A stretch of DNA of 40,600 nt from Christensenellaceae bacterium. Its GTDB lineage: Bacteria > Bacillota > Clostridia > Christensenellales > Christensenellaceae. The notes under the pieces were generated by a model. It had not been told where the DNA came from, searched no databases, and saw only the letters and a program-made list of their open reading frames with translations. The stretch is from assembly GCA_017523755.1 (NCBI GenBank), contig JAFWWA010000043.1:1-40600 (forward strand), read 5' to 3'. Shown here piece by piece: positions 1 to 40,600 of this stretch. Each line of letters begins with the position of its first letter. Position 1 is the first letter of the stretch. The translations under genes and the position numbers were made by a program.

Positions 1-1032
1 AGCACTCAGATCGGAAGAGCCGTGAACGATATAAGGAACATGTCGGGGACATTCGACATGGAGACGCTTGACGGGGATGAGAGCAGGATAAAAGGCTACT
101 GCCCGGTAAGCGAGATGCAGGGCTATTCGAGCGTCGTCATGGGCTATACCTCAGGCAAGGGAAGGCTGTCTACATCCTTTGACAGCTACAGGGAGGCACA
201 TGACAGGGAAAAGATACTTTCCGCTGTTGATTACGACCCGGAGAGGGACGTCGAGAATTCTCCCGATTCGATCTTCTTCAAAAACGGGGCGGGCTTCCAT
301 GTGAAATGGAACGAAGTGGAAAAGTACATGCATATGGATAATTTCCTGACAGAGGAAAAGAGCAGGGAAAAGGAGAAGCCCCGCAGGATCACGAGCCTTG
401 ATGAGCGCGAGATAGAAGCGATTCTTAACCGTGAGCTCGGACAGAAGAGAAGAAAGCCTGTTCCGGATACCCCGCCGAAGAAGCCAAAAGTCGTGATGGG
501 CTATGACCCTGACAAGAAAAGATATGTGTTCATTGACGGGTACAATCTTCTGTTTGCCGACAGCGAATTAAAGAAGCTGGCAAGAAGGAACATCGATGCA
601 GCGAGATCGAAGCTCATCGATATGATGGCCGACTATGAGTCATATACGGGAACAGAGGTCCTTATAGTCTTCGACGCGTACATGAACAGCGAACAGAGGG
701 AGAAGAGATCCTCTGAAAAGGGAGTGGAGGTCATATATACCGACTATACGGTAACTGCGGACGCGTATCTTGAAAAGATGGCCAACGAGATAGGAAGGAA
801 CGACTATGTGAAAGTAGTCTCGTCGGATAACCTCGTAAGGATCGGAGTGTTCAGGAGCGGCGTCACCTGCAGCTCGTGCTCACTGTTCCTTGAAGAGATA
901 AGGAACACGAAGAACGAGATCACTGAATTCTTAAGGAAGAATAATATGCGCGCCGATACCAGGATAAGCGATATAGTGGACGGGGAGATCCTTGAAAAAT
1001 GGAAGCAAATAGTGAATTATTCTCAAGATTAG
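1..1032 (+). CDS. C-terminal part of an EF-G/TetM-like translation GTPase fused to a Rae1/YacP-type NYN endoribonuclease (5' partial)
   Basis: The reading frame is open to base 1 (S-T-Q-I-G-R-A before the GTG at 22), so the gene begins outside the window and 22 is not its start. Counting visible residues from base 1, about 1-110 resemble the C-terminal domains of EF-G and ribosomal protection proteins, including a P-V-S-E-M-Q-G-Y stretch and an S-G-K-G-R segment typical of EF-G domain V. A charged linker (about 115-170) leads to a NYN/PIN-like nuclease domain (about 173-340) with acidic residues D179 (IDGYN), D225 (VFDA), D254 (TAD) and D276 (SSD). This order matches B. subtilis Rae1/YacP, which cleaves mRNA in the ribosomal A site. 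The inferred role is a factor that binds the A site as an EF-G mimic and presents a nuclease. A simple tetracycline-resistance call would be unsafe. The downstream YlmH-like gene overlaps it. Confidence 0.85.
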   Translation, partial: STQIGRAVNDIRNMSGTFDMETLDGDESRIKGYCPVSEMQGYSSVVMGYTSGKGRLSTSFDSYREAHDREKILSAVDYDPERDVENSPDSIFFKNGAGFHVKWNEVEKYMHMDNFLTEEKSREKEKPRRITSLDEREIEAILNRELGQKRRKPVPDTPPKKPKVVMGYDPDKKRYVFIDGYNLLFADSELKKLARRNIDAARSKLIDMMADYESYTGTEVLIVFDAYMNSEQREKRSSEKGVEVIYTDYTVTADAYLEKMANEIGRNDYVKVVSSDNLVRIGVFRSGVTCSSCSLFLEEIRNTKNEITEFLRKNNMRADTRISDIVDGEILEKWKQIVNYSQD

Positions 1033-1751
1033 AGGACCTTATAGAGCGCTCTGACAGAGATGGGACCGTCACGCATACCCTTTTCCTCACGCCTAAGGAA
1101 CAGTATCAGGCCGAAAACTGGCTCAGGGGCAGGAGATTTCAGAGATTCATCACTGGTTCCGGTGTTGATAATACGGAGAGGAACGTGATTCTTTTCTATC
1201 CTGAATGGATGGAGAAGGATGAGGTCTCGTTTGACGGATATGTATCGGGAGTAAGTATAAAGGTCGGATTCGGTGAGCCCGGACACAGGGATTACCTCGG
1301 CTCGATAATGGGGCTCGGGATCAAAAGAGAGTGGATAGGGGACATCCTCATAAACGGCAGCGAGGGATACGTGATATGCCTTAACAGCGTTCAGGAGACT
1401 CTTGTAAGCGAGCTCACGCATATAGCAAGGTTCGGTGTAAAGACCTCTCCTGTCACGGTATCCGACATTCCTTCAAAAAAGCTCGAGGTCAGGGAAAAGA
1501 GCTTTACTGTCATGAGCTTAAGGCTCGACAGTATAACCGCGTCAGCATTCAATATATCGAGGGGGAAGGCGGCCCAGTTCATAGAGGAAGGCTTTGTCAG
1601 CCTCAACTATGACGAATGCCTAAAGCCGAGCACAGAGATAAAGGAAAAGGATATCATATCCGTGAGAGGGCTGGGTAAGGGCATCGTAAGGGAGATAAAG
1701 GGTCTAAGCCGCAAAGGAAGGACCATAGTTGATTTCAGTTTGTACACATGA
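999..1751 (+). CDS. YlmH-like S4-domain RNA-binding protein
   Basis: 250 aa. The C-terminal third (about residues 175-250) is an S4 RNA-binding domain, containing S-R-G-K-A-A-Q-F-I-E-E-G-F-V and ending in a G-K-G-I-V-R-E segment. The N-terminal part has the layout of the B. subtilis YlmH family (residues near R-E-W-I-G-D-I-L). YlmH homologues bind ribosomal RNA and have been linked to the processing of obstructed 50S subunits. The ATG lies 34 nt inside the end of the upstream fusion gene, with GGGGAG at 982-987 as ribosome binding site, so the two are probably translationally coupled. That context supports a shared role at stalled ribosomes. Usually ylmH sits in the division/ylm cluster, so this location is atypical. 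Confidence 0.8.
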   Translation: MEANSELFSRLEDLIERSDRDGTVTHTLFLTPKEQYQAENWLRGRRFQRFITGSGVDNTERNVILFYPEWMEKDEVSFDGYVSGVSIKVGFGEPGHRDYLGSIMGLGIKREWIGDILINGSEGYVICLNSVQETLVSELTHIARFGVKTSPVTVSDIPSKKLEVREKSFTVMSLRLDSITASAFNISRGKAAQFIEEGFVSLNYDECLKPSTEIKEKDIISVRGLGKGIVREIKGLSRKGRTIVDFSLYT

Positions 1752-1800
1752 GACGGAGCATGTTCCTGTATAATTATTTAGGAATATTCACTGTTTATGC

Positions 1801-1829
1801 TTGACATCATTTTTGCCCGTTGGTAAAAT
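1801..1829 (+). promoter_or_regulatory. Promoter of the Phe leader / phenylacetate-CoA ligase transcript
   Basis: TTGACA (1801-1806), a 17-nt spacer and TAAAAT (1824-1829). This near-consensus sigma-A promoter lies 36 nt upstream of the leader-peptide ATG, so transcription should begin near 1836. Confidence 0.75.
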
Positions 1830-1864
1830 GTGCAGGAAAGTTTTAAGAGGAAAGGAGCACGGCA

Positions 1865-1951
1865 ATGAAGAATACGGTGTTTAACAGCTTCTTCGCCTTT
1901 AGGAACGGCTTCTGGTTTGAGCCGTCTGTTTGTCGTGTCCGCGTCCTCTGA
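1865..1951 (+). CDS. Phenylalanine-rich leader peptide (28 aa)
   Basis: Short ORF with a strong ribosome binding site (AAAGGAG, 1851-1857, 7 nt before the ATG). Six of residues 6-18 are Phe (F6, F9, F10, F12, F16, F18) with Trp at 17, and the TGA at 1949-1951 precedes an intrinsic terminator by about 28 nt. This is the layout of a ribosome-mediated attenuator such as E. coli pheL. The later residues (P-S-V-C-R-V-R-V-L) are not Phe-rich. The peptide itself is presumed to have no function after translation. Confidence 0.75.
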   Translation: MKNTVFNSFFAFRNGFWFEPSVCRVRVL

Positions 1952-2013
1952 TGAAGCTTTTATAGATAATGACAGATCAAGGCTTTATCCGGATACGGAT
2001 GAGGCCTTTTTTT
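1905..2013 (+). promoter_or_regulatory. Phe attenuator: protector hairpin, antiterminator and intrinsic terminator
   Basis: Terminator: a 13-bp stem (1979-1991 with 1996-2008, two G-U pairs) with a GATA loop, running into seven T (2007-2013). Antiterminator candidate: 1911-1923 can pair with the terminator 5' arm at 1981-1993 at 11 of 13 positions, counting G-U pairs. Protector candidate: ACGGCT (1905-1910) pairs with AGCCGT (1920-1925) over the F16-W17-F18 codons. The three pairings are mutually exclusive. Ribosome stalling at the early Phe codons would be expected to decide between them; that step is inference. Confidence 0.72.
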
Positions 2014-2082
2014 CTGACAGCCCGCTTCTGTCAGCGTGCAGGGGTAAAGGCATCAGGATATTCATAATATAAAGGAGCTGTT

Positions 2083-3384
2083 ATGGAAAGATACTTTCAG
2101 CCGGAGATCGAATGTGCTTCAAGGGAGACCATAGAGTCCATCCAGAGTGAGAGACTTGTTGCACAGGTGAAAAGAGTGTACGAGAATGTGCCTTATTACC
2201 GTAAAAAAATGGAAGAAAAGGGAGTGACACCCGACGACATAAAGAGCGTCAGTGATCTTAATAAGCTTCCGTTCCTTTCAAAGGCCGATCTCAGGGACGC
2301 GTACCCCTACGGGCTTCTCGGCAAGCCTCTTAAGGAATGCGTGCGCATCCAGTCGACTTCCGGAACGACCGGAAAAAGAGTCATTGCGTTCTATACAAGG
2401 CATGACATAGACCTTTGGGAGGACTGCTGTGCAAGGGCTATAGTCGCAGCGGGAGGCACAGACGAAGACGTATGCCAGGTGTCGTACGGCTACGGCCTGT
2501 TTACCGGCGGCCCCGGCCTCAACGGCGGGAGCCATAAGGTCGGATGTCTTACGGTCCCAACGTCTTCGGGAAATACGGACAGGCAGATAATGTTCATAAA
2601 GGATCTTAATGCCACGATCCTCTGTTGTACTCCGAGCTATGCCGCATATCTTGGCGAAAGGATGAAGGAGATGGGCATGGGCCCGGACGATATCCCGCTT
2701 AAAGCAGGCATTTTCGGAGCTGAAGCATGGAGCGAGGAGATGCGCCATGACATAGAGGCGACGATGGGGATCAAGGCTTACGATATATACGGTCTTACCG
2801 AGCTCTCAGGTCCCGGGGTCAGCTTTGAATGTTCCGAACAGAGAGGGATGCATATAAATGAGGATCACTTCATAGCGGAGATAATCGATCCCGATACCGG
2901 GGAAGTGCTGCCTGAAGGATCCGTGGGAGAGCTCGTTATTACTGCAGTCGATAAGGAAGCTTTCCCGATGATAAGATACAGGACACGCGATATCTGTTCC
3001 CTTTCAAGGGAAAAATGCTCCTGCGGAAGGACCTTCGTACGTATGAGCAAACCAAAGGGAAGAAGTGACGATATGCTGATAATCCGCGGAGTCAACGTGT
3101 TCCCGAGCCAGATCGAGACCGTTCTTATCAATCAGGGCTATCCCGCAAATTACAGGATCATCGTCGACCGCGTTAACAACACCGATACGCTCGACGTTCA
3201 GGTCGAGATGACGCCCGAGATGTTCACTGACAACATCGGTGAAGTGCAGGCGCGCCAGAAGAAGCTTGCAGACGGTATGCTCTCAATGCTGGGCATAAGG
3301 GCAAAGATATCTCTCGTGGCTCCCAAGACTATCGAGAGGAGCGAGGGAAAGGCCGTAAGGGTGATAGACAATCGCAAGATCTGA
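2083..3384 (+). CDS. paaK: Phenylacetate-CoA ligase family protein (PaaK-like)
   Basis: 433 aa, the usual length for PaaK ligases. These enzymes form an aryl-acyl adenylate from ATP and then the CoA thioester, for example phenylacetyl-CoA. Visible motifs are the P-loop-like S-T-S-G-T-T-G-K at residues 91-98, the Y-D-I-Y-G-L-T-E adenylate motif near 235-245, Y-R-T-R-D near 300, and the C-terminal catalytic lysine in R-S-E-G-K-A-V-R-V near residue 425. The start has an AAAGGAG site 7 nt upstream. A thioesterase and an ACT-domain protein follow in the same direction. Control by a Phe-codon attenuator suggests use in phenylalanine metabolism. Indoleacetate or another arylacetate is an alternative substrate that sequence alone cannot exclude. 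Confidence 0.85.
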   Translation: MERYFQPEIECASRETIESIQSERLVAQVKRVYENVPYYRKKMEEKGVTPDDIKSVSDLNKLPFLSKADLRDAYPYGLLGKPLKECVRIQSTSGTTGKRVIAFYTRHDIDLWEDCCARAIVAAGGTDEDVCQVSYGYGLFTGGPGLNGGSHKVGCLTVPTSSGNTDRQIMFIKDLNATILCCTPSYAAYLGERMKEMGMGPDDIPLKAGIFGAEAWSEEMRHDIEATMGIKAYDIYGLTELSGPGVSFECSEQRGMHINEDHFIAEIIDPDTGEVLPEGSVGELVITAVDKEAFPMIRYRTRDICSLSREKCSCGRTFVRMSKPKGRSDDMLIIRGVNVFPSQIETVLINQGYPANYRIIVDRVNNTDTLDVQVEMTPEMFTDNIGEVQARQKKLADGMLSMLGIRAKISLVAPKTIERSEGKAVRVIDNRKI

Positions 3385-3399
3385 AACGGGAGGCCTTAA

Positions 3400-3828
3400 A
3401 TGATGACTGATGATATGAAGGCGGAACAGCTTAGGGAGATCCGTGAGTTTTTTAAGAAAGACCGCTTTGCTGCTTCAAACGGCATGGAGGTCGAAGACGC
3501 CGGGAAGGGATTCTCGCTGATAAAGCTCAGGATAACCGAAGACCATAAGAATGCCCTTGGCTTCCTCATGGGAGGGGTGCTTGCCGCGATGGCTGATTTT
3601 GCGTGTGCGGTGGCCTCAGGTTCTGGTTTTAAAAACGATGTATATGTGTCCGCGGATGCGCATGTGAGCTTTCTTTCAGCCGTTAAGGGAGATACGCTAT
3701 ATGCGGCTGCCACCTGCATCAAAGAGGGCGGAAGGCTCTCATATTATGACGTTATCATAAAGGATGAGACAGGTAAGGATATTGCAAAAGCTCTCTTTAC
3801 AATGTATCGTGTAGATAAGAAGAGCTGA
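3400..3828 (+). CDS. PaaI-like hotdog-fold acyl-CoA thioesterase
   Basis: 142 aa, a typical single hotdog domain. The motif around G-F-L-M-G-G-V-L-A-A-M-A-D-F-A (about residues 48-62) matches the helix and catalytic region of PaaI/YbdB-type thioesterases, and V-S-A-D-A-H-V-S-F-L near 86-95 fits the conserved beta-strand. The likely reaction is hydrolysis of aromatic or stalled acyl-CoA thioesters, releasing CoA when the ligase upstream over-produces them. It begins 15 nt after the ligase stop, with GGGAGG as ribosome binding site. ATG 3400 and ATG 3403 are both possible starts. Confidence 0.8.
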   Translation: MMTDDMKAEQLREIREFFKKDRFAASNGMEVEDAGKGFSLIKLRITEDHKNALGFLMGGVLAAMADFACAVASGSGFKNDVYVSADAHVSFLSAVKGDTLYAAATCIKEGGRLSYYDVIIKDETGKDIAKALFTMYRVDKKS

Positions 3829-3870
3829 TGATGTTCCCGTTCTATTGTTAATAAGAAAAGGAGAATCGTG

Positions 3871-4302
3871 ATGAGTATTAGACAGATCTCGGTCTTTCTT
3901 GAGAACAGACCCGGAAAACTGAGCGAGATGACTGAACTTCTTGCATCGAAGGAGATCGACATGAGGGCATTGTCCCTCGCAGAGACAGCCGACTTCGGTA
4001 TAGCAAGACTTATAACCAATGATATAGAAGCGACTCTTAATGAACTCGTAAATGGTGAATTCATAACGAAACTGACGAAGGTACTGGCATTTGAGGTGCC
4101 GAACGAACCGGGAGGACTCAACCGCCTTCTTAAGGGCTTCAATGCCGCGGGCGTCAATATCGAGTATATGTATTCCTGCTTCGGAAGTGACAGGAACAGG
4201 GCATATATGATATTCAGCGTAGCCGATCCGGATGCTGCGGAGGAGGCGCTTAAGGAGCAGGGGCTCCTTTCACTCAAGGAAGATGAGATAGAGCTTATCT
4301 GA
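3871..4302 (+). CDS. Tandem ACT-domain protein (amino-acid-binding regulator)
   Basis: 143 aa made of two ACT domains (about 1-68 and 70-143). The first contains F-L-E-N-R-P-G-K-L-S-E-M and the second F-E-V-P-N-E-P-G-G-L-N-R-L-L, both the ligand-binding turn of ACT folds. No catalytic domain is attached. From memory, such stand-alone double-ACT proteins are found beside phenylacetate-CoA ligase and indolepyruvate ferredoxin oxidoreductase genes, where a role in sensing aromatic amino acids is plausible but unproven. ATG 3871 is chosen over the adjacent GTG at 3868 because AGGAG lies 7 nt upstream. Third gene of the Phe-attenuated operon. Confidence 0.82.
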   Translation: MSIRQISVFLENRPGKLSEMTELLASKEIDMRALSLAETADFGIARLITNDIEATLNELVNGEFITKLTKVLAFEVPNEPGGLNRLLKGFNAAGVNIEYMYSCFGSDRNRAYMIFSVADPDAAEEALKEQGLLSLKEDEIELI

Positions 4303-4326
4303 CAGATAAAACGAATAACAGGCAAG

Positions 4327-4369
4327 AAGGGAAGGAAAGAGCGTACAGGGCTTTTGTCTTTCCCTTTTT
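4327..4369 (+). terminator. Intrinsic terminator after the ACT gene
   Basis: An imperfect stem pairs the GGGAAGGAAAG region (from 4329) with CTTTTGTCTTTCCC (to about 4364), followed by TTTTT. It closes the phenylacetate-CoA ligase operon. Confidence 0.6.
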
Positions 4370-4431
4370 CATACGTTAAAAAGAGTCATTTTGCTTGTCT
4401 TTTTACCGGGTTTCTAGTACATTAGAAGAGA

Positions 4432-4494
4432 GGCTTTCATGCCGAATCTGCAGCTTGAGACACGGCATCATAAAGCCGTTACAGGCTGTTTTTT
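4432..4494 (+). promoter_or_regulatory. Structured leader with two competing hairpins upstream of tdh-kbl
   Basis: A nested stem, GGCTTT (4432-4437) plus ATGCCG (4439-4444) with CGGCAT (4463-4468) plus AAAGCC (4472-4477), competes with a short AGCC (4474-4477)/GGCT (4484-4487) hairpin followed by six T (4489-4494). A 30-codon ORF starts at ATG 4439 with GAGAGG 5 nt upstream and ends at 4531. Together this resembles a small attenuator, but the terminator stem is only 4 bp. Confidence 0.4.
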
Positions 4495-4500
4495 ATTGTT

Positions 4501-4534
4501 TGGTTTACACATAATATTGGTTTACACATAATAT
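4501..4534 (+). repeat. Tandem 17-bp direct repeat forming the tdh promoter
   Basis: Two exact copies of TGGTTTACACATAATAT (4501-4517 and 4518-4534). TTTACA of copy 1 (4504-4509) and CATAAT of copy 2 (4527-4532) are 17 nt apart, the ideal -35/-10 spacing, so the duplication itself appears to create the promoter. Confidence 0.7.
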
Positions 4535-4556
4535 AAGAGTTTTGGGGAGTGATCAT

Positions 4557-5600
4557 ATGATACCAAAGAAAATGGATGCACTGGTAAAAACAGAGGCAGC
4601 TCCGGGGCTGACATTAAAGCAGATCCCGGTACCGGAGGTAGGGATCGGGGAGGTCCTTATAAAGATACACAAGACCGCCATCTGCGGCACGGATGTGCAT
4701 ATATACAACTGGGATCCATGGGCTGAGACCCATATACATCCCGAGATGACTATAGGCCACGAATACGTAGGCGAGATAGCCGCATTGGGGCCCGGTGTGA
4801 CGGGATACGAGGTAGGGCAGATAGTATCCGGCGAAGGCCATATAGTATGCGGACGCTGCAGGAACTGCCGTGCCGGAAACGGACAGTGGTGCAAGCACAC
4901 GAAGGGCGTCGGGGTCGACAGGGACGGAGCATTCGCTGAATATCTGTGTATACCCGCAACTAATATAATAGTCATACCGGAAGGGATCGACGAGGATGTC
5001 GTTTCCTTCTTCGATGCTTACGGCAACGCTTTTCATACCGCCACGATGTTCGACGTCATAGGTGAGGACGTGCTGGTAACAGGCGCGGGCCCGATAGGAG
5101 TCATGGCGGCAGGCATATGCGCACATAACGGTGCCAAGCATGTGGTCATAACCGATATAAACGATTACAGGCTGGACCTTGCCAAAAAGATGGGAGCAAC
5201 GGCCACTGTCAACCTCAGGTATCAGGACCTCGATCAGACGATGAAGGATCTCGGCATCATAGAAGGCTTCGACGTTGCCTGCGAGATGAGCGGTAGTGGG
5301 GCGGCCCTTAACCAGATGTTAAAGCATATGAGGAACGGCGGGAAAGCGGCTCTTCTCGGTATCTCGGGACCGGGGACTGTGATAGACTGGAACGACGTCA
5401 TTTTCAAGGGACTGACGCTGCAGGGCATCTATGGAAGAAAGATGTATGAGACATGGTACAAGATGATGAGCATGGTGGAGGCCGGCTTCGACCTGCATCC
5501 CGTCATCACACACAGATTCGATTACACGGATTTCGAGAAGGGCTTTGAGGCTATGAACTCAGGGCAGTCCGGGAAAGTGATACTTTCCTGGGAGAAATAA
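4557..5600 (+). CDS. tdh: L-threonine 3-dehydrogenase
   Basis: 347 aa, the family length. The enzyme oxidises L-threonine with NAD+ to 2-amino-3-ketobutyrate. It is a zinc-dependent medium-chain dehydrogenase: catalytic zinc ligands C43, H68 and E69, structural zinc cysteines C98, C101, C104 and C112, and Rossmann motif G-A-G-P-I-G at 176-181. The W-D-P-W-A segment near 52-56 also fits the Tdh subgroup. ATG 4557 is chosen because GGGGAG lies 7 nt upstream; an in-frame TTG at 4542 would overlap that site. It pairs with kbl 12 nt downstream, the classic two-step threonine-to-glycine route, which makes the assignment firmer than for a lone dehydrogenase. Confidence 0.92.
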   Translation: MIPKKMDALVKTEAAPGLTLKQIPVPEVGIGEVLIKIHKTAICGTDVHIYNWDPWAETHIHPEMTIGHEYVGEIAALGPGVTGYEVGQIVSGEGHIVCGRCRNCRAGNGQWCKHTKGVGVDRDGAFAEYLCIPATNIIVIPEGIDEDVVSFFDAYGNAFHTATMFDVIGEDVLVTGAGPIGVMAAGICAHNGAKHVVITDINDYRLDLAKKMGATATVNLRYQDLDQTMKDLGIIEGFDVACEMSGSGAALNQMLKHMRNGGKAALLGISGPGTVIDWNDVIFKGLTLQGIYGRKMYETWYKMMSMVEAGFDLHPVITHRFDYTDFEKGFEAMNSGQSGKVILSWEK

Positions 5601-5612
5601 AGGAGAAGCCAT

Positions 5613-6794
5613 ATGAAGAAAGCATATTCTGTATACGCAGCGCAGCTCGATGAGATAAGGAACGCCGGAACATACAAGGACGAGCGGATAATAACGACGC
5701 CTCAGAAGAGCAGGATAGACACGACTGCTGCAAAAGGGGTCGTGAACATGTGTGCCAATAACTATCTCGGGCTCTCGGATGATCCCCGCCTTATAGCCGC
5801 TGCAAAGGCAAGCTATGATGAGTGGGGCTTCGGGCTCTCTTCCGTAAGATTCATATGCGGTACCCAGGATATACATAAGCAGCTTGAAAAGCGTATAGCA
5901 GCTTTCGTAGGGACGGAAGATGCGATACTTTATTCTTCCTGCTTCGATGCCAACGGAGGACTTTTCGAGACGCTTTTAGGACCTGAGGATGCCGTTATAT
6001 CTGACGAGCTCAACCATGCTTCGATCATAGACGGGATACGGCTCTCCAAGGCAAAGAGATTCAGATATAAGAACAATAATATGGATGATCTGAGGGCCAG
6101 ACTCGAGGAGGCGAAGGATTCAAGAATAAAGCTAATCGCCACAGACGGAGTGTTCTCTATGGACGGATATATCGCGAATCTGAAAGGAATATGCGATCTT
6201 GCGGATGAATACGATGCGCTCGTCATGGTGGACGATTCTCACGCCGTAGGCTTCATGGGAGAGCACGGAAGAGGCACTTCCGAATACTGCGGAGTCATGG
6301 GACGCGTAGACATAATCACCGGTACCTTCGGAAAAGCGATGGGAGGAGCGTCGGGAGGATATACAGCGGCTAAAAAAGAGATAGTCGACCTTCTGCGCCA
6401 GCGTTCGCGTCCTTACCTTTTCAGCAATGCGCTTGCTCCTGCTATCTGTGCAGCTTCCATAAAGACGATAGATATACTCGAAGAATCGACGGAATTAAGG
6501 GACAGGGTCCATGCAAATGCTGAGTATTTCAGAAGCGAGCTCTCAAAGCTTGGATTCGATCTTCTTCCCGGAGAGCACCCGATAGTTCCCATAATGCTCT
6601 ACGATGCAAAAGTCGCGAAGGAATTCGCTGACAGGGTGCTTGAGAAGGGAGTATATGTCACAGGCTTCAGCTATCCGGTCGTTCCAATGGGCAAAGCCCG
6701 TGTAAGGACCCAGATATCTGCGGGCCACACGAAGGAAGACCTTGATTTTGCCGTAAAATGCTTTGGTGAAGTAAAGAAGGAAATGGGGATCTGA
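5613..6794 (+). CDS. kbl: Glycine C-acetyltransferase (2-amino-3-ketobutyrate CoA ligase)
   Basis: 393 aa, a full-length member of the alpha-oxoamine synthase family. It cleaves 2-amino-3-ketobutyrate with CoA to glycine and acetyl-CoA. Seen: [10 protein letters not shown] near 107-116, the PLP-contacting D207/D208 and H210 in [10 protein letters not shown], and the Schiff-base lysine K241 in [10 protein letters not shown]. Related KAS enzymes (BioF, HemA) share this fold, but the adjoining tdh decides for Kbl. AGGAG precedes the ATG. It ends at a strong terminator shared with the convergent kinase gene. Confidence 0.92.
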
Positions 6795-6804
6795 AAGAAA
6801 ATGT

Positions 6805-6834
6805 AAACGGCAGCCGGAAGGCTGCCGTTTTGTT
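6805..6834. terminator. Bidirectional terminator between kbl and the kinase operon
   Basis: Perfect 11-bp stem AAACGGCAGCC (6805-6815), loop GGAA, complement at 6820-6830, with flanking T/A runs usable in both directions. Confidence 0.85.
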
Positions 6835-6852
6835 ATGATTTAAAAAAGTTGT

Positions 6853-7389
6853 TTATTGTGTAACGGGACTCTGTGTCAGCAATCCGCTTATGGAACGCTC
6901 GTAATCGTCACTTATAACCGTTATCTTTTCCCCTGCATCCCTGAAACCGTCTATTACCAGGCGGTTGTCTTTTTTCAGCTGTTCTTTCGTGCAGGTATCT
7001 TCAAGCCTTGCCTCGATGTCAGAGGCATGTTCCTTTATCTGTTCAAAATGAGAATCGATATATCCGTCCGTCATGGCAAGACAGATGAATCTTATGGACT
7101 TAAGATATCCGTCATCAAAATCCTGCCTCCAGTCAAACGGTATATAGCAGCCCTCGATGATAAGGTCCTGTCTGTTCTCGACGGCTGTTTTTATGATCTC
7201 CCGTACTATCGGCCACAGATAAACTGTAAGCTTATCGTCATCCTCAGGCGTCAGATCTGTATTGCCGCTCCGTATAAGCCCCATCTTAAGATGGTCTATC
7301 GACATGTACGGATATCTGAAACGTTTGAGCAGTTTCTGAGCAAGTACGGTCTTTCCGGTGTGTGATGCTCCCGTTATAAGTATGATCAT
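6853..7389 (-). CDS. Small P-loop kinase-like protein
   Basis: 178 aa. Walker A motif G-A-S-H-T-G-K-T at residues 7-14, followed by an L-A-Q-K-L-L helix and the I-D-H-L-K substrate-contact region near 32-36. D-L-I-I-E-G-C-Y near 75-82 occupies the Walker B position. This is the layout of adenylate-kinase or 2-phosphoglycerate-kinase-like small-molecule kinases; the substrate is not identifiable. It is the last gene of the ECF/SAM-hydrolase operon, 8 nt after the preceding gene, and SAM hydrolysis yields adenosine, so a nucleoside or related metabolite is a reasonable but untested guess. The ribosome binding site is weak (AAGAAAG). Confidence 0.65.
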   Translation of the reverse strand: MIILITGASHTGKTVLAQKLLKRFRYPYMSIDHLKMGLIRSGNTDLTPEDDDKLTVYLWPIVREIIKTAVENRQDLIIEGCYIPFDWRQDFDDGYLKSIRFICLAMTDGYIDSHFEQIKEHASDIEARLEDTCTKEQLKKDNRLVIDGFRDAGEKITVISDDYERSISGLLTQSPVTQ

Positions 7390-7397
7390 CTTTCTTA

Positions 7398-8240
7398 TTA
7401 AAGCTTTTTAAGGACTATCTTCCAGGAGCCTCTCGTTCCTATATTGTAGGCCCTTGAGAAATTGCCCTGGTTTATAGCAAGACCGATATGGTCCATGGAG
7501 TTTATATACAGAAGCGGTTCCCCGATCTCCACATCCGCGAAAGTCCTTCCGTATGTAACGAAGGAATGATAGAGCCTTGTCCTGTCCCTGTATATCGAAA
7601 CATCGATCTGGTTCCCGGGAGCCACATCCATCTTCTCAAAGAGCTCGGCTGATATATCGGTCCACAGGCTTCCGAAGCGCACGTCGAGAGTCTCTATACC
7701 CGCCGTTATGACTCCGTCTTCATAGACAGCTTCGTTTCCTTCAAGCATGATGAGGGAATCTTTATCTATCACGGGCCCGATATCCTCATAGCTTATCTTT
7801 CCCGATGCCAGAAGCGCGCCTGTATAAGCGAATATGTCCCTTCCGTGGAAGGTGTCGGATCTTCCGCTGCTTTTCCTTCTTCCTACCGATTCGGAGATCT
7901 GCCTTACTTCCTCGAGCCCTATAGTCCTCGCTATGTGATTGAGCGATCCGTTGTCGGGGCTCACTATATACTGTCCCCTGACTGTTTTTGCGACTACGCT
8001 CTTTCTTGCGGAACCGACTCCGGGATCGATGACGGTCACGAACACCGTGCCCTCAGGCCAGTAGGGGACTGCCTGCAGCAGCCTGTAGCTGGCTTCGAAT
8101 ATATCATACGGAGGGATGTTGTGTGTCAGGTCGTAGATCTTTAGATCGGGATCTACGCAGAATGCCACGCCGTACATTGCGGCTACGGCTCCGTCCACTA
8201 GGCCGAAATCGCTCTGAAATACCAATAGTCCGTTCATCAT
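7398..8240 (-). CDS. SAM hydrolase, DUF62 family (second paralogue)
   Basis: 280 aa. The DUF62/fluorinase-fold family includes SAM hydroxide adenosyltransferases, which convert S-adenosylmethionine and water to adenosine and methionine. The D-R-H signature of the hydrolases is present: D72 and R79 in I-D-P-G-V-G-S-A-R-K, and H132 in F-H-G-R-D-I-F-A-Y. S-P-D-N-G-S-L near 94-100 is the substrate loop. These residues argue against a fluorinase or chlorinase. A C-terminal beta-barrel (about 180-280) follows. It starts one base after the stop of its paralogue, with GAGG 5 nt upstream, so the two are co-translated. The two copies are clearly diverged, suggesting different substrates or a heteromeric complex. 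Confidence 0.85.
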   Translation of the reverse strand: MMNGLLVFQSDFGLVDGAVAAMYGVAFCVDPDLKIYDLTHNIPPYDIFEASYRLLQAVPYWPEGTVFVTVIDPGVGSARKSVVAKTVRGQYIVSPDNGSLNHIARTIGLEEVRQISESVGRRKSSGRSDTFHGRDIFAYTGALLASGKISYEDIGPVIDKDSLIMLEGNEAVYEDGVITAGIETLDVRFGSLWTDISAELFEKMDVAPGNQIDVSIYRDRTRLYHSFVTYGRTFADVEIGEPLLYINSMDHIGLAINQGNFSRAYNIGTRGSWKIVLKKL

Positions 8241-8241
8241 T

Positions 8242-9084
8242 TTACCTCGCTGATATGACTGCCTTCCATTCTATCCCAGTCCCAAGAGAGTATCTGTTTA
8301 TAAGGTGGTCCTGATTGAGATCCATCGAAAGATATCCCGAAGATCCTCTGTAGATCAGGGGACATCCTTTTTCAACATGGCCGAACGACTCCGCGTATGG
8401 CACCGCATTAAAGGAGATCTCATTTTCCCCACATGTGATCCTTATATCGTAAAGGGACCCGGTGTCCCCTGCAAATCCGTCCCACTGTTCGTTGGTGACG
8501 CTGAATTCTATCCCGCCGAAATGCCTGTTGCCTGTCATTATAAAGCAGCCGATGCTGTCTTTTCCTATTGATGGCTTTTCATGGTATTCGGGGCATTCAA
8601 TGATCTCGCTTACCGGATATTCGTCTCCTATGTCATGAAAGTCTACCTTCCCTGATGCAATAAGAGCTGCGGCGTAAGCGAAAATGTCCCTTCCGTGGAA
8701 TACGGAGACCTTTTCGGGCGAAGGATATCTGTACTTTTCATCTATAGTCCTTGCGCACGCTATCCCGGGATCATGCTTCAGATGGGTGAGAGTCCCGTTG
8801 TCGGGAGTGATCACTATCTTCCCGTTAGCAAGAAGGGCGGCTGATGCCTTTCTTTCTGTGCCTACTCCGGGGTCTACTACGGATACCGTTATAGTATCGT
8901 CAGGCCAGAAGGGGAGCACTGCTTTAAGCGAGAGGGAGGCCTCGAAAGGATCGAAGCTTTTTATGTCGTGGCAGATGTCCTCAACTGCAACTTCCGGGGC
9001 AATCCTTTTTATTACGCCCTTCATGGAGCTCACAGCGCCCCATTCAAGTGAGAAATCTGTCTGAAGAAGTATCGTGTTATACAT
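8242..9084 (-). CDS. SAM hydrolase, DUF62 family (first paralogue)
   Basis: 280 aa, the same length and architecture as the next gene. Signature residues are D71 and R78 (V-D-P-G-V-G-T-E-R-K) and H130 (F-H-G-R-D-I-F-A-Y), with T-P-D-N-G-T-L-T-H-L in the ligand loop, as in known SAM hydrolases of this fold. The predicted products are adenosine and methionine. Its start overlaps the end of the upstream dipeptidase gene by 8 nt. The tandem arrangement behind an ECF transporter suggests that SAM, or a related adenosyl compound, is imported or that its level is regulated; the sequence does not say which. Confidence 0.85.
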   Translation of the reverse strand: MYNTILLQTDFSLEWGAVSSMKGVIKRIAPEVAVEDICHDIKSFDPFEASLSLKAVLPFWPDDTITVSVVDPGVGTERKASAALLANGKIVITPDNGTLTHLKHDPGIACARTIDEKYRYPSPEKVSVFHGRDIFAYAAALIASGKVDFHDIGDEYPVSEIIECPEYHEKPSIGKDSIGCFIMTGNRHFGGIEFSVTNEQWDGFAGDTGSLYDIRITCGENEISFNAVPYAESFGHVEKGCPLIYRGSSGYLSMDLNQDHLINRYSLGTGIEWKAVISAR

Positions 9085-10429
9085 CGGTGATCTCCGAAAG
9101 CCTTCTTATGGATTCGATATAGATCCGTAAGGCTGTTTTCATGCTGTCTGTTATGAGATACTCATCCTTTTCATGAGCGACAAAGGGATCGCCTTCGAGA
9201 ACAGGTCCGAAATTGACGGAATTACCGAAGACCTTGGAATATGACACGCCGCCTGTTATCTTCATCTGTGCTTCTTTCCCGGTGACATCCCTGTAGGCCA
9301 GGGCCAATGCCTTTACGAACGGACTTTCACTGTCGGCAAGGCTTGGCCTGTCGACATATGGGACTGTGACACCAAGATCATAGAAGTATCCCTTTATTAT
9401 CTCATAAAGCTCCTCAGCGGTGACCCCCATGGGGTAGCGGCAGTCAACTTTTCCAAGCAGCTTGCCGTCCTTTATCTCAAGGGTACCAAGACTTACGGTG
9501 AGCTTCCCCATGGGAGGGATATCGAAGCCGAATCCTCCGTTCCTTCCGTACGGGTCTGAGAAGAAGGTATAGAGCCTTTTAAACAGACTGTCACACGTGT
9601 ATACGGCAAGTATGTGAAGGAGGTCGGTAAGCGCACTGTGGCCTTCCTCAGGCCTTGATGCGTGCGCGGCAGTGCCTCTGGTCTTTACCGTTATCCCGCC
9701 GTCCTCCCGAATGAGCTCAGCATCTGTTTCTGCCTCGCGGCAGGCTCTTTCGAGCGTATCAAAGTCAGCACCTTTTATAAACGCATGTGCGTGAGGGGGT
9801 ATTACGTTCACCTGTATGCCGGCTTCAAGCGTTATGTCTTTTCCTATATCGCCCCTTATGACAAACATCACGGCTCCCTTTTCGCCTACGGTTATTGGGA
9901 AGGTGCCGTCGGGAGTGAAGGCGAATGCCGGAAGCCCGGCCTCCTTTACATATGCCTTCATGTCGTCCATGGTGCGTTCCTCGTCGCTGCCGTATACGAG
10001 TCTCAGCTTTCTTTTCGAGATGAGACCGGAGTCCCTTAAATGCTTTACGGCGAGGAAGGTGAGCCACGCGCCGCTCTTCATGTCCTGGGTCCCTCTTCCT
10101 ATTATCCTGCCGTCCTTCTTGACGGCAGCAAACGGGGGATATGTCCAGCCGTCTCCCGGTTCCACGACGTCAAGATGAGAGACTATGTCTATCCTTTCTC
10201 CGTCGGGGCCGTCCCCGAAGTCGGCGCTTATTGCCATGTTCCCGTATTCCTTAACGTCAAAGCCGTTTTTGTTCAGCACGTCCTTCATATACGTGAGGGC
10301 GTCAAAGACTTTTCTTCCGAACGGCATCCTGTCAGATACGGTCTCCTTGTCGTATGTTGAGGGAATCTGAAGGAGCTTTATAAAAGCCTCTTCGTTATCG
10401 TCCCAGAGCTTTTCCGTTATTTTATCCAT
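9077..10429 (-). CDS. PepV-like M20 dipeptidase
   Basis: 450 aa, close to PepV/Sapep-type dinuclear zinc dipeptidases. Metal-site motifs: S-H-L-D-V-V (H85, D87), G-R-G-T-Q-D-M-K-S-G (D116), the catalytic and bridging glutamates E150/E151 in G-S-D-E-E-R-T, D174 in F-T-P-D-G, and a late H in F-V-A-H-E-K-D-E-Y. It probably cleaves cytoplasmic dipeptides, perhaps delivered by uptake. ATG 10429 is chosen (GAGG 10 nt upstream); in-frame GTG 10435 and TTG 10438 are alternatives. It overlaps ecfT by 13 nt, so it belongs to the ECF operon, an unusual partner that may hint at the cargo. Confidence 0.85.
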   Translation of the reverse strand: MDKITEKLWDDNEEAFIKLLQIPSTYDKETVSDRMPFGRKVFDALTYMKDVLNKNGFDVKEYGNMAISADFGDGPDGERIDIVSHLDVVEPGDGWTYPPFAAVKKDGRIIGRGTQDMKSGAWLTFLAVKHLRDSGLISKRKLRLVYGSDEERTMDDMKAYVKEAGLPAFAFTPDGTFPITVGEKGAVMFVIRGDIGKDITLEAGIQVNVIPPHAHAFIKGADFDTLERACREAETDAELIREDGGITVKTRGTAAHASRPEEGHSALTDLLHILAVYTCDSLFKRLYTFFSDPYGRNGGFGFDIPPMGKLTVSLGTLEIKDGKLLGKVDCRYPMGVTAEELYEIIKGYFYDLGVTVPYVDRPSLADSESPFVKALALAYRDVTGKEAQMKITGGVSYSKVFGNSVNFGPVLEGDPFVAHEKDEYLITDSMKTALRIYIESIRRLSEITDV

Positions 10430-11271
10430 GGGCACCAAACCTCGAAGGCCGGGGGCCAGATGATTAGACAGGCAACTATCCCTAAGAACAGGGCCAGGAG
10501 GATAAGTATTATAGGAGCCATGATCTTATCTCCTTTCGTATCCTCATGCTCGGCGTAATAGGTCCTCTTTTTGAGCTTTCCGAAGCCCCGGAGGTCCATC
10601 GCGTTGGCCACCATCCCGACTCTGTCGAAGGAGGTTATGACGAGAGGAGCAAGGATCAGTATATACTGCTTGAGCCTTGTCATAATGCCGGTCCTCTTGG
10701 AATCGAGCTCGAGACCTCTTGCCTGCAGCGATATCCTTATATTGTTGAAGTCTCTTGTTATATCAGGGATATACCTGAACGCCAGTGACACTATGGTGCA
10801 TACCTTGTATGGTATCTTTACCGAATACAGGCCCGCAGCCATCTCGGACGGCGTTATGCACTGTATGAAGGTGAGCGAGAATATGAACGTCGCCATAAAC
10901 TTCATGAGCCTGACAAGGAAGTACCACATTGTCTCCTTCGTCACTATATAGAAATCGGTTATTTTGAAAATAACGGTGGAGCCGCCCACAACGCCGAGAC
11001 CGTAATCGGGCTCGACCAGGAACATGAGAAGAAGGTTGAAAAGATTCAGAAGAAGTATCACGATGAGCGCCACTGTCATCTTTTTGGCATTCGGCCTGAT
11101 GGAGACGAGGCCTATTATGGACAGGATGAACAGGGGAGCTATGAACCTTATATCCCATGTAGCAATTAGGAGGAAGATAAGGACGAAGAATACTCTGACC
11201 TTGGTCTTTCCGGTGAGCCTGTCAAGGAAGGTGGTGCCGGGCTTCAGATTTATGAACAGTCTATTTTCCAT
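10417..11271 (-). CDS. ECF transporter transmembrane subunit (EcfT)
   Basis: 284 aa. Hydrophobic segments lie around residues 25-60, 65-90, 112-140 and at the C-terminus (about 255-278). The cytoplasmic coupling region has the A-R-G motif typical of EcfT (I-S-L-Q-A-R-G-L-E) near residue 190, and a second such motif may be represented by the M-D-L-R-G-F-G region near 230. EcfT links the ATPases to the substrate-binding S subunit in the membrane. It overlaps the ATPase gene by 11 nt. The T and A genes lie next to a dedicated S gene, which indicates a group I ECF system. Confidence 0.85.
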   Translation of the reverse strand: MENRLFINLKPGTTFLDRLTGKTKVRVFFVLIFLLIATWDIRFIAPLFILSIIGLVSIRPNAKKMTVALIVILLLNLFNLLLMFLVEPDYGLGVVGGSTVIFKITDFYIVTKETMWYFLVRLMKFMATFIFSLTFIQCITPSEMAAGLYSVKIPYKVCTIVSLAFRYIPDITRDFNNIRISLQARGLELDSKRTGIMTRLKQYILILAPLVITSFDRVGMVANAMDLRGFGKLKKRTYYAEHEDTKGDKIMAPIILILLALFLGIVACLIIWPPAFEVWCPWIK

Positions 11272-12976
11272 CTGTCCTCTGCCTCCTTTCCTCTTCTATG
11301 AACGCGTGGATGAACTTCTCGGGATCGATCCCTGCCTTTTCGGCCAGCGTCACGAGAGAGGTCTCCTTGAGGTTCGCCTTCTTTATGGTCTCCTTGTCCG
11401 AGAGCACGCTGTAGACATAGTCGTCTGCCAGTATGTTTCCGTCAGAGAAAACTATCGATCTGTCGGTATACTCTATAGCCAGGTGCATATCGTGTGTTAT
11501 GAACAGTATCGTTATGCCGTAATCTCGGTTCAGATCCTCGAGGAAGCGCATTATCTCGGTGTAATGCCTGTAGTCCTGGCCTGCCGTAGGCTCGTCAACG
11601 ATAAGGATGTCGGGCTTGAGACAGAGTATGGAGGCTATGGTGACTCGTTTCTTCTGACCGTATGAAAGCACGGATATAGGCCAGTTCCTCATGGGGTAGA
11701 GGTCGCACATCCTCAAGGCTTCCTCGACGTTTTTGTCGGTCTCTTCCTTGGAGAATCCGTTGAGCCTTGGAGCCAGCTCTACCTCCTCCTTTATGATGTT
11801 CTTAGCGATCATCTGATTGGGGTTCTGCATCACATATCCTATGAGCCTTCCGATCTCCCTTATCGACATCTCAAGGATGTTCTGCCCCTTGAAGGTGATC
11901 TCTCCCTTCTTGGGCCTTATGATGCCTGTTAGAAGCTTGGCCATCGTGGACTTGCCGGCCCCGTTCTTTCCTATGACTGATATCCTTTCGCCTTCCCTTA
12001 TGGTGAAGTTCATGTCGTCAAGGGAATAGTCGCCGCCGTAGTCGAACGAGACGTCCTTAACTTCCACAAGCACCTCTCCCGTGCTTTCAAGCTTTTCAAG
12101 GGAAGGTTCGTTTTTATGGAAGTGTTCCGCGATAAGATTCTTGACCGGGCTTATATCGAGCGCTTCCGCGTTTTCAAGATCTTTAAGAAGCGACAGATCC
12201 GCTCCCGCATTCTTAAGAGCGCTTATGTAAAGAGGCTCCCTGATGCCCATCTCCTTTAATACGTCAGACCGGAGGAGCTCATCGGGGGTCGTATCGAGGG
12301 CTATAGTACCGTCGTTTATGAGTATTATCCTGTCGACATGCCTGAAGAGCACGTCTTCAAGCCTGTGTTCGATTATTATTACCGTCTTGTCCTGCTCCCT
12401 GTGTATCCTGTCGATGAGGTCTACGGCAGTCATACCCATCTGAGGGTCGAGAGCAGCCAGAGGTTCATCGAAGAGAAGGATCTGCACGTCGTTGTGGAGG
12501 ACGCCGCCGAGCGCTACCTTCTGCTTCTGTCCGCCTGAGAGATCGTAGGGGACGTCCTTTAAATGGCCTTCCATATCCACCGTTTCGGCCGCCCTGTCTA
12601 CCAGCTCAAGCATCTCGTTTCTCGGGACCGCATTGTTCTCCAAAGAAAAAGCGATATCTTCGCCCACCGACAGTCCGATGAACTGTGCATCAGAATCCTG
12701 CTGCACAGTTCCTACGTGACTGCTCAGTTTGAAAAGATTCGCTTTTCTGGTCTCAAGACCCGCAACAATACACGATCCCTTAATTTCACCGTCGTATGAG
12801 AAGGGTATCAGTCCGTTGATACAGTTTCCCAGAGTTGACTTTCCGCATCCGCTGGGTCCCAGGATGAGGATCTTCTCGCCTTTACAGATCGTGAGATCTA
12901 TATGCTTGAGAGTCTCCTCGGTCTGAGACTTGTACCTGAACGAAAAGTCGGTGAAAGTGATGATCGGTTCAGGCAT
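11261..12976 (-). CDS. Fused double ECF ATPase (EcfA-EcfA')
   Basis: 571 aa with two ABC ATPase domains. The first has Walker A G-P-S-G-C-G-K-S-T at 40-48, signature L-S-G-G-Q and Walker B L-L-F-D-E-P. The second, from about residue 305, has G-K-N-G-A-G-K-S-T, a signature changed to L-S-Y-G-Q, and L-I-V-D-E-P-T-A-G-Q-D. Fused A-A' subunits power group I ECF importers. A longer ORF reaches 13102, but that extension overlaps the S gene and has no ribosome binding site; ATG 12976 directly follows the S gene stop (2-nt gap). The altered second signature may make the two ATP sites unequal. Confidence 0.88.
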   Translation of the reverse strand: MPEPIITFTDFSFRYKSQTEETLKHIDLTICKGEKILILGPSGCGKSTLGNCINGLIPFSYDGEIKGSCIVAGLETRKANLFKLSSHVGTVQQDSDAQFIGLSVGEDIAFSLENNAVPRNEMLELVDRAAETVDMEGHLKDVPYDLSGGQKQKVALGGVLHNDVQILLFDEPLAALDPQMGMTAVDLIDRIHREQDKTVIIIEHRLEDVLFRHVDRIILINDGTIALDTTPDELLRSDVLKEMGIREPLYISALKNAGADLSLLKDLENAEALDISPVKNLIAEHFHKNEPSLEKLESTGEVLVEVKDVSFDYGGDYSLDDMNFTIREGERISVIGKNGAGKSTMAKLLTGIIRPKKGEITFKGQNILEMSIREIGRLIGYVMQNPNQMIAKNIIKEEVELAPRLNGFSKEETDKNVEEALRMCDLYPMRNWPISVLSYGQKKRVTIASILCLKPDILIVDEPTAGQDYRHYTEIMRFLEDLNRDYGITILFITHDMHLAIEYTDRSIVFSDGNILADDYVYSVLSDKETIKKANLKETSLVTLAEKAGIDPEKFIHAFIEEERRQRTDGK

Positions 12977-12978
12977 TA

Positions 12979-13563
12979 TCAGTCTTCCTTGGTAAGGTTC
13001 GAGCTCTTCTTGTTCCTGTTGGCTATGAACAGAAGCAGCGGGATACCGATAACGATCTGTACGGAAGCGTTTCCGATGAGGGCTGCAGTAGCCTGTCCCC
13101 ATGTGATCGTGAGCTCCTGGCTGTAGAACAGATAGGTGAGGAGAGGGGTCACTACGCCGAATGCGAGAGCATTTCCGATTATAACGGTAACGACATAGAT
13201 TATGATCTCCTTTACGCCGAATACGCCTTCATCGAACTGTTTTGCGTATACCGGGATGAGTCCTACGAAGAATCCGAGCACGCCGTTTCCTACGGACCAG
13301 TCAAACCAGAATCCCCATCCTCCGATAAGGTCTGCAAGGAAGTTCCCGAGGAATGCGGTAAGAGCTGCGGGAACGGGCCCGAACAGAGCGCCTACTATAA
13401 CGTCGACTATCATAGCCGTCGTGAGCGAGGTGTTCGTGAAGATCTTTATCCCGCCGAAGTTCATGAGTACAGCGAAAAGAGCTGCTCCGATCGCTATGCC
13501 GACGATGGTCTTGGTATTCCATTTTCCAAGGATCAGCGAACCGACCGATTTTTTCTCAGACAT
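12979..13563 (-). CDS. ECF transporter substrate-binding subunit (UPF0397-like)
   Basis: 194 aa with about five to six hydrophobic segments. The first part, G-I-A-I-G-A-A-L-F-A-V-L-M, then T-N-T-S-L, V-G-A-L-F-G-P-V-P-A-A-L and the G-W-G-F-W-F-D-W-S segment resemble the UPF0397 family of S components. ATG 13563 is chosen because AGGAGG lies upstream; an in-frame ATG at 13605 lacks such a site. The ligand of this S family cannot be named from sequence. The operon partners (SAM hydrolases, dipeptidase) are the best clue. Confidence 0.82.
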   Translation of the reverse strand: MSEKKSVGSLILGKWNTKTIVGIAIGAALFAVLMNFGGIKIFTNTSLTTAMIVDVIVGALFGPVPAALTAFLGNFLADLIGGWGFWFDWSVGNGVLGFFVGLIPVYAKQFDEGVFGVKEIIIYVVTVIIGNALAFGVVTPLLTYLFYSQELTITWGQATAALIGNASVQIVIGIPLLLFIANRNKKSSNLTKED

Positions 13564-13607
13564 GTTTTTGTCCTCCTTAAAAAATAAGTTTGAGAATGTG
13601 TGCAAGA

Positions 13608-13746
13608 CCGGTCAAAAGGATATGCGCTTTGATGTGTTTTTCCCTTTAAAACGCATCTTTTTACGTCCGGTCACTTAAATTATATGTTTAGCAAAAATGA
13701 GTGTCAATAACATCTGTTAACAGTCTGTTCATCTTTTTGCCGGTCA
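13608..13746 (+). repeat. Three direct CCGGTCA motifs in the divergent promoter region
   Basis: CCGGTCA occurs at 13608-13614, 13667-13673 and 13740-13746. The last two extend to CCGGTCACT(T/G)AAA. One lies next to the -10 element of the ECF promoter, one in its leader and one upstream of the M20 gene promoter, so they are candidate operators. Confidence 0.4.
13679..13707 (-). promoter_or_regulatory. Promoter of the ECF/SAM-hydrolase operon
   Basis: On the minus strand, TTGACA (13707-13702), a 17-nt spacer and TATAAT (13684-13679): both hexamers are perfect consensus. It leaves a 5' UTR of about 110 nt before ATG 13563. Confidence 0.85.
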
Positions 13747-13781
13747 CTGAAAATGTGTATTTTTGCGTTCTTTTAACTGTT

Positions 13782-13811
13782 TTGGCAGAGGAGCATATGT
13801 TATCATATACT
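13782..13811 (+). promoter_or_regulatory. Promoter of the AbgB-like amidohydrolase gene
   Basis: TTGGCA (13782-13787), an 18-nt spacer and TATACT (13806-13811), 38 nt before the start codon at 13849. Confidence 0.55.
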
Positions 13812-13848
13812 AAAGAAACCAAAGTTACATCTGAATACCGGAGGGATC

Positions 13849-15222
13849 ATGGATTATCAGCATATCATAGATGCCGTAATGGATAAAAAAGAGGAACTAA
13901 ATAGTATAGCTCTTAAGATGTATGAGCATCCCGAGACGGCATATAACGAGGTGATGGCAAAAGGATGGCTGTCTGAAGCGCTTTTGAAGTACGGCTTTAA
14001 AGTTGAGACCGGGCTCTACGGCATGCCCACGTCTATAAGGGCGGAATGGGGGAGCGGGCATCCGGTGATAGGCCTTCTTGCGGAATATGACGCGCTGCCA
14101 GGCCTGTCGCAGACTCAGAACACCTATAAGGATCCTGCTGTGAAGGACGGACCCGGACAGGGCTGCGGCCATAACCTTTTAGGTACGGCTACTCTTGCTG
14201 CCGCGATAGGGATAAAGGCCGATCTTGAGAAGAGCGGGTTTCCGGGCACCGTGGTGTTTTACGGCTGTCCTGCGGAGGAAGTATTAACAGGAAAACCTTT
14301 CATGGCAAGGGGAGGGGCGTTCAGGGAGCTCGACATAGCGCTCGCATGGCATGGGAACAGCAAAAACACAGTTGAGCTCGGGATGGGAGGAGGACTAAAC
14401 AGCGCAGTCTTCCATTTCAGGGGCAAGACCGCTCATGCCTCTGCGGCATGGAACGGAAGGTCGGCGCTCGATGCCGTTGAGCTCATGAACATAGGAGCCA
14501 ACTACCTTAGGGAACACATGACGCCGAACTCGAGGATCCATTATGTCTATAAGGAAGCGGGCGTGGCACCCAATATCGTTCCCGACAGGGCTTCCGTCTG
14601 GTATTATGTGAGATCCCTTAAAAGACGCGACATAGATGAGCTGTACGGAAGGCTTGTGGATGTTGCAAAAGGCGCAGCTCTCATGACAGGGACGGAACTT
14701 GAGATCGAGTTCATGGGAGGCTGCTACAATACCATGTCGAACAAGGTCCTTGCGGACCTGTTCGCGGAAGTATATCCTATGGTGCCAAAGCCGGAATACA
14801 CGAAAGAGGAGCTTGAGACCGCTGATGCCTTAAACCGCTCGGTCGCGGCATTCGAGACTGAAAAGCCTGAGGAGCCGATACACACCGGTTTTATATATGA
14901 GCCTGAAAAGTACAGTATCTCTCCCGGCTCAAGCGATGTCGGTGACGTACAGCACATTGTTCCCGGAATGATGATAGGGACCGCGAGCCAGAACATACTT
15001 GGAGTTAACCATACCTGGCAGACGACCTGCTGCGCCGGGAACGGTATAGGCCTTAAGGGGATGCTGAGAGGCGGCATATGGATGGCTCTTGGGGCGGCAA
15101 GGATCCTTAGAGACAATGAACTTGTTAAAAAGGCATGGGAGACATTTAAGAAGGATCTTGACGGCGAGACATATGAGTGTCCGATACCGGACGACGTACC
15201 CGTACCTCAGCCTAAGCTTTGA
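13849..15222 (+). CDS. M20 family amidohydrolase, AbgB-like
   Basis: 457 aa. Metal-binding signature: L-A-E-Y-D-A-L-P-G (D81), G-Q-G-C-G-H-N-L-L-G (C106, H108), catalytic glutamates E143/E144 in G-C-P-A-E-E, H168 in A-W-H-G-N-S, and a C-terminal histidine in V-N-H-T-W-Q-T. A dimerisation lid domain (about 190-305) contains the H-A-S-A-A-W-N-G-R-S-A-L-D motif typical of p-aminobenzoyl-glutamate hydrolase subunit B and other amide hydrolases of the M20D group. The likely substrate is an N-acyl amino acid or p-aminobenzoyl-glutamate. GGAGG precedes the start. A second M20D-like gene lies 3.7 kb downstream. It is divergent from the ECF operon. Confidence 0.82.
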   Translation: MDYQHIIDAVMDKKEELNSIALKMYEHPETAYNEVMAKGWLSEALLKYGFKVETGLYGMPTSIRAEWGSGHPVIGLLAEYDALPGLSQTQNTYKDPAVKDGPGQGCGHNLLGTATLAAAIGIKADLEKSGFPGTVVFYGCPAEEVLTGKPFMARGGAFRELDIALAWHGNSKNTVELGMGGGLNSAVFHFRGKTAHASAAWNGRSALDAVELMNIGANYLREHMTPNSRIHYVYKEAGVAPNIVPDRASVWYYVRSLKRRDIDELYGRLVDVAKGAALMTGTELEIEFMGGCYNTMSNKVLADLFAEVYPMVPKPEYTKEELETADALNRSVAAFETEKPEEPIHTGFIYEPEKYSISPGSSDVGDVQHIVPGMMIGTASQNILGVNHTWQTTCCAGNGIGLKGMLRGGIWMALGAARILRDNELVKKAWETFKKDLDGETYECPIPDDVPVPQPKL

Positions 15223-15258
15223 GATATGTGAGTAGACATAAAAAAGGGAGAAATACCG

Positions 15259-15711
15259 ATGAAACTGGATCTTTTTAATAAACTTGGAGCCGGGCAGGAA
15301 GCAGGAACGAATGATATAGATAAGATGAGCGACCATGAACTGCTCGTAACGATGGTAAAAAACCAGAAAAGGGAGAAGCAGCATCAGCTGGTGACTCTCA
15401 TAATCGCGGGGATATTCACGCTCGCGATAGTCATAACGCTCTGCATAATACTTCCAAAGACATATATAACGCTTGAGAAAGCCGATGCTCTCATAGCGAC
15501 TGTAGAGGATGCTGTTGCTGACGCGAAAGTGTCTCTTGAGGACTTCAACAAAATGGCGGACAGCGTTACAGGGACCATCAATGACAATGCCGAGAATATA
15601 CAGGAAGGCATAACCAAGGTCAGCAGCATAGACATAGACAGCCTGAATAAGGCGATAAAGGACCTGTCCGACATAGTCGACCCGCTTGCGAAACTGTTCG
15701 GCGGTAAGTAA
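15259..15711 (+). CDS. Single-pass membrane protein with coiled-coil C-terminus
   Basis: 150 aa, no recognised family. A charged N-terminus (1-44) precedes one strongly hydrophobic segment (about 45-66, L-V-T-L-I-I-A-G-I-F-T-L-A-I-V-I-T-L), then a predicted helical region rich in A, D, E, K and I (about 70-140) with heptad-like spacing. No signal peptidase site is evident. The topology resembles a receptor stub without its signalling domain. It lies 36 nt after the amidohydrolase gene and 52 nt before the TPR gene, so all three may share a transcript. GGGAG at 15247 is a modest ribosome binding site. Confidence 0.6.
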   Translation: MKLDLFNKLGAGQEAGTNDIDKMSDHELLVTMVKNQKREKQHQLVTLIIAGIFTLAIVITLCIILPKTYITLEKADALIATVEDAVADAKVSLEDFNKMADSVTGTINDNAENIQEGITKVSSIDIDSLNKAIKDLSDIVDPLAKLFGGK

Positions 15712-15763
15712 TAGGATGCAGCCGGATAAGTCCCGGTCATACTAAAACAAAAGGGAGGTAAGG

Positions 15764-16588
15764 ATGATGTCAGATAAGATGCAGTGCGCACCGGACAAGG
15801 CCTCAACATATGGAGAGATACAATATGAGAGGAACACGACGGAACTGATAGATGAGATAAAAGCGATCGATGAGAAACTGAAGGTGGACCCGAGACAGAG
15901 CGATCTCTGGATAGAAAAAGGCATCCTTTTAAGAAAAAAGCAGCTGCTTTGCAGGGAAGGAGTGGAGAGCCAGTCGATGGCGCTCACATATGACCCGTTC
16001 AATCCACTGCTTTACAGATACCGCGGACATTACTGCATCAATATAGGCAGGTATGCCGAAGGCGCTGCGGACCTTGAGCTTTCACTGAGGCTGGATCCCG
16101 GCAACTGGGATACATGGTATCACAGCGGTCTTGCGTATTATCTTCTTAAGGATTATGAGCGCGCAAGGAAAGCCTATGAGGGGTGTCTTGAAAGGACAAA
16201 GCCTGAGGATCATGAGCATCTTGCGGCAGTGCTTGACTGGTACTGGCTCACTCTCATGCACTTAGGAGAGGATGAGCTTGCGGCAAAGGCGCTTGAGGTA
16301 ATAGATCCTTCATGGGAAGACGTTTCCGAGAACTTCCAGTATTTCAACAGGCTGCTGGTATACAAGGGAGTGCTCTCTGCCGATGAAGTCGTTAAGGACG
16401 CTGAGACCAGAGGAGATCTCGATTACGCTACCGAAACGTACGGGATATCGTACTGGTATGAGCTTAAGGGAGAAAAGGAAAAGGCTAAGAAGATACTCGA
16501 TGAGATAGAAAGGCGCAGCTTCGACTCATGGAACTGTTTCGCCGTACGGGCAGCTGAGGTCAGGCTCGCTGACTGGAAGGACGAGTAA
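15764..16588 (+). CDS. TPR-repeat protein
   Basis: 274 aa, cytoplasmic (no signal peptide or TM segment). Helical pairs with TPR-like spacing occur from about residue 45 to 165, for example Y-R-G-H-Y-C-I-N-I-G-R-Y-A-E-G-A-A-D-L-E followed by W-Y-H-S-G-L-A-Y-Y-L-L-K-D-Y-E-R-A. The role is probably protein-protein interaction; no catalytic motif is visible. A GGGAGG site precedes ATG 15764 (ATG 15767 also possible). The preceding membrane protein is a plausible partner. A weak terminator follows. Confidence 0.65.
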   Translation: MMSDKMQCAPDKASTYGEIQYERNTTELIDEIKAIDEKLKVDPRQSDLWIEKGILLRKKQLLCREGVESQSMALTYDPFNPLLYRYRGHYCINIGRYAEGAADLELSLRLDPGNWDTWYHSGLAYYLLKDYERARKAYEGCLERTKPEDHEHLAAVLDWYWLTLMHLGEDELAAKALEVIDPSWEDVSENFQYFNRLLVYKGVLSADEVVKDAETRGDLDYATETYGISYWYELKGEKEKAKKILDEIERRSFDSWNCFAVRAAEVRLADWKDE

Positions 16589-16601
16589 TAAAAACTGAAT
16601 G

Positions 16602-16625
16602 AAGGCAATGTCTATTGCTTTAAAG
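16602..16625 (+). terminator. Weak hairpin after the TPR gene
   Basis: 8-bp stem AAGGCAAT (16602-16609), loop GTCT, complement ATTGCTTT (16614-16621) with one G-U pair. There is only a short T run. Confidence 0.4.
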
Positions 16626-16666
16626 CCGATATTTTTACTTTTTACTTCAAACAGGAAACGTCAGGG

Positions 16667-16707
16667 TTGAATGACAGCCCCATGACAGTGTATCATTACA
16701 GTATAAT
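16667..16707 (+). promoter_or_regulatory. Candidate promoter of the aldolase gene
   Basis: TTGAAT (16667-16672), 18 nt, TATCAT (16691-16696). A perfect TATAAT also lies at 16702-16707 but without a good -35 partner. Confidence 0.4.
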
Positions 16708-16730
16708 GAAGATCAGATAAGGAGACAGAA

Positions 16731-17510
16731 ATGAGCAACATTGAGAACTTCAAAAAGAAAATGGCAGACGGAAAGCTCGCTAAGGGCGTATTCGTTTATT
16801 TCGGAGACAGCATCGTGTCAGAGATGACCGGCATGGCGGGATATGATTTCGTGTGGATCGATGCCGAGCACGGACCGCTCGACCGCCAGGAGATCCTATA
16901 CCATATAATAGCCGCAAAGAGCAGCGGGTGCTGTTCGTTCATCCGCATCCCGATAGCTGACCCGGCATACATGAAGGCAATACTCGATATGGGACCGGAC
17001 GGGCTCATATTCCCGTTCACCAACAACAGGGCAGCTGCAGAGCTTGCTGTCAACGGATGCCGTTATCCAAGAGACGGGGGAGTGAGAGGACAGGGACCCC
17101 AGAGAGCTATAAACTACGGCCTTACGGGTGAGATGGATTATATAGAATCATCACGTGACAGGGTGTTCAAGATAATGCAGATAGAGACCGTCGAAGGATA
17201 TGAGAATCTTGACGAGATAATGGACGTCGACGGGGTCGATTCGATATTCATCGGTGCCGCGGATCTTTCCCGCTCTATCGAAGCATTCAATATGAAGGGC
17301 GGAAAGCAGTACGATCTTGACGAGGTATATGACGATATATGTAAAAGAGTAAAGGCAAGGGGCATCCCGCTCGGAGTAGCCTGCGGGACTGACAGGGAAG
17401 ACGTTAAGGTCCTGAAGGAAAAGGGCGTCAACTGGATAGCCTGCAACAATGATATAAGATGTCTGGCCACCAGCCTGAGGGCAGCAATAGAGCCGATCAT
17501 GGATATCTGA
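16731..17510 (+). CDS. HpcH/HpaI family class II aldolase
   Basis: 259 aa, the usual length. These metal-dependent enzymes cleave 2-keto-3-deoxy or 4-hydroxy-2-ketoacids to pyruvate and an aldehyde. Motifs: I-D-A-E-H-G-P-L (E46, H47, catalytic base region), S-F-I-R-I-P near 66-71 (substrate arginine), M-Q-I-E-T-V-E-G near 147-154 (metal glutamate) and I-F-I-G-A-A-D-L-S near 172-180 (metal aspartate). G-V-R-G near 116 also fits. The substrate is not deducible; the gene is monocistronic between a promoter and a strong terminator. AAGGAG precedes the start. Confidence 0.85.
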   Translation: MSNIENFKKKMADGKLAKGVFVYFGDSIVSEMTGMAGYDFVWIDAEHGPLDRQEILYHIIAAKSSGCCSFIRIPIADPAYMKAILDMGPDGLIFPFTNNRAAAELAVNGCRYPRDGGVRGQGPQRAINYGLTGEMDYIESSRDRVFKIMQIETVEGYENLDEIMDVDGVDSIFIGAADLSRSIEAFNMKGGKQYDLDEVYDDICKRVKARGIPLGVACGTDREDVKVLKEKGVNWIACNNDIRCLATSLRAAIEPIMDI

Positions 17511-17531
17511 GGATCCATTGCCGGTAAAAGG

Positions 17532-17563
17532 AAAAGGCTTCTTCTTCGCGGAAGAAGCCTTTT
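17532..17563. terminator. Bidirectional terminator between aldolase and NUDIX genes
   Basis: Perfect 13-bp stem: AAAAGGCTTCTTC (17532-17544), loop TTCGCG, GAAGAAGCCTTTT (17551-17563). It can serve both converging transcripts. Confidence 0.85.
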
Positions 17564-17596
17564 AACTTATGTAAAATGTGATTAGAGTTTAGAAGG

Positions 17597-18088
17597 TCAC
17601 TTAATGGGTATACTGAGCTCTGGGATGAAGCACTGTATCCTGTCAGTTGCAAGCTCATCCTTCCTCATGCTTAAAAGCTCTTCACGGCGCACCCATCTGT
17701 AGGCTGTGGTCTCTCCCTCCTGAAGCACGATCTCATGCTTAGCACAGGATGTGATCAGGAGGTATTCAACAAAGACAGTGTCCCTGTTGCTGAGCCTCCC
17801 CACTTCCTTAAGCTCTGAAGAGACGATCCCGGTCTCTTCAAAAAGCTCGCGCTTCGCACATTGAAGAGGATCCTCCCCTGAGAGCGCGGAACCTCCCGCG
17901 CTGGCCTCCCACATCCCGCCGAAAAGCTTGCCATTGGCTCTCTTCATGAGGAGATATGTTCCGTCGGTATGCTTAACAAGAACATCGCAGACAAGATGGT
18001 GAATTCCCTCAGGGATAGGTTCGCCTCTTACAAGGGTCATCCCCTCGATCTTTTCAAATTTACTGCTGTACGCGTCCCACAGTTCCAT
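17597..18088 (-). CDS. NUDIX hydrolase
   Basis: 163 aa. The NUDIX box is intact in the stretch starting G-S-A-L-S-G-E-D (about residue 66) and ending R-E-L-F-E-E-T-G-I, including the REXXEE metal-binding core. The N-terminal W-D-A-Y segment and the H-H-L-V-C-D-V-L-V strand resemble the IPP-isomerase-like/YfcD branch of the family. It hydrolyses a nucleoside diphosphate linked to another group; the exact substrate is unknown. It follows a membrane-protein gene by 20 nt on the same strand and probably shares its transcript. Confidence 0.85.
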   Translation of the reverse strand: MELWDAYSSKFEKIEGMTLVRGEPIPEGIHHLVCDVLVKHTDGTYLLMKRANGKLFGGMWEASAGGSALSGEDPLQCAKRELFEETGIVSSELKEVGRLSNRDTVFVEYLLITSCAKHEIVLQEGETTAYRWVRREELLSMRKDELATDRIQCFIPELSIPIK

Positions 18089-18108
18089 AGCACAGACTCG
18101 GCTTCAGA

Positions 18109-18816
18109 TCATTTTTCAGCTTTTCTAAGCTGACACTTAGTGTGGAACCAGAGGAAGAGCACCATCAGCGCCTCGCCGAACATGCTTATATAGAACATGA
18201 GGCTCTGTTTCCTGTCGCCCGAGGGATCCCGCCCTATGAACACACCAAGCACCGAGAAAAGGAACATGGAGAAGCCGGCAAGGAACATGTACGGATCCTT
18301 TTTCCTTATCATGAGATATATTCCTGTTCCCATCATGAGGAAGACCGGTATGTAGTTCATCAGTTCTTCCAACATGGCTGCCCACTTAGGAGCACTCTCG
18401 CTCTGGGCGTATCTCGTAACGTCACCTACTGTCCTTGCTTCCGTGGTTATAACTATGCCGGCAGCGGTCCCCAGGATCATTATTACGGCGGTAACTATCC
18501 AGACGATCCTCGTTATCTTTTTATCAAGGGAAAGCGCGTTGGCGCATATCGGGAAGATCAGAGGCACAAGGAGACAGTGGAATATGTATCTGAACTGACT
18601 CAGCGTTTTAAGAAGAGCGCCCTCCTTCATGAATACGCCAAGAGCAAGGATGAGCGAGTCATATAAAAGGCCTATGCATAAAAGACCTATTATGAGAGGT
18701 ATCGTATTGCTCCTGTCCTTAAAGAATTCCCTGAACATCCTTATTATGGTAAAAACATCAGATATGACCATCAGCCACAGCACATACGGCATGGTCGCTA
18801 TAAGAAAGCTCCTCAT
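18109..18816 (-). CDS. Polytopic membrane protein of unknown function
   Basis: 235 aa with about six or seven hydrophobic helices (around residues 5-22, 38-62, 75-95, 103-125, 150-168, 175-193 and 205-225). No transporter or enzyme motif is recognised. The C-terminus, H-T-K-C-Q-L-R-K-A-E-K, is basic and probably cytoplasmic. GGAGG precedes ATG 18816, and an extended -10 element (TGTATAAT) lies about 35 nt upstream on the minus strand. It is co-oriented with the NUDIX gene. Confidence 0.65.
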   Translation of the reverse strand: MRSFLIATMPYVLWLMVISDVFTIIRMFREFFKDRSNTIPLIIGLLCIGLLYDSLILALGVFMKEGALLKTLSQFRYIFHCLLVPLIFPICANALSLDKKITRIVWIVTAVIMILGTAAGIVITTEARTVGDVTRYAQSESAPKWAAMLEELMNYIPVFLMMGTGIYLMIRKKDPYMFLAGFSMFLFSVLGVFIGRDPSGDRKQSLMFYISMFGEALMVLFLWFHTKCQLRKAEK

Positions 18817-18969
18817 ATTATTTTCCTCCGGTTATTCTGTGTTTTTATTATACATCACATGACCTGTGAAATGGCATGTTTTCATTGTGTCTTATCCTCT
18901 TTTTGATTTTCTGTATATATGTGTATGTGTTAAAATCCTTTTATAAGCAGTGAATACAAGAGGTGTATT

Positions 18970-20349
18970 ATGGATAACAGGAAGGAACTTATAATAAAGG
19001 CGGCTGAAAAACACAGACAGCTCACTTTCGATGCCGAGAGATATATCTGGAAGCATCCGCAGACCGGGTATACGGAATGGCTCGCTAACGAGTATCTTAT
19101 AGAAAGGTTCGAGACCCTTGGGTATGAGCTCATAAGGGCGGACCGGGATCCCGGATACGGAAAGATCCCCGGATTCTATACTGATATCAAGACCGGAAGG
19201 CCGGGTCCCACTCTCTGCATAATGGGAGAGCTCGACGCGCTTGACATCGCTAATCATCCGGAATCGGTAAACGGCATGTGCCACTCCTGCGGGCACAACG
19301 CGCAGGCAGCGACAGTGTTAGGGATCGCTGCAGCCCTTAAGGAGCCCGGGATGCTCGACGGTCTGTCGGGTACCATAAGGCTCATGCTCGTTCCTGCGGA
19401 GGAGATGATACAGCTCGCGTTCAGGAACGATCTTATAAAACAGGGTACAGTGAGCTATATGGGAGGCAAGGTCGAATTCATGCACAGAGGGTATTTCGAT
19501 GGCGTCGACCTGGCGATGATGGTCCATCAGAGCTCCGGCGGGGACCGGTATGATTTCGTATGCGGCAGGGGGAACAACGGATGCATGGCAAAGACCATAA
19601 CATATAAGGGAAAGTCCTCACATGCAGGCGGAGCTCCTCATCTCGGCATAAATGCACAGTACGCGGCGACTCTGGGCATACAGGCGTGCAATGACTTAAG
19701 GGAAACGCTTCAGGAGAAGGATCACATACGCTTCCATCCGATACTCAAAGGAGCCAACTGCGCCGTCAACATCATCCCCGATGAGATGGTGATAGAGAGC
19801 TATGTAAGGGGCAGGACGATAGAGGCGATGAAACGCGAGAACGTAAAGTTCAACAGGGCTCTTGCGGGAGCGGCGGCGGCTATAGGTTGCAGGCTCCATA
19901 TAAATGACAAGCCCGGTTATTCTCCGGAGATAGAGGACGGCATGTTCATGGAACTCGTAGAGGATGTGTGCAGGGACCTGGTGGGGGAGGACAGGGTCAA
20001 TTTCGAATATGACAGCTACAGCACCGGTTCTTCCGATTTCGGCGATATCACCTGTGTGATGCCCGGAGTGCAGTTCAGCACGAACGGAGCAACGGGAACG
20101 ATGCACGGTATAGACCTTTATCTTTCAGATCCTGAAAGACTGTGCATGAATGCAGTCAAGGCTCAGCTTTTAGTGGCTGACAGACTACTTAAGGATGGTG
20201 CTGAAAAGGCAAAGGAGATAGTAGCGCAGTATAAGCCCAGATATGCTTCCATAAAGGATTTCTTTGAAGATATCAAAGCCTTCGATATGGATCAGGAGGC
20301 TGTGCTTTACGGCGAGGACGGAAGTATCACTTTAAGATTCACAAAATAA
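18970..20349 (+). CDS. M20 family amidohydrolase, AbgA-like
   Basis: 459 aa. M20D signature: G-E-L-D-A-L (D89), H-S-C-G-H-N-A-Q-A (C107, H109), E144/E145 in V-P-A-E-E-M and a C-terminal histidine in G-T-M-H-G-I-D-L. The lid domain with S-S-H-A-G-G-A-P-H is present. Compared with the gene at 13849, the ligand loops differ (H-Q-S-S-G-G-D-R instead of H-G-N-S-K-N), so they are distinct enzymes. p-Aminobenzoyl-glutamate hydrolase is a heterodimer of two M20D subunits, so pairing with 13849 is possible but speculative since they are 3.7 kb apart. No good -35 box is seen; TAAAAT at 18931 may be a -10. Confidence 0.8.
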   Translation: MDNRKELIIKAAEKHRQLTFDAERYIWKHPQTGYTEWLANEYLIERFETLGYELIRADRDPGYGKIPGFYTDIKTGRPGPTLCIMGELDALDIANHPESVNGMCHSCGHNAQAATVLGIAAALKEPGMLDGLSGTIRLMLVPAEEMIQLAFRNDLIKQGTVSYMGGKVEFMHRGYFDGVDLAMMVHQSSGGDRYDFVCGRGNNGCMAKTITYKGKSSHAGGAPHLGINAQYAATLGIQACNDLRETLQEKDHIRFHPILKGANCAVNIIPDEMVIESYVRGRTIEAMKRENVKFNRALAGAAAAIGCRLHINDKPGYSPEIEDGMFMELVEDVCRDLVGEDRVNFEYDSYSTGSSDFGDITCVMPGVQFSTNGATGTMHGIDLYLSDPERLCMNAVKAQLLVADRLLKDGAEKAKEIVAQYKPRYASIKDFFEDIKAFDMDQEAVLYGEDGSITLRFTK

Positions 20350-20404
20350 AACAGGAACGGTGATACCGTATACTGTATTTGATCTATCTTATTATTTATG
20401 ACTG

Positions 20405-20454
20405 CAAAATCTTTACTTTAATGCATTATCCTTGTGCTAAAAGTAAAGATTTTG
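20405..20454. repeat. 15-bp perfect inverted repeat between convergent genes
   Basis: CAAAATCTTTACTTT (20405-20419), a 20-nt loop, and its exact complement (20440-20454), followed by TGTGTTTT. It is AT-rich and probably acts as a bidirectional terminator. AGTAAAGAT recurs at 20474-20482. Confidence 0.55.
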
Positions 20455-20523
20455 TGTTTTAAACTATATAAACAGTAAAGATATCTTAAAAGCAGACATG
20501 GAGCTCGCCAAAGATACATCATA

Positions 20524-20979
20524 TCAGGTAAGGTTAAGAAGCAGATTATATGAATCGGGTACTTCATCACTTACATATCCCGAGTCTGAAAAGCCATGTT
20601 TTTTATACATCCTTATGGCAGCTTCATCATCTTTCTTCACACATACCTCCACACGGTCGAAACGCCCTTCTTCCCTTAAAGTGTCAAGTATGAGTGAAAG
20701 TGCCCTGGAACCGAATCCTCTTCCCTGATAGCGCTCATCTATCATGAACTGCTGAAGATCATATCCCAGGGGCTCATCGGTGAAATCCCTTACCATAGCG
20801 ACTCCTACCGTCGTATCATCATTCTTTATGACGAAGACCTTTGCGTTAGAATCCCGGTATACATAGCCTCTTGCAAGGATACCCAATGCGGGGGCAAGGA
20901 ATCCCTTCTGGCAGTCTTTTACCTTAAGAGAAGCGACTTCCATCCAGTTTTCCTCTGTTACTTCAGCCAGTCGTATCAT
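20524..20979 (-). CDS. GNAT acetyltransferase, polyamine-acetyltransferase-like
   Basis: 151 aa, a single GNAT domain. The acetyl-CoA binding motif A is D-E-R-Y-Q-G-R-G-F-G-S-R-A-L near 84-97 (Q/R-x-x-G-x-G/A), and the C-terminal A-A-I-R-M-Y-K-K-H-G-F is motif B. The N-terminal T-E-E-N-W-M-E-V and the Q-F-M-I-D-E-R strand resemble Bacillus spermidine/spermine acetyltransferases of the BltD/PaiA type, which is suggestive only. A good promoter lies on the minus strand at 21040-21011, divergent from the hydrolase gene. Confidence 0.8.
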   Translation of the reverse strand: MIRLAEVTEENWMEVASLKVKDCQKGFLAPALGILARGYVYRDSNAKVFVIKNDDTTVGVAMVRDFTDEPLGYDLQQFMIDERYQGRGFGSRALSLILDTLREEGRFDRVEVCVKKDDEAAIRMYKKHGFSDSGYVSDEVPDSYNLLLNLT

Positions 20980-21010
20980 GCTTTTTCTCCTTCTGTCAGC
21001 ATCTACCCAT

Positions 21011-21040
21011 ATTATGCCATCATGTTTTAATAAAGTTCAA
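21011..21040 (-). promoter_or_regulatory. Promoter of the GNAT gene
   Basis: Minus strand: TTGAAC (21040-21035), 18-nt spacer, CATAAT (21016-21011), about 30 nt before ATG 20979. Confidence 0.55.
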
Positions 21041-21046
21041 CCGGCA

Positions 21047-21076
21047 TTGACTAATGATGTATAAAAGGGATATATT
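21047..21076 (+). promoter_or_regulatory. Promoter of the alpha/beta hydrolase gene
   Basis: TTGACT (21047-21052), 18-nt spacer, TATATT (21071-21076). It lies back to back with the GNAT promoter, 6 nt away. Confidence 0.6.
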
Positions 21077-21145
21077 GGTACTAAGAAAAACCACTAAAAC
21101 ATTTCAGCATATGATTCTGTTGTTCAGGAAGGGGATAGGTGACTG

Positions 21146-22039
21146 ATGGAATTATTAACTATCACAGGATCGGACGGATACAAGCTTTCGGCAGCTGTCT
21201 TCAGAGGAAATGATGCGGCTGCGACCGTCCAGATAGTGCACGGAATGGAGGAGCATAAGGAACGCTACTTTGAATTTGCATCTTTTCTGTCTATGAACGG
21301 ATTCAACGTGGTCGTTACAGATCTGAGAGGCCACGGAAGCAGCGCACCGGTCCTTTCGCACATCGCTGACAGGAAAGGAGATGAGCTCCTTATAAATGAC
21401 CAGCAGAAGGTCACGTCATGGATAAAAGAAAACTTCCCCGGACTCCCATTGATACTCTTCGGGCATTCGATGGGGACCATAATTTCGAGGGTGCTTTTGA
21501 AGACCGATTCCAAAGAATATGTCAAGGCCGTTCTTTCGGGATATGTGGCCCCGAATCCGGCGGGTGGTGTCGCCGTTGCGCTGGGGAATACCGTAAAGGC
21601 TTTCAGGGGACCTAAGAGCCATTCGAAGCTTCTTACGACACTTGCCATGGGCCCGTTCGCCAAGGCAGTAAAGGAAAGGAAGACCGATCTCGACTGGCTC
21701 TCATATAATGAGGAGAACGTGAAGGAATATATAGATGACCCGCTCAGCGGTGTCGAATTCAGTACCGGCAGCTATTGCGCTCTTTTCAGCCTTCTTTCGG
21801 GAATGGGGAAGACGGGTGAATACCGGGATGTAAATGCGGATATGCCGATCCTTTTAATATCAGGGATCGATGATCCCTGTACCGGAGGAGAAAAGGGAAG
21901 GGAAGCGAGCAAGGCTCTTCTTGAGAGAGCCGGATTTAGGAACATAACCGTCATCACCTATGAAGGAATGAGGCATGAGATATTACACGAGAATGATAGG
22001 GATCAGGTCATGGGTGATATCCTTGTATTCATGAGATGA
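21146..22039 (+). CDS. Alpha/beta hydrolase, monoacylglycerol-lipase/lysophospholipase-like
   Basis: 297 aa. Nucleophile elbow G-H-S-M-G with S108, oxyanion region V-H-G-M-E-E-H near 31-37, and T-D-L-R-G-H-G-S-S near 58-66, which is characteristic of the YtpA/PldB lysophospholipase group. The acid is probably D in L-I-S-G-I-D-D-P near 237-244, and the histidine lies in G-M-R-H-E-I-L-H near 275. No signal peptide, so it acts in the cytoplasm, most likely on monoacyl lipids or small esters. An SDR gene follows 81 nt later with a hairpin in the gap. Confidence 0.85.
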   Translation: MELLTITGSDGYKLSAAVFRGNDAAATVQIVHGMEEHKERYFEFASFLSMNGFNVVVTDLRGHGSSAPVLSHIADRKGDELLINDQQKVTSWIKENFPGLPLILFGHSMGTIISRVLLKTDSKEYVKAVLSGYVAPNPAGGVAVALGNTVKAFRGPKSHSKLLTTLAMGPFAKAVKERKTDLDWLSYNEENVKEYIDDPLSGVEFSTGSYCALFSLLSGMGKTGEYRDVNADMPILLISGIDDPCTGGEKGREASKALLERAGFRNITVITYEGMRHEILHENDRDQVMGDILVFMR

Positions 22040-22066
22040 TGTATAAGAGATAAAGGTAATGAGAAT

Positions 22067-22102
22067 AGCCCTCCCTTAAGGAACGACTTATACGGGAGGG
22101 CT
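22067..22102 (+). repeat. 9-bp inverted repeat between hydrolase and SDR genes
   Basis: AGCCCTCCC (22067-22075) and GGGAGGGCT (22094-22102) are perfect complements separated by 18 nt, without a T run. It may be an RNA hairpin or an operator just upstream of the SDR ribosome binding site. Confidence 0.45.
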
Positions 22103-22120
22103 CTATATAAAGGAGCGGAA

Positions 22121-22915
22121 ATGAGGACAGCGCTTATAACAGGGGCTGCTGGCGGCATGGGACGGGCCGTGTCGGAAAGGCTTATAAAGGAAGGCTATCG
22201 GGTCTATGGGCTCGACATAAGGGACCCTGAGATCAGGGACGGCATGACGTTTATAAGGACGGATCTTACTGATGAGGGGTCCGTCAGAAAAGCCTTTGAA
22301 ACAGTTTCGGAAATAGAAGAGAAGATAGATCTCATAGTCCTTTGCCAGGGCATATATGATCTCGATTCACTTATAGAGATAGATGAAGAGTCCTTCAAAA
22401 GGATATTCGATGTCAACCTTTTCGCTGCCTTCAGGACGGTACGGGCTTTCCTTCCGCTTATGGATGAAGGGGCAAGAGTGGTCATTATTTCCAGCGAGCT
22501 TGCGGCTATGGATCCCATGCCTTTCACCGGTCTTTATGCCGTTACCAAGACAGCTCTTGAAAAGTATGCCTTCTCGCTCAGGATGGAGATGCAGCTTCTG
22601 GGCAGGCGTGTCTCAGTGGTGAGACCCGGGGCAGTCGATACGGGATTTATCGGAGAGTCTGTCAGACGTCTTGACAGGTTCATGGAAAACACGAAACTCT
22701 TTTCGCCCAATGCCGAAAGGTTCAGGCGAATAGTCGGATCCGTTGAATCAAAGAAGATCCCTCCCGAAAGGATAGCGGACATCGTCCTTAAGGCGGCTGA
22801 GGCAAAACGTCCCAGGTATGTATATAACATAAACAGGAATCCTCTTCTTAAGCTTTACGGTTTGATGCCTGCAAGACTCAAATGCCTGGCGATAAAAAAG
22901 ATCCTTAAAGCCTGA
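22121..22915 (+). CDS. Short-chain dehydrogenase/reductase
   Basis: 264 aa. Classical SDR: cofactor motif T-G-A-A-G-G-M-G at 7-14, catalytic S124/S125 in V-I-I-S-S-E, Y139 and K143 in Y-A-V-T-K, and P-G near 167 (V-R-P-G-A-V-D-T-G). D32 in L-D-I-R-D after the second strand favours NAD(H). The long C-terminal extension resembles 3-oxoacyl or sterol-type SDRs. The substrate is unknown. AAGGAG lies 6 nt upstream of the ATG. Confidence 0.85.
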   Translation: MRTALITGAAGGMGRAVSERLIKEGYRVYGLDIRDPEIRDGMTFIRTDLTDEGSVRKAFETVSEIEEKIDLIVLCQGIYDLDSLIEIDEESFKRIFDVNLFAAFRTVRAFLPLMDEGARVVIISSELAAMDPMPFTGLYAVTKTALEKYAFSLRMEMQLLGRRVSVVRPGAVDTGFIGESVRRLDRFMENTKLFSPNAERFRRIVGSVESKKIPPERIADIVLKAAEAKRPRYVYNINRNPLLKLYGLMPARLKCLAIKKILKA

Positions 22916-22950
22916 GGCGTTAGGGACCTTTAGCGGTCTGATATGATCAT

Positions 22951-22974
22951 GAGGCTTATAAGAGCCTCTTTTTT
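22951..22974 (+). terminator. Intrinsic terminator after the SDR gene
   Basis: GAGGCT (22951-22956), loop TATAAG, AGCCTC (22963-22968), then six T. Confidence 0.8.
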
Positions 22975-22976
22975 GT

Positions 22977-23642
22977 TCAGTCGATTATTATCTCTACCTT
23001 CTTTTTTCTTCTTTCCGGAGCTTTAAGCTTCCCCATGAGCTTATGTATAAGGACTATGAGGATGCCAAGACCTGCTACGGCCTTTATGACTATCCTCCAT
23101 ATCTTCCACCTTTCAAAGTAAAGCCCTAAAAGCCTGTCTATAGCCGTTATCAGAACGGACGCGAGCACTATAATCAGAATGTTCCGGGGCCTAAAGATAT
23201 CCCTTAGCTTTATCCCAGGGAACAGCAGTTTTATAACGAGAATGAAAAGAAGGGCAAGCATTATGATCCCGATAATAAAATGGATCACTGCCTGTACCGC
23301 GGGAATGGCAAAAATGGAGGAGACAAGGACGGAAAGTATCTCTCCGATGCCCCATAGAGGCAGTAGCACGAGAGCGCGGACTAAAAGAGGCTGCCCCATC
23401 ATCCATGCACAGATAGTCTCCCTTACTGTCAGGGGCTCGTATTCATCAGTCTCGACGATGCGTCTCATGCTTTCCGGGCTGTCTTCCACATATATATGGG
23501 CTTCGGGATCGCGGTATGCCTCCTTCGTCGTCAGTTCATGGGGGTCTTTTATGATCCTGTTTACAAGCATGCCCATGCCCATGACCGCAGCCGTAACGCC
23601 TGCACCTATTTTTCTTTTGATCTCAGAAATGCCTTTCTTCAT
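22977..23642 (-). CDS. Membrane protein of unknown function
   Basis: 221 aa. The N-terminus contains a first hydrophobic stretch (about 12-30, G-A-G-V-T-A-A-V-M-G-M-G-M-L) and then a charged soluble segment (30-80, with H-I-Y-V-E-D-S-P-E-S). Four further hydrophobic helices follow (about 85-105, 108-142, 153-170, 182-203), and the C-terminus is a basic K-A-P-E-R-R-K-K-K tail. No family is recognised. It runs opposite to the SDR gene. Confidence 0.55.
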   Translation of the reverse strand: MKKGISEIKRKIGAGVTAAVMGMGMLVNRIIKDPHELTTKEAYRDPEAHIYVEDSPESMRRIVETDEYEPLTVRETICAWMMGQPLLVRALVLLPLWGIGEILSVLVSSIFAIPAVQAVIHFIIGIIMLALLFILVIKLLFPGIKLRDIFRPRNILIIVLASVLITAIDRLLGLYFERWKIWRIVIKAVAGLGILIVLIHKLMGKLKAPERRKKKVEIIID

Positions 23643-23685
23643 GATTAAATCATATCATCTGCCGCTGTTCTTCACAACATGACTG

Positions 23686-23720
23686 AAAGAAGAAAGCCCC
23701 GTGATCCGCTGATCCGGGGC
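23686..23720 (-). terminator. Terminator of the glycosidase-like gene
   Basis: Read on the minus strand, GCCCCG (23720-23715) pairs with CGGGGC (23701-23696), followed by TTTCTTCTTTC. Confidence 0.6.
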
Positions 23721-23743
23721 AGGTGACCGTTTTTATGATGTTG

Positions 23744-25495
23744 TCAGATAAGTCTGAAGAAATACAGCTGTCCCGGCTCTATGCCTATGCTGTACGCGTA
23801 TTCCGTAGGCTCGGGTATTACCGTCGTGGCGTCAGACTTCATCTCCGGCTTGGGCAGCGTCGTCTTTTCAGTGTATACCCTGCCGGTCTCGATGTTCTCT
23901 ATCCCATTCGATTCCCCGCGGACGATGACGCTCACGGTGTCTTGTGCGGGCCTGTAGGACTGGATGGCGAACACACCGTTGTCGTATGTGAACAGATTGA
24001 CCTTCGCGTTGCATCCGAGGTACAGTCTCTGTCCCATGCTCATATGCTTTGCGATGCCCTGAAGCACGGCTTTAGGCAGCTTGTAAAGATCCGAGAAGTT
24101 CTCGGGCACGTTTAATATGAAGAGCCTGCCTTTTCCGTAATTGTCCTCCGTCATTATCGGGAAGTTATCGTCGCCTGCAAGGAGCGTTATGTCGCAGTGG
24201 GTAGCATTCGTCTTGTAGTCGATGATCTCGAACATGACCTTTTCAGGTCCCTCTGCTACCTCGGTGGCACCGTAGTTCGCATGGTTGATCATATACTCGT
24301 TGCTTATAACATGCCTATTCGTGAGCCTTACCGATGTCATCTCCTTTATGCCCTTGTTGTAGACCTGTCTTAAGAATCCTACCGTAACGACGGCATTTCC
24401 TCCCCTGCGGACATAGGCCTCGAGCTTCTCCATGGCGTCGGGCGCGCAAGCGGCGCTCTGGGCGAAGAAAGTCGTCTCAGCCTTGTCGTTGAAGAAAGGC
24501 GTGGGCTCGAACGCGATGCCCGTCATGCCGAGGTAGTTGTACAGCTGATCCTCCCCGTCGGCGTCGAAGGGCTCCCAGGCATGTACGCCTATGGGTTCTC
24601 CGGCCTTGCCTATAAGATCGTCTATACGGTAGAGCTCAAAGCCGAGCGGAGGCAGAGCGATGCAATCTATCAGTTCCTCAAAGTTGAAGAGCATCAGCTC
24701 GCGTGCCTTGGCAAGCATCGTGAGATTGGCCTGTTCGAACCAGCGGTTGAGGTTGTCCCTTGAGCCGCCCTGGTCTATCCATCGGCCGCCGTTCCTGCCG
24801 GGAGCGGTATTCTCAAGCAGCCTTATGATGGAGTAGGATTCGTAGCGCTGAAGATGCTGCGCCGAGTAGTGTGGCTCGCGGGTCTCGGTGCCGGTATAGA
24901 TCATATCGAATATATCCTTCTGCTTACCGGGATTGTAGCCGGTCTCCTGATAGCTCTCGTACCAGTTGGGATATTTGATTATGAAATTGATATCGGGATT
25001 TATGGATCTCGCGAGGTCGACGATCTCCTTTGAGAAGTCCTCCATGAGCTTTAAGCGGTATTCCTTCCAGGAGCGGTCTCCCTTGGCCTCGATGCACATC
25101 TCACAGCGGCATGCCGTGAAGAAGAAGTCGTCAAGGATGATCTCGTCGAATACGGAAGCTATGTCGCGGACTATCTGAAGGAATTTTTCGCGGTGGGCCG
25201 GGTCTGTATAGCAGAAAGTGTCATAATATGACGGCTTGCGTTCCCCGTTTATTAGGGCAGTGGCCGTGATGCCGCCGGAGGCTTTGATGCCGTTTTTCTC
25301 GAATATCTCTTTTACTCTTCTGAGCTTTTCAACGGGGATATCGACTACTCCGCGGTGGTTCTCGATATAGACCTTGTCAAGGTGGATGTATCTCTTGAAG
25401 AAGTCGATCCCACGCTGGATTTCTTCCTCGCTGGCCTTGTTTACGTAATACGCATATACGTATGCTGCGACTTTGAAGTTTTTGAAAGCTTCCAT
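23744..25495 (-). CDS. TIM-barrel glycoside-hydrolase-like protein of unknown specificity
   Basis: 583 aa, no signal peptide. The N-terminal half looks like a TIM barrel: A-A-Y-V-Y-A-Y near 10-16, then D-E-I-I-L-D-D-F-F-F with D122/D123, and I-K-Y-P-N-W near 185. The middle carries a GATase-like fold (L-E-A-Y-V-R-R-G-G-N-A-V-V-T-V-G), as in the trimerisation domain of GH42 enzymes. A beta-rich C-terminus follows. A cysteine cluster, C129, C131 and C134 (A-C-R-C-E-M-C), sits right after the presumed catalytic strand and could bind a metal. No known GH family can be named with confidence. It has a strong promoter and AGGAG, and it is divergent from the aldo/keto reductase. Confidence 0.6.
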   Translation of the reverse strand: MEAFKNFKVAAYVYAYYVNKASEEEIQRGIDFFKRYIHLDKVYIENHRGVVDIPVEKLRRVKEIFEKNGIKASGGITATALINGERKPSYYDTFCYTDPAHREKFLQIVRDIASVFDEIILDDFFFTACRCEMCIEAKGDRSWKEYRLKLMEDFSKEIVDLARSINPDINFIIKYPNWYESYQETGYNPGKQKDIFDMIYTGTETREPHYSAQHLQRYESYSIIRLLENTAPGRNGGRWIDQGGSRDNLNRWFEQANLTMLAKARELMLFNFEELIDCIALPPLGFELYRIDDLIGKAGEPIGVHAWEPFDADGEDQLYNYLGMTGIAFEPTPFFNDKAETTFFAQSAACAPDAMEKLEAYVRRGGNAVVTVGFLRQVYNKGIKEMTSVRLTNRHVISNEYMINHANYGATEVAEGPEKVMFEIIDYKTNATHCDITLLAGDDNFPIMTEDNYGKGRLFILNVPENFSDLYKLPKAVLQGIAKHMSMGQRLYLGCNAKVNLFTYDNGVFAIQSYRPAQDTVSVIVRGESNGIENIETGRVYTEKTTLPKPEMKSDATTVIPEPTEYAYSIGIEPGQLYFFRLI

Positions 25496-25549
25496 ATATG
25501 AGTCTCCTGTCTGTGCTTTTTATTAAATAGATCAGATCACTTATTTAAA

Positions 25550-25578
25550 ATTTTATCATCGTGATGCTCCTGAGTCAA
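25550..25578 (-). promoter_or_regulatory. Promoter of the glycosidase-like gene
   Basis: Minus strand: TTGACT (25578-25573), 17-nt spacer, TAAAAT (25555-25550). It lies in the 318-nt divergent intergenic region 25496-25813. Confidence 0.7.
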
Positions 25579-25630
25579 CGAAAGTTTGCGCTTCGGAACG
25601 GCTCTTAGCGGGTCAAAACGATAAGACGGC

Positions 25631-25659
25631 TTGACATGTGAGGCGTATTAAACTACAAT
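25631..25659 (+). promoter_or_regulatory. Promoter of the aldo/keto reductase gene
   Basis: TTGACA (25631-25636), 17-nt spacer, TACAAT (25654-25659). It leaves a leader of about 148 nt. Confidence 0.75.
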
Positions 25660-25754
25660 TCACATGTAGGTTCTTTAGCTTTATAACATGTTTTTTATGT
25701 TCAGAAACTTTCTCTGATGTTTTTGGATGCCTGTTGTTTGTGCGTAAGAGCTTA

Positions 25755-25788
25755 CCCGGTACCGGCAGGGCTTCATAGAGCCACCGGG
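25755..25788 (+). promoter_or_regulatory. Hairpin in the aldo/keto reductase leader
   Basis: CCCGGT (25755-25760) pairs with ACCGGG (25783-25788). Inside, GGCT (25769-25772) pairs with AGCC (25779-25782). The 8-nt 5' bulge overlaps the alternative palindrome CCGGTACCGG (25756-25765). It ends about 11 nt before the AGGAGG ribosome binding site. Confidence 0.35.
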
Positions 25789-25813
25789 CATCTATCTGAT
25801 CAGGAGGATATTT

Positions 25814-26932
25814 ATGGATACAAGGATAATGAAAAAACTGGGGATCACGAATTCCCTTTTGGGACTTGGCTGCATGCGTCTGCCTACGCTTTCTGACGGC
25901 AGCATCGATTATGAGCACGGCCAGAGGATGATTGATTATGCTCTCGAGCACGGGATCACGTATTTCGATACGGCTCTGGTATATCACGGCGGGGAAAGCG
26001 AGACATTCCTCGGAAAGGTGCTCTGCTCGCGTCATAAGAGGGACAGCTATACGATAGCCACAAAGCTGCCTGTCGGCAGGTTCAATACTCTTGAAGAGTG
26101 CAAGGAAGCCCTTGAGACGGCTCTTAACAGGCTTCAGACATCATATATAGATTTCTATCTCCTGCACGGCATAAGCTATGAGGCGTTCAAACGCGCGAAG
26201 GGGATGGGAGTCCTCGACTGGATGGTGGAGCTCAAGGCGAAGGGGATAATAAAGCACATATGCTTCTCGACGCACGATACGCCTGCGAACGTTATAAAGA
26301 TACTCGATGAGTTCCCGTTCGAATTCTGCCAGATGCAGCTCAACTATCTCGACTGGGAGATGCAGGACGCCAAGACGCTGTACGCATATCTCGCGGAGCA
26401 TGAGATACCGATAATAGTCATGGAACCCGTTCGCGGGGGACGTCTGATGACTATCGAAGGCCCAAAAGTTGACGCCTTGAAGGCTCTTGATCCTTCCGCC
26501 TCGCTTGCCAAATGGGCTTTAAGGTTCGTTGCCGATCTTCCCGCTGTAAGCGTGATCTTAAGCGGCATGAGCAATATGGAACAGTTAAAGGAGAATATCG
26601 AAACGTTCTCTCCCATAGCTCCGCTTACAAAGGAAGAGCATGAGGCTATAGCTGCGGTAAGGGAAGAGATCCTGGCTGTGCCGGTAGTTCCGTGCACGGG
26701 CTGCAATTACTGTGACGTATGCCCGCAGCAGATTGCTATACCCGATATATTTACGAGATACAACGATTATCTGCGCTTCGGAGACCTGAACGGTCTCAAA
26801 CGCGCGAAACAGCAGATAGATCCCGCAAGATGGGCGGATCAGTGCATAGGCTGCGGCGCATGCAAGGCCGAATGCCCCCAGCACATAGATATCCCCGAGC
26901 TCATGAAGAAGATAGCTGAACTTGTAGGGTAA
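25814..26932 (+). CDS. Aldo/keto reductase with C-terminal 2[4Fe-4S] ferredoxin domain
   Basis: 372 aa. The AKR barrel (1-285) has the complete catalytic tetrad D52, Y57, K84 and H118. A C-terminal ferredoxin-like domain carries two clusters: C294, C297, C300, C303 and C344, C347, C350, C354. This fusion is common in anaerobes and suggests electron exchange with ferredoxin as well as NAD(P)H chemistry; the substrate is unknown. The strand end V-S-V-I-L-S-G-M-S-N near 245-254 binds the cofactor phosphate region. AGGAGG precedes the start. It is divergent from the glycosidase-like gene, and the two may act on the same sugar, which is only inference. Confidence 0.88.
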   Translation: MDTRIMKKLGITNSLLGLGCMRLPTLSDGSIDYEHGQRMIDYALEHGITYFDTALVYHGGESETFLGKVLCSRHKRDSYTIATKLPVGRFNTLEECKEALETALNRLQTSYIDFYLLHGISYEAFKRAKGMGVLDWMVELKAKGIIKHICFSTHDTPANVIKILDEFPFEFCQMQLNYLDWEMQDAKTLYAYLAEHEIPIIVMEPVRGGRLMTIEGPKVDALKALDPSASLAKWALRFVADLPAVSVILSGMSNMEQLKENIETFSPIAPLTKEEHEAIAAVREEILAVPVVPCTGCNYCDVCPQQIAIPDIFTRYNDYLRFGDLNGLKRAKQQIDPARWADQCIGCGACKAECPQHIDIPELMKKIAELVG

Positions 26933-26947
26933 GAGGGAATAAGAACG

Positions 26948-26985
26948 AAGAGGAACGTTCCGTCAGAAAAGCGCGTTCCTCTTTT
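26948..26985. terminator. Bidirectional terminator between reductase and carboxypeptidase genes
   Basis: AAGAGGAACG (26948-26957) and CGTTCCTCTT (26974-26983) form a perfect 10-bp stem with a 16-nt loop, then TTG. Confidence 0.7.
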
Positions 26986-27012
26986 GTTTAGTCTTCTTTA
27001 ATTAGAAAGCTT

Positions 27013-28293
27013 TCAGTCTACAGGGTCGGCATATTCGAAGACTTTCCTTAATCCTGACTCGCCGTCATGATTAAACGTTACATGTTCCGTAAGGCAGAAG
27101 TGCATTGCGTCGCTGGTCCCCTTATAGTAATGTCCCCAGTCGAAACCCGCCCTATAGAATCCGAGCTCGTAGAGCAGATAGTTGATCACAGTCATGGGTA
27201 CACCGTTCTTTTCCGTTTCCCATTCCCCAGTGTATGTATAGTCATAGTAGGGGATACCGTTTTCTTCCTTTATCCCGTTATATATGAGATTATTATTAAC
27301 GTCGTCGTCGATCAGCTGTTTGTTATCAAGGCTGTTCGTATTGGGCTCCATGTCGGCGTTTATATCGACTGCGGTACCGAACGCATGGTGGCTTATGGAA
27401 ACGAGGGATGACGTGAATCTTGCCACATAGCAGCCGTTATAGTCGTCTATGAGCTCTGACGCCCGTATAACGCCTGTGTCACCGTTCGTGCCGCTCACCC
27501 TTACGTAACTCGTCTCAAGGAACCTCAGCGCTTCTTTCATATAGGGCAAAGCGTCTTTATGCACCTTCCATTTCTCCATTGAGGGATAGGCTGATATCTC
27601 GGTTATGTTGCTTTTTTCCCAGTCGGGATCTGCCATGATATACCTGTCATATACCCACTGGTATCTGTAGAGGAATTTGTCCGTGCTCCCGAAAAAGGCC
27701 AGGGCTTCGGGATATGAATCGGGGAAATCATTCTCGTCTATCTGCTCCCACTGATCGCCCGCGATATAGAATCTTCCCTTAAACAGCTCCTTATGGCGTT
27801 TCTGCCCCTCCGCCAAGGCGGACACGGTCACCGTATGTACGCCGACAGAGAGCTCGGCCGTATCTATCATATCGGTAAGGGGAGTACCGTGTTCATCTTT
27901 TGACATGTCGTAAAGATATACATCACCGCTGTCGAAGCTGACTTCCTTCTCATAGGGATAGACCGGCATCCTGTTATACATACAGGTGACGGTCACCTTA
28001 ACGGACTTGAGCGGACGGTTCGATTCGATGATGCCGCCCATGAGCCTTTTCTCACCGAGGCTTAAGACCTCGCCGTTTTCCGGAAGGGGGTATCTGCTGT
28101 CCTGTGTGAATACTATACTGACTCTTCTGTTTTCAGCGCTTCCGCTTTCAGGATCGAAGGCTGAAACTGCAGGGCCGGCAGCATTGAGCGAAGACGCGGG
28201 AAGAGAAGACACCTTTTTCTTTTTCCCGCAGGAACAGAGTGCCAGGAGTACTAAGACTATAAGTGCAGTTTTTTTAAATCTTCTTAGATCCAT
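27013..28293 (-). CDS. M15-family D-alanyl-D-alanine carboxypeptidase lipoprotein (VanY-like)
   Basis: 426 aa. Lipoprotein signal: basic start, hydrophobic core to residue 19 and lipobox L-C-S-C with C22 as the lipidated cysteine. Residues about 55-180 form an unassigned beta-rich domain. The peptidase domain (about 240-415) has S301-H-H303-A-F-G-T-A-V-D310, the zinc motif SxHxxGxAxD of VanY/M15 enzymes, followed by F-D-W-G (385-388) and the third ligand H398 in A-M-H-F. The predicted activity is trimming of the terminal D-alanine from peptidoglycan outside the membrane. It is not a vancomycin cluster: no vanHAX or sensor genes are next to it. Confidence 0.85.
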   Translation of the reverse strand: MDLRRFKKTALIVLVLLALCSCGKKKKVSSLPASSLNAAGPAVSAFDPESGSAENRRVSIVFTQDSRYPLPENGEVLSLGEKRLMGGIIESNRPLKSVKVTVTCMYNRMPVYPYEKEVSFDSGDVYLYDMSKDEHGTPLTDMIDTAELSVGVHTVTVSALAEGQKRHKELFKGRFYIAGDQWEQIDENDFPDSYPEALAFFGSTDKFLYRYQWVYDRYIMADPDWEKSNITEISAYPSMEKWKVHKDALPYMKEALRFLETSYVRVSGTNGDTGVIRASELIDDYNGCYVARFTSSLVSISHHAFGTAVDINADMEPNTNSLDNKQLIDDDVNNNLIYNGIKEENGIPYYDYTYTGEWETEKNGVPMTVINYLLYELGFYRAGFDWGHYYKGTSDAMHFCLTEHVTFNHDGESGLRKVFEYADPVD

Positions 28294-28303
28294 ATCCGTG
28301 TCC

Positions 28304-28329
28304 GTTATACTGTTTTAAAAAAGTATAAC
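28304..28329. repeat. 7-bp inverted repeat upstream of the carboxypeptidase gene
   Basis: GTTATAC (28304-28310) and GTATAAC (28323-28329) flank a 12-nt A/T spacer, 11-36 nt upstream of the start on the minus strand. It could be an operator or overlap the -10. Confidence 0.3.
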
Positions 28330-28408
28330 CTTAGAGAAAATAAGCTTCAATAAACTCATGTGAAAGGGAAGTGAATTCTTTATAAACAATCATCTAAAAA
28401 GAACGGTC

Positions 28409-28477
28409 AACGAATGATCTGCCTGAACACATGACCGTTTTTGGTGTTTGGTATATAAAAAGGACCGCTTTTGGTGT
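28409..28477 (+). repeat. Inverted and direct GACCG repeats upstream of the Gfo/Idh operon
   Basis: AACGGTCA (28412-28419) pairs with TGACCGTT (28432-28439), followed by four more T. A 15-nt direct repeat, GACCG(T/C)TTTTGGTGT, occurs at 28433-28447 and 28463-28477, exactly 30 nt apart. These are candidate operators in the 276-nt region 28294-28569, which otherwise holds only AT-rich promoter-like sequence near 28477-28490. Confidence 0.45.
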
Positions 28478-28569
28478 ATATTATATACATAGGGAAAACA
28501 TCTTAACATCTTTTTTCAGCCGCGGGTAAGAGCGGCATGGAACAGTACAGGCAAAGGCAGGTCTATATC

Positions 28570-29646
28570 ATGAAGATAGGCTTTATCGGCAACGGATGGC
28601 GTACGAGAGGATATCTGAGGATAGTAAAACAGGTGCCCGAGAAGTTCGAGGTATCGGGTGTGCTTTTCAGAAACCAGGAGAAGGCAAGGGAGTTTGAGAA
28701 AGAGGGTATCGGCAGGGCATTTACTGATATCGACGAATTCCTACAGCAGGATCACGATATGGTATTCCTGCTGCTTCCGAGGGAAGTCGTTCCCGAATAT
28801 ACGGAAAAGATACTCGCTGCCGGTTTTCCGATGTTGTGCGAGACTCCTCCCGGAAACGGGCTTGAGCAGATGCTTAAAGTCTGGGAGCTTAACAAACGCT
28901 ATAACGCAAAGATACAGGTAGCCGAACAGTATTTCCTCCAGCCGTATCATAAGGCCGTAAGGGCTCTTGCCGACAGGGGCGTCCTGGGGAAGGTAAGTAA
29001 TCTGAGGATAAGCATGGCTCATGACTATCACGGGATAAGCCTCATGAGAAGGCTCCTTAGCGCAGGGGAGCTTCCCTGCACCATAACGGCTCATAAGTAC
29101 AGCTTCCCGGTCCTTAATCATATAGGAAGGAACGGGCTTGCTATGGGCTCCAATGAGGTAAAGGACGACATGAGAAAGGTCGCCGCTTTCAGCTTCGATA
29201 ACGGGAATGTCGGATTCTTCGATTTCGCAAACGAGCAGTATTTCAATTACTTCAGGAGCCGTCACTTAAACGTGCAGGGCACACATGGCGAGATAAACGA
29301 CTATGATGTCGTCTACTGGAATGGCCACGCTCCCGTTGCAGCCCGCCTCGAGAGGCAGGATATGGGAAAGGACTCGAATCTCGAGGGATATTTCCACAGG
29401 GGATTCACATGGAACGGGGAATTTATTTACGAGTGCCCCTTCGCTGAGTTCAAGGAGGCAAGGCTCACCGACGACGAGATCGCGATGGGCTCGCTGCTAC
29501 TTGGAATGGAGCGCCTTATAAAAACAGGGGAGGAGATATATCCGTTGAGGGAAGCCTTTCAGGACACATATCTTTTCCTTATGATGGACGAAGCCATAAG
29601 GACCGGAAAAGAAGTGCATACCTCGGTTATGCCATGGCAGGAATAG
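28570..29646 (+). CDS. Gfo/Idh/MocA-family NAD(P)-dependent oxidoreductase
   Basis: 358 aa. The N-terminal Rossmann fold begins G-F-I-G-N-G-W-R-T-R at residues 4-13. E-T-P-P-G-N near 97-102 occupies the place of the usual E-K-P loop, a shift seen in divergent members. The C-terminal alpha/beta domain carries H-D-Y-H-G near 160-164. These enzymes oxidise or reduce sugars, cyclitols or related alcohols; the substrate is unknown. ATG 28570 is preferred because the domain begins there; ATG 28537 would add an 11-residue tail. It leads an operon with a MoaF-like protein and an amidohydrolase. Confidence 0.82.
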   Translation: MKIGFIGNGWRTRGYLRIVKQVPEKFEVSGVLFRNQEKAREFEKEGIGRAFTDIDEFLQQDHDMVFLLLPREVVPEYTEKILAAGFPMLCETPPGNGLEQMLKVWELNKRYNAKIQVAEQYFLQPYHKAVRALADRGVLGKVSNLRISMAHDYHGISLMRRLLSAGELPCTITAHKYSFPVLNHIGRNGLAMGSNEVKDDMRKVAAFSFDNGNVGFFDFANEQYFNYFRSRHLNVQGTHGEINDYDVVYWNGHAPVAARLERQDMGKDSNLEGYFHRGFTWNGEFIYECPFAEFKEARLTDDEIAMGSLLLGMERLIKTGEEIYPLREAFQDTYLFLMMDEAIRTGKEVHTSVMPWQE

Positions 29647-29677
29647 GTACAGATAAAAATAAATAGGGAGTAAAAAT

Positions 29678-30541
29678 ATGAGAAACAGTGTGAAAGGATT
29701 GCCTAAGCCGAAGACATATGAAGGCATGTCCCAGTACAGGCCGCCCCTGTGCTTTGAGCTGGTCGGAAAGAGATTCGAGCTCGTGATGGATGACGGGTAT
29801 GAATACCTGTTGAGCTTTAAGGACAGGAAGACCCTTGAATACGGAGTGCTGGGAGGCAGCACGGCATCATATGAATATGACTGCTTAAAAGCCGACGATG
29901 ATACATATCTCGTGAATTTTGAGTACACGGGATCATCTCCGAGGGCAGGCATAGCATTCATACTTGATATGGAACAGAGCCTTGTGACGGAGAATTACTG
30001 CACGGTAGGCGAGAATCCGAGATATCCGCAGATGCCAAAGCCTAAGATCATCTTCGGAGCGATAAGAAAAGAAGACGGCACGGTCCCGCATATCAGGCAC
30101 GGCTATACAGAGGATCTTGTCGGAAGATCTATAAAATGGTCTTACGGTACCTTTGCGGTAGTGCATGTATATTCGAGCGAGCGCTATTACCGTCTTACGA
30201 TACCCGATGAAGCCTTCGAGAGGCTCAAGAGGGAGAACCCCGAGCGCTATGAGGAATTAAGGAAGCGCAACGGGGAGACCCTGTATGAAGAACCCGGAGA
30301 CTATATAAAGATCAAGGACGGGATATACGCGTTCAACGCTAACGAGGAGATGGCCTGCAGGGAGGGAAGATTCGGGAGCAACCTGTTCTTCCTCATGAAC
30401 CTTGACAGGATGCATGACGTAGGAAGGGCTTTCGGGCATAACGACGACGGAGTGCCGGAAAACTATACATACGGAGCTTTCGGAGAATACTACGATACCA
30501 CCGAGCTCCATCAGAGAAAGAGCACCGAATACATTAGATAA
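29678..30541 (+). CDS. MoaF-like protein
   Basis: 287 aa, no signal peptide. Two beta-barrel-like halves are recognisable (about 25-105 and 130-285), starting F-E-L-V-G-K-R-F-E-L-V-M-D-D-G-Y, as in proteins annotated MoaF (molybdenum cofactor biosynthesis protein F). That name is historic, and many homologues in Clostridia sit beside amidohydrolases rather than moa genes, as here. The likely role is ligand binding or an uncharacterised catalytic step in the same pathway as its neighbours. It lies 31 nt after the oxidoreductase and 14 nt before the amidohydrolase. GGGAG precedes the start. Confidence 0.62.
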   Translation: MRNSVKGLPKPKTYEGMSQYRPPLCFELVGKRFELVMDDGYEYLLSFKDRKTLEYGVLGGSTASYEYDCLKADDDTYLVNFEYTGSSPRAGIAFILDMEQSLVTENYCTVGENPRYPQMPKPKIIFGAIRKEDGTVPHIRHGYTEDLVGRSIKWSYGTFAVVHVYSSERYYRLTIPDEAFERLKRENPERYEELRKRNGETLYEEPGDYIKIKDGIYAFNANEEMACREGRFGSNLFFLMNLDRMHDVGRAFGHNDDGVPENYTYGAFGEYYDTTELHQRKSTEYIR

Positions 30542-30555
30542 GGAGATATTAGACC

Positions 30556-31695
30556 ATGATGTTCGATTTTACAGACATGCCGTTTTTCGACAACCACACC
30601 CACAAGATAGACGTAAGCAACAGGACGATAGAGCCTATCGATCTTGCGAACGCCTTCGTGCACGGAAGGGCTCCCGTAAGACCGATGACGGACGAAGATG
30701 TCCGTGAGAGACAGTACAACATAATGAACATGGGCGTCGTTAAGACGATGATATGCCTCATGGCTGAGAAGTTTGGCTGCGAGGCGACGCCTGAAGCCGT
30801 GATAGCCGAAAGGAACAGGAGGACTGAAAAGGACGGCTACGGCTATGCACAGGAGCTTTACAGGGAAGCGAACGTGATAGGCGAGGTCGTGGATGACGGT
30901 GCCCCCTTCGGCGATCCTGAGCTGAGCTGCTTCCCGGGAAAGATATACAGGCTGTTCCAGATGGATCCCTGTGTCAGAGGGCTTTTAAAGAAGTGCGGAA
31001 GCTATGACGAGCTGAAGGAAGCTTTCATAAAGGAAGTAAAGGAAAGGCTCGGTGAAGGCTTCATAGGTATAAAATCCCATATATTCGAATTAAGGGGACA
31101 GCCTATAGTTCCCATATCGGAAGACTGTGCAAAGGCGCAGTACAAGGCAGCGCAGGAAGGTGAGAAAAAGGCATTTGAAGATGTATATCTGGCCATATTC
31201 CAGGAAGTGCTGATACTTACGCAGGAGCTTGGGTTCTCAGTCCATGTGCATACCGGCTGCACGGGAAACCCGAACGACCTTCAGACTCCCACCGACCCAT
31301 ATGTCATGGCTCCGCTCATGCGCGATGACAGGTTCGCTGACGCAAGGATAGTCCTTCTTCACGGCAATCCGCCTGATTTCGGGCATGCTGCATGGCTGAC
31401 GCACAGCTATCCGAACGTCTGGGTGGACCTCGGATGGTCGCTTCCGTGGCTCTCTTTAAACATAGAGAACATACTTGAGGAGGTCATTTCGGTGGCGCCG
31501 CACAGCAAGATAATGCTGGGTTCCGGCCAGCATGATCATGCCGAGATAGTCTGGGCAGCCTCAAAGATAATAAAGAAGGCGCTTGCCAACGTGCTTGAGA
31601 AAAAAGTGAAAGCCGGATATCTCTCGAAGGAGCAGGCGATAGAGACTGCCGAGCAGATACTGTACAAGAACGCTTTACGTCTGTATAAGCTCTAA
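30556..31695 (+). CDS. Amidohydrolase-2 superfamily metallohydrolase
   Basis: 379 aa TIM-barrel enzyme. Metal ligands: H14 and H16 in F-D-N-H-T-H, K in G-I-K-S-H near 173-176, H in V-H-V-H-T-G near 230-235 and H in V-L-L-H-G-N near 267-270. The last metal aspartate is not certain, possibly in the G-S-G-Q-H-D-H segment near 318-324. The family includes hydrolases and decarboxylases acting on aromatic and sugar-derived acids. The substrate is unknown. It completes the Gfo/Idh-MoaF operon and ends at a strong terminator. ATG 30556 and ATG 30559 are both possible starts; AAGGAG lies upstream. Confidence 0.8.
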   Translation: MMFDFTDMPFFDNHTHKIDVSNRTIEPIDLANAFVHGRAPVRPMTDEDVRERQYNIMNMGVVKTMICLMAEKFGCEATPEAVIAERNRRTEKDGYGYAQELYREANVIGEVVDDGAPFGDPELSCFPGKIYRLFQMDPCVRGLLKKCGSYDELKEAFIKEVKERLGEGFIGIKSHIFELRGQPIVPISEDCAKAQYKAAQEGEKKAFEDVYLAIFQEVLILTQELGFSVHVHTGCTGNPNDLQTPTDPYVMAPLMRDDRFADARIVLLHGNPPDFGHAAWLTHSYPNVWVDLGWSLPWLSLNIENILEEVISVAPHSKIMLGSGQHDHAEIVWAASKIIKKALANVLEKKVKAGYLSKEQAIETAEQILYKNALRLYKL

Positions 31696-31707
31696 AAAGG
31701 ATAAATG

Positions 31708-31732
31708 AAAAGCCTGCACTGCAGGCTTTTTT
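31708..31732. terminator. Terminator between amidohydrolase and nitroreductase genes
   Basis: AAAAGCCTGC (31708-31717), loop ACT, GCAGGCTTTT (31721-31730), then TT. It works for both converging genes. Confidence 0.85.
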
Positions 31733-31736
31733 CGCT

Positions 31737-32267
31737 TTATATGAACTTTACCACATCATCGAGAGGCTTTCTTGGCCTCATTACAGGTTCCTCATCTCTG
31801 TAGCCGACCGCAATGACCGAAACTATGATTTCCCCGTCAGGTATTGAGAGATATTCTCTTATGGCATCAGGATAACGGATCCCCATTATGAGAGTATCGA
31901 GCCCAAGGTCGCTGGCAGCGAGCACGAGGTATGCGTCATGGAGACCTAGGTCATATGCTCCCCATTTGTTTCCAAGCTCTGTCATGGGCTTCCCGTCCCT
32001 GAAGGCTACGGTATCCTTCACGAACGTGGTGACTATAAGGGCCGAGTTCATAGTCCGTTTTGCGTTTCCCTCGGGAAGGGCTGTTCTCCGGAACTCCTCG
32101 ACCTTTTCCCTGTCTTCTATCACGTAGGTCCTTGATGCCTGCAGGTTTGCCCATGATGGAGCCTGCTGTGCGTCTTTTACTATCTTCACCAGGAGCTCGT
32201 GCGGTACAGCCTTTTCCTTATACGCCCGTACGCTCCTTCTTTCCTTTATGAGCTGCTGAAAATCCAT
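31737..32267 (-). CDS. Nitroreductase-family FMN oxidoreductase
   Basis: 176 aa. Family start E-R-R-S-V-R-A-Y-K near residues 9-17 (FMN phosphate site), A-P-S-W-A-N-L-Q near 36-43, and the C-terminal G-Y-R-D-E-E-P region near 153-160. The enzyme uses FMN and NAD(P)H to reduce nitro groups, quinones or flavins. It is short but complete for the small nitroreductase group. A promoter lies on the minus strand at 32363-32334, and AAGGAG precedes the ATG. Confidence 0.85.
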   Translation of the reverse strand: MDFQQLIKERRSVRAYKEKAVPHELLVKIVKDAQQAPSWANLQASRTYVIEDREKVEEFRRTALPEGNAKRTMNSALIVTTFVKDTVAFRDGKPMTELGNKWGAYDLGLHDAYLVLAASDLGLDTLIMGIRYPDAIREYLSIPDGEIIVSVIAVGYRDEEPVMRPRKPLDDVVKFI

Positions 32268-32333
32268 ATGCCTTCTCCTTTATATGCTTTTTTGCCCGGG
32301 GGCATTTACTGCCCTCGTACTTTATTCATATTG

Positions 32334-32363
32334 ATTTTACCATCAGTTACGCGTTAGTACCAA
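32334..32363 (-). promoter_or_regulatory. Promoter of the nitroreductase gene
   Basis: Minus strand: TTGGTA (32363-32358), 18-nt spacer, TAAAAT (32339-32334). Confidence 0.5.
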
Positions 32364-32468
32364 CACACTGTTTTTATTAAAGGAAATCCGGAAGCAGGGC
32401 AGAATTCTATAATTATGGGTGATCCCTTAATACATTTGCTGTGTGAACAGTATCATCGGAGGGCAGTA

Positions 32469-32843
32469 ATGAAGATAGGTATAGTAGGTATTTTCGTGAA
32501 GGATCTTGAGGGGGCAAGGAAGTTCTTTGAGGACTATTTCGGCGCAACTCTCGCCTTCGAATACAATAACGAACAGAAGCAGTATTACTCCTACATAATG
32601 AATGTCGGGGAAAGTCTTCTGGAGCTTATGACCAAGCCTGAGATAGTGGACGAGAAAAAGGACCCGAACAGAACAGGTTACGCTCATATTGGGATAAACG
32701 TAGACAGCCGTGAAAAGCTGGATGAGATAGCTGCCCGTTTCCACGAAGCTGGGTATAAGTTCTTCTATGAGCCCGCGACCGTAGGCGGGAACGAATTAAG
32801 AGCGGTGACATTTGAGGATATCGTGCTCGAGGTCTCGTGCTAA
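32469..32843 (+). CDS. VOC-superfamily (glyoxalase-like) protein
   Basis: 124 aa, one vicinal-oxygen-chelate module pair. The start G-I-V-G-I-F-V-K-D-L-E-G-A-R-K-F-F-E-D-Y-F-G is the classic VOC N-terminus, and H in Y-A-H-I-G-I-N-V near 71-77 with E in V-L-E-V-S near 119-123 gives the usual metal ligands. The reaction is unknown (lactoylglutathione-lyase, epimerase or dioxygenase types share the fold). ATG 32469 is chosen because GGAGGG lies 5 nt upstream; the longer ORF from 32415 lacks such a site. Confidence 0.8.
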   Translation: MKIGIVGIFVKDLEGARKFFEDYFGATLAFEYNNEQKQYYSYIMNVGESLLELMTKPEIVDEKKDPNRTGYAHIGINVDSREKLDEIAARFHEAGYKFFYEPATVGGNELRAVTFEDIVLEVSC

Positions 32844-32893
32844 AGATCTGATATCATGTAAGATAGCTTAAGGCGTTTTAAGGTGGGCATACT

Positions 32894-33742
32894 ATGGATA
32901 AGAACAGCTTTCTTGCGCTTGTAAGGCAGTGTTTTGATGAGATAGAAGGGAATACCGGCTATCTTCCCCTTGAGGATACCGAGATACCAGTGCTTGAGGA
33001 GCCGCTTGTGGGATTCGCTTCGGCGGACGATCCCGTGTTTGAGCTTTTCAGCGATGAGAACGTGATAGGACCCGAATGGAGATCCCCAGGGGAATGGCTT
33101 AAGGGAGCAAGGACGGCAGTCGCTTTTTTCTTCCCGTTCACCGAAGAAGTGAAAAGAAGGGTCAGGGAGAAAAAGGGACCTGTAAGCGCGGCATGGAATA
33201 TCTGCTACGGCAGGAACAATTATCTCGTGAATCAGTTCACCGATTCCCTTATCGCGCGTCTTGAAAAAGAGGGGATAAGAGCCTGCGCTCCGGTAAGGTC
33301 ACCCGATTTCAGAAGGAACGTTATAATGACGGTAAACGGGGAAGCTGAAGACCTGCATTATTCGGTCTCATGGTCAAACAGGCATATCTGCTATGCCGCG
33401 GGGCTCGGTACTTTCGGCATACACAGGCATATCATAACAGAGAAGGGATGCTGCGGGACGCTCGGGTCGATAGTCATGGACCTTGAGATAGAGCCTACAA
33501 AAAGGCAGTATAAAGAAATATACGGATACTGCGATAAATGCGGGAGATGCATTAGCAGATGCCCCGTAAACGCCATAACGAAAGAGCATTTACGGAATCT
33601 TAAGATATGCAGCAAGCATGCAGGGGCTCTGCGTGAAAAATATGACGGAGCGATGTGCGGGAAATGCCTTGTCGGCATACCCTGCGAAAGTGCTGTCCCG
33701 TCAGATACCTCCGCGAAGGATGAAGCCTGCGATAAGGTATGA
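32894..33742 (+). CDS. QueG-like 4Fe-4S protein (epoxyqueuosine-reductase-related)
   Basis: 282 aa. Eight cysteines form two clusters: C213, C216, C219, C223 (C-x2-C-x2-C-x3-C-P), and C239, C255, C258, C264. The N-terminal half has the S-N-R-H-I-C-Y-A-A-G-L-G-T-F-G motif found in QueG and related reductive-dehalogenase-like proteins that bind a corrinoid. True QueG reduces epoxyqueuosine in tRNA, but several related proteins have unknown roles, so the specific name is withheld. The gene overlaps the convergent YhhN gene by 42 nt at the 3' ends. Confidence 0.75.
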   Translation: MDKNSFLALVRQCFDEIEGNTGYLPLEDTEIPVLEEPLVGFASADDPVFELFSDENVIGPEWRSPGEWLKGARTAVAFFFPFTEEVKRRVREKKGPVSAAWNICYGRNNYLVNQFTDSLIARLEKEGIRACAPVRSPDFRRNVIMTVNGEAEDLHYSVSWSNRHICYAAGLGTFGIHRHIITEKGCCGTLGSIVMDLEIEPTKRQYKEIYGYCDKCGRCISRCPVNAITKEHLRNLKICSKHAGALREKYDGAMCGKCLVGIPCESAVPSDTSAKDEACDKV

Positions 33743-34360
33743 CTGGGCTATGATATAGGTCAGCATCACGGCGAATCCACCGTGATCTGTTCTTTTAAGG
33801 AAGATCTCGCGCGAAAGGATGCAGTCTGAGACAACAAAGAAAACTGATCCGATAAGACATATAAGATAGGGCAGGGCAAAGCCTGAAGCGAAAAAAAGGT
33901 ACAGGGAAGCTGCCCCGGTGGATGAGAGGAATACGGAGTATATGATGCCCAGAGGCCTGAATCTGCCGCTGCAGTGGGAAACGGCTGCCTTCCATGCGAT
34001 AAAGACCGTGAGTAGCATGTAAAGGATGGACAGATATCCTGCAGGAAGCCATTCCCTAACTGAAAGGATCATGCCAAGCGAATAGCTTATATGGCCCATT
34101 GCAAAGAAGATGATCCCTCCGATGCTGTTTATGTCCCTGTCTCCTAAAAGGATCACGTCTCCTGCCCATCCGAAAAAGAGCGCAGCAAGTATGAAGACGT
34201 TCGGATGCTCCGAGAAAGTCGCATATATCACGGCAAGCACGGGCATGAGGAGCGTCTTTCCCATGATCCGCATCGCGCTTCTGCGTTTCAAGTATCCCAC
34301 AAGCGTCAGGATTATGGTAATAGAATATATGACTGTTAGAACGGTCTTGGTCATATCCAT
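33701..34360 (-). CDS. YhhN-family membrane protein (lysoplasmalogenase-like)
   Basis: 219 aa with about seven to eight TM helices. Conserved family motifs are visible: F-F-G-W-A-G-D-V-I-L-L-G near residues 64-75, and F-V-V-S-D-C-I-L-S near 180. The two aspartates are the proposed catalytic pair of YhhN/TMEM86 lysoplasmalogenases, which hydrolyse the vinyl ether of lysoplasmalogens. Clostridia do make plasmalogens, which fits. ATG 34360 is preferred over GTG 34369 because AGGTG lies 7 nt upstream. It ends inside the convergent QueG-like gene. Confidence 0.8.
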   Translation of the reverse strand: MDMTKTVLTVIYSITIILTLVGYLKRRSAMRIMGKTLLMPVLAVIYATFSEHPNVFILAALFFGWAGDVILLGDRDINSIGGIIFFAMGHISYSLGMILSVREWLPAGYLSILYMLLTVFIAWKAAVSHCSGRFRPLGIIYSVFLSSTGAASLYLFFASGFALPYLICLIGSVFFVVSDCILSREIFLKRTDHGGFAVMLTYIIAQSYLIAGFILRGGI

Positions 34361-34398
34361 GATAGTCACCTGATAAAATGATTATATCATGGGGAGGT

Positions 34399-34457
34399 CC
34401 TGTATATGAATAGCCCGGCAGAATATACAGGCGTTTCATTTTTATAAAACAGCCGGG
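34399..34457 (+). promoter_or_regulatory. Hairpin with pseudoknot-capable loop upstream of the UvrA-like gene
   Basis: CCTGTATAT (34399-34407) pairs perfectly with ATATACAGG (34423-34431). The 15-nt loop contains CCCGGC (34414-34419), which is complementary to GCCGGG (34452-34457). The two pairings can coexist as a pseudoknot. It overlaps the short leader ORF. Confidence 0.5.
34406..34447 (+). CDS. Short leader ORF (13 aa) before the UvrA-like gene
   Basis: ATG 34406 lies 8 nt after GGGGAGG (34391-34397), a better ribosome binding site than that of the downstream gene. It encodes [13 protein letters not shown] and stops at 34447, 36 nt before the TTG start of the UvrA-like gene. The layout is that of leader peptides controlling resistance genes, but expression is unproven. 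Confidence 0.45.
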
Positions 34458-34483
34458 AAATAAAAACAGAAAGGTCATAAGAT

Positions 34484-36973
34484 TTGGACGTAAAAAAAGA
34501 AAGACCCGATAAGATCAGGATAAGAGGGGCGAGGGTCCATAACCTGAAGAATATCGACGCGGATATCCCGCTTGGCGGAATCGTAGGGATAGCAGGAGTC
34601 TCGGGCTCCGGAAAATCATCGCTTGCTCTTGGAGTGCTTTATGCGGAAGGCTCAAGAAGATACCTTGAATCGCTTTCCACGTACACAAGGCGGAGGATGA
34701 CACAGGCCGCGAAGGCCGATGTCGATGAAGTCCTCTATGTGCCTGCATCACTTGCGCTTCATCAGCGGCCGGCCGTACCAGGCATCCGTTCGACCTTCGG
34801 GACAGGGACTGAGCTTCTCAACAGCCTGCGTCTCATGTTCTCAAGGCTTGGAAGCCACAGATGCAAAAACGGACATTATCTCTCTCCGTCCATGGCGGTC
34901 GCCGCCGAGCAGGAGCTCATATGTCCGGAATGCGGCGATCATTTTTACGGGCCCGGGGCCGAGGAGCTCGCCTTCAACAGCCAGGGCGCGTGCCCTAACT
35001 GCGACGGTACCGGGATCGTGCGTGTCGTGGATGAACCCACCCTTGTGCCTGATGAATCCCTTTCCATCGATGAGGGGGCGGTCCTTCCGTGGCAGACTCT
35101 GATGTGGTCTCTTATGAAGGATATTGCAAGAGACCTTGGAGTACGTACCGACGTTCCTTTCAGGGAGCTGACGGAAAAGGAAAGAGAGATCGTTTTCCAC
35201 GGACCCGCGGTAAAAAGACACATCGTCTATCAGAATCAGACGAGCGGAGCTGCCGGAGAGATGGATTTCACATACTTCAACGCAACGTATACCGTTCAGA
35301 ATGCTCTTTCCAGAGTAAAGGATGAGAAGGGCATGAAGCGCGTCGAAAAATTCCTAAGACTGTCGGTATGCCCGGAATGCGGAGGGACCAGACTCTCGGA
35401 AAAAGCAAGGGAGCCCAGGATAATGGGAATAAACCTTGCGGAAGCCTGTAAAATGACGTTAAGGGAATCAGTCAAATGGGTGTCGGAAGTTCCGGATTCC
35501 ATGCCTGAAGAGATGAAGCCCATGGCAAGGAGCATATGTGAGTCATATCTTTCGGTATCAAAAAGACTCATGGATCTGGGGCTGTCCTATCTGACTATTG
35601 ACCGGGCGGCGTCAACGCTCTCTACCGGTGAAAGGCAGAGAATGCAGCTTGCAAGAGCGGTAAGAAACAGGACCACAGGGGTGCTTTATGTGCTTGACGA
35701 ACCGTCTGTAGGGCTTCATCCCGCAAATATCGAAGGACTTACCGGTGTGATGCATGATCTTGTAGCTGATGGAAATACTGTCCTGCTCGTAGATCATGAC
35801 GTCCAGATACTTAAGGAATCCGACTGGCTGATAGAGATGGGGCCGGGAGCCGGCGCTGACGGAGGCAGGATACTGGCGGAAGGGACTCTTGACGAGATCA
35901 TGGCAAACGGTGCTTCCGTTATCGCACCGTTCCTTAAGGGAAACAGCAGTATTATAAGCGGACCTTCTCTTCACAGTCTTAAAAATGCCGGATATATCCG
36001 TATGAAGACACGCCCTGTGCATACTGTAAAAGCACTAGACGTTATGATACCTAAGGGACAGCTGACTGTGATCACCGGCGTTTCAGGATCCGGAAAGACC
36101 ACGATGGTGCTTGAGAGCCTTGTACCGGGGCTTGAATCACTGATAAGCGGAACGGCACTTCCTGAACATGTTGAGATGATAGAGGCTGAGGGTATAAACC
36201 ATGTAAAGCTGATAGACGCATCTCCCATAGGCATAAACATCCGCTCCACGGTAGCGACCTATGCAAATATCCATGATGAACTGCGGAAGATATTTGCCAG
36301 GAGCAGGGACGCAAGGGAGAAAGGATACAGGGCAGGAGATTTCTCATACAATACGGGCTCGCTCAGGTGTCCCGTATGCGACGGGACCGGGTCTGTGAGC
36401 CTTGACGTGCAGTTTCTGCCGGATGTCGATATACCGTGTCCCGAATGCAGAGGCTCGAGATATTCTAAGGCTGCGTATACGGTAAAGATCAGGAACAGGG
36501 CAGGGGAGGAAAGATCCATGCCTGAGCTCATGTCGATGGATGTCGGCACAGCTGCAGATTTCCTTAATGATATGAAGAGCGTCGCACCGAAGCTGTCCGT
36601 GTTAAAAGAACTGGGTCTTTCATATCTTACGCTTGGAGAGGAGACACCGAGCCTTTCGGGAGGAGAAGCGCAGAGGCTCAAGCTCGCGAGCGAGATGGGA
36701 AGGATACAGGAAGACAGTCTGTTCGTTTTTGACGAACCGACGATAGGCCTGCATCCTCTCGATGTTATGACTCTGCTCAGGGTCTTCAGGACACTTATAG
36801 ACAACGGAGCCACGGTAGTGGTGATAGAGCATGACCTTGATGTGATACGGAATGCCGATCATGTGATAGACATGGGCCCCGGGGGCGGGGATGAGGGCGG
36901 CAGGATCGTTGCCTGCGGTACTCCTGATGAGATCAGAGCATGCAAAGACAGTGTCACCGGCAGATTCATATAG
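34484..36973 (+). CDS. Class II UvrA-like ABC ATPase lacking the UvrB-binding insert
   Basis: 829 aa against about 940 for housekeeping UvrA. Walker A of site 1 is G-V-S-G-S-G-K-S at 38-45; signatures are L-S-T-G-E-R-Q near 376 and L-S-G-G-E-A-Q near 723; Walker B/D-loops are V-L-D-E-P-S-V-G and V-F-D-E-P-T-I-G. Zinc-finger cysteine pairs (C-P-E-C-G, C-P-N-C-D-G, C-P-V-C-D-G, C-P-E-C-R-G) are kept. The stretch after the first G-S-H-R-C (about residues 125-150) is only about 30 residues, where UvrA1 carries its UvrB-binding domain. This is the layout of UvrA2/DrrC proteins, some of which protect against DNA-intercalating drugs. The start is TTG; no upstream ATG is in frame. The site AAAGG is weak. 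Confidence 0.85.
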
Positions 36974-37031
36974 GAATGGCCTGCATATCGGCCGATACAG
37001 AAGAAAACTGGACGGTGAAACACCAAAAGAG

Positions 37032-37060
37032 TTGAACCGCTTCCGATGTTGATATATATT
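37032..37060 (+). promoter_or_regulatory. Promoter of the lipoprotein gene
   Basis: TTGAAC (37032-37037), 17-nt spacer, TATATT (37055-37060), with the start codon 58 nt downstream. Confidence 0.6.
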
Positions 37061-37089
37061 TGCATGTGTACTGCAAATAAAGGCATCAG

Positions 37090-37104
37090 AACCTGTTACA
37101 GGTT
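37090..37104 (+). repeat. Perfect hairpin touching the lipoprotein ribosome binding site
   Basis: AACCTG-TTA-CAGGTT (up to 7 bp) ends exactly where AAAGGAGG (37105-37112) begins. It is an operator or translational control element candidate. Confidence 0.4.
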
Positions 37105-37118
37105 AAAGGAGGATCAAA

Positions 37119-37727
37119 ATGATAAGAAAGAGCATAGTTCTCATACTTGCTGTTCTTGCAGCGATGCTTGTTTTTGCTTCTTGCAAGCCGGCAAAGGAAA
37201 GTGAAGAGCAGTTATCTCCCGACAGTTTCAAGACATTCGCCGATATTTCATCAGCCCTGCCGGAAGAAAAATGGACCTGGCAGCTGAACGGAACAACGGT
37301 CGGATACATGTTCGAGCTGAACGGCAAATACTACAGGGCACTGTCTGAGATCGATGAGGAGACGGCAGACAAGATACTGGAACTCACCTTCGGCAACGAA
37401 GAAGATATGAAAGAATCGGAAAAGATGGTCTCCGCGATCGAGATAGGCAATGTCGAAGATATCACGGACGACCTGCTTACAAAAGATGAGATGGCTCAGT
37501 ATAAGGGGAAGAAGGGCCAGGTGTTCTTTGACGAAGACTGGGAAGAGCAGGGATATATGCTTGAAAGCATGGTGTTCTATCTAAGCCATGGACATTTCCT
37601 GTACAGCGTTACCTTTGAGGGGAGCGTACCTGAATCCGAGTGGGATTCATTCGAATATGGCAATATCGCCGATTTTACCGTAAAGTCCGTCGAGTTACAG
37701 ACAATGGGTCCGAACATAATAGACTGA
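37119..37727 (+). CDS. Secreted lipoprotein of unknown function
   Basis: 202 aa. Lipoprotein signal peptide: M-I-R-K start, hydrophobic core, lipobox V-F-A-S-C with C22 as the lipid anchor. The mature part is acidic and mixed alpha/beta (for example T-W-Q-L-N-G-T-T-V-G-Y-M-F-E near 53-66, and H-F-L-Y-S-V-T-F-E-G near 162-171). No family is recognised. It would be anchored on the outer face of the membrane. AAAGGAGG precedes the ATG, and an own promoter and terminator make it monocistronic. Confidence 0.7.
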   Translation: MIRKSIVLILAVLAAMLVFASCKPAKESEEQLSPDSFKTFADISSALPEEKWTWQLNGTTVGYMFELNGKYYRALSEIDEETADKILELTFGNEEDMKESEKMVSAIEIGNVEDITDDLLTKDEMAQYKGKKGQVFFDEDWEEQGYMLESMVFYLSHGHFLYSVTFEGSVPESEWDSFEYGNIADFTVKSVELQTMGPNIID

Positions 37728-37743
37728 CTTATGTGAAAGAGAC

Positions 37744-37785
37744 AAAAAGGCATCGCCCGAAAAAACTTCAGGCAATGCCTTTTTT
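37744..37785. terminator. Bidirectional terminator between lipoprotein and ATC-hydrolase-like genes
   Basis: AAAAAGGCAT (37744-37753) pairs with ATGCCTTTTT (37775-37784); an inner GCC/GGC pair extends it. T runs on both strands. Confidence 0.8.
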
Positions 37786-37818
37786 ATTGTCAAAGGACGA
37801 TATCTATCTCAAAGCAGT

Positions 37819-38319
37819 CTATCTCACCCTGTCGAAGTGCAGGCAGCATACAGGACATCCCTCAGCTATGGTGCCTCTTAATTCGAAACTCAGGAACGGG
37901 AAGACCTTCGCGAGCTCTCTGTCGCCTTCCATGGTGACGTCGCAGAGATGCGCTATCTCCTCAGGGCTCCTTCCCTGTTTTTCCCATGCAGCTACATAGG
38001 GGCAGTAATGGAAATGGATCTCAAGCTCATCCTCGGTGTTTTTTACCGTCTCCATCTCGTACACGTCATGATTGTGATCCGTTCCGAAGATCCTTCTGAA
38101 TTCATCAAAGCTGTCAGGATCATCCATGCAGTCCCTCATCCTCTTGCCGTTGTCGGAACCGTATTTCCCTATGGCTCTTCTTGCGAAATCATCGCTGATA
38201 CCTTCCTGCTTTGCCTCATCGATCATATTTCCGATCGTATCGGCTCTCCTTCCGCTGATCTCTCTCATTCCGTCGACTGCGAAATTCCTTATGGAAGGTA
38301 CGTTATTGTCAAATGCCAT
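37819..38319 (-). CDS. L-2-amino-thiazoline-4-carboxylate hydrolase-like protein
   Basis: 166 aa, cytoplasmic. The C-terminal half matches the ATC hydrolase-like family: F-H-Y-C-P-Y-V-A-A-W near 102-111, I-A-H-L-C-D-V-T-M near 121-129, D-R-E-L near 132, and T-I-A-E-G-C-P-V-C near 150-158. Characterised members open a thiazoline ring to S-carbamoyl-cysteine in cysteine formation, but most Clostridia homologues are uncharacterised. Conserved C and H residues could form the active site. AGGAG precedes the ATG. It lies downstream of the GH42 gene on the same strand, 64 nt apart. Confidence 0.7.
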   Translation of the reverse strand: MAFDNNVPSIRNFAVDGMREISGRRADTIGNMIDEAKQEGISDDFARRAIGKYGSDNGKRMRDCMDDPDSFDEFRRIFGTDHNHDVYEMETVKNTEDELEIHFHYCPYVAAWEKQGRSPEEIAHLCDVTMEGDRELAKVFPFLSFELRGTIAEGCPVCCLHFDRVR

Positions 38320-38383
38320 CTGTATCGCTCCTTTCAGATACTTTAATTATTCCTGACTGGATATATGATATGATACCACATAA

Positions 38384-40423
38384 TCAGAAAATGAGCACTC
38401 TTGTCCCGTATGGCTCGAGCGTGATCTCTCCCTTTACGGCATCTCCTGTTATCATATCTTTCATCTCTCCTTTTATTTCGGCTCTGTGCTGTGAGCAGTC
38501 GAAATTGAGAAGGAAGGCGGCTTTTCTGCCGTTTCCAAGCTCTCTTACCGCAAGCTCCGTTTCGGGATCCGTGTCTATTATGCCCCTAAAAGGCTCTGCC
38601 ATGCCAAGATACTTAAGGAGAGCTTCTGCTGTACCGGCATTTATCGCAACGGCAACATAGATGCATCTTCCGCTGCCAAGACGGTGAGCCGTCACTGCCG
38701 GCAGGCCCTTCACATCTCCTGTCTCAAACACCGAAAGCACATCAGTATCTCCTTCAGCCCTGATATAATCAGTGAAGCCTTCGGCTCTAAGCTCTGTTCC
38801 GTTTAATGTGAAGCGTATGTCTTCCTCGTTTGGACCAATATTGGAGTATTCGAACACATCGACTCCGGCAACATCCCTCAAAAGACCCGGGAGCAGCCGC
38901 ATCGGGCATCTGCCGCTTATATCCTTCACGCCTGTCCTGGCGCCTAATATAAGCGTGCCACCTTCTTTCACGTAATCCCTCAGGAGCCCGGCGCGTTTTT
39001 CCGTTATTATATAGGGATGCGGATAGAAGAGGGCCTTATATCTTAAGAGGCTTTCCATTTTGGTGTCATCTTTGAGATCAAGGTAATCTACAGGGGAGTG
39101 GGTGAGCTCTGAAGCCCTGAATATCCCCATGTCGCTTATATCGAGCAGTTTTCCGTGGGTCATATCTATCTTAGCGTCCCAGTCGTTGTCATAGTCACGG
39201 ACTATGGCGATATCAGCGATATACCTGCTGCCGGCTATATCCTTAAGGCTGTCGAGCTTTTTTGACAATGCCGCTGCTTCATCAAGCACCCTGTTGTCCC
39301 TGTTTGACCAGGGAAGCAGCCCGTTCCAGTATATCTCGGTGCCGAAGGTGCATGTGCGCCACCTGAAGAAGCTTATATAATCGGCTCCGTGAGCTATGCT
39401 CTGCATTGCCCAGAGCGTCATCTGGCCGGGTTTCGGAAGGGGAGCCGGTATGTTGTGGACCCATCCGTTCGAGCCTGACTGCTGCTCCATGACTCCGAAA
39501 TGCGGGCAGATGGATCTTACAAGGGAAAGGCTTCTGCTCCATCTCCTGTCCCTAAGCCCTGACCATTCGTTCACTTCGTTAGTCGCGAAGTTTGAATATG
39601 AGTCGTACATATAGATGTCAAGGGAGCTGTCTGTCATCAGATGATTGTCCATATTGCCGAACATGCCGTTAGTAGTGATGAAATCGTTCTCCTTTTTATA
39701 CTTCCTTATGATCTCAGCCTGAAGGGAGCAGTAGGAAAGAGCGCTTTCTGAGATGAACCTTATGTAATCGAGATGCTGGTGCGGATTTATGAAATCGTTA
39801 TTGGTGGTCCTCGGAACGAATATCTCGTCCCAATCCGTATATGTCTGGTTCCAGAAAACCGTTCCCCAGGCGTCGTTAAGCGCGTCCAAAGTCCCGTACT
39901 TTTCCTTAAGGAAGGATCTGAACGCGATGCTGTCGGAAGCTGAATAGAACATATCGTTCTCACAGTTGAGCTCGTTGTCTATCTGCCAGCCTATTATGCT
40001 CTTCCGTTTCCCGTAATGTGACGCGATCTTTTCTACTATCCTTTCCGTCAGCTTTTTGTAGACCGGTGAGTTGTAGTTGTACTGCCGCCTCATGCCGTGC
40101 CTTATAAGGACTCCGTCCTTCCTGGCGTTAAGCACCTCGGGATATTTCTCTGTGAGCCATGCCGGGGGAGTGGCCGTAGGCGTACAGAATATGACCTTCA
40201 TGGGAGTCGTTTCGACAAGGTCCATGAATTCGTCGAAGAATGAGAAATCGAAGGTCCCTTCAGTCAGCTCACACTTCGACCACGCGAATTCAGCTATCCT
40301 TATAGTGTGTATCCCGTGGCTCAGCATACGCTCGATATCATCTTTCCACAGTTCCTTAGGCCAGTGCTCAGGATAGTAGCATGTGCCTATGGAAAGTCTG
40401 TCAAAAATCTGTCTTTCTGTCAT
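38384..40423 (-). CDS. GH42 family beta-galactosidase
   Basis: 679 aa, the GH42 length. The TIM barrel starts G-T-C-Y-Y-P-E-H-W near residue 13, the family hallmark. The acid/base is E151 in I-D-N-E-L-N and the nucleophile E313 in V-M-E-Q-Q-S-G. A GATase-like trimerisation domain (about 395-600) and a small beta-sandwich follow. It releases terminal beta-D-galactose from oligosaccharides in the cytoplasm (no signal peptide). ATG 40423 is chosen for its AAGGAG site and the domain start; an ORF extension to 40477 lacks a site. No sugar transporter gene is next to it. An IS3-type transposase end lies 118 nt upstream. Confidence 0.92.
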   Translation of the reverse strand: MTERQIFDRLSIGTCYYPEHWPKELWKDDIERMLSHGIHTIRIAEFAWSKCELTEGTFDFSFFDEFMDLVETTPMKVIFCTPTATPPAWLTEKYPEVLNARKDGVLIRHGMRRQYNYNSPVYKKLTERIVEKIASHYGKRKSIIGWQIDNELNCENDMFYSASDSIAFRSFLKEKYGTLDALNDAWGTVFWNQTYTDWDEIFVPRTTNNDFINPHQHLDYIRFISESALSYCSLQAEIIRKYKKENDFITTNGMFGNMDNHLMTDSSLDIYMYDSYSNFATNEVNEWSGLRDRRWSRSLSLVRSICPHFGVMEQQSGSNGWVHNIPAPLPKPGQMTLWAMQSIAHGADYISFFRWRTCTFGTEIYWNGLLPWSNRDNRVLDEAAALSKKLDSLKDIAGSRYIADIAIVRDYDNDWDAKIDMTHGKLLDISDMGIFRASELTHSPVDYLDLKDDTKMESLLRYKALFYPHPYIITEKRAGLLRDYVKEGGTLILGARTGVKDISGRCPMRLLPGLLRDVAGVDVFEYSNIGPNEEDIRFTLNGTELRAEGFTDYIRAEGDTDVLSVFETGDVKGLPAVTAHRLGSGRCIYVAVAINAGTAEALLKYLGMAEPFRGIIDTDPETELAVRELGNGRKAAFLLNFDCSQHRAEIKGEMKDMITGDAVKGEITLEPYGTRVLIF

Positions 40424-40507
40424 ATCAGTTCTCCTTTTTGGGAAAAGGCGCCCGTACCTTGGTGTGCTCTCCGTCAAGCAGACAGTAAAATATCATAAGG
40501 TTTTCGT

Positions 40508-40534
40508 GCAAGAGCATCCCTCGTGGGTGCTCTT
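40508..40534. repeat. Hairpin next to the transposase end
   Basis: CAAGAGCA (40508-40515) and TGCTCTTG (40527-40534) are perfect complements, extended by CC/GG on the inside. It directly follows the transposase stop on the minus strand and lacks a long T run; it may belong to the element's end. Confidence 0.5.
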
Positions 40535-40540
40535 GTTTCG

Positions 40541-40600
40541 TTAGGCAGCGAGTTTCATCGCCCGCACTTCCATCGGCGTCAGGATGCCTAGGTTTCTTTG
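40541..40600 (-). CDS. C-terminus of an IS3-family transposase (partial)
   Basis: Reading in from the right edge on the minus strand, the last 19 codons encode Q-R-N-L-G-I-L-T-P-M-E-V-R-A-M-K-L-A-A followed by TAA (40543-40541). The L-G-x-L-T-P-M-E-V/Y pattern is the usual end of the DDE transposase (OrfB) of IS3/IS150 elements. The rest lies outside the window. It runs in the same direction as the GH42 gene and may supply read-through transcription to it. Confidence 0.6.
   Translation of the reverse strand, partial: QRNLGILTPMEVRAMKLAA

Follow-up and report, generated by a model that had tools for sequence, protein, structure and literature searches.

Leader-peptide attenuation is a textbook device of enterobacteria, and T-boxes are thought to do this job in Bacillota. 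The region in front of a phenylacetate-CoA ligase-like gene (paaK) of a Christensenellaceae bacterium raises the question of whether a leader peptide does it there. The locus also bears on the direction in which PaaK-like ligases work in anaerobes of the gut and rumen, where aryl acids might be either salvaged into amino acids or broken down. Since the limiting amino acid can be read from the control codons, the leader would allow a direct genetic test of this direction. In this study, the window denotes the whole stretch of DNA that was analysed (40,600 nucleotides), which is an entire contig of a 1.56 Mb assembly with an estimated completeness of 69%. An EF-G C-terminal domain (PF00679) fused to a YacP NYN nuclease domain (PF05991) is encoded at the contig edge (22-1032). 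We consider it very likely that stretch 1801-2013 is a ribosome-mediated transcription attenuator that senses charged tRNA-Phe and controls paaK. The preliminary description had proposed such a pheL-type attenuator, and this reading is supported by the promoter, open reading frame (ORF) and terminator and by codons and stems that are conserved in some relatives. The features are compiled in Table 1.

Table 1. Positions of the proposed leader elements and downstream genes in the window
Feature	Position	Strand	Details
Promoter match	1801..1829	+	-35 TTGACA 1801-1806, 17-nt spacer, -10 TAAAAT 1824-1829; consensus scan, direct reading
Shine-Dalgarno region of leader ORF	1848..1863	+	GGAG 1854-1857
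Predicted stem hiding ribosome site	Shine-Dalgarno region 1848-1863 (5' strand) with 1932-1940	+	Helix 1 in 18 distinct homologues
Leader peptide ORF	1865..1951	+	28 codons, ATG start, TGA 1949-1951; homologous peptides in relatives
Predicted hairpin H1 (strands 1:2), spans control codons	1905..1925	+	1905-1911 with 1919-1925; helix 3 in homologues
Antiterminator strand of the preliminary description, retained as alternative	1911..1923	+	11/13 pairs with 1981-1993
Preferred candidate antiterminator strand, overlaps leader stop TGA 1949-1951	1950..1960	+	11/11 pairs with 1979-1989
Predicted intrinsic terminator	1979..2013	+	Strand 3 1979-1991, loop 1992-1995, strand 4 1996-2008, T run 2007-2013
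paaK-like phenylacetate-CoA ligase gene, first of controlled unit	2083..3384	+	TIGR02155 511.1 bits
PaaI-like hot-dog thioesterase	3400..3828	+	PF03061 43.3 bits (over cut-off); TIGR02286 63.2 bits (under cut-off)
Paired-ACT-domain protein	3868..4302	+	PF19571 67.7 bits

The consensus promoter that had been noted was found, with 11 of 12 consensus bases and a 17-nt spacer; this match is weak by itself because the shuffled region yields 0.7 equally good sites on average. Promoter-like boxes were also seen by eye upstream of homologous leaders. The leader ORF, the product of which is MKNTVFNSFFAFRNGFWFEPSVCRVRVL, has an ATG start behind a Shine-Dalgarno GGAG and contains six Phe codons (residues 6, 9, 10, 12, 16 and 18) and one Trp codon (residue 17). 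The earlier reading of a well-initiated ORF with six Phe codons in residues 6-18 was thus confirmed, and the short translatable ORF with clustered Phe control codons that a leader-peptide attenuator requires is present. An intrinsic terminator lies between this ORF and the first gene, as ribosome-mediated attenuation also requires. It had been described as a perfect 13-bp stem with seven T; all 13 pairs are standard, including two G-T pairs, and the seven-T run takes in the final two stem bases, leaving five T beyond the stem. The RNA of 1840-2030 folds with a z-score of -3.95 against shuffles, none of 200 of which folded as well.

The ligase scored under the curated cut-off of TIGR02155 (646.3 bits) with a match over the full profile; by its sequence it is PaaK-like, a putative phenylacetate-CoA ligase. 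The thioesterase and the paired-ACT protein probably belong to the paaK transcription unit, and an ACT gene was found downstream of paaK in all 16 leader-bearing paaK loci checked. Among the named records closest to the paaK of the window, many belong to Lachnospiraceae or to other members of Clostridia, with ruminants a frequent source.

Homologous leaders carry the main evidence. The leaders of the window and of three other loci (L083, L041 and L071) were alignable along the whole leader. The order is leader, trpB2, paaK and ACT in L041 and L071, with a thioesterase gene in between in L041, and leader, paaK, ACT and trpB2 in L083; trpB2 encodes a TrpB-like enzyme (NF009057, 692 bits, above cut-off). 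Another trpB2-paaK locus, L068, starts inside trpB2, so that its leader region is out of view. A covariance model (R1) was built on these four leaders, and 11 of the 62 rows of its match list were inspected. Besides the window, R1 recovered three strong leaders in 297 relatives (G515, G534 and G657; E 3e-16 to 2e-14), all arranged as leader-trpB2-paaK-ACT. Its weaker match (E 3e-5) was a leader in G627, MFNTRANVQHVSFNSFFGFTKVRFAGRL..., followed by a terminator and a TrpX-like ABC substrate-binding protein (NF041285, 231.8 bits, below the cut-off of 390). In this genome (L268 1495-1611; L295 421-3221), a leader with an SFNSFFGFTK core and a terminator precedes genes for the TrpX-like binding protein, a permease and an ATPase, and Phe-controlled aromatic uptake is possible. 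Among the fetched loci, R1 matched the L224 leader at E 0.021; its matches in L266, L267 and L269-L272 were hairpins without a matching leader and were not accepted.

The rebuilt model R2 matched in 16 of 103 genomes of the G737 family, 15 of them with a leader before trpB2. In this family, F(W/R/G)F...GWWF leaders precede trpB2 at 11 loci, four of which were places already seen, and FGWRW or FDWRW leaders precede it at four loci. A match of R2 in G836 (L323, E 7e-4), where no leader ORF was found, was not accepted. R2 also matched in three of 398 genomes of the G736 family, including that of L041, and the two new leaders stand directly before paaK. A further model, R3, matched in one of 391 genomes sampled from the class, which is that of the window. 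Neither R2 (leaders of L268, L224 and L154; E 1e-4) nor R3 (leaders of L268, L224, L154, L260 and L028; E 0.01) reported the remaining leaders at these thresholds; because the later models fail to recover them, these five leaders may have separate origins. The core leader element is real, but rare and patchy.

Conserved structure was assessed on 20 model-aligned sequences, 18 of which are distinct, over four helices with 31 pairs. In the 18 distinct sequences, 91.5% of pair cells were paired, compared with 36-48% after sliding the partners, and 11 of the 31 pairs had changed on both sides; none of 500 shuffles reached the paired-cell and both-side values and one reached the number of pair types. 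All of these figures flatter the structure, as fitting to the model shaped the alignment and the sequences share ancestry. Paired cells amounted to 87.0% in the Shine-Dalgarno stem, 72.2% in a two-pair helix, 94.4% in H1 and 94.4% in the terminator; within the Shine-Dalgarno stem, two of the inner pairs are lacking in nine of 18 sequences. The alignment of leaders upstream of homologous ligase genes suggested in the preliminary description thus turned up both conserved Phe codons and covarying stems in some relatives. Across 12 aligned codons of 14 leaders, 4, 5 and 10 sites varied at codon positions 1, 2 and 3, respectively, and this excess at the third position indicates that the leader ORF is translated. 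The core peptide motif FF(A/G)F..G(W/F/Y)(W/F)F recurs across leaders. The window leader carries a single additional base behind Phe18 that moves the last peptide residues into another frame, and the RNA is still alignable with its relatives, which argues that the RNA matters beyond the peptide.

PaaK relatives were present in 44 of 61 genomes searched. In total, 229 paaK loci were scanned in batches of 30 (window included), 80, 30, 29 and 60; L083 and L148 are the same locus, and other genomes may recur. Leaders were accepted at eight distinct paaK loci, namely, the window, L028, L041, L071, L083, L154, L224 and L260, and the candidates at L074, L165 and L222 were not accepted. A detector that demands a Phe/Trp-rich short ORF, a Shine-Dalgarno-like site and a strong terminator within 420 nt of paaK matched six of 227 loci, against one match in 10 × 227 dinucleotide shuffles. 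With other residue pairs, it matched seven loci each for ST, PR and RK, six for LM, five for LI, four each for IV, GA and KN, two for VA, one for HQ and none for DE and YC. Most of these alternative pairs are presumed to be more frequent than Phe plus Trp. Codon count alone is no proof because other pairs give 0-7 loci, and the proof lies in the homologous RNA family.

Several observations describe the surroundings of these loci. Of the 229 loci, 115 have an iorB gene no more than 400 nt upstream of paaK, and every accepted leader is at a locus that lacks one there. The start of iorA is visible in 70 of the 229 loci, before which one weak candidate leader (that of L222, not accepted) was seen. 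In G001, the only same-genus genome compared, a similar promoter stands directly before paaK with neither a leader nor a covariance-model match to one. This absence and the rarity of the element weigh against the proposed attenuator. A direct DNA search with 1780-2082 across 18 genomes of the family found only the window, and the next-best among the matches listed had E 0.197. In L260, a Phe/Tyr-rich leader with a strong terminator (2678-2767 and 2794-2865) lies before paaK, directly behind a tRNA-Ser gene. On the reverse strand of L028 (G023), a GTG-started Phe-rich leader with a terminator of -27.8 kcal/mol precedes a more distant paaK (55% identity).

The control codons vary with the genes downstream. 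Where paaK is present and trpB2 is not in view (window, G903 and G1017), the leader has 0-1 Trp: the window leader, with GFWF, has six Phe and one Trp, that of G903 (MKIVDYKRFFGFTNGYFFSRQFVVPKLEP) six Phe and no Trp, and that of G1017 (MKISSYDFFFGFTGGYFFSREFVVPRLEP) seven Phe and no Trp, each directly before paaK. Leaders before trpB2 and paaK have 2-4 Trp in all 13 cases of the alignment, 12 with GWWF and one (L083) with GWWL; 11 of the 13 have paaK alongside trpB2 (L041, L071, L083, L263-L265 and five fetched loci), and the sequences of the two others, L311 and L315, break off within trpB2. Four leaders precede trpB2 alone, each with one Phe and two Trp; two of these loci have no paaK in the stretch fetched, and the other two are on contigs that end about 1.0 and 0.35 kb past trpB2. 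The paaK leaders of L154 and L224 are Phe-rich without Trp. By this sequence comparison, Trp codons matter besides Phe in the leader family, according to the downstream gene. In the leader tree, the paaK-only leaders group with weak support (0.543) and the trpB2-only leaders form one clade, so that the match between codons and targets represents only two or three evolutionary events.

From the anatomy, the homologous leaders, the covarying helices and the codon-target match, we infer ribosome stalling and a switch as follows. When Phe is plentiful, the ribosome would reach the stop codon and cover 1950-1960, H1 could re-form behind it, strand 3 would pair with strand 4, and transcription would stop before paaK. 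When Phe is scarce, the ribosome would stall at Phe codons 6-12 or 16-18, leaving H1 opened or blocked; the free 1950-1960 would then pair with strand 3, and 1911-1923, when free, may do so or help. The terminator would not form and paaK, the thioesterase gene and the ACT gene would be transcribed. In the absence of translation, H1 and the stem hiding the Shine-Dalgarno site could both form, which would favour the terminator. This is the least certain part of the cycle, because strand 3 also pairs upstream when the window RNA is folded with no ribosome, beginning at the ATG and stopping short of strand 4.

Two strands compete for the role of antiterminator in this scheme. The preliminary description had given the role to 1911-1923 paired with 1981-1993, and the 11 of 13 pairs it reported were found, at -15.4 kcal/mol against -16.4 kcal/mol for the strand at the stop codon. 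There is a small but real chance that 1911-1923 acts as the antiterminator and that pairing at the stop codon is incidental, a chance that overlaps with our preferred explanation and does not exclude it. A strand 2 that pairs with both strands 1 and 3 is the textbook layout, and window folds with the ribosome stalled at F6, F10 and F12 favour this strand; those at F9, W17 and F18 favour the stop strand, and that at F16 neither. The stop-proximal strand was chosen in every simulated stall of L083 (6), L041 (7) and L071 (6), and in only one of eight stalls in L263 and one of six in L265. When strand 3 alone was offered as the partner, 101 of 500 shuffles equalled the pairing of 1911-1923, and this strand would stay exposed if a ribosome stood at the stop codon. 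In all nine leaders of the family that were compared, pairing was stronger for the stop-proximal stretch than for the H1 region; the former was searched over a somewhat greater length, which favours it, the margin was only 0.1 kcal/mol in L265, and the H1 region of L336 was misplaced. In the pre-set region around the stop codon, 1950-1960 reached -12.6 kcal/mol (0/500 shuffles). Over the whole window leader, the best partner had -12.1 kcal/mol with the terminator loop excluded (50/1000 shuffles) and lay at 1950-1960 with -16.8 kcal/mol with the loop included (9/500). The corresponding values with the loop included were 3/500 in L154, 2/500 in L224 and 128-498/500 in the remaining nine leaders; with the loop excluded, they were 114 and 222 of 1000 in L154 and L224 and 395-966 in the rest. 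In most leaders besides the window, L154 and L224, the pairing is thus no stronger than expected from shuffled sequences. The antiterminator pairing in fixed columns was 5-8 of 8 with little covariation, and the strand of L083 lies 13-27 nt past the stop codon, not on it. In L154 and L224, the antiterminators (16 and 15 pairs; -20.0 and -18.5 kcal/mol) overlap with the UAA stop codon and roughly equal their own terminators in strength (-22.9 and -18.2 kcal/mol). Two compensatory changes separate them, one from U-A to C-G and one from A-U to G-C, in a comparison of just these two related sequences. Such a layout resembles that of the E. coli trp leader: the antiterminator strand would be hidden by a ribosome that completes the peptide and left free by one stalled on Phe. 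We regard 1950-1960 as the more likely strand in the window.

Three further explanations differ from charged-tRNA sensing more deeply. Nascent-peptide arrest of the TnaC type, in which the leader peptide would respond to free Phe or Trp while inside the exit tunnel and induce a degradative paaK when aromatics are plentiful, would suit the recurring core motif, and paaK with indolepyruvate oxidoreductase can also serve fermentation. An arrest peptide for a free ligand would be expected to retain its critical residues, whereas the window residues beyond the core lie in a different frame from those of relatives; moreover, Trp codons appear and vanish with trpB2, as codon sensing predicts, and the weaker model match precedes a TrpX-like uptake system, making this explanation clearly improbable. 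A structured RNA switch of the T-box or riboswitch type, which would bind tRNA or a metabolite directly and carry the ORF fortuitously, accords with the conserved structure and with the use of T-boxes in the group, including the match before trpB2 in G001. We judge it very improbable, because the third-codon-position excess and the target-matched Phe and Trp codons need translation; in addition, the window gave no T-box or other Rfam match at gathering scores. Most of the paaK loci inspected have no leader, as would be expected if an ordinary terminator of the upstream gene, an independent paaK promoter and a chance ORF had merely come together. This combination is scarcely credible: the promoter match precedes both the ORF and the terminator, the order of elements is preserved in homologous leaders, and shuffles rarely produce the set. 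Attenuation by a translating ribosome is the preferred reading.

The physiological meaning depends on the role of PaaK. Salvage of phenylacetate and indoleacetate proceeds through a CoA ligase and reductive carboxylation, in which enzymes of the indolepyruvate-ferredoxin-oxidoreductase type carboxylate phenylacetyl-CoA to phenylpyruvate, and thence Phe is formed. PaaK would supply phenylacetyl-CoA for Phe salvage, a role suggested by this biochemistry and the codon-gene match; control by Phe codons would be easiest to understand if PaaK contributed to Phe synthesis, which would point to the salvage direction. The genome of L083 (G061) has no match to PF00800 prephenate dehydratase, unlike the four other genomes searched; Phe auxotrophy of this organism or an incomplete assembly is a possible cause. 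In the window genome, a prephenate dehydratase gene (PF00800, over cut-off) adjoins trpB2, and iorA is separate; no leader of the paaK type was seen by eye before this iorA or the pheA-trpB2 genes, and the only other covariance-model match in this genome had E 0.14. Eight T-box matches were found in the same genome, three above the Rfam cut-off. One match below it (80.0 bits, cut-off 93), with UUC (Phe) at the specifier position by eye, precedes pheS (TIGR00468, 345.6 bits). Since this match exists besides the paaK leader, Phe appears to be sensed by two devices in this genome, a T-box and a leader peptide. With this RNA family, Clostridia would possess their own Phe/Trp leader, here alongside the T-box match before pheS.

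T-boxes and leaders also meet at trpB2. A T-box match before trpB2 in G001 (80.7 bits, below cut-off) has UGG at the specifier position by eye, so the same enzyme would stand under a T-box or a Phe/Trp leader depending on the lineage. On the reverse strand of this locus (L305), a small ORF starting MKYTKYWWRCAPN with a good ribosome site lies between the T-box (4037-3791) and trpB2; by eye, the T-box terminator is directly followed by this Trp-Trp peptide ORF. Upstream of 228 paaK loci, a regular-expression scan for the T-box motif gave nine matches, all GGTGGACGCG, which were rejected as probable coding sequence. These comparisons lead to a wider proposal, the chances of which we see as evenly balanced: that the leader is a reprogrammable scaffold for an aromatic-salvage regulon in Clostridia, in which stems are kept and the codons of the H1 loop are recoded (Trp-Trp, Phe-Trp or Tyr-Phe) to the tRNA suited to the salvage enzyme that follows, whether trpB2, paaK or both, that it replaces T-boxes in some lineages, and that PaaK is anabolic, leading from phenylacetate to phenylalanine.

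The enterobacterial pheL and trpL attenuators comprise an ORF with control codons, a hairpin over the codons, an antiterminator near the stop codon and an intrinsic terminator. The window leader is like them in its short control-codon ORF, codon hairpin and intrinsic terminator, and in its candidate antiterminator strand near the stop codon, and differs in its Bacillota host, its mixed Phe/Trp codons and the lack of any Rfam match at gathering cut-offs (cmscan of the window: 0 matches, including T-box RF00230 and the amino-acid leader families, which presumably include Phe, Trp and others). The targets also differ, being salvage-type paaK and trpB2 here and pheA or trpEDCBA for pheL and trpL. 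T-box leaders (RF00230) are likewise sensors of tRNA charging and differ in having no leader peptide. The preliminary description had called a leader-peptide attenuator unusual in Bacillota, which is only partly right, as such attenuators have been published there for His and branched-chain amino acids (PMC2965389, PMC5864092, PMC5794164). In bacilli, His leader peptides of hisS and hisZ were computationally predicted to replace T-boxes (PMC2965389). They share the leader peptide and the Bacillota host with the window leader and differ in their His codons and tRNA-synthetase paralogues as their targets; the exchange of T-box and leader at trpB2 is of the kind reported there for hisS. The ilv leader rli60 of Listeria, a leader-peptide attenuator tested by mutation (PMC5864092), and the leader-peptide-type ilv attenuator of S. 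aureus (PMC5794164) are also from Bacillota and are set apart by branched-chain amino acids and a biosynthetic operon. The uORFC-13-1 motif of Acholeplasma aroF, described as an upstream ORF with 'at least one' Phe codon and a terminator (PMC8632094), shares the Phe codon(s), the terminator and the aromatic pathway with our leader, and that description sets it apart by clade and gene. Attenuators of trp are known in actinobacteria (PMC1262725). Among the matches listed in the open-access literature, none concerned leaders upstream of paaK or trpB2 in Bacillota. The kind of system is known, and within the open-access literature searched the novelty lies in its sensor, its target genes and its clade.
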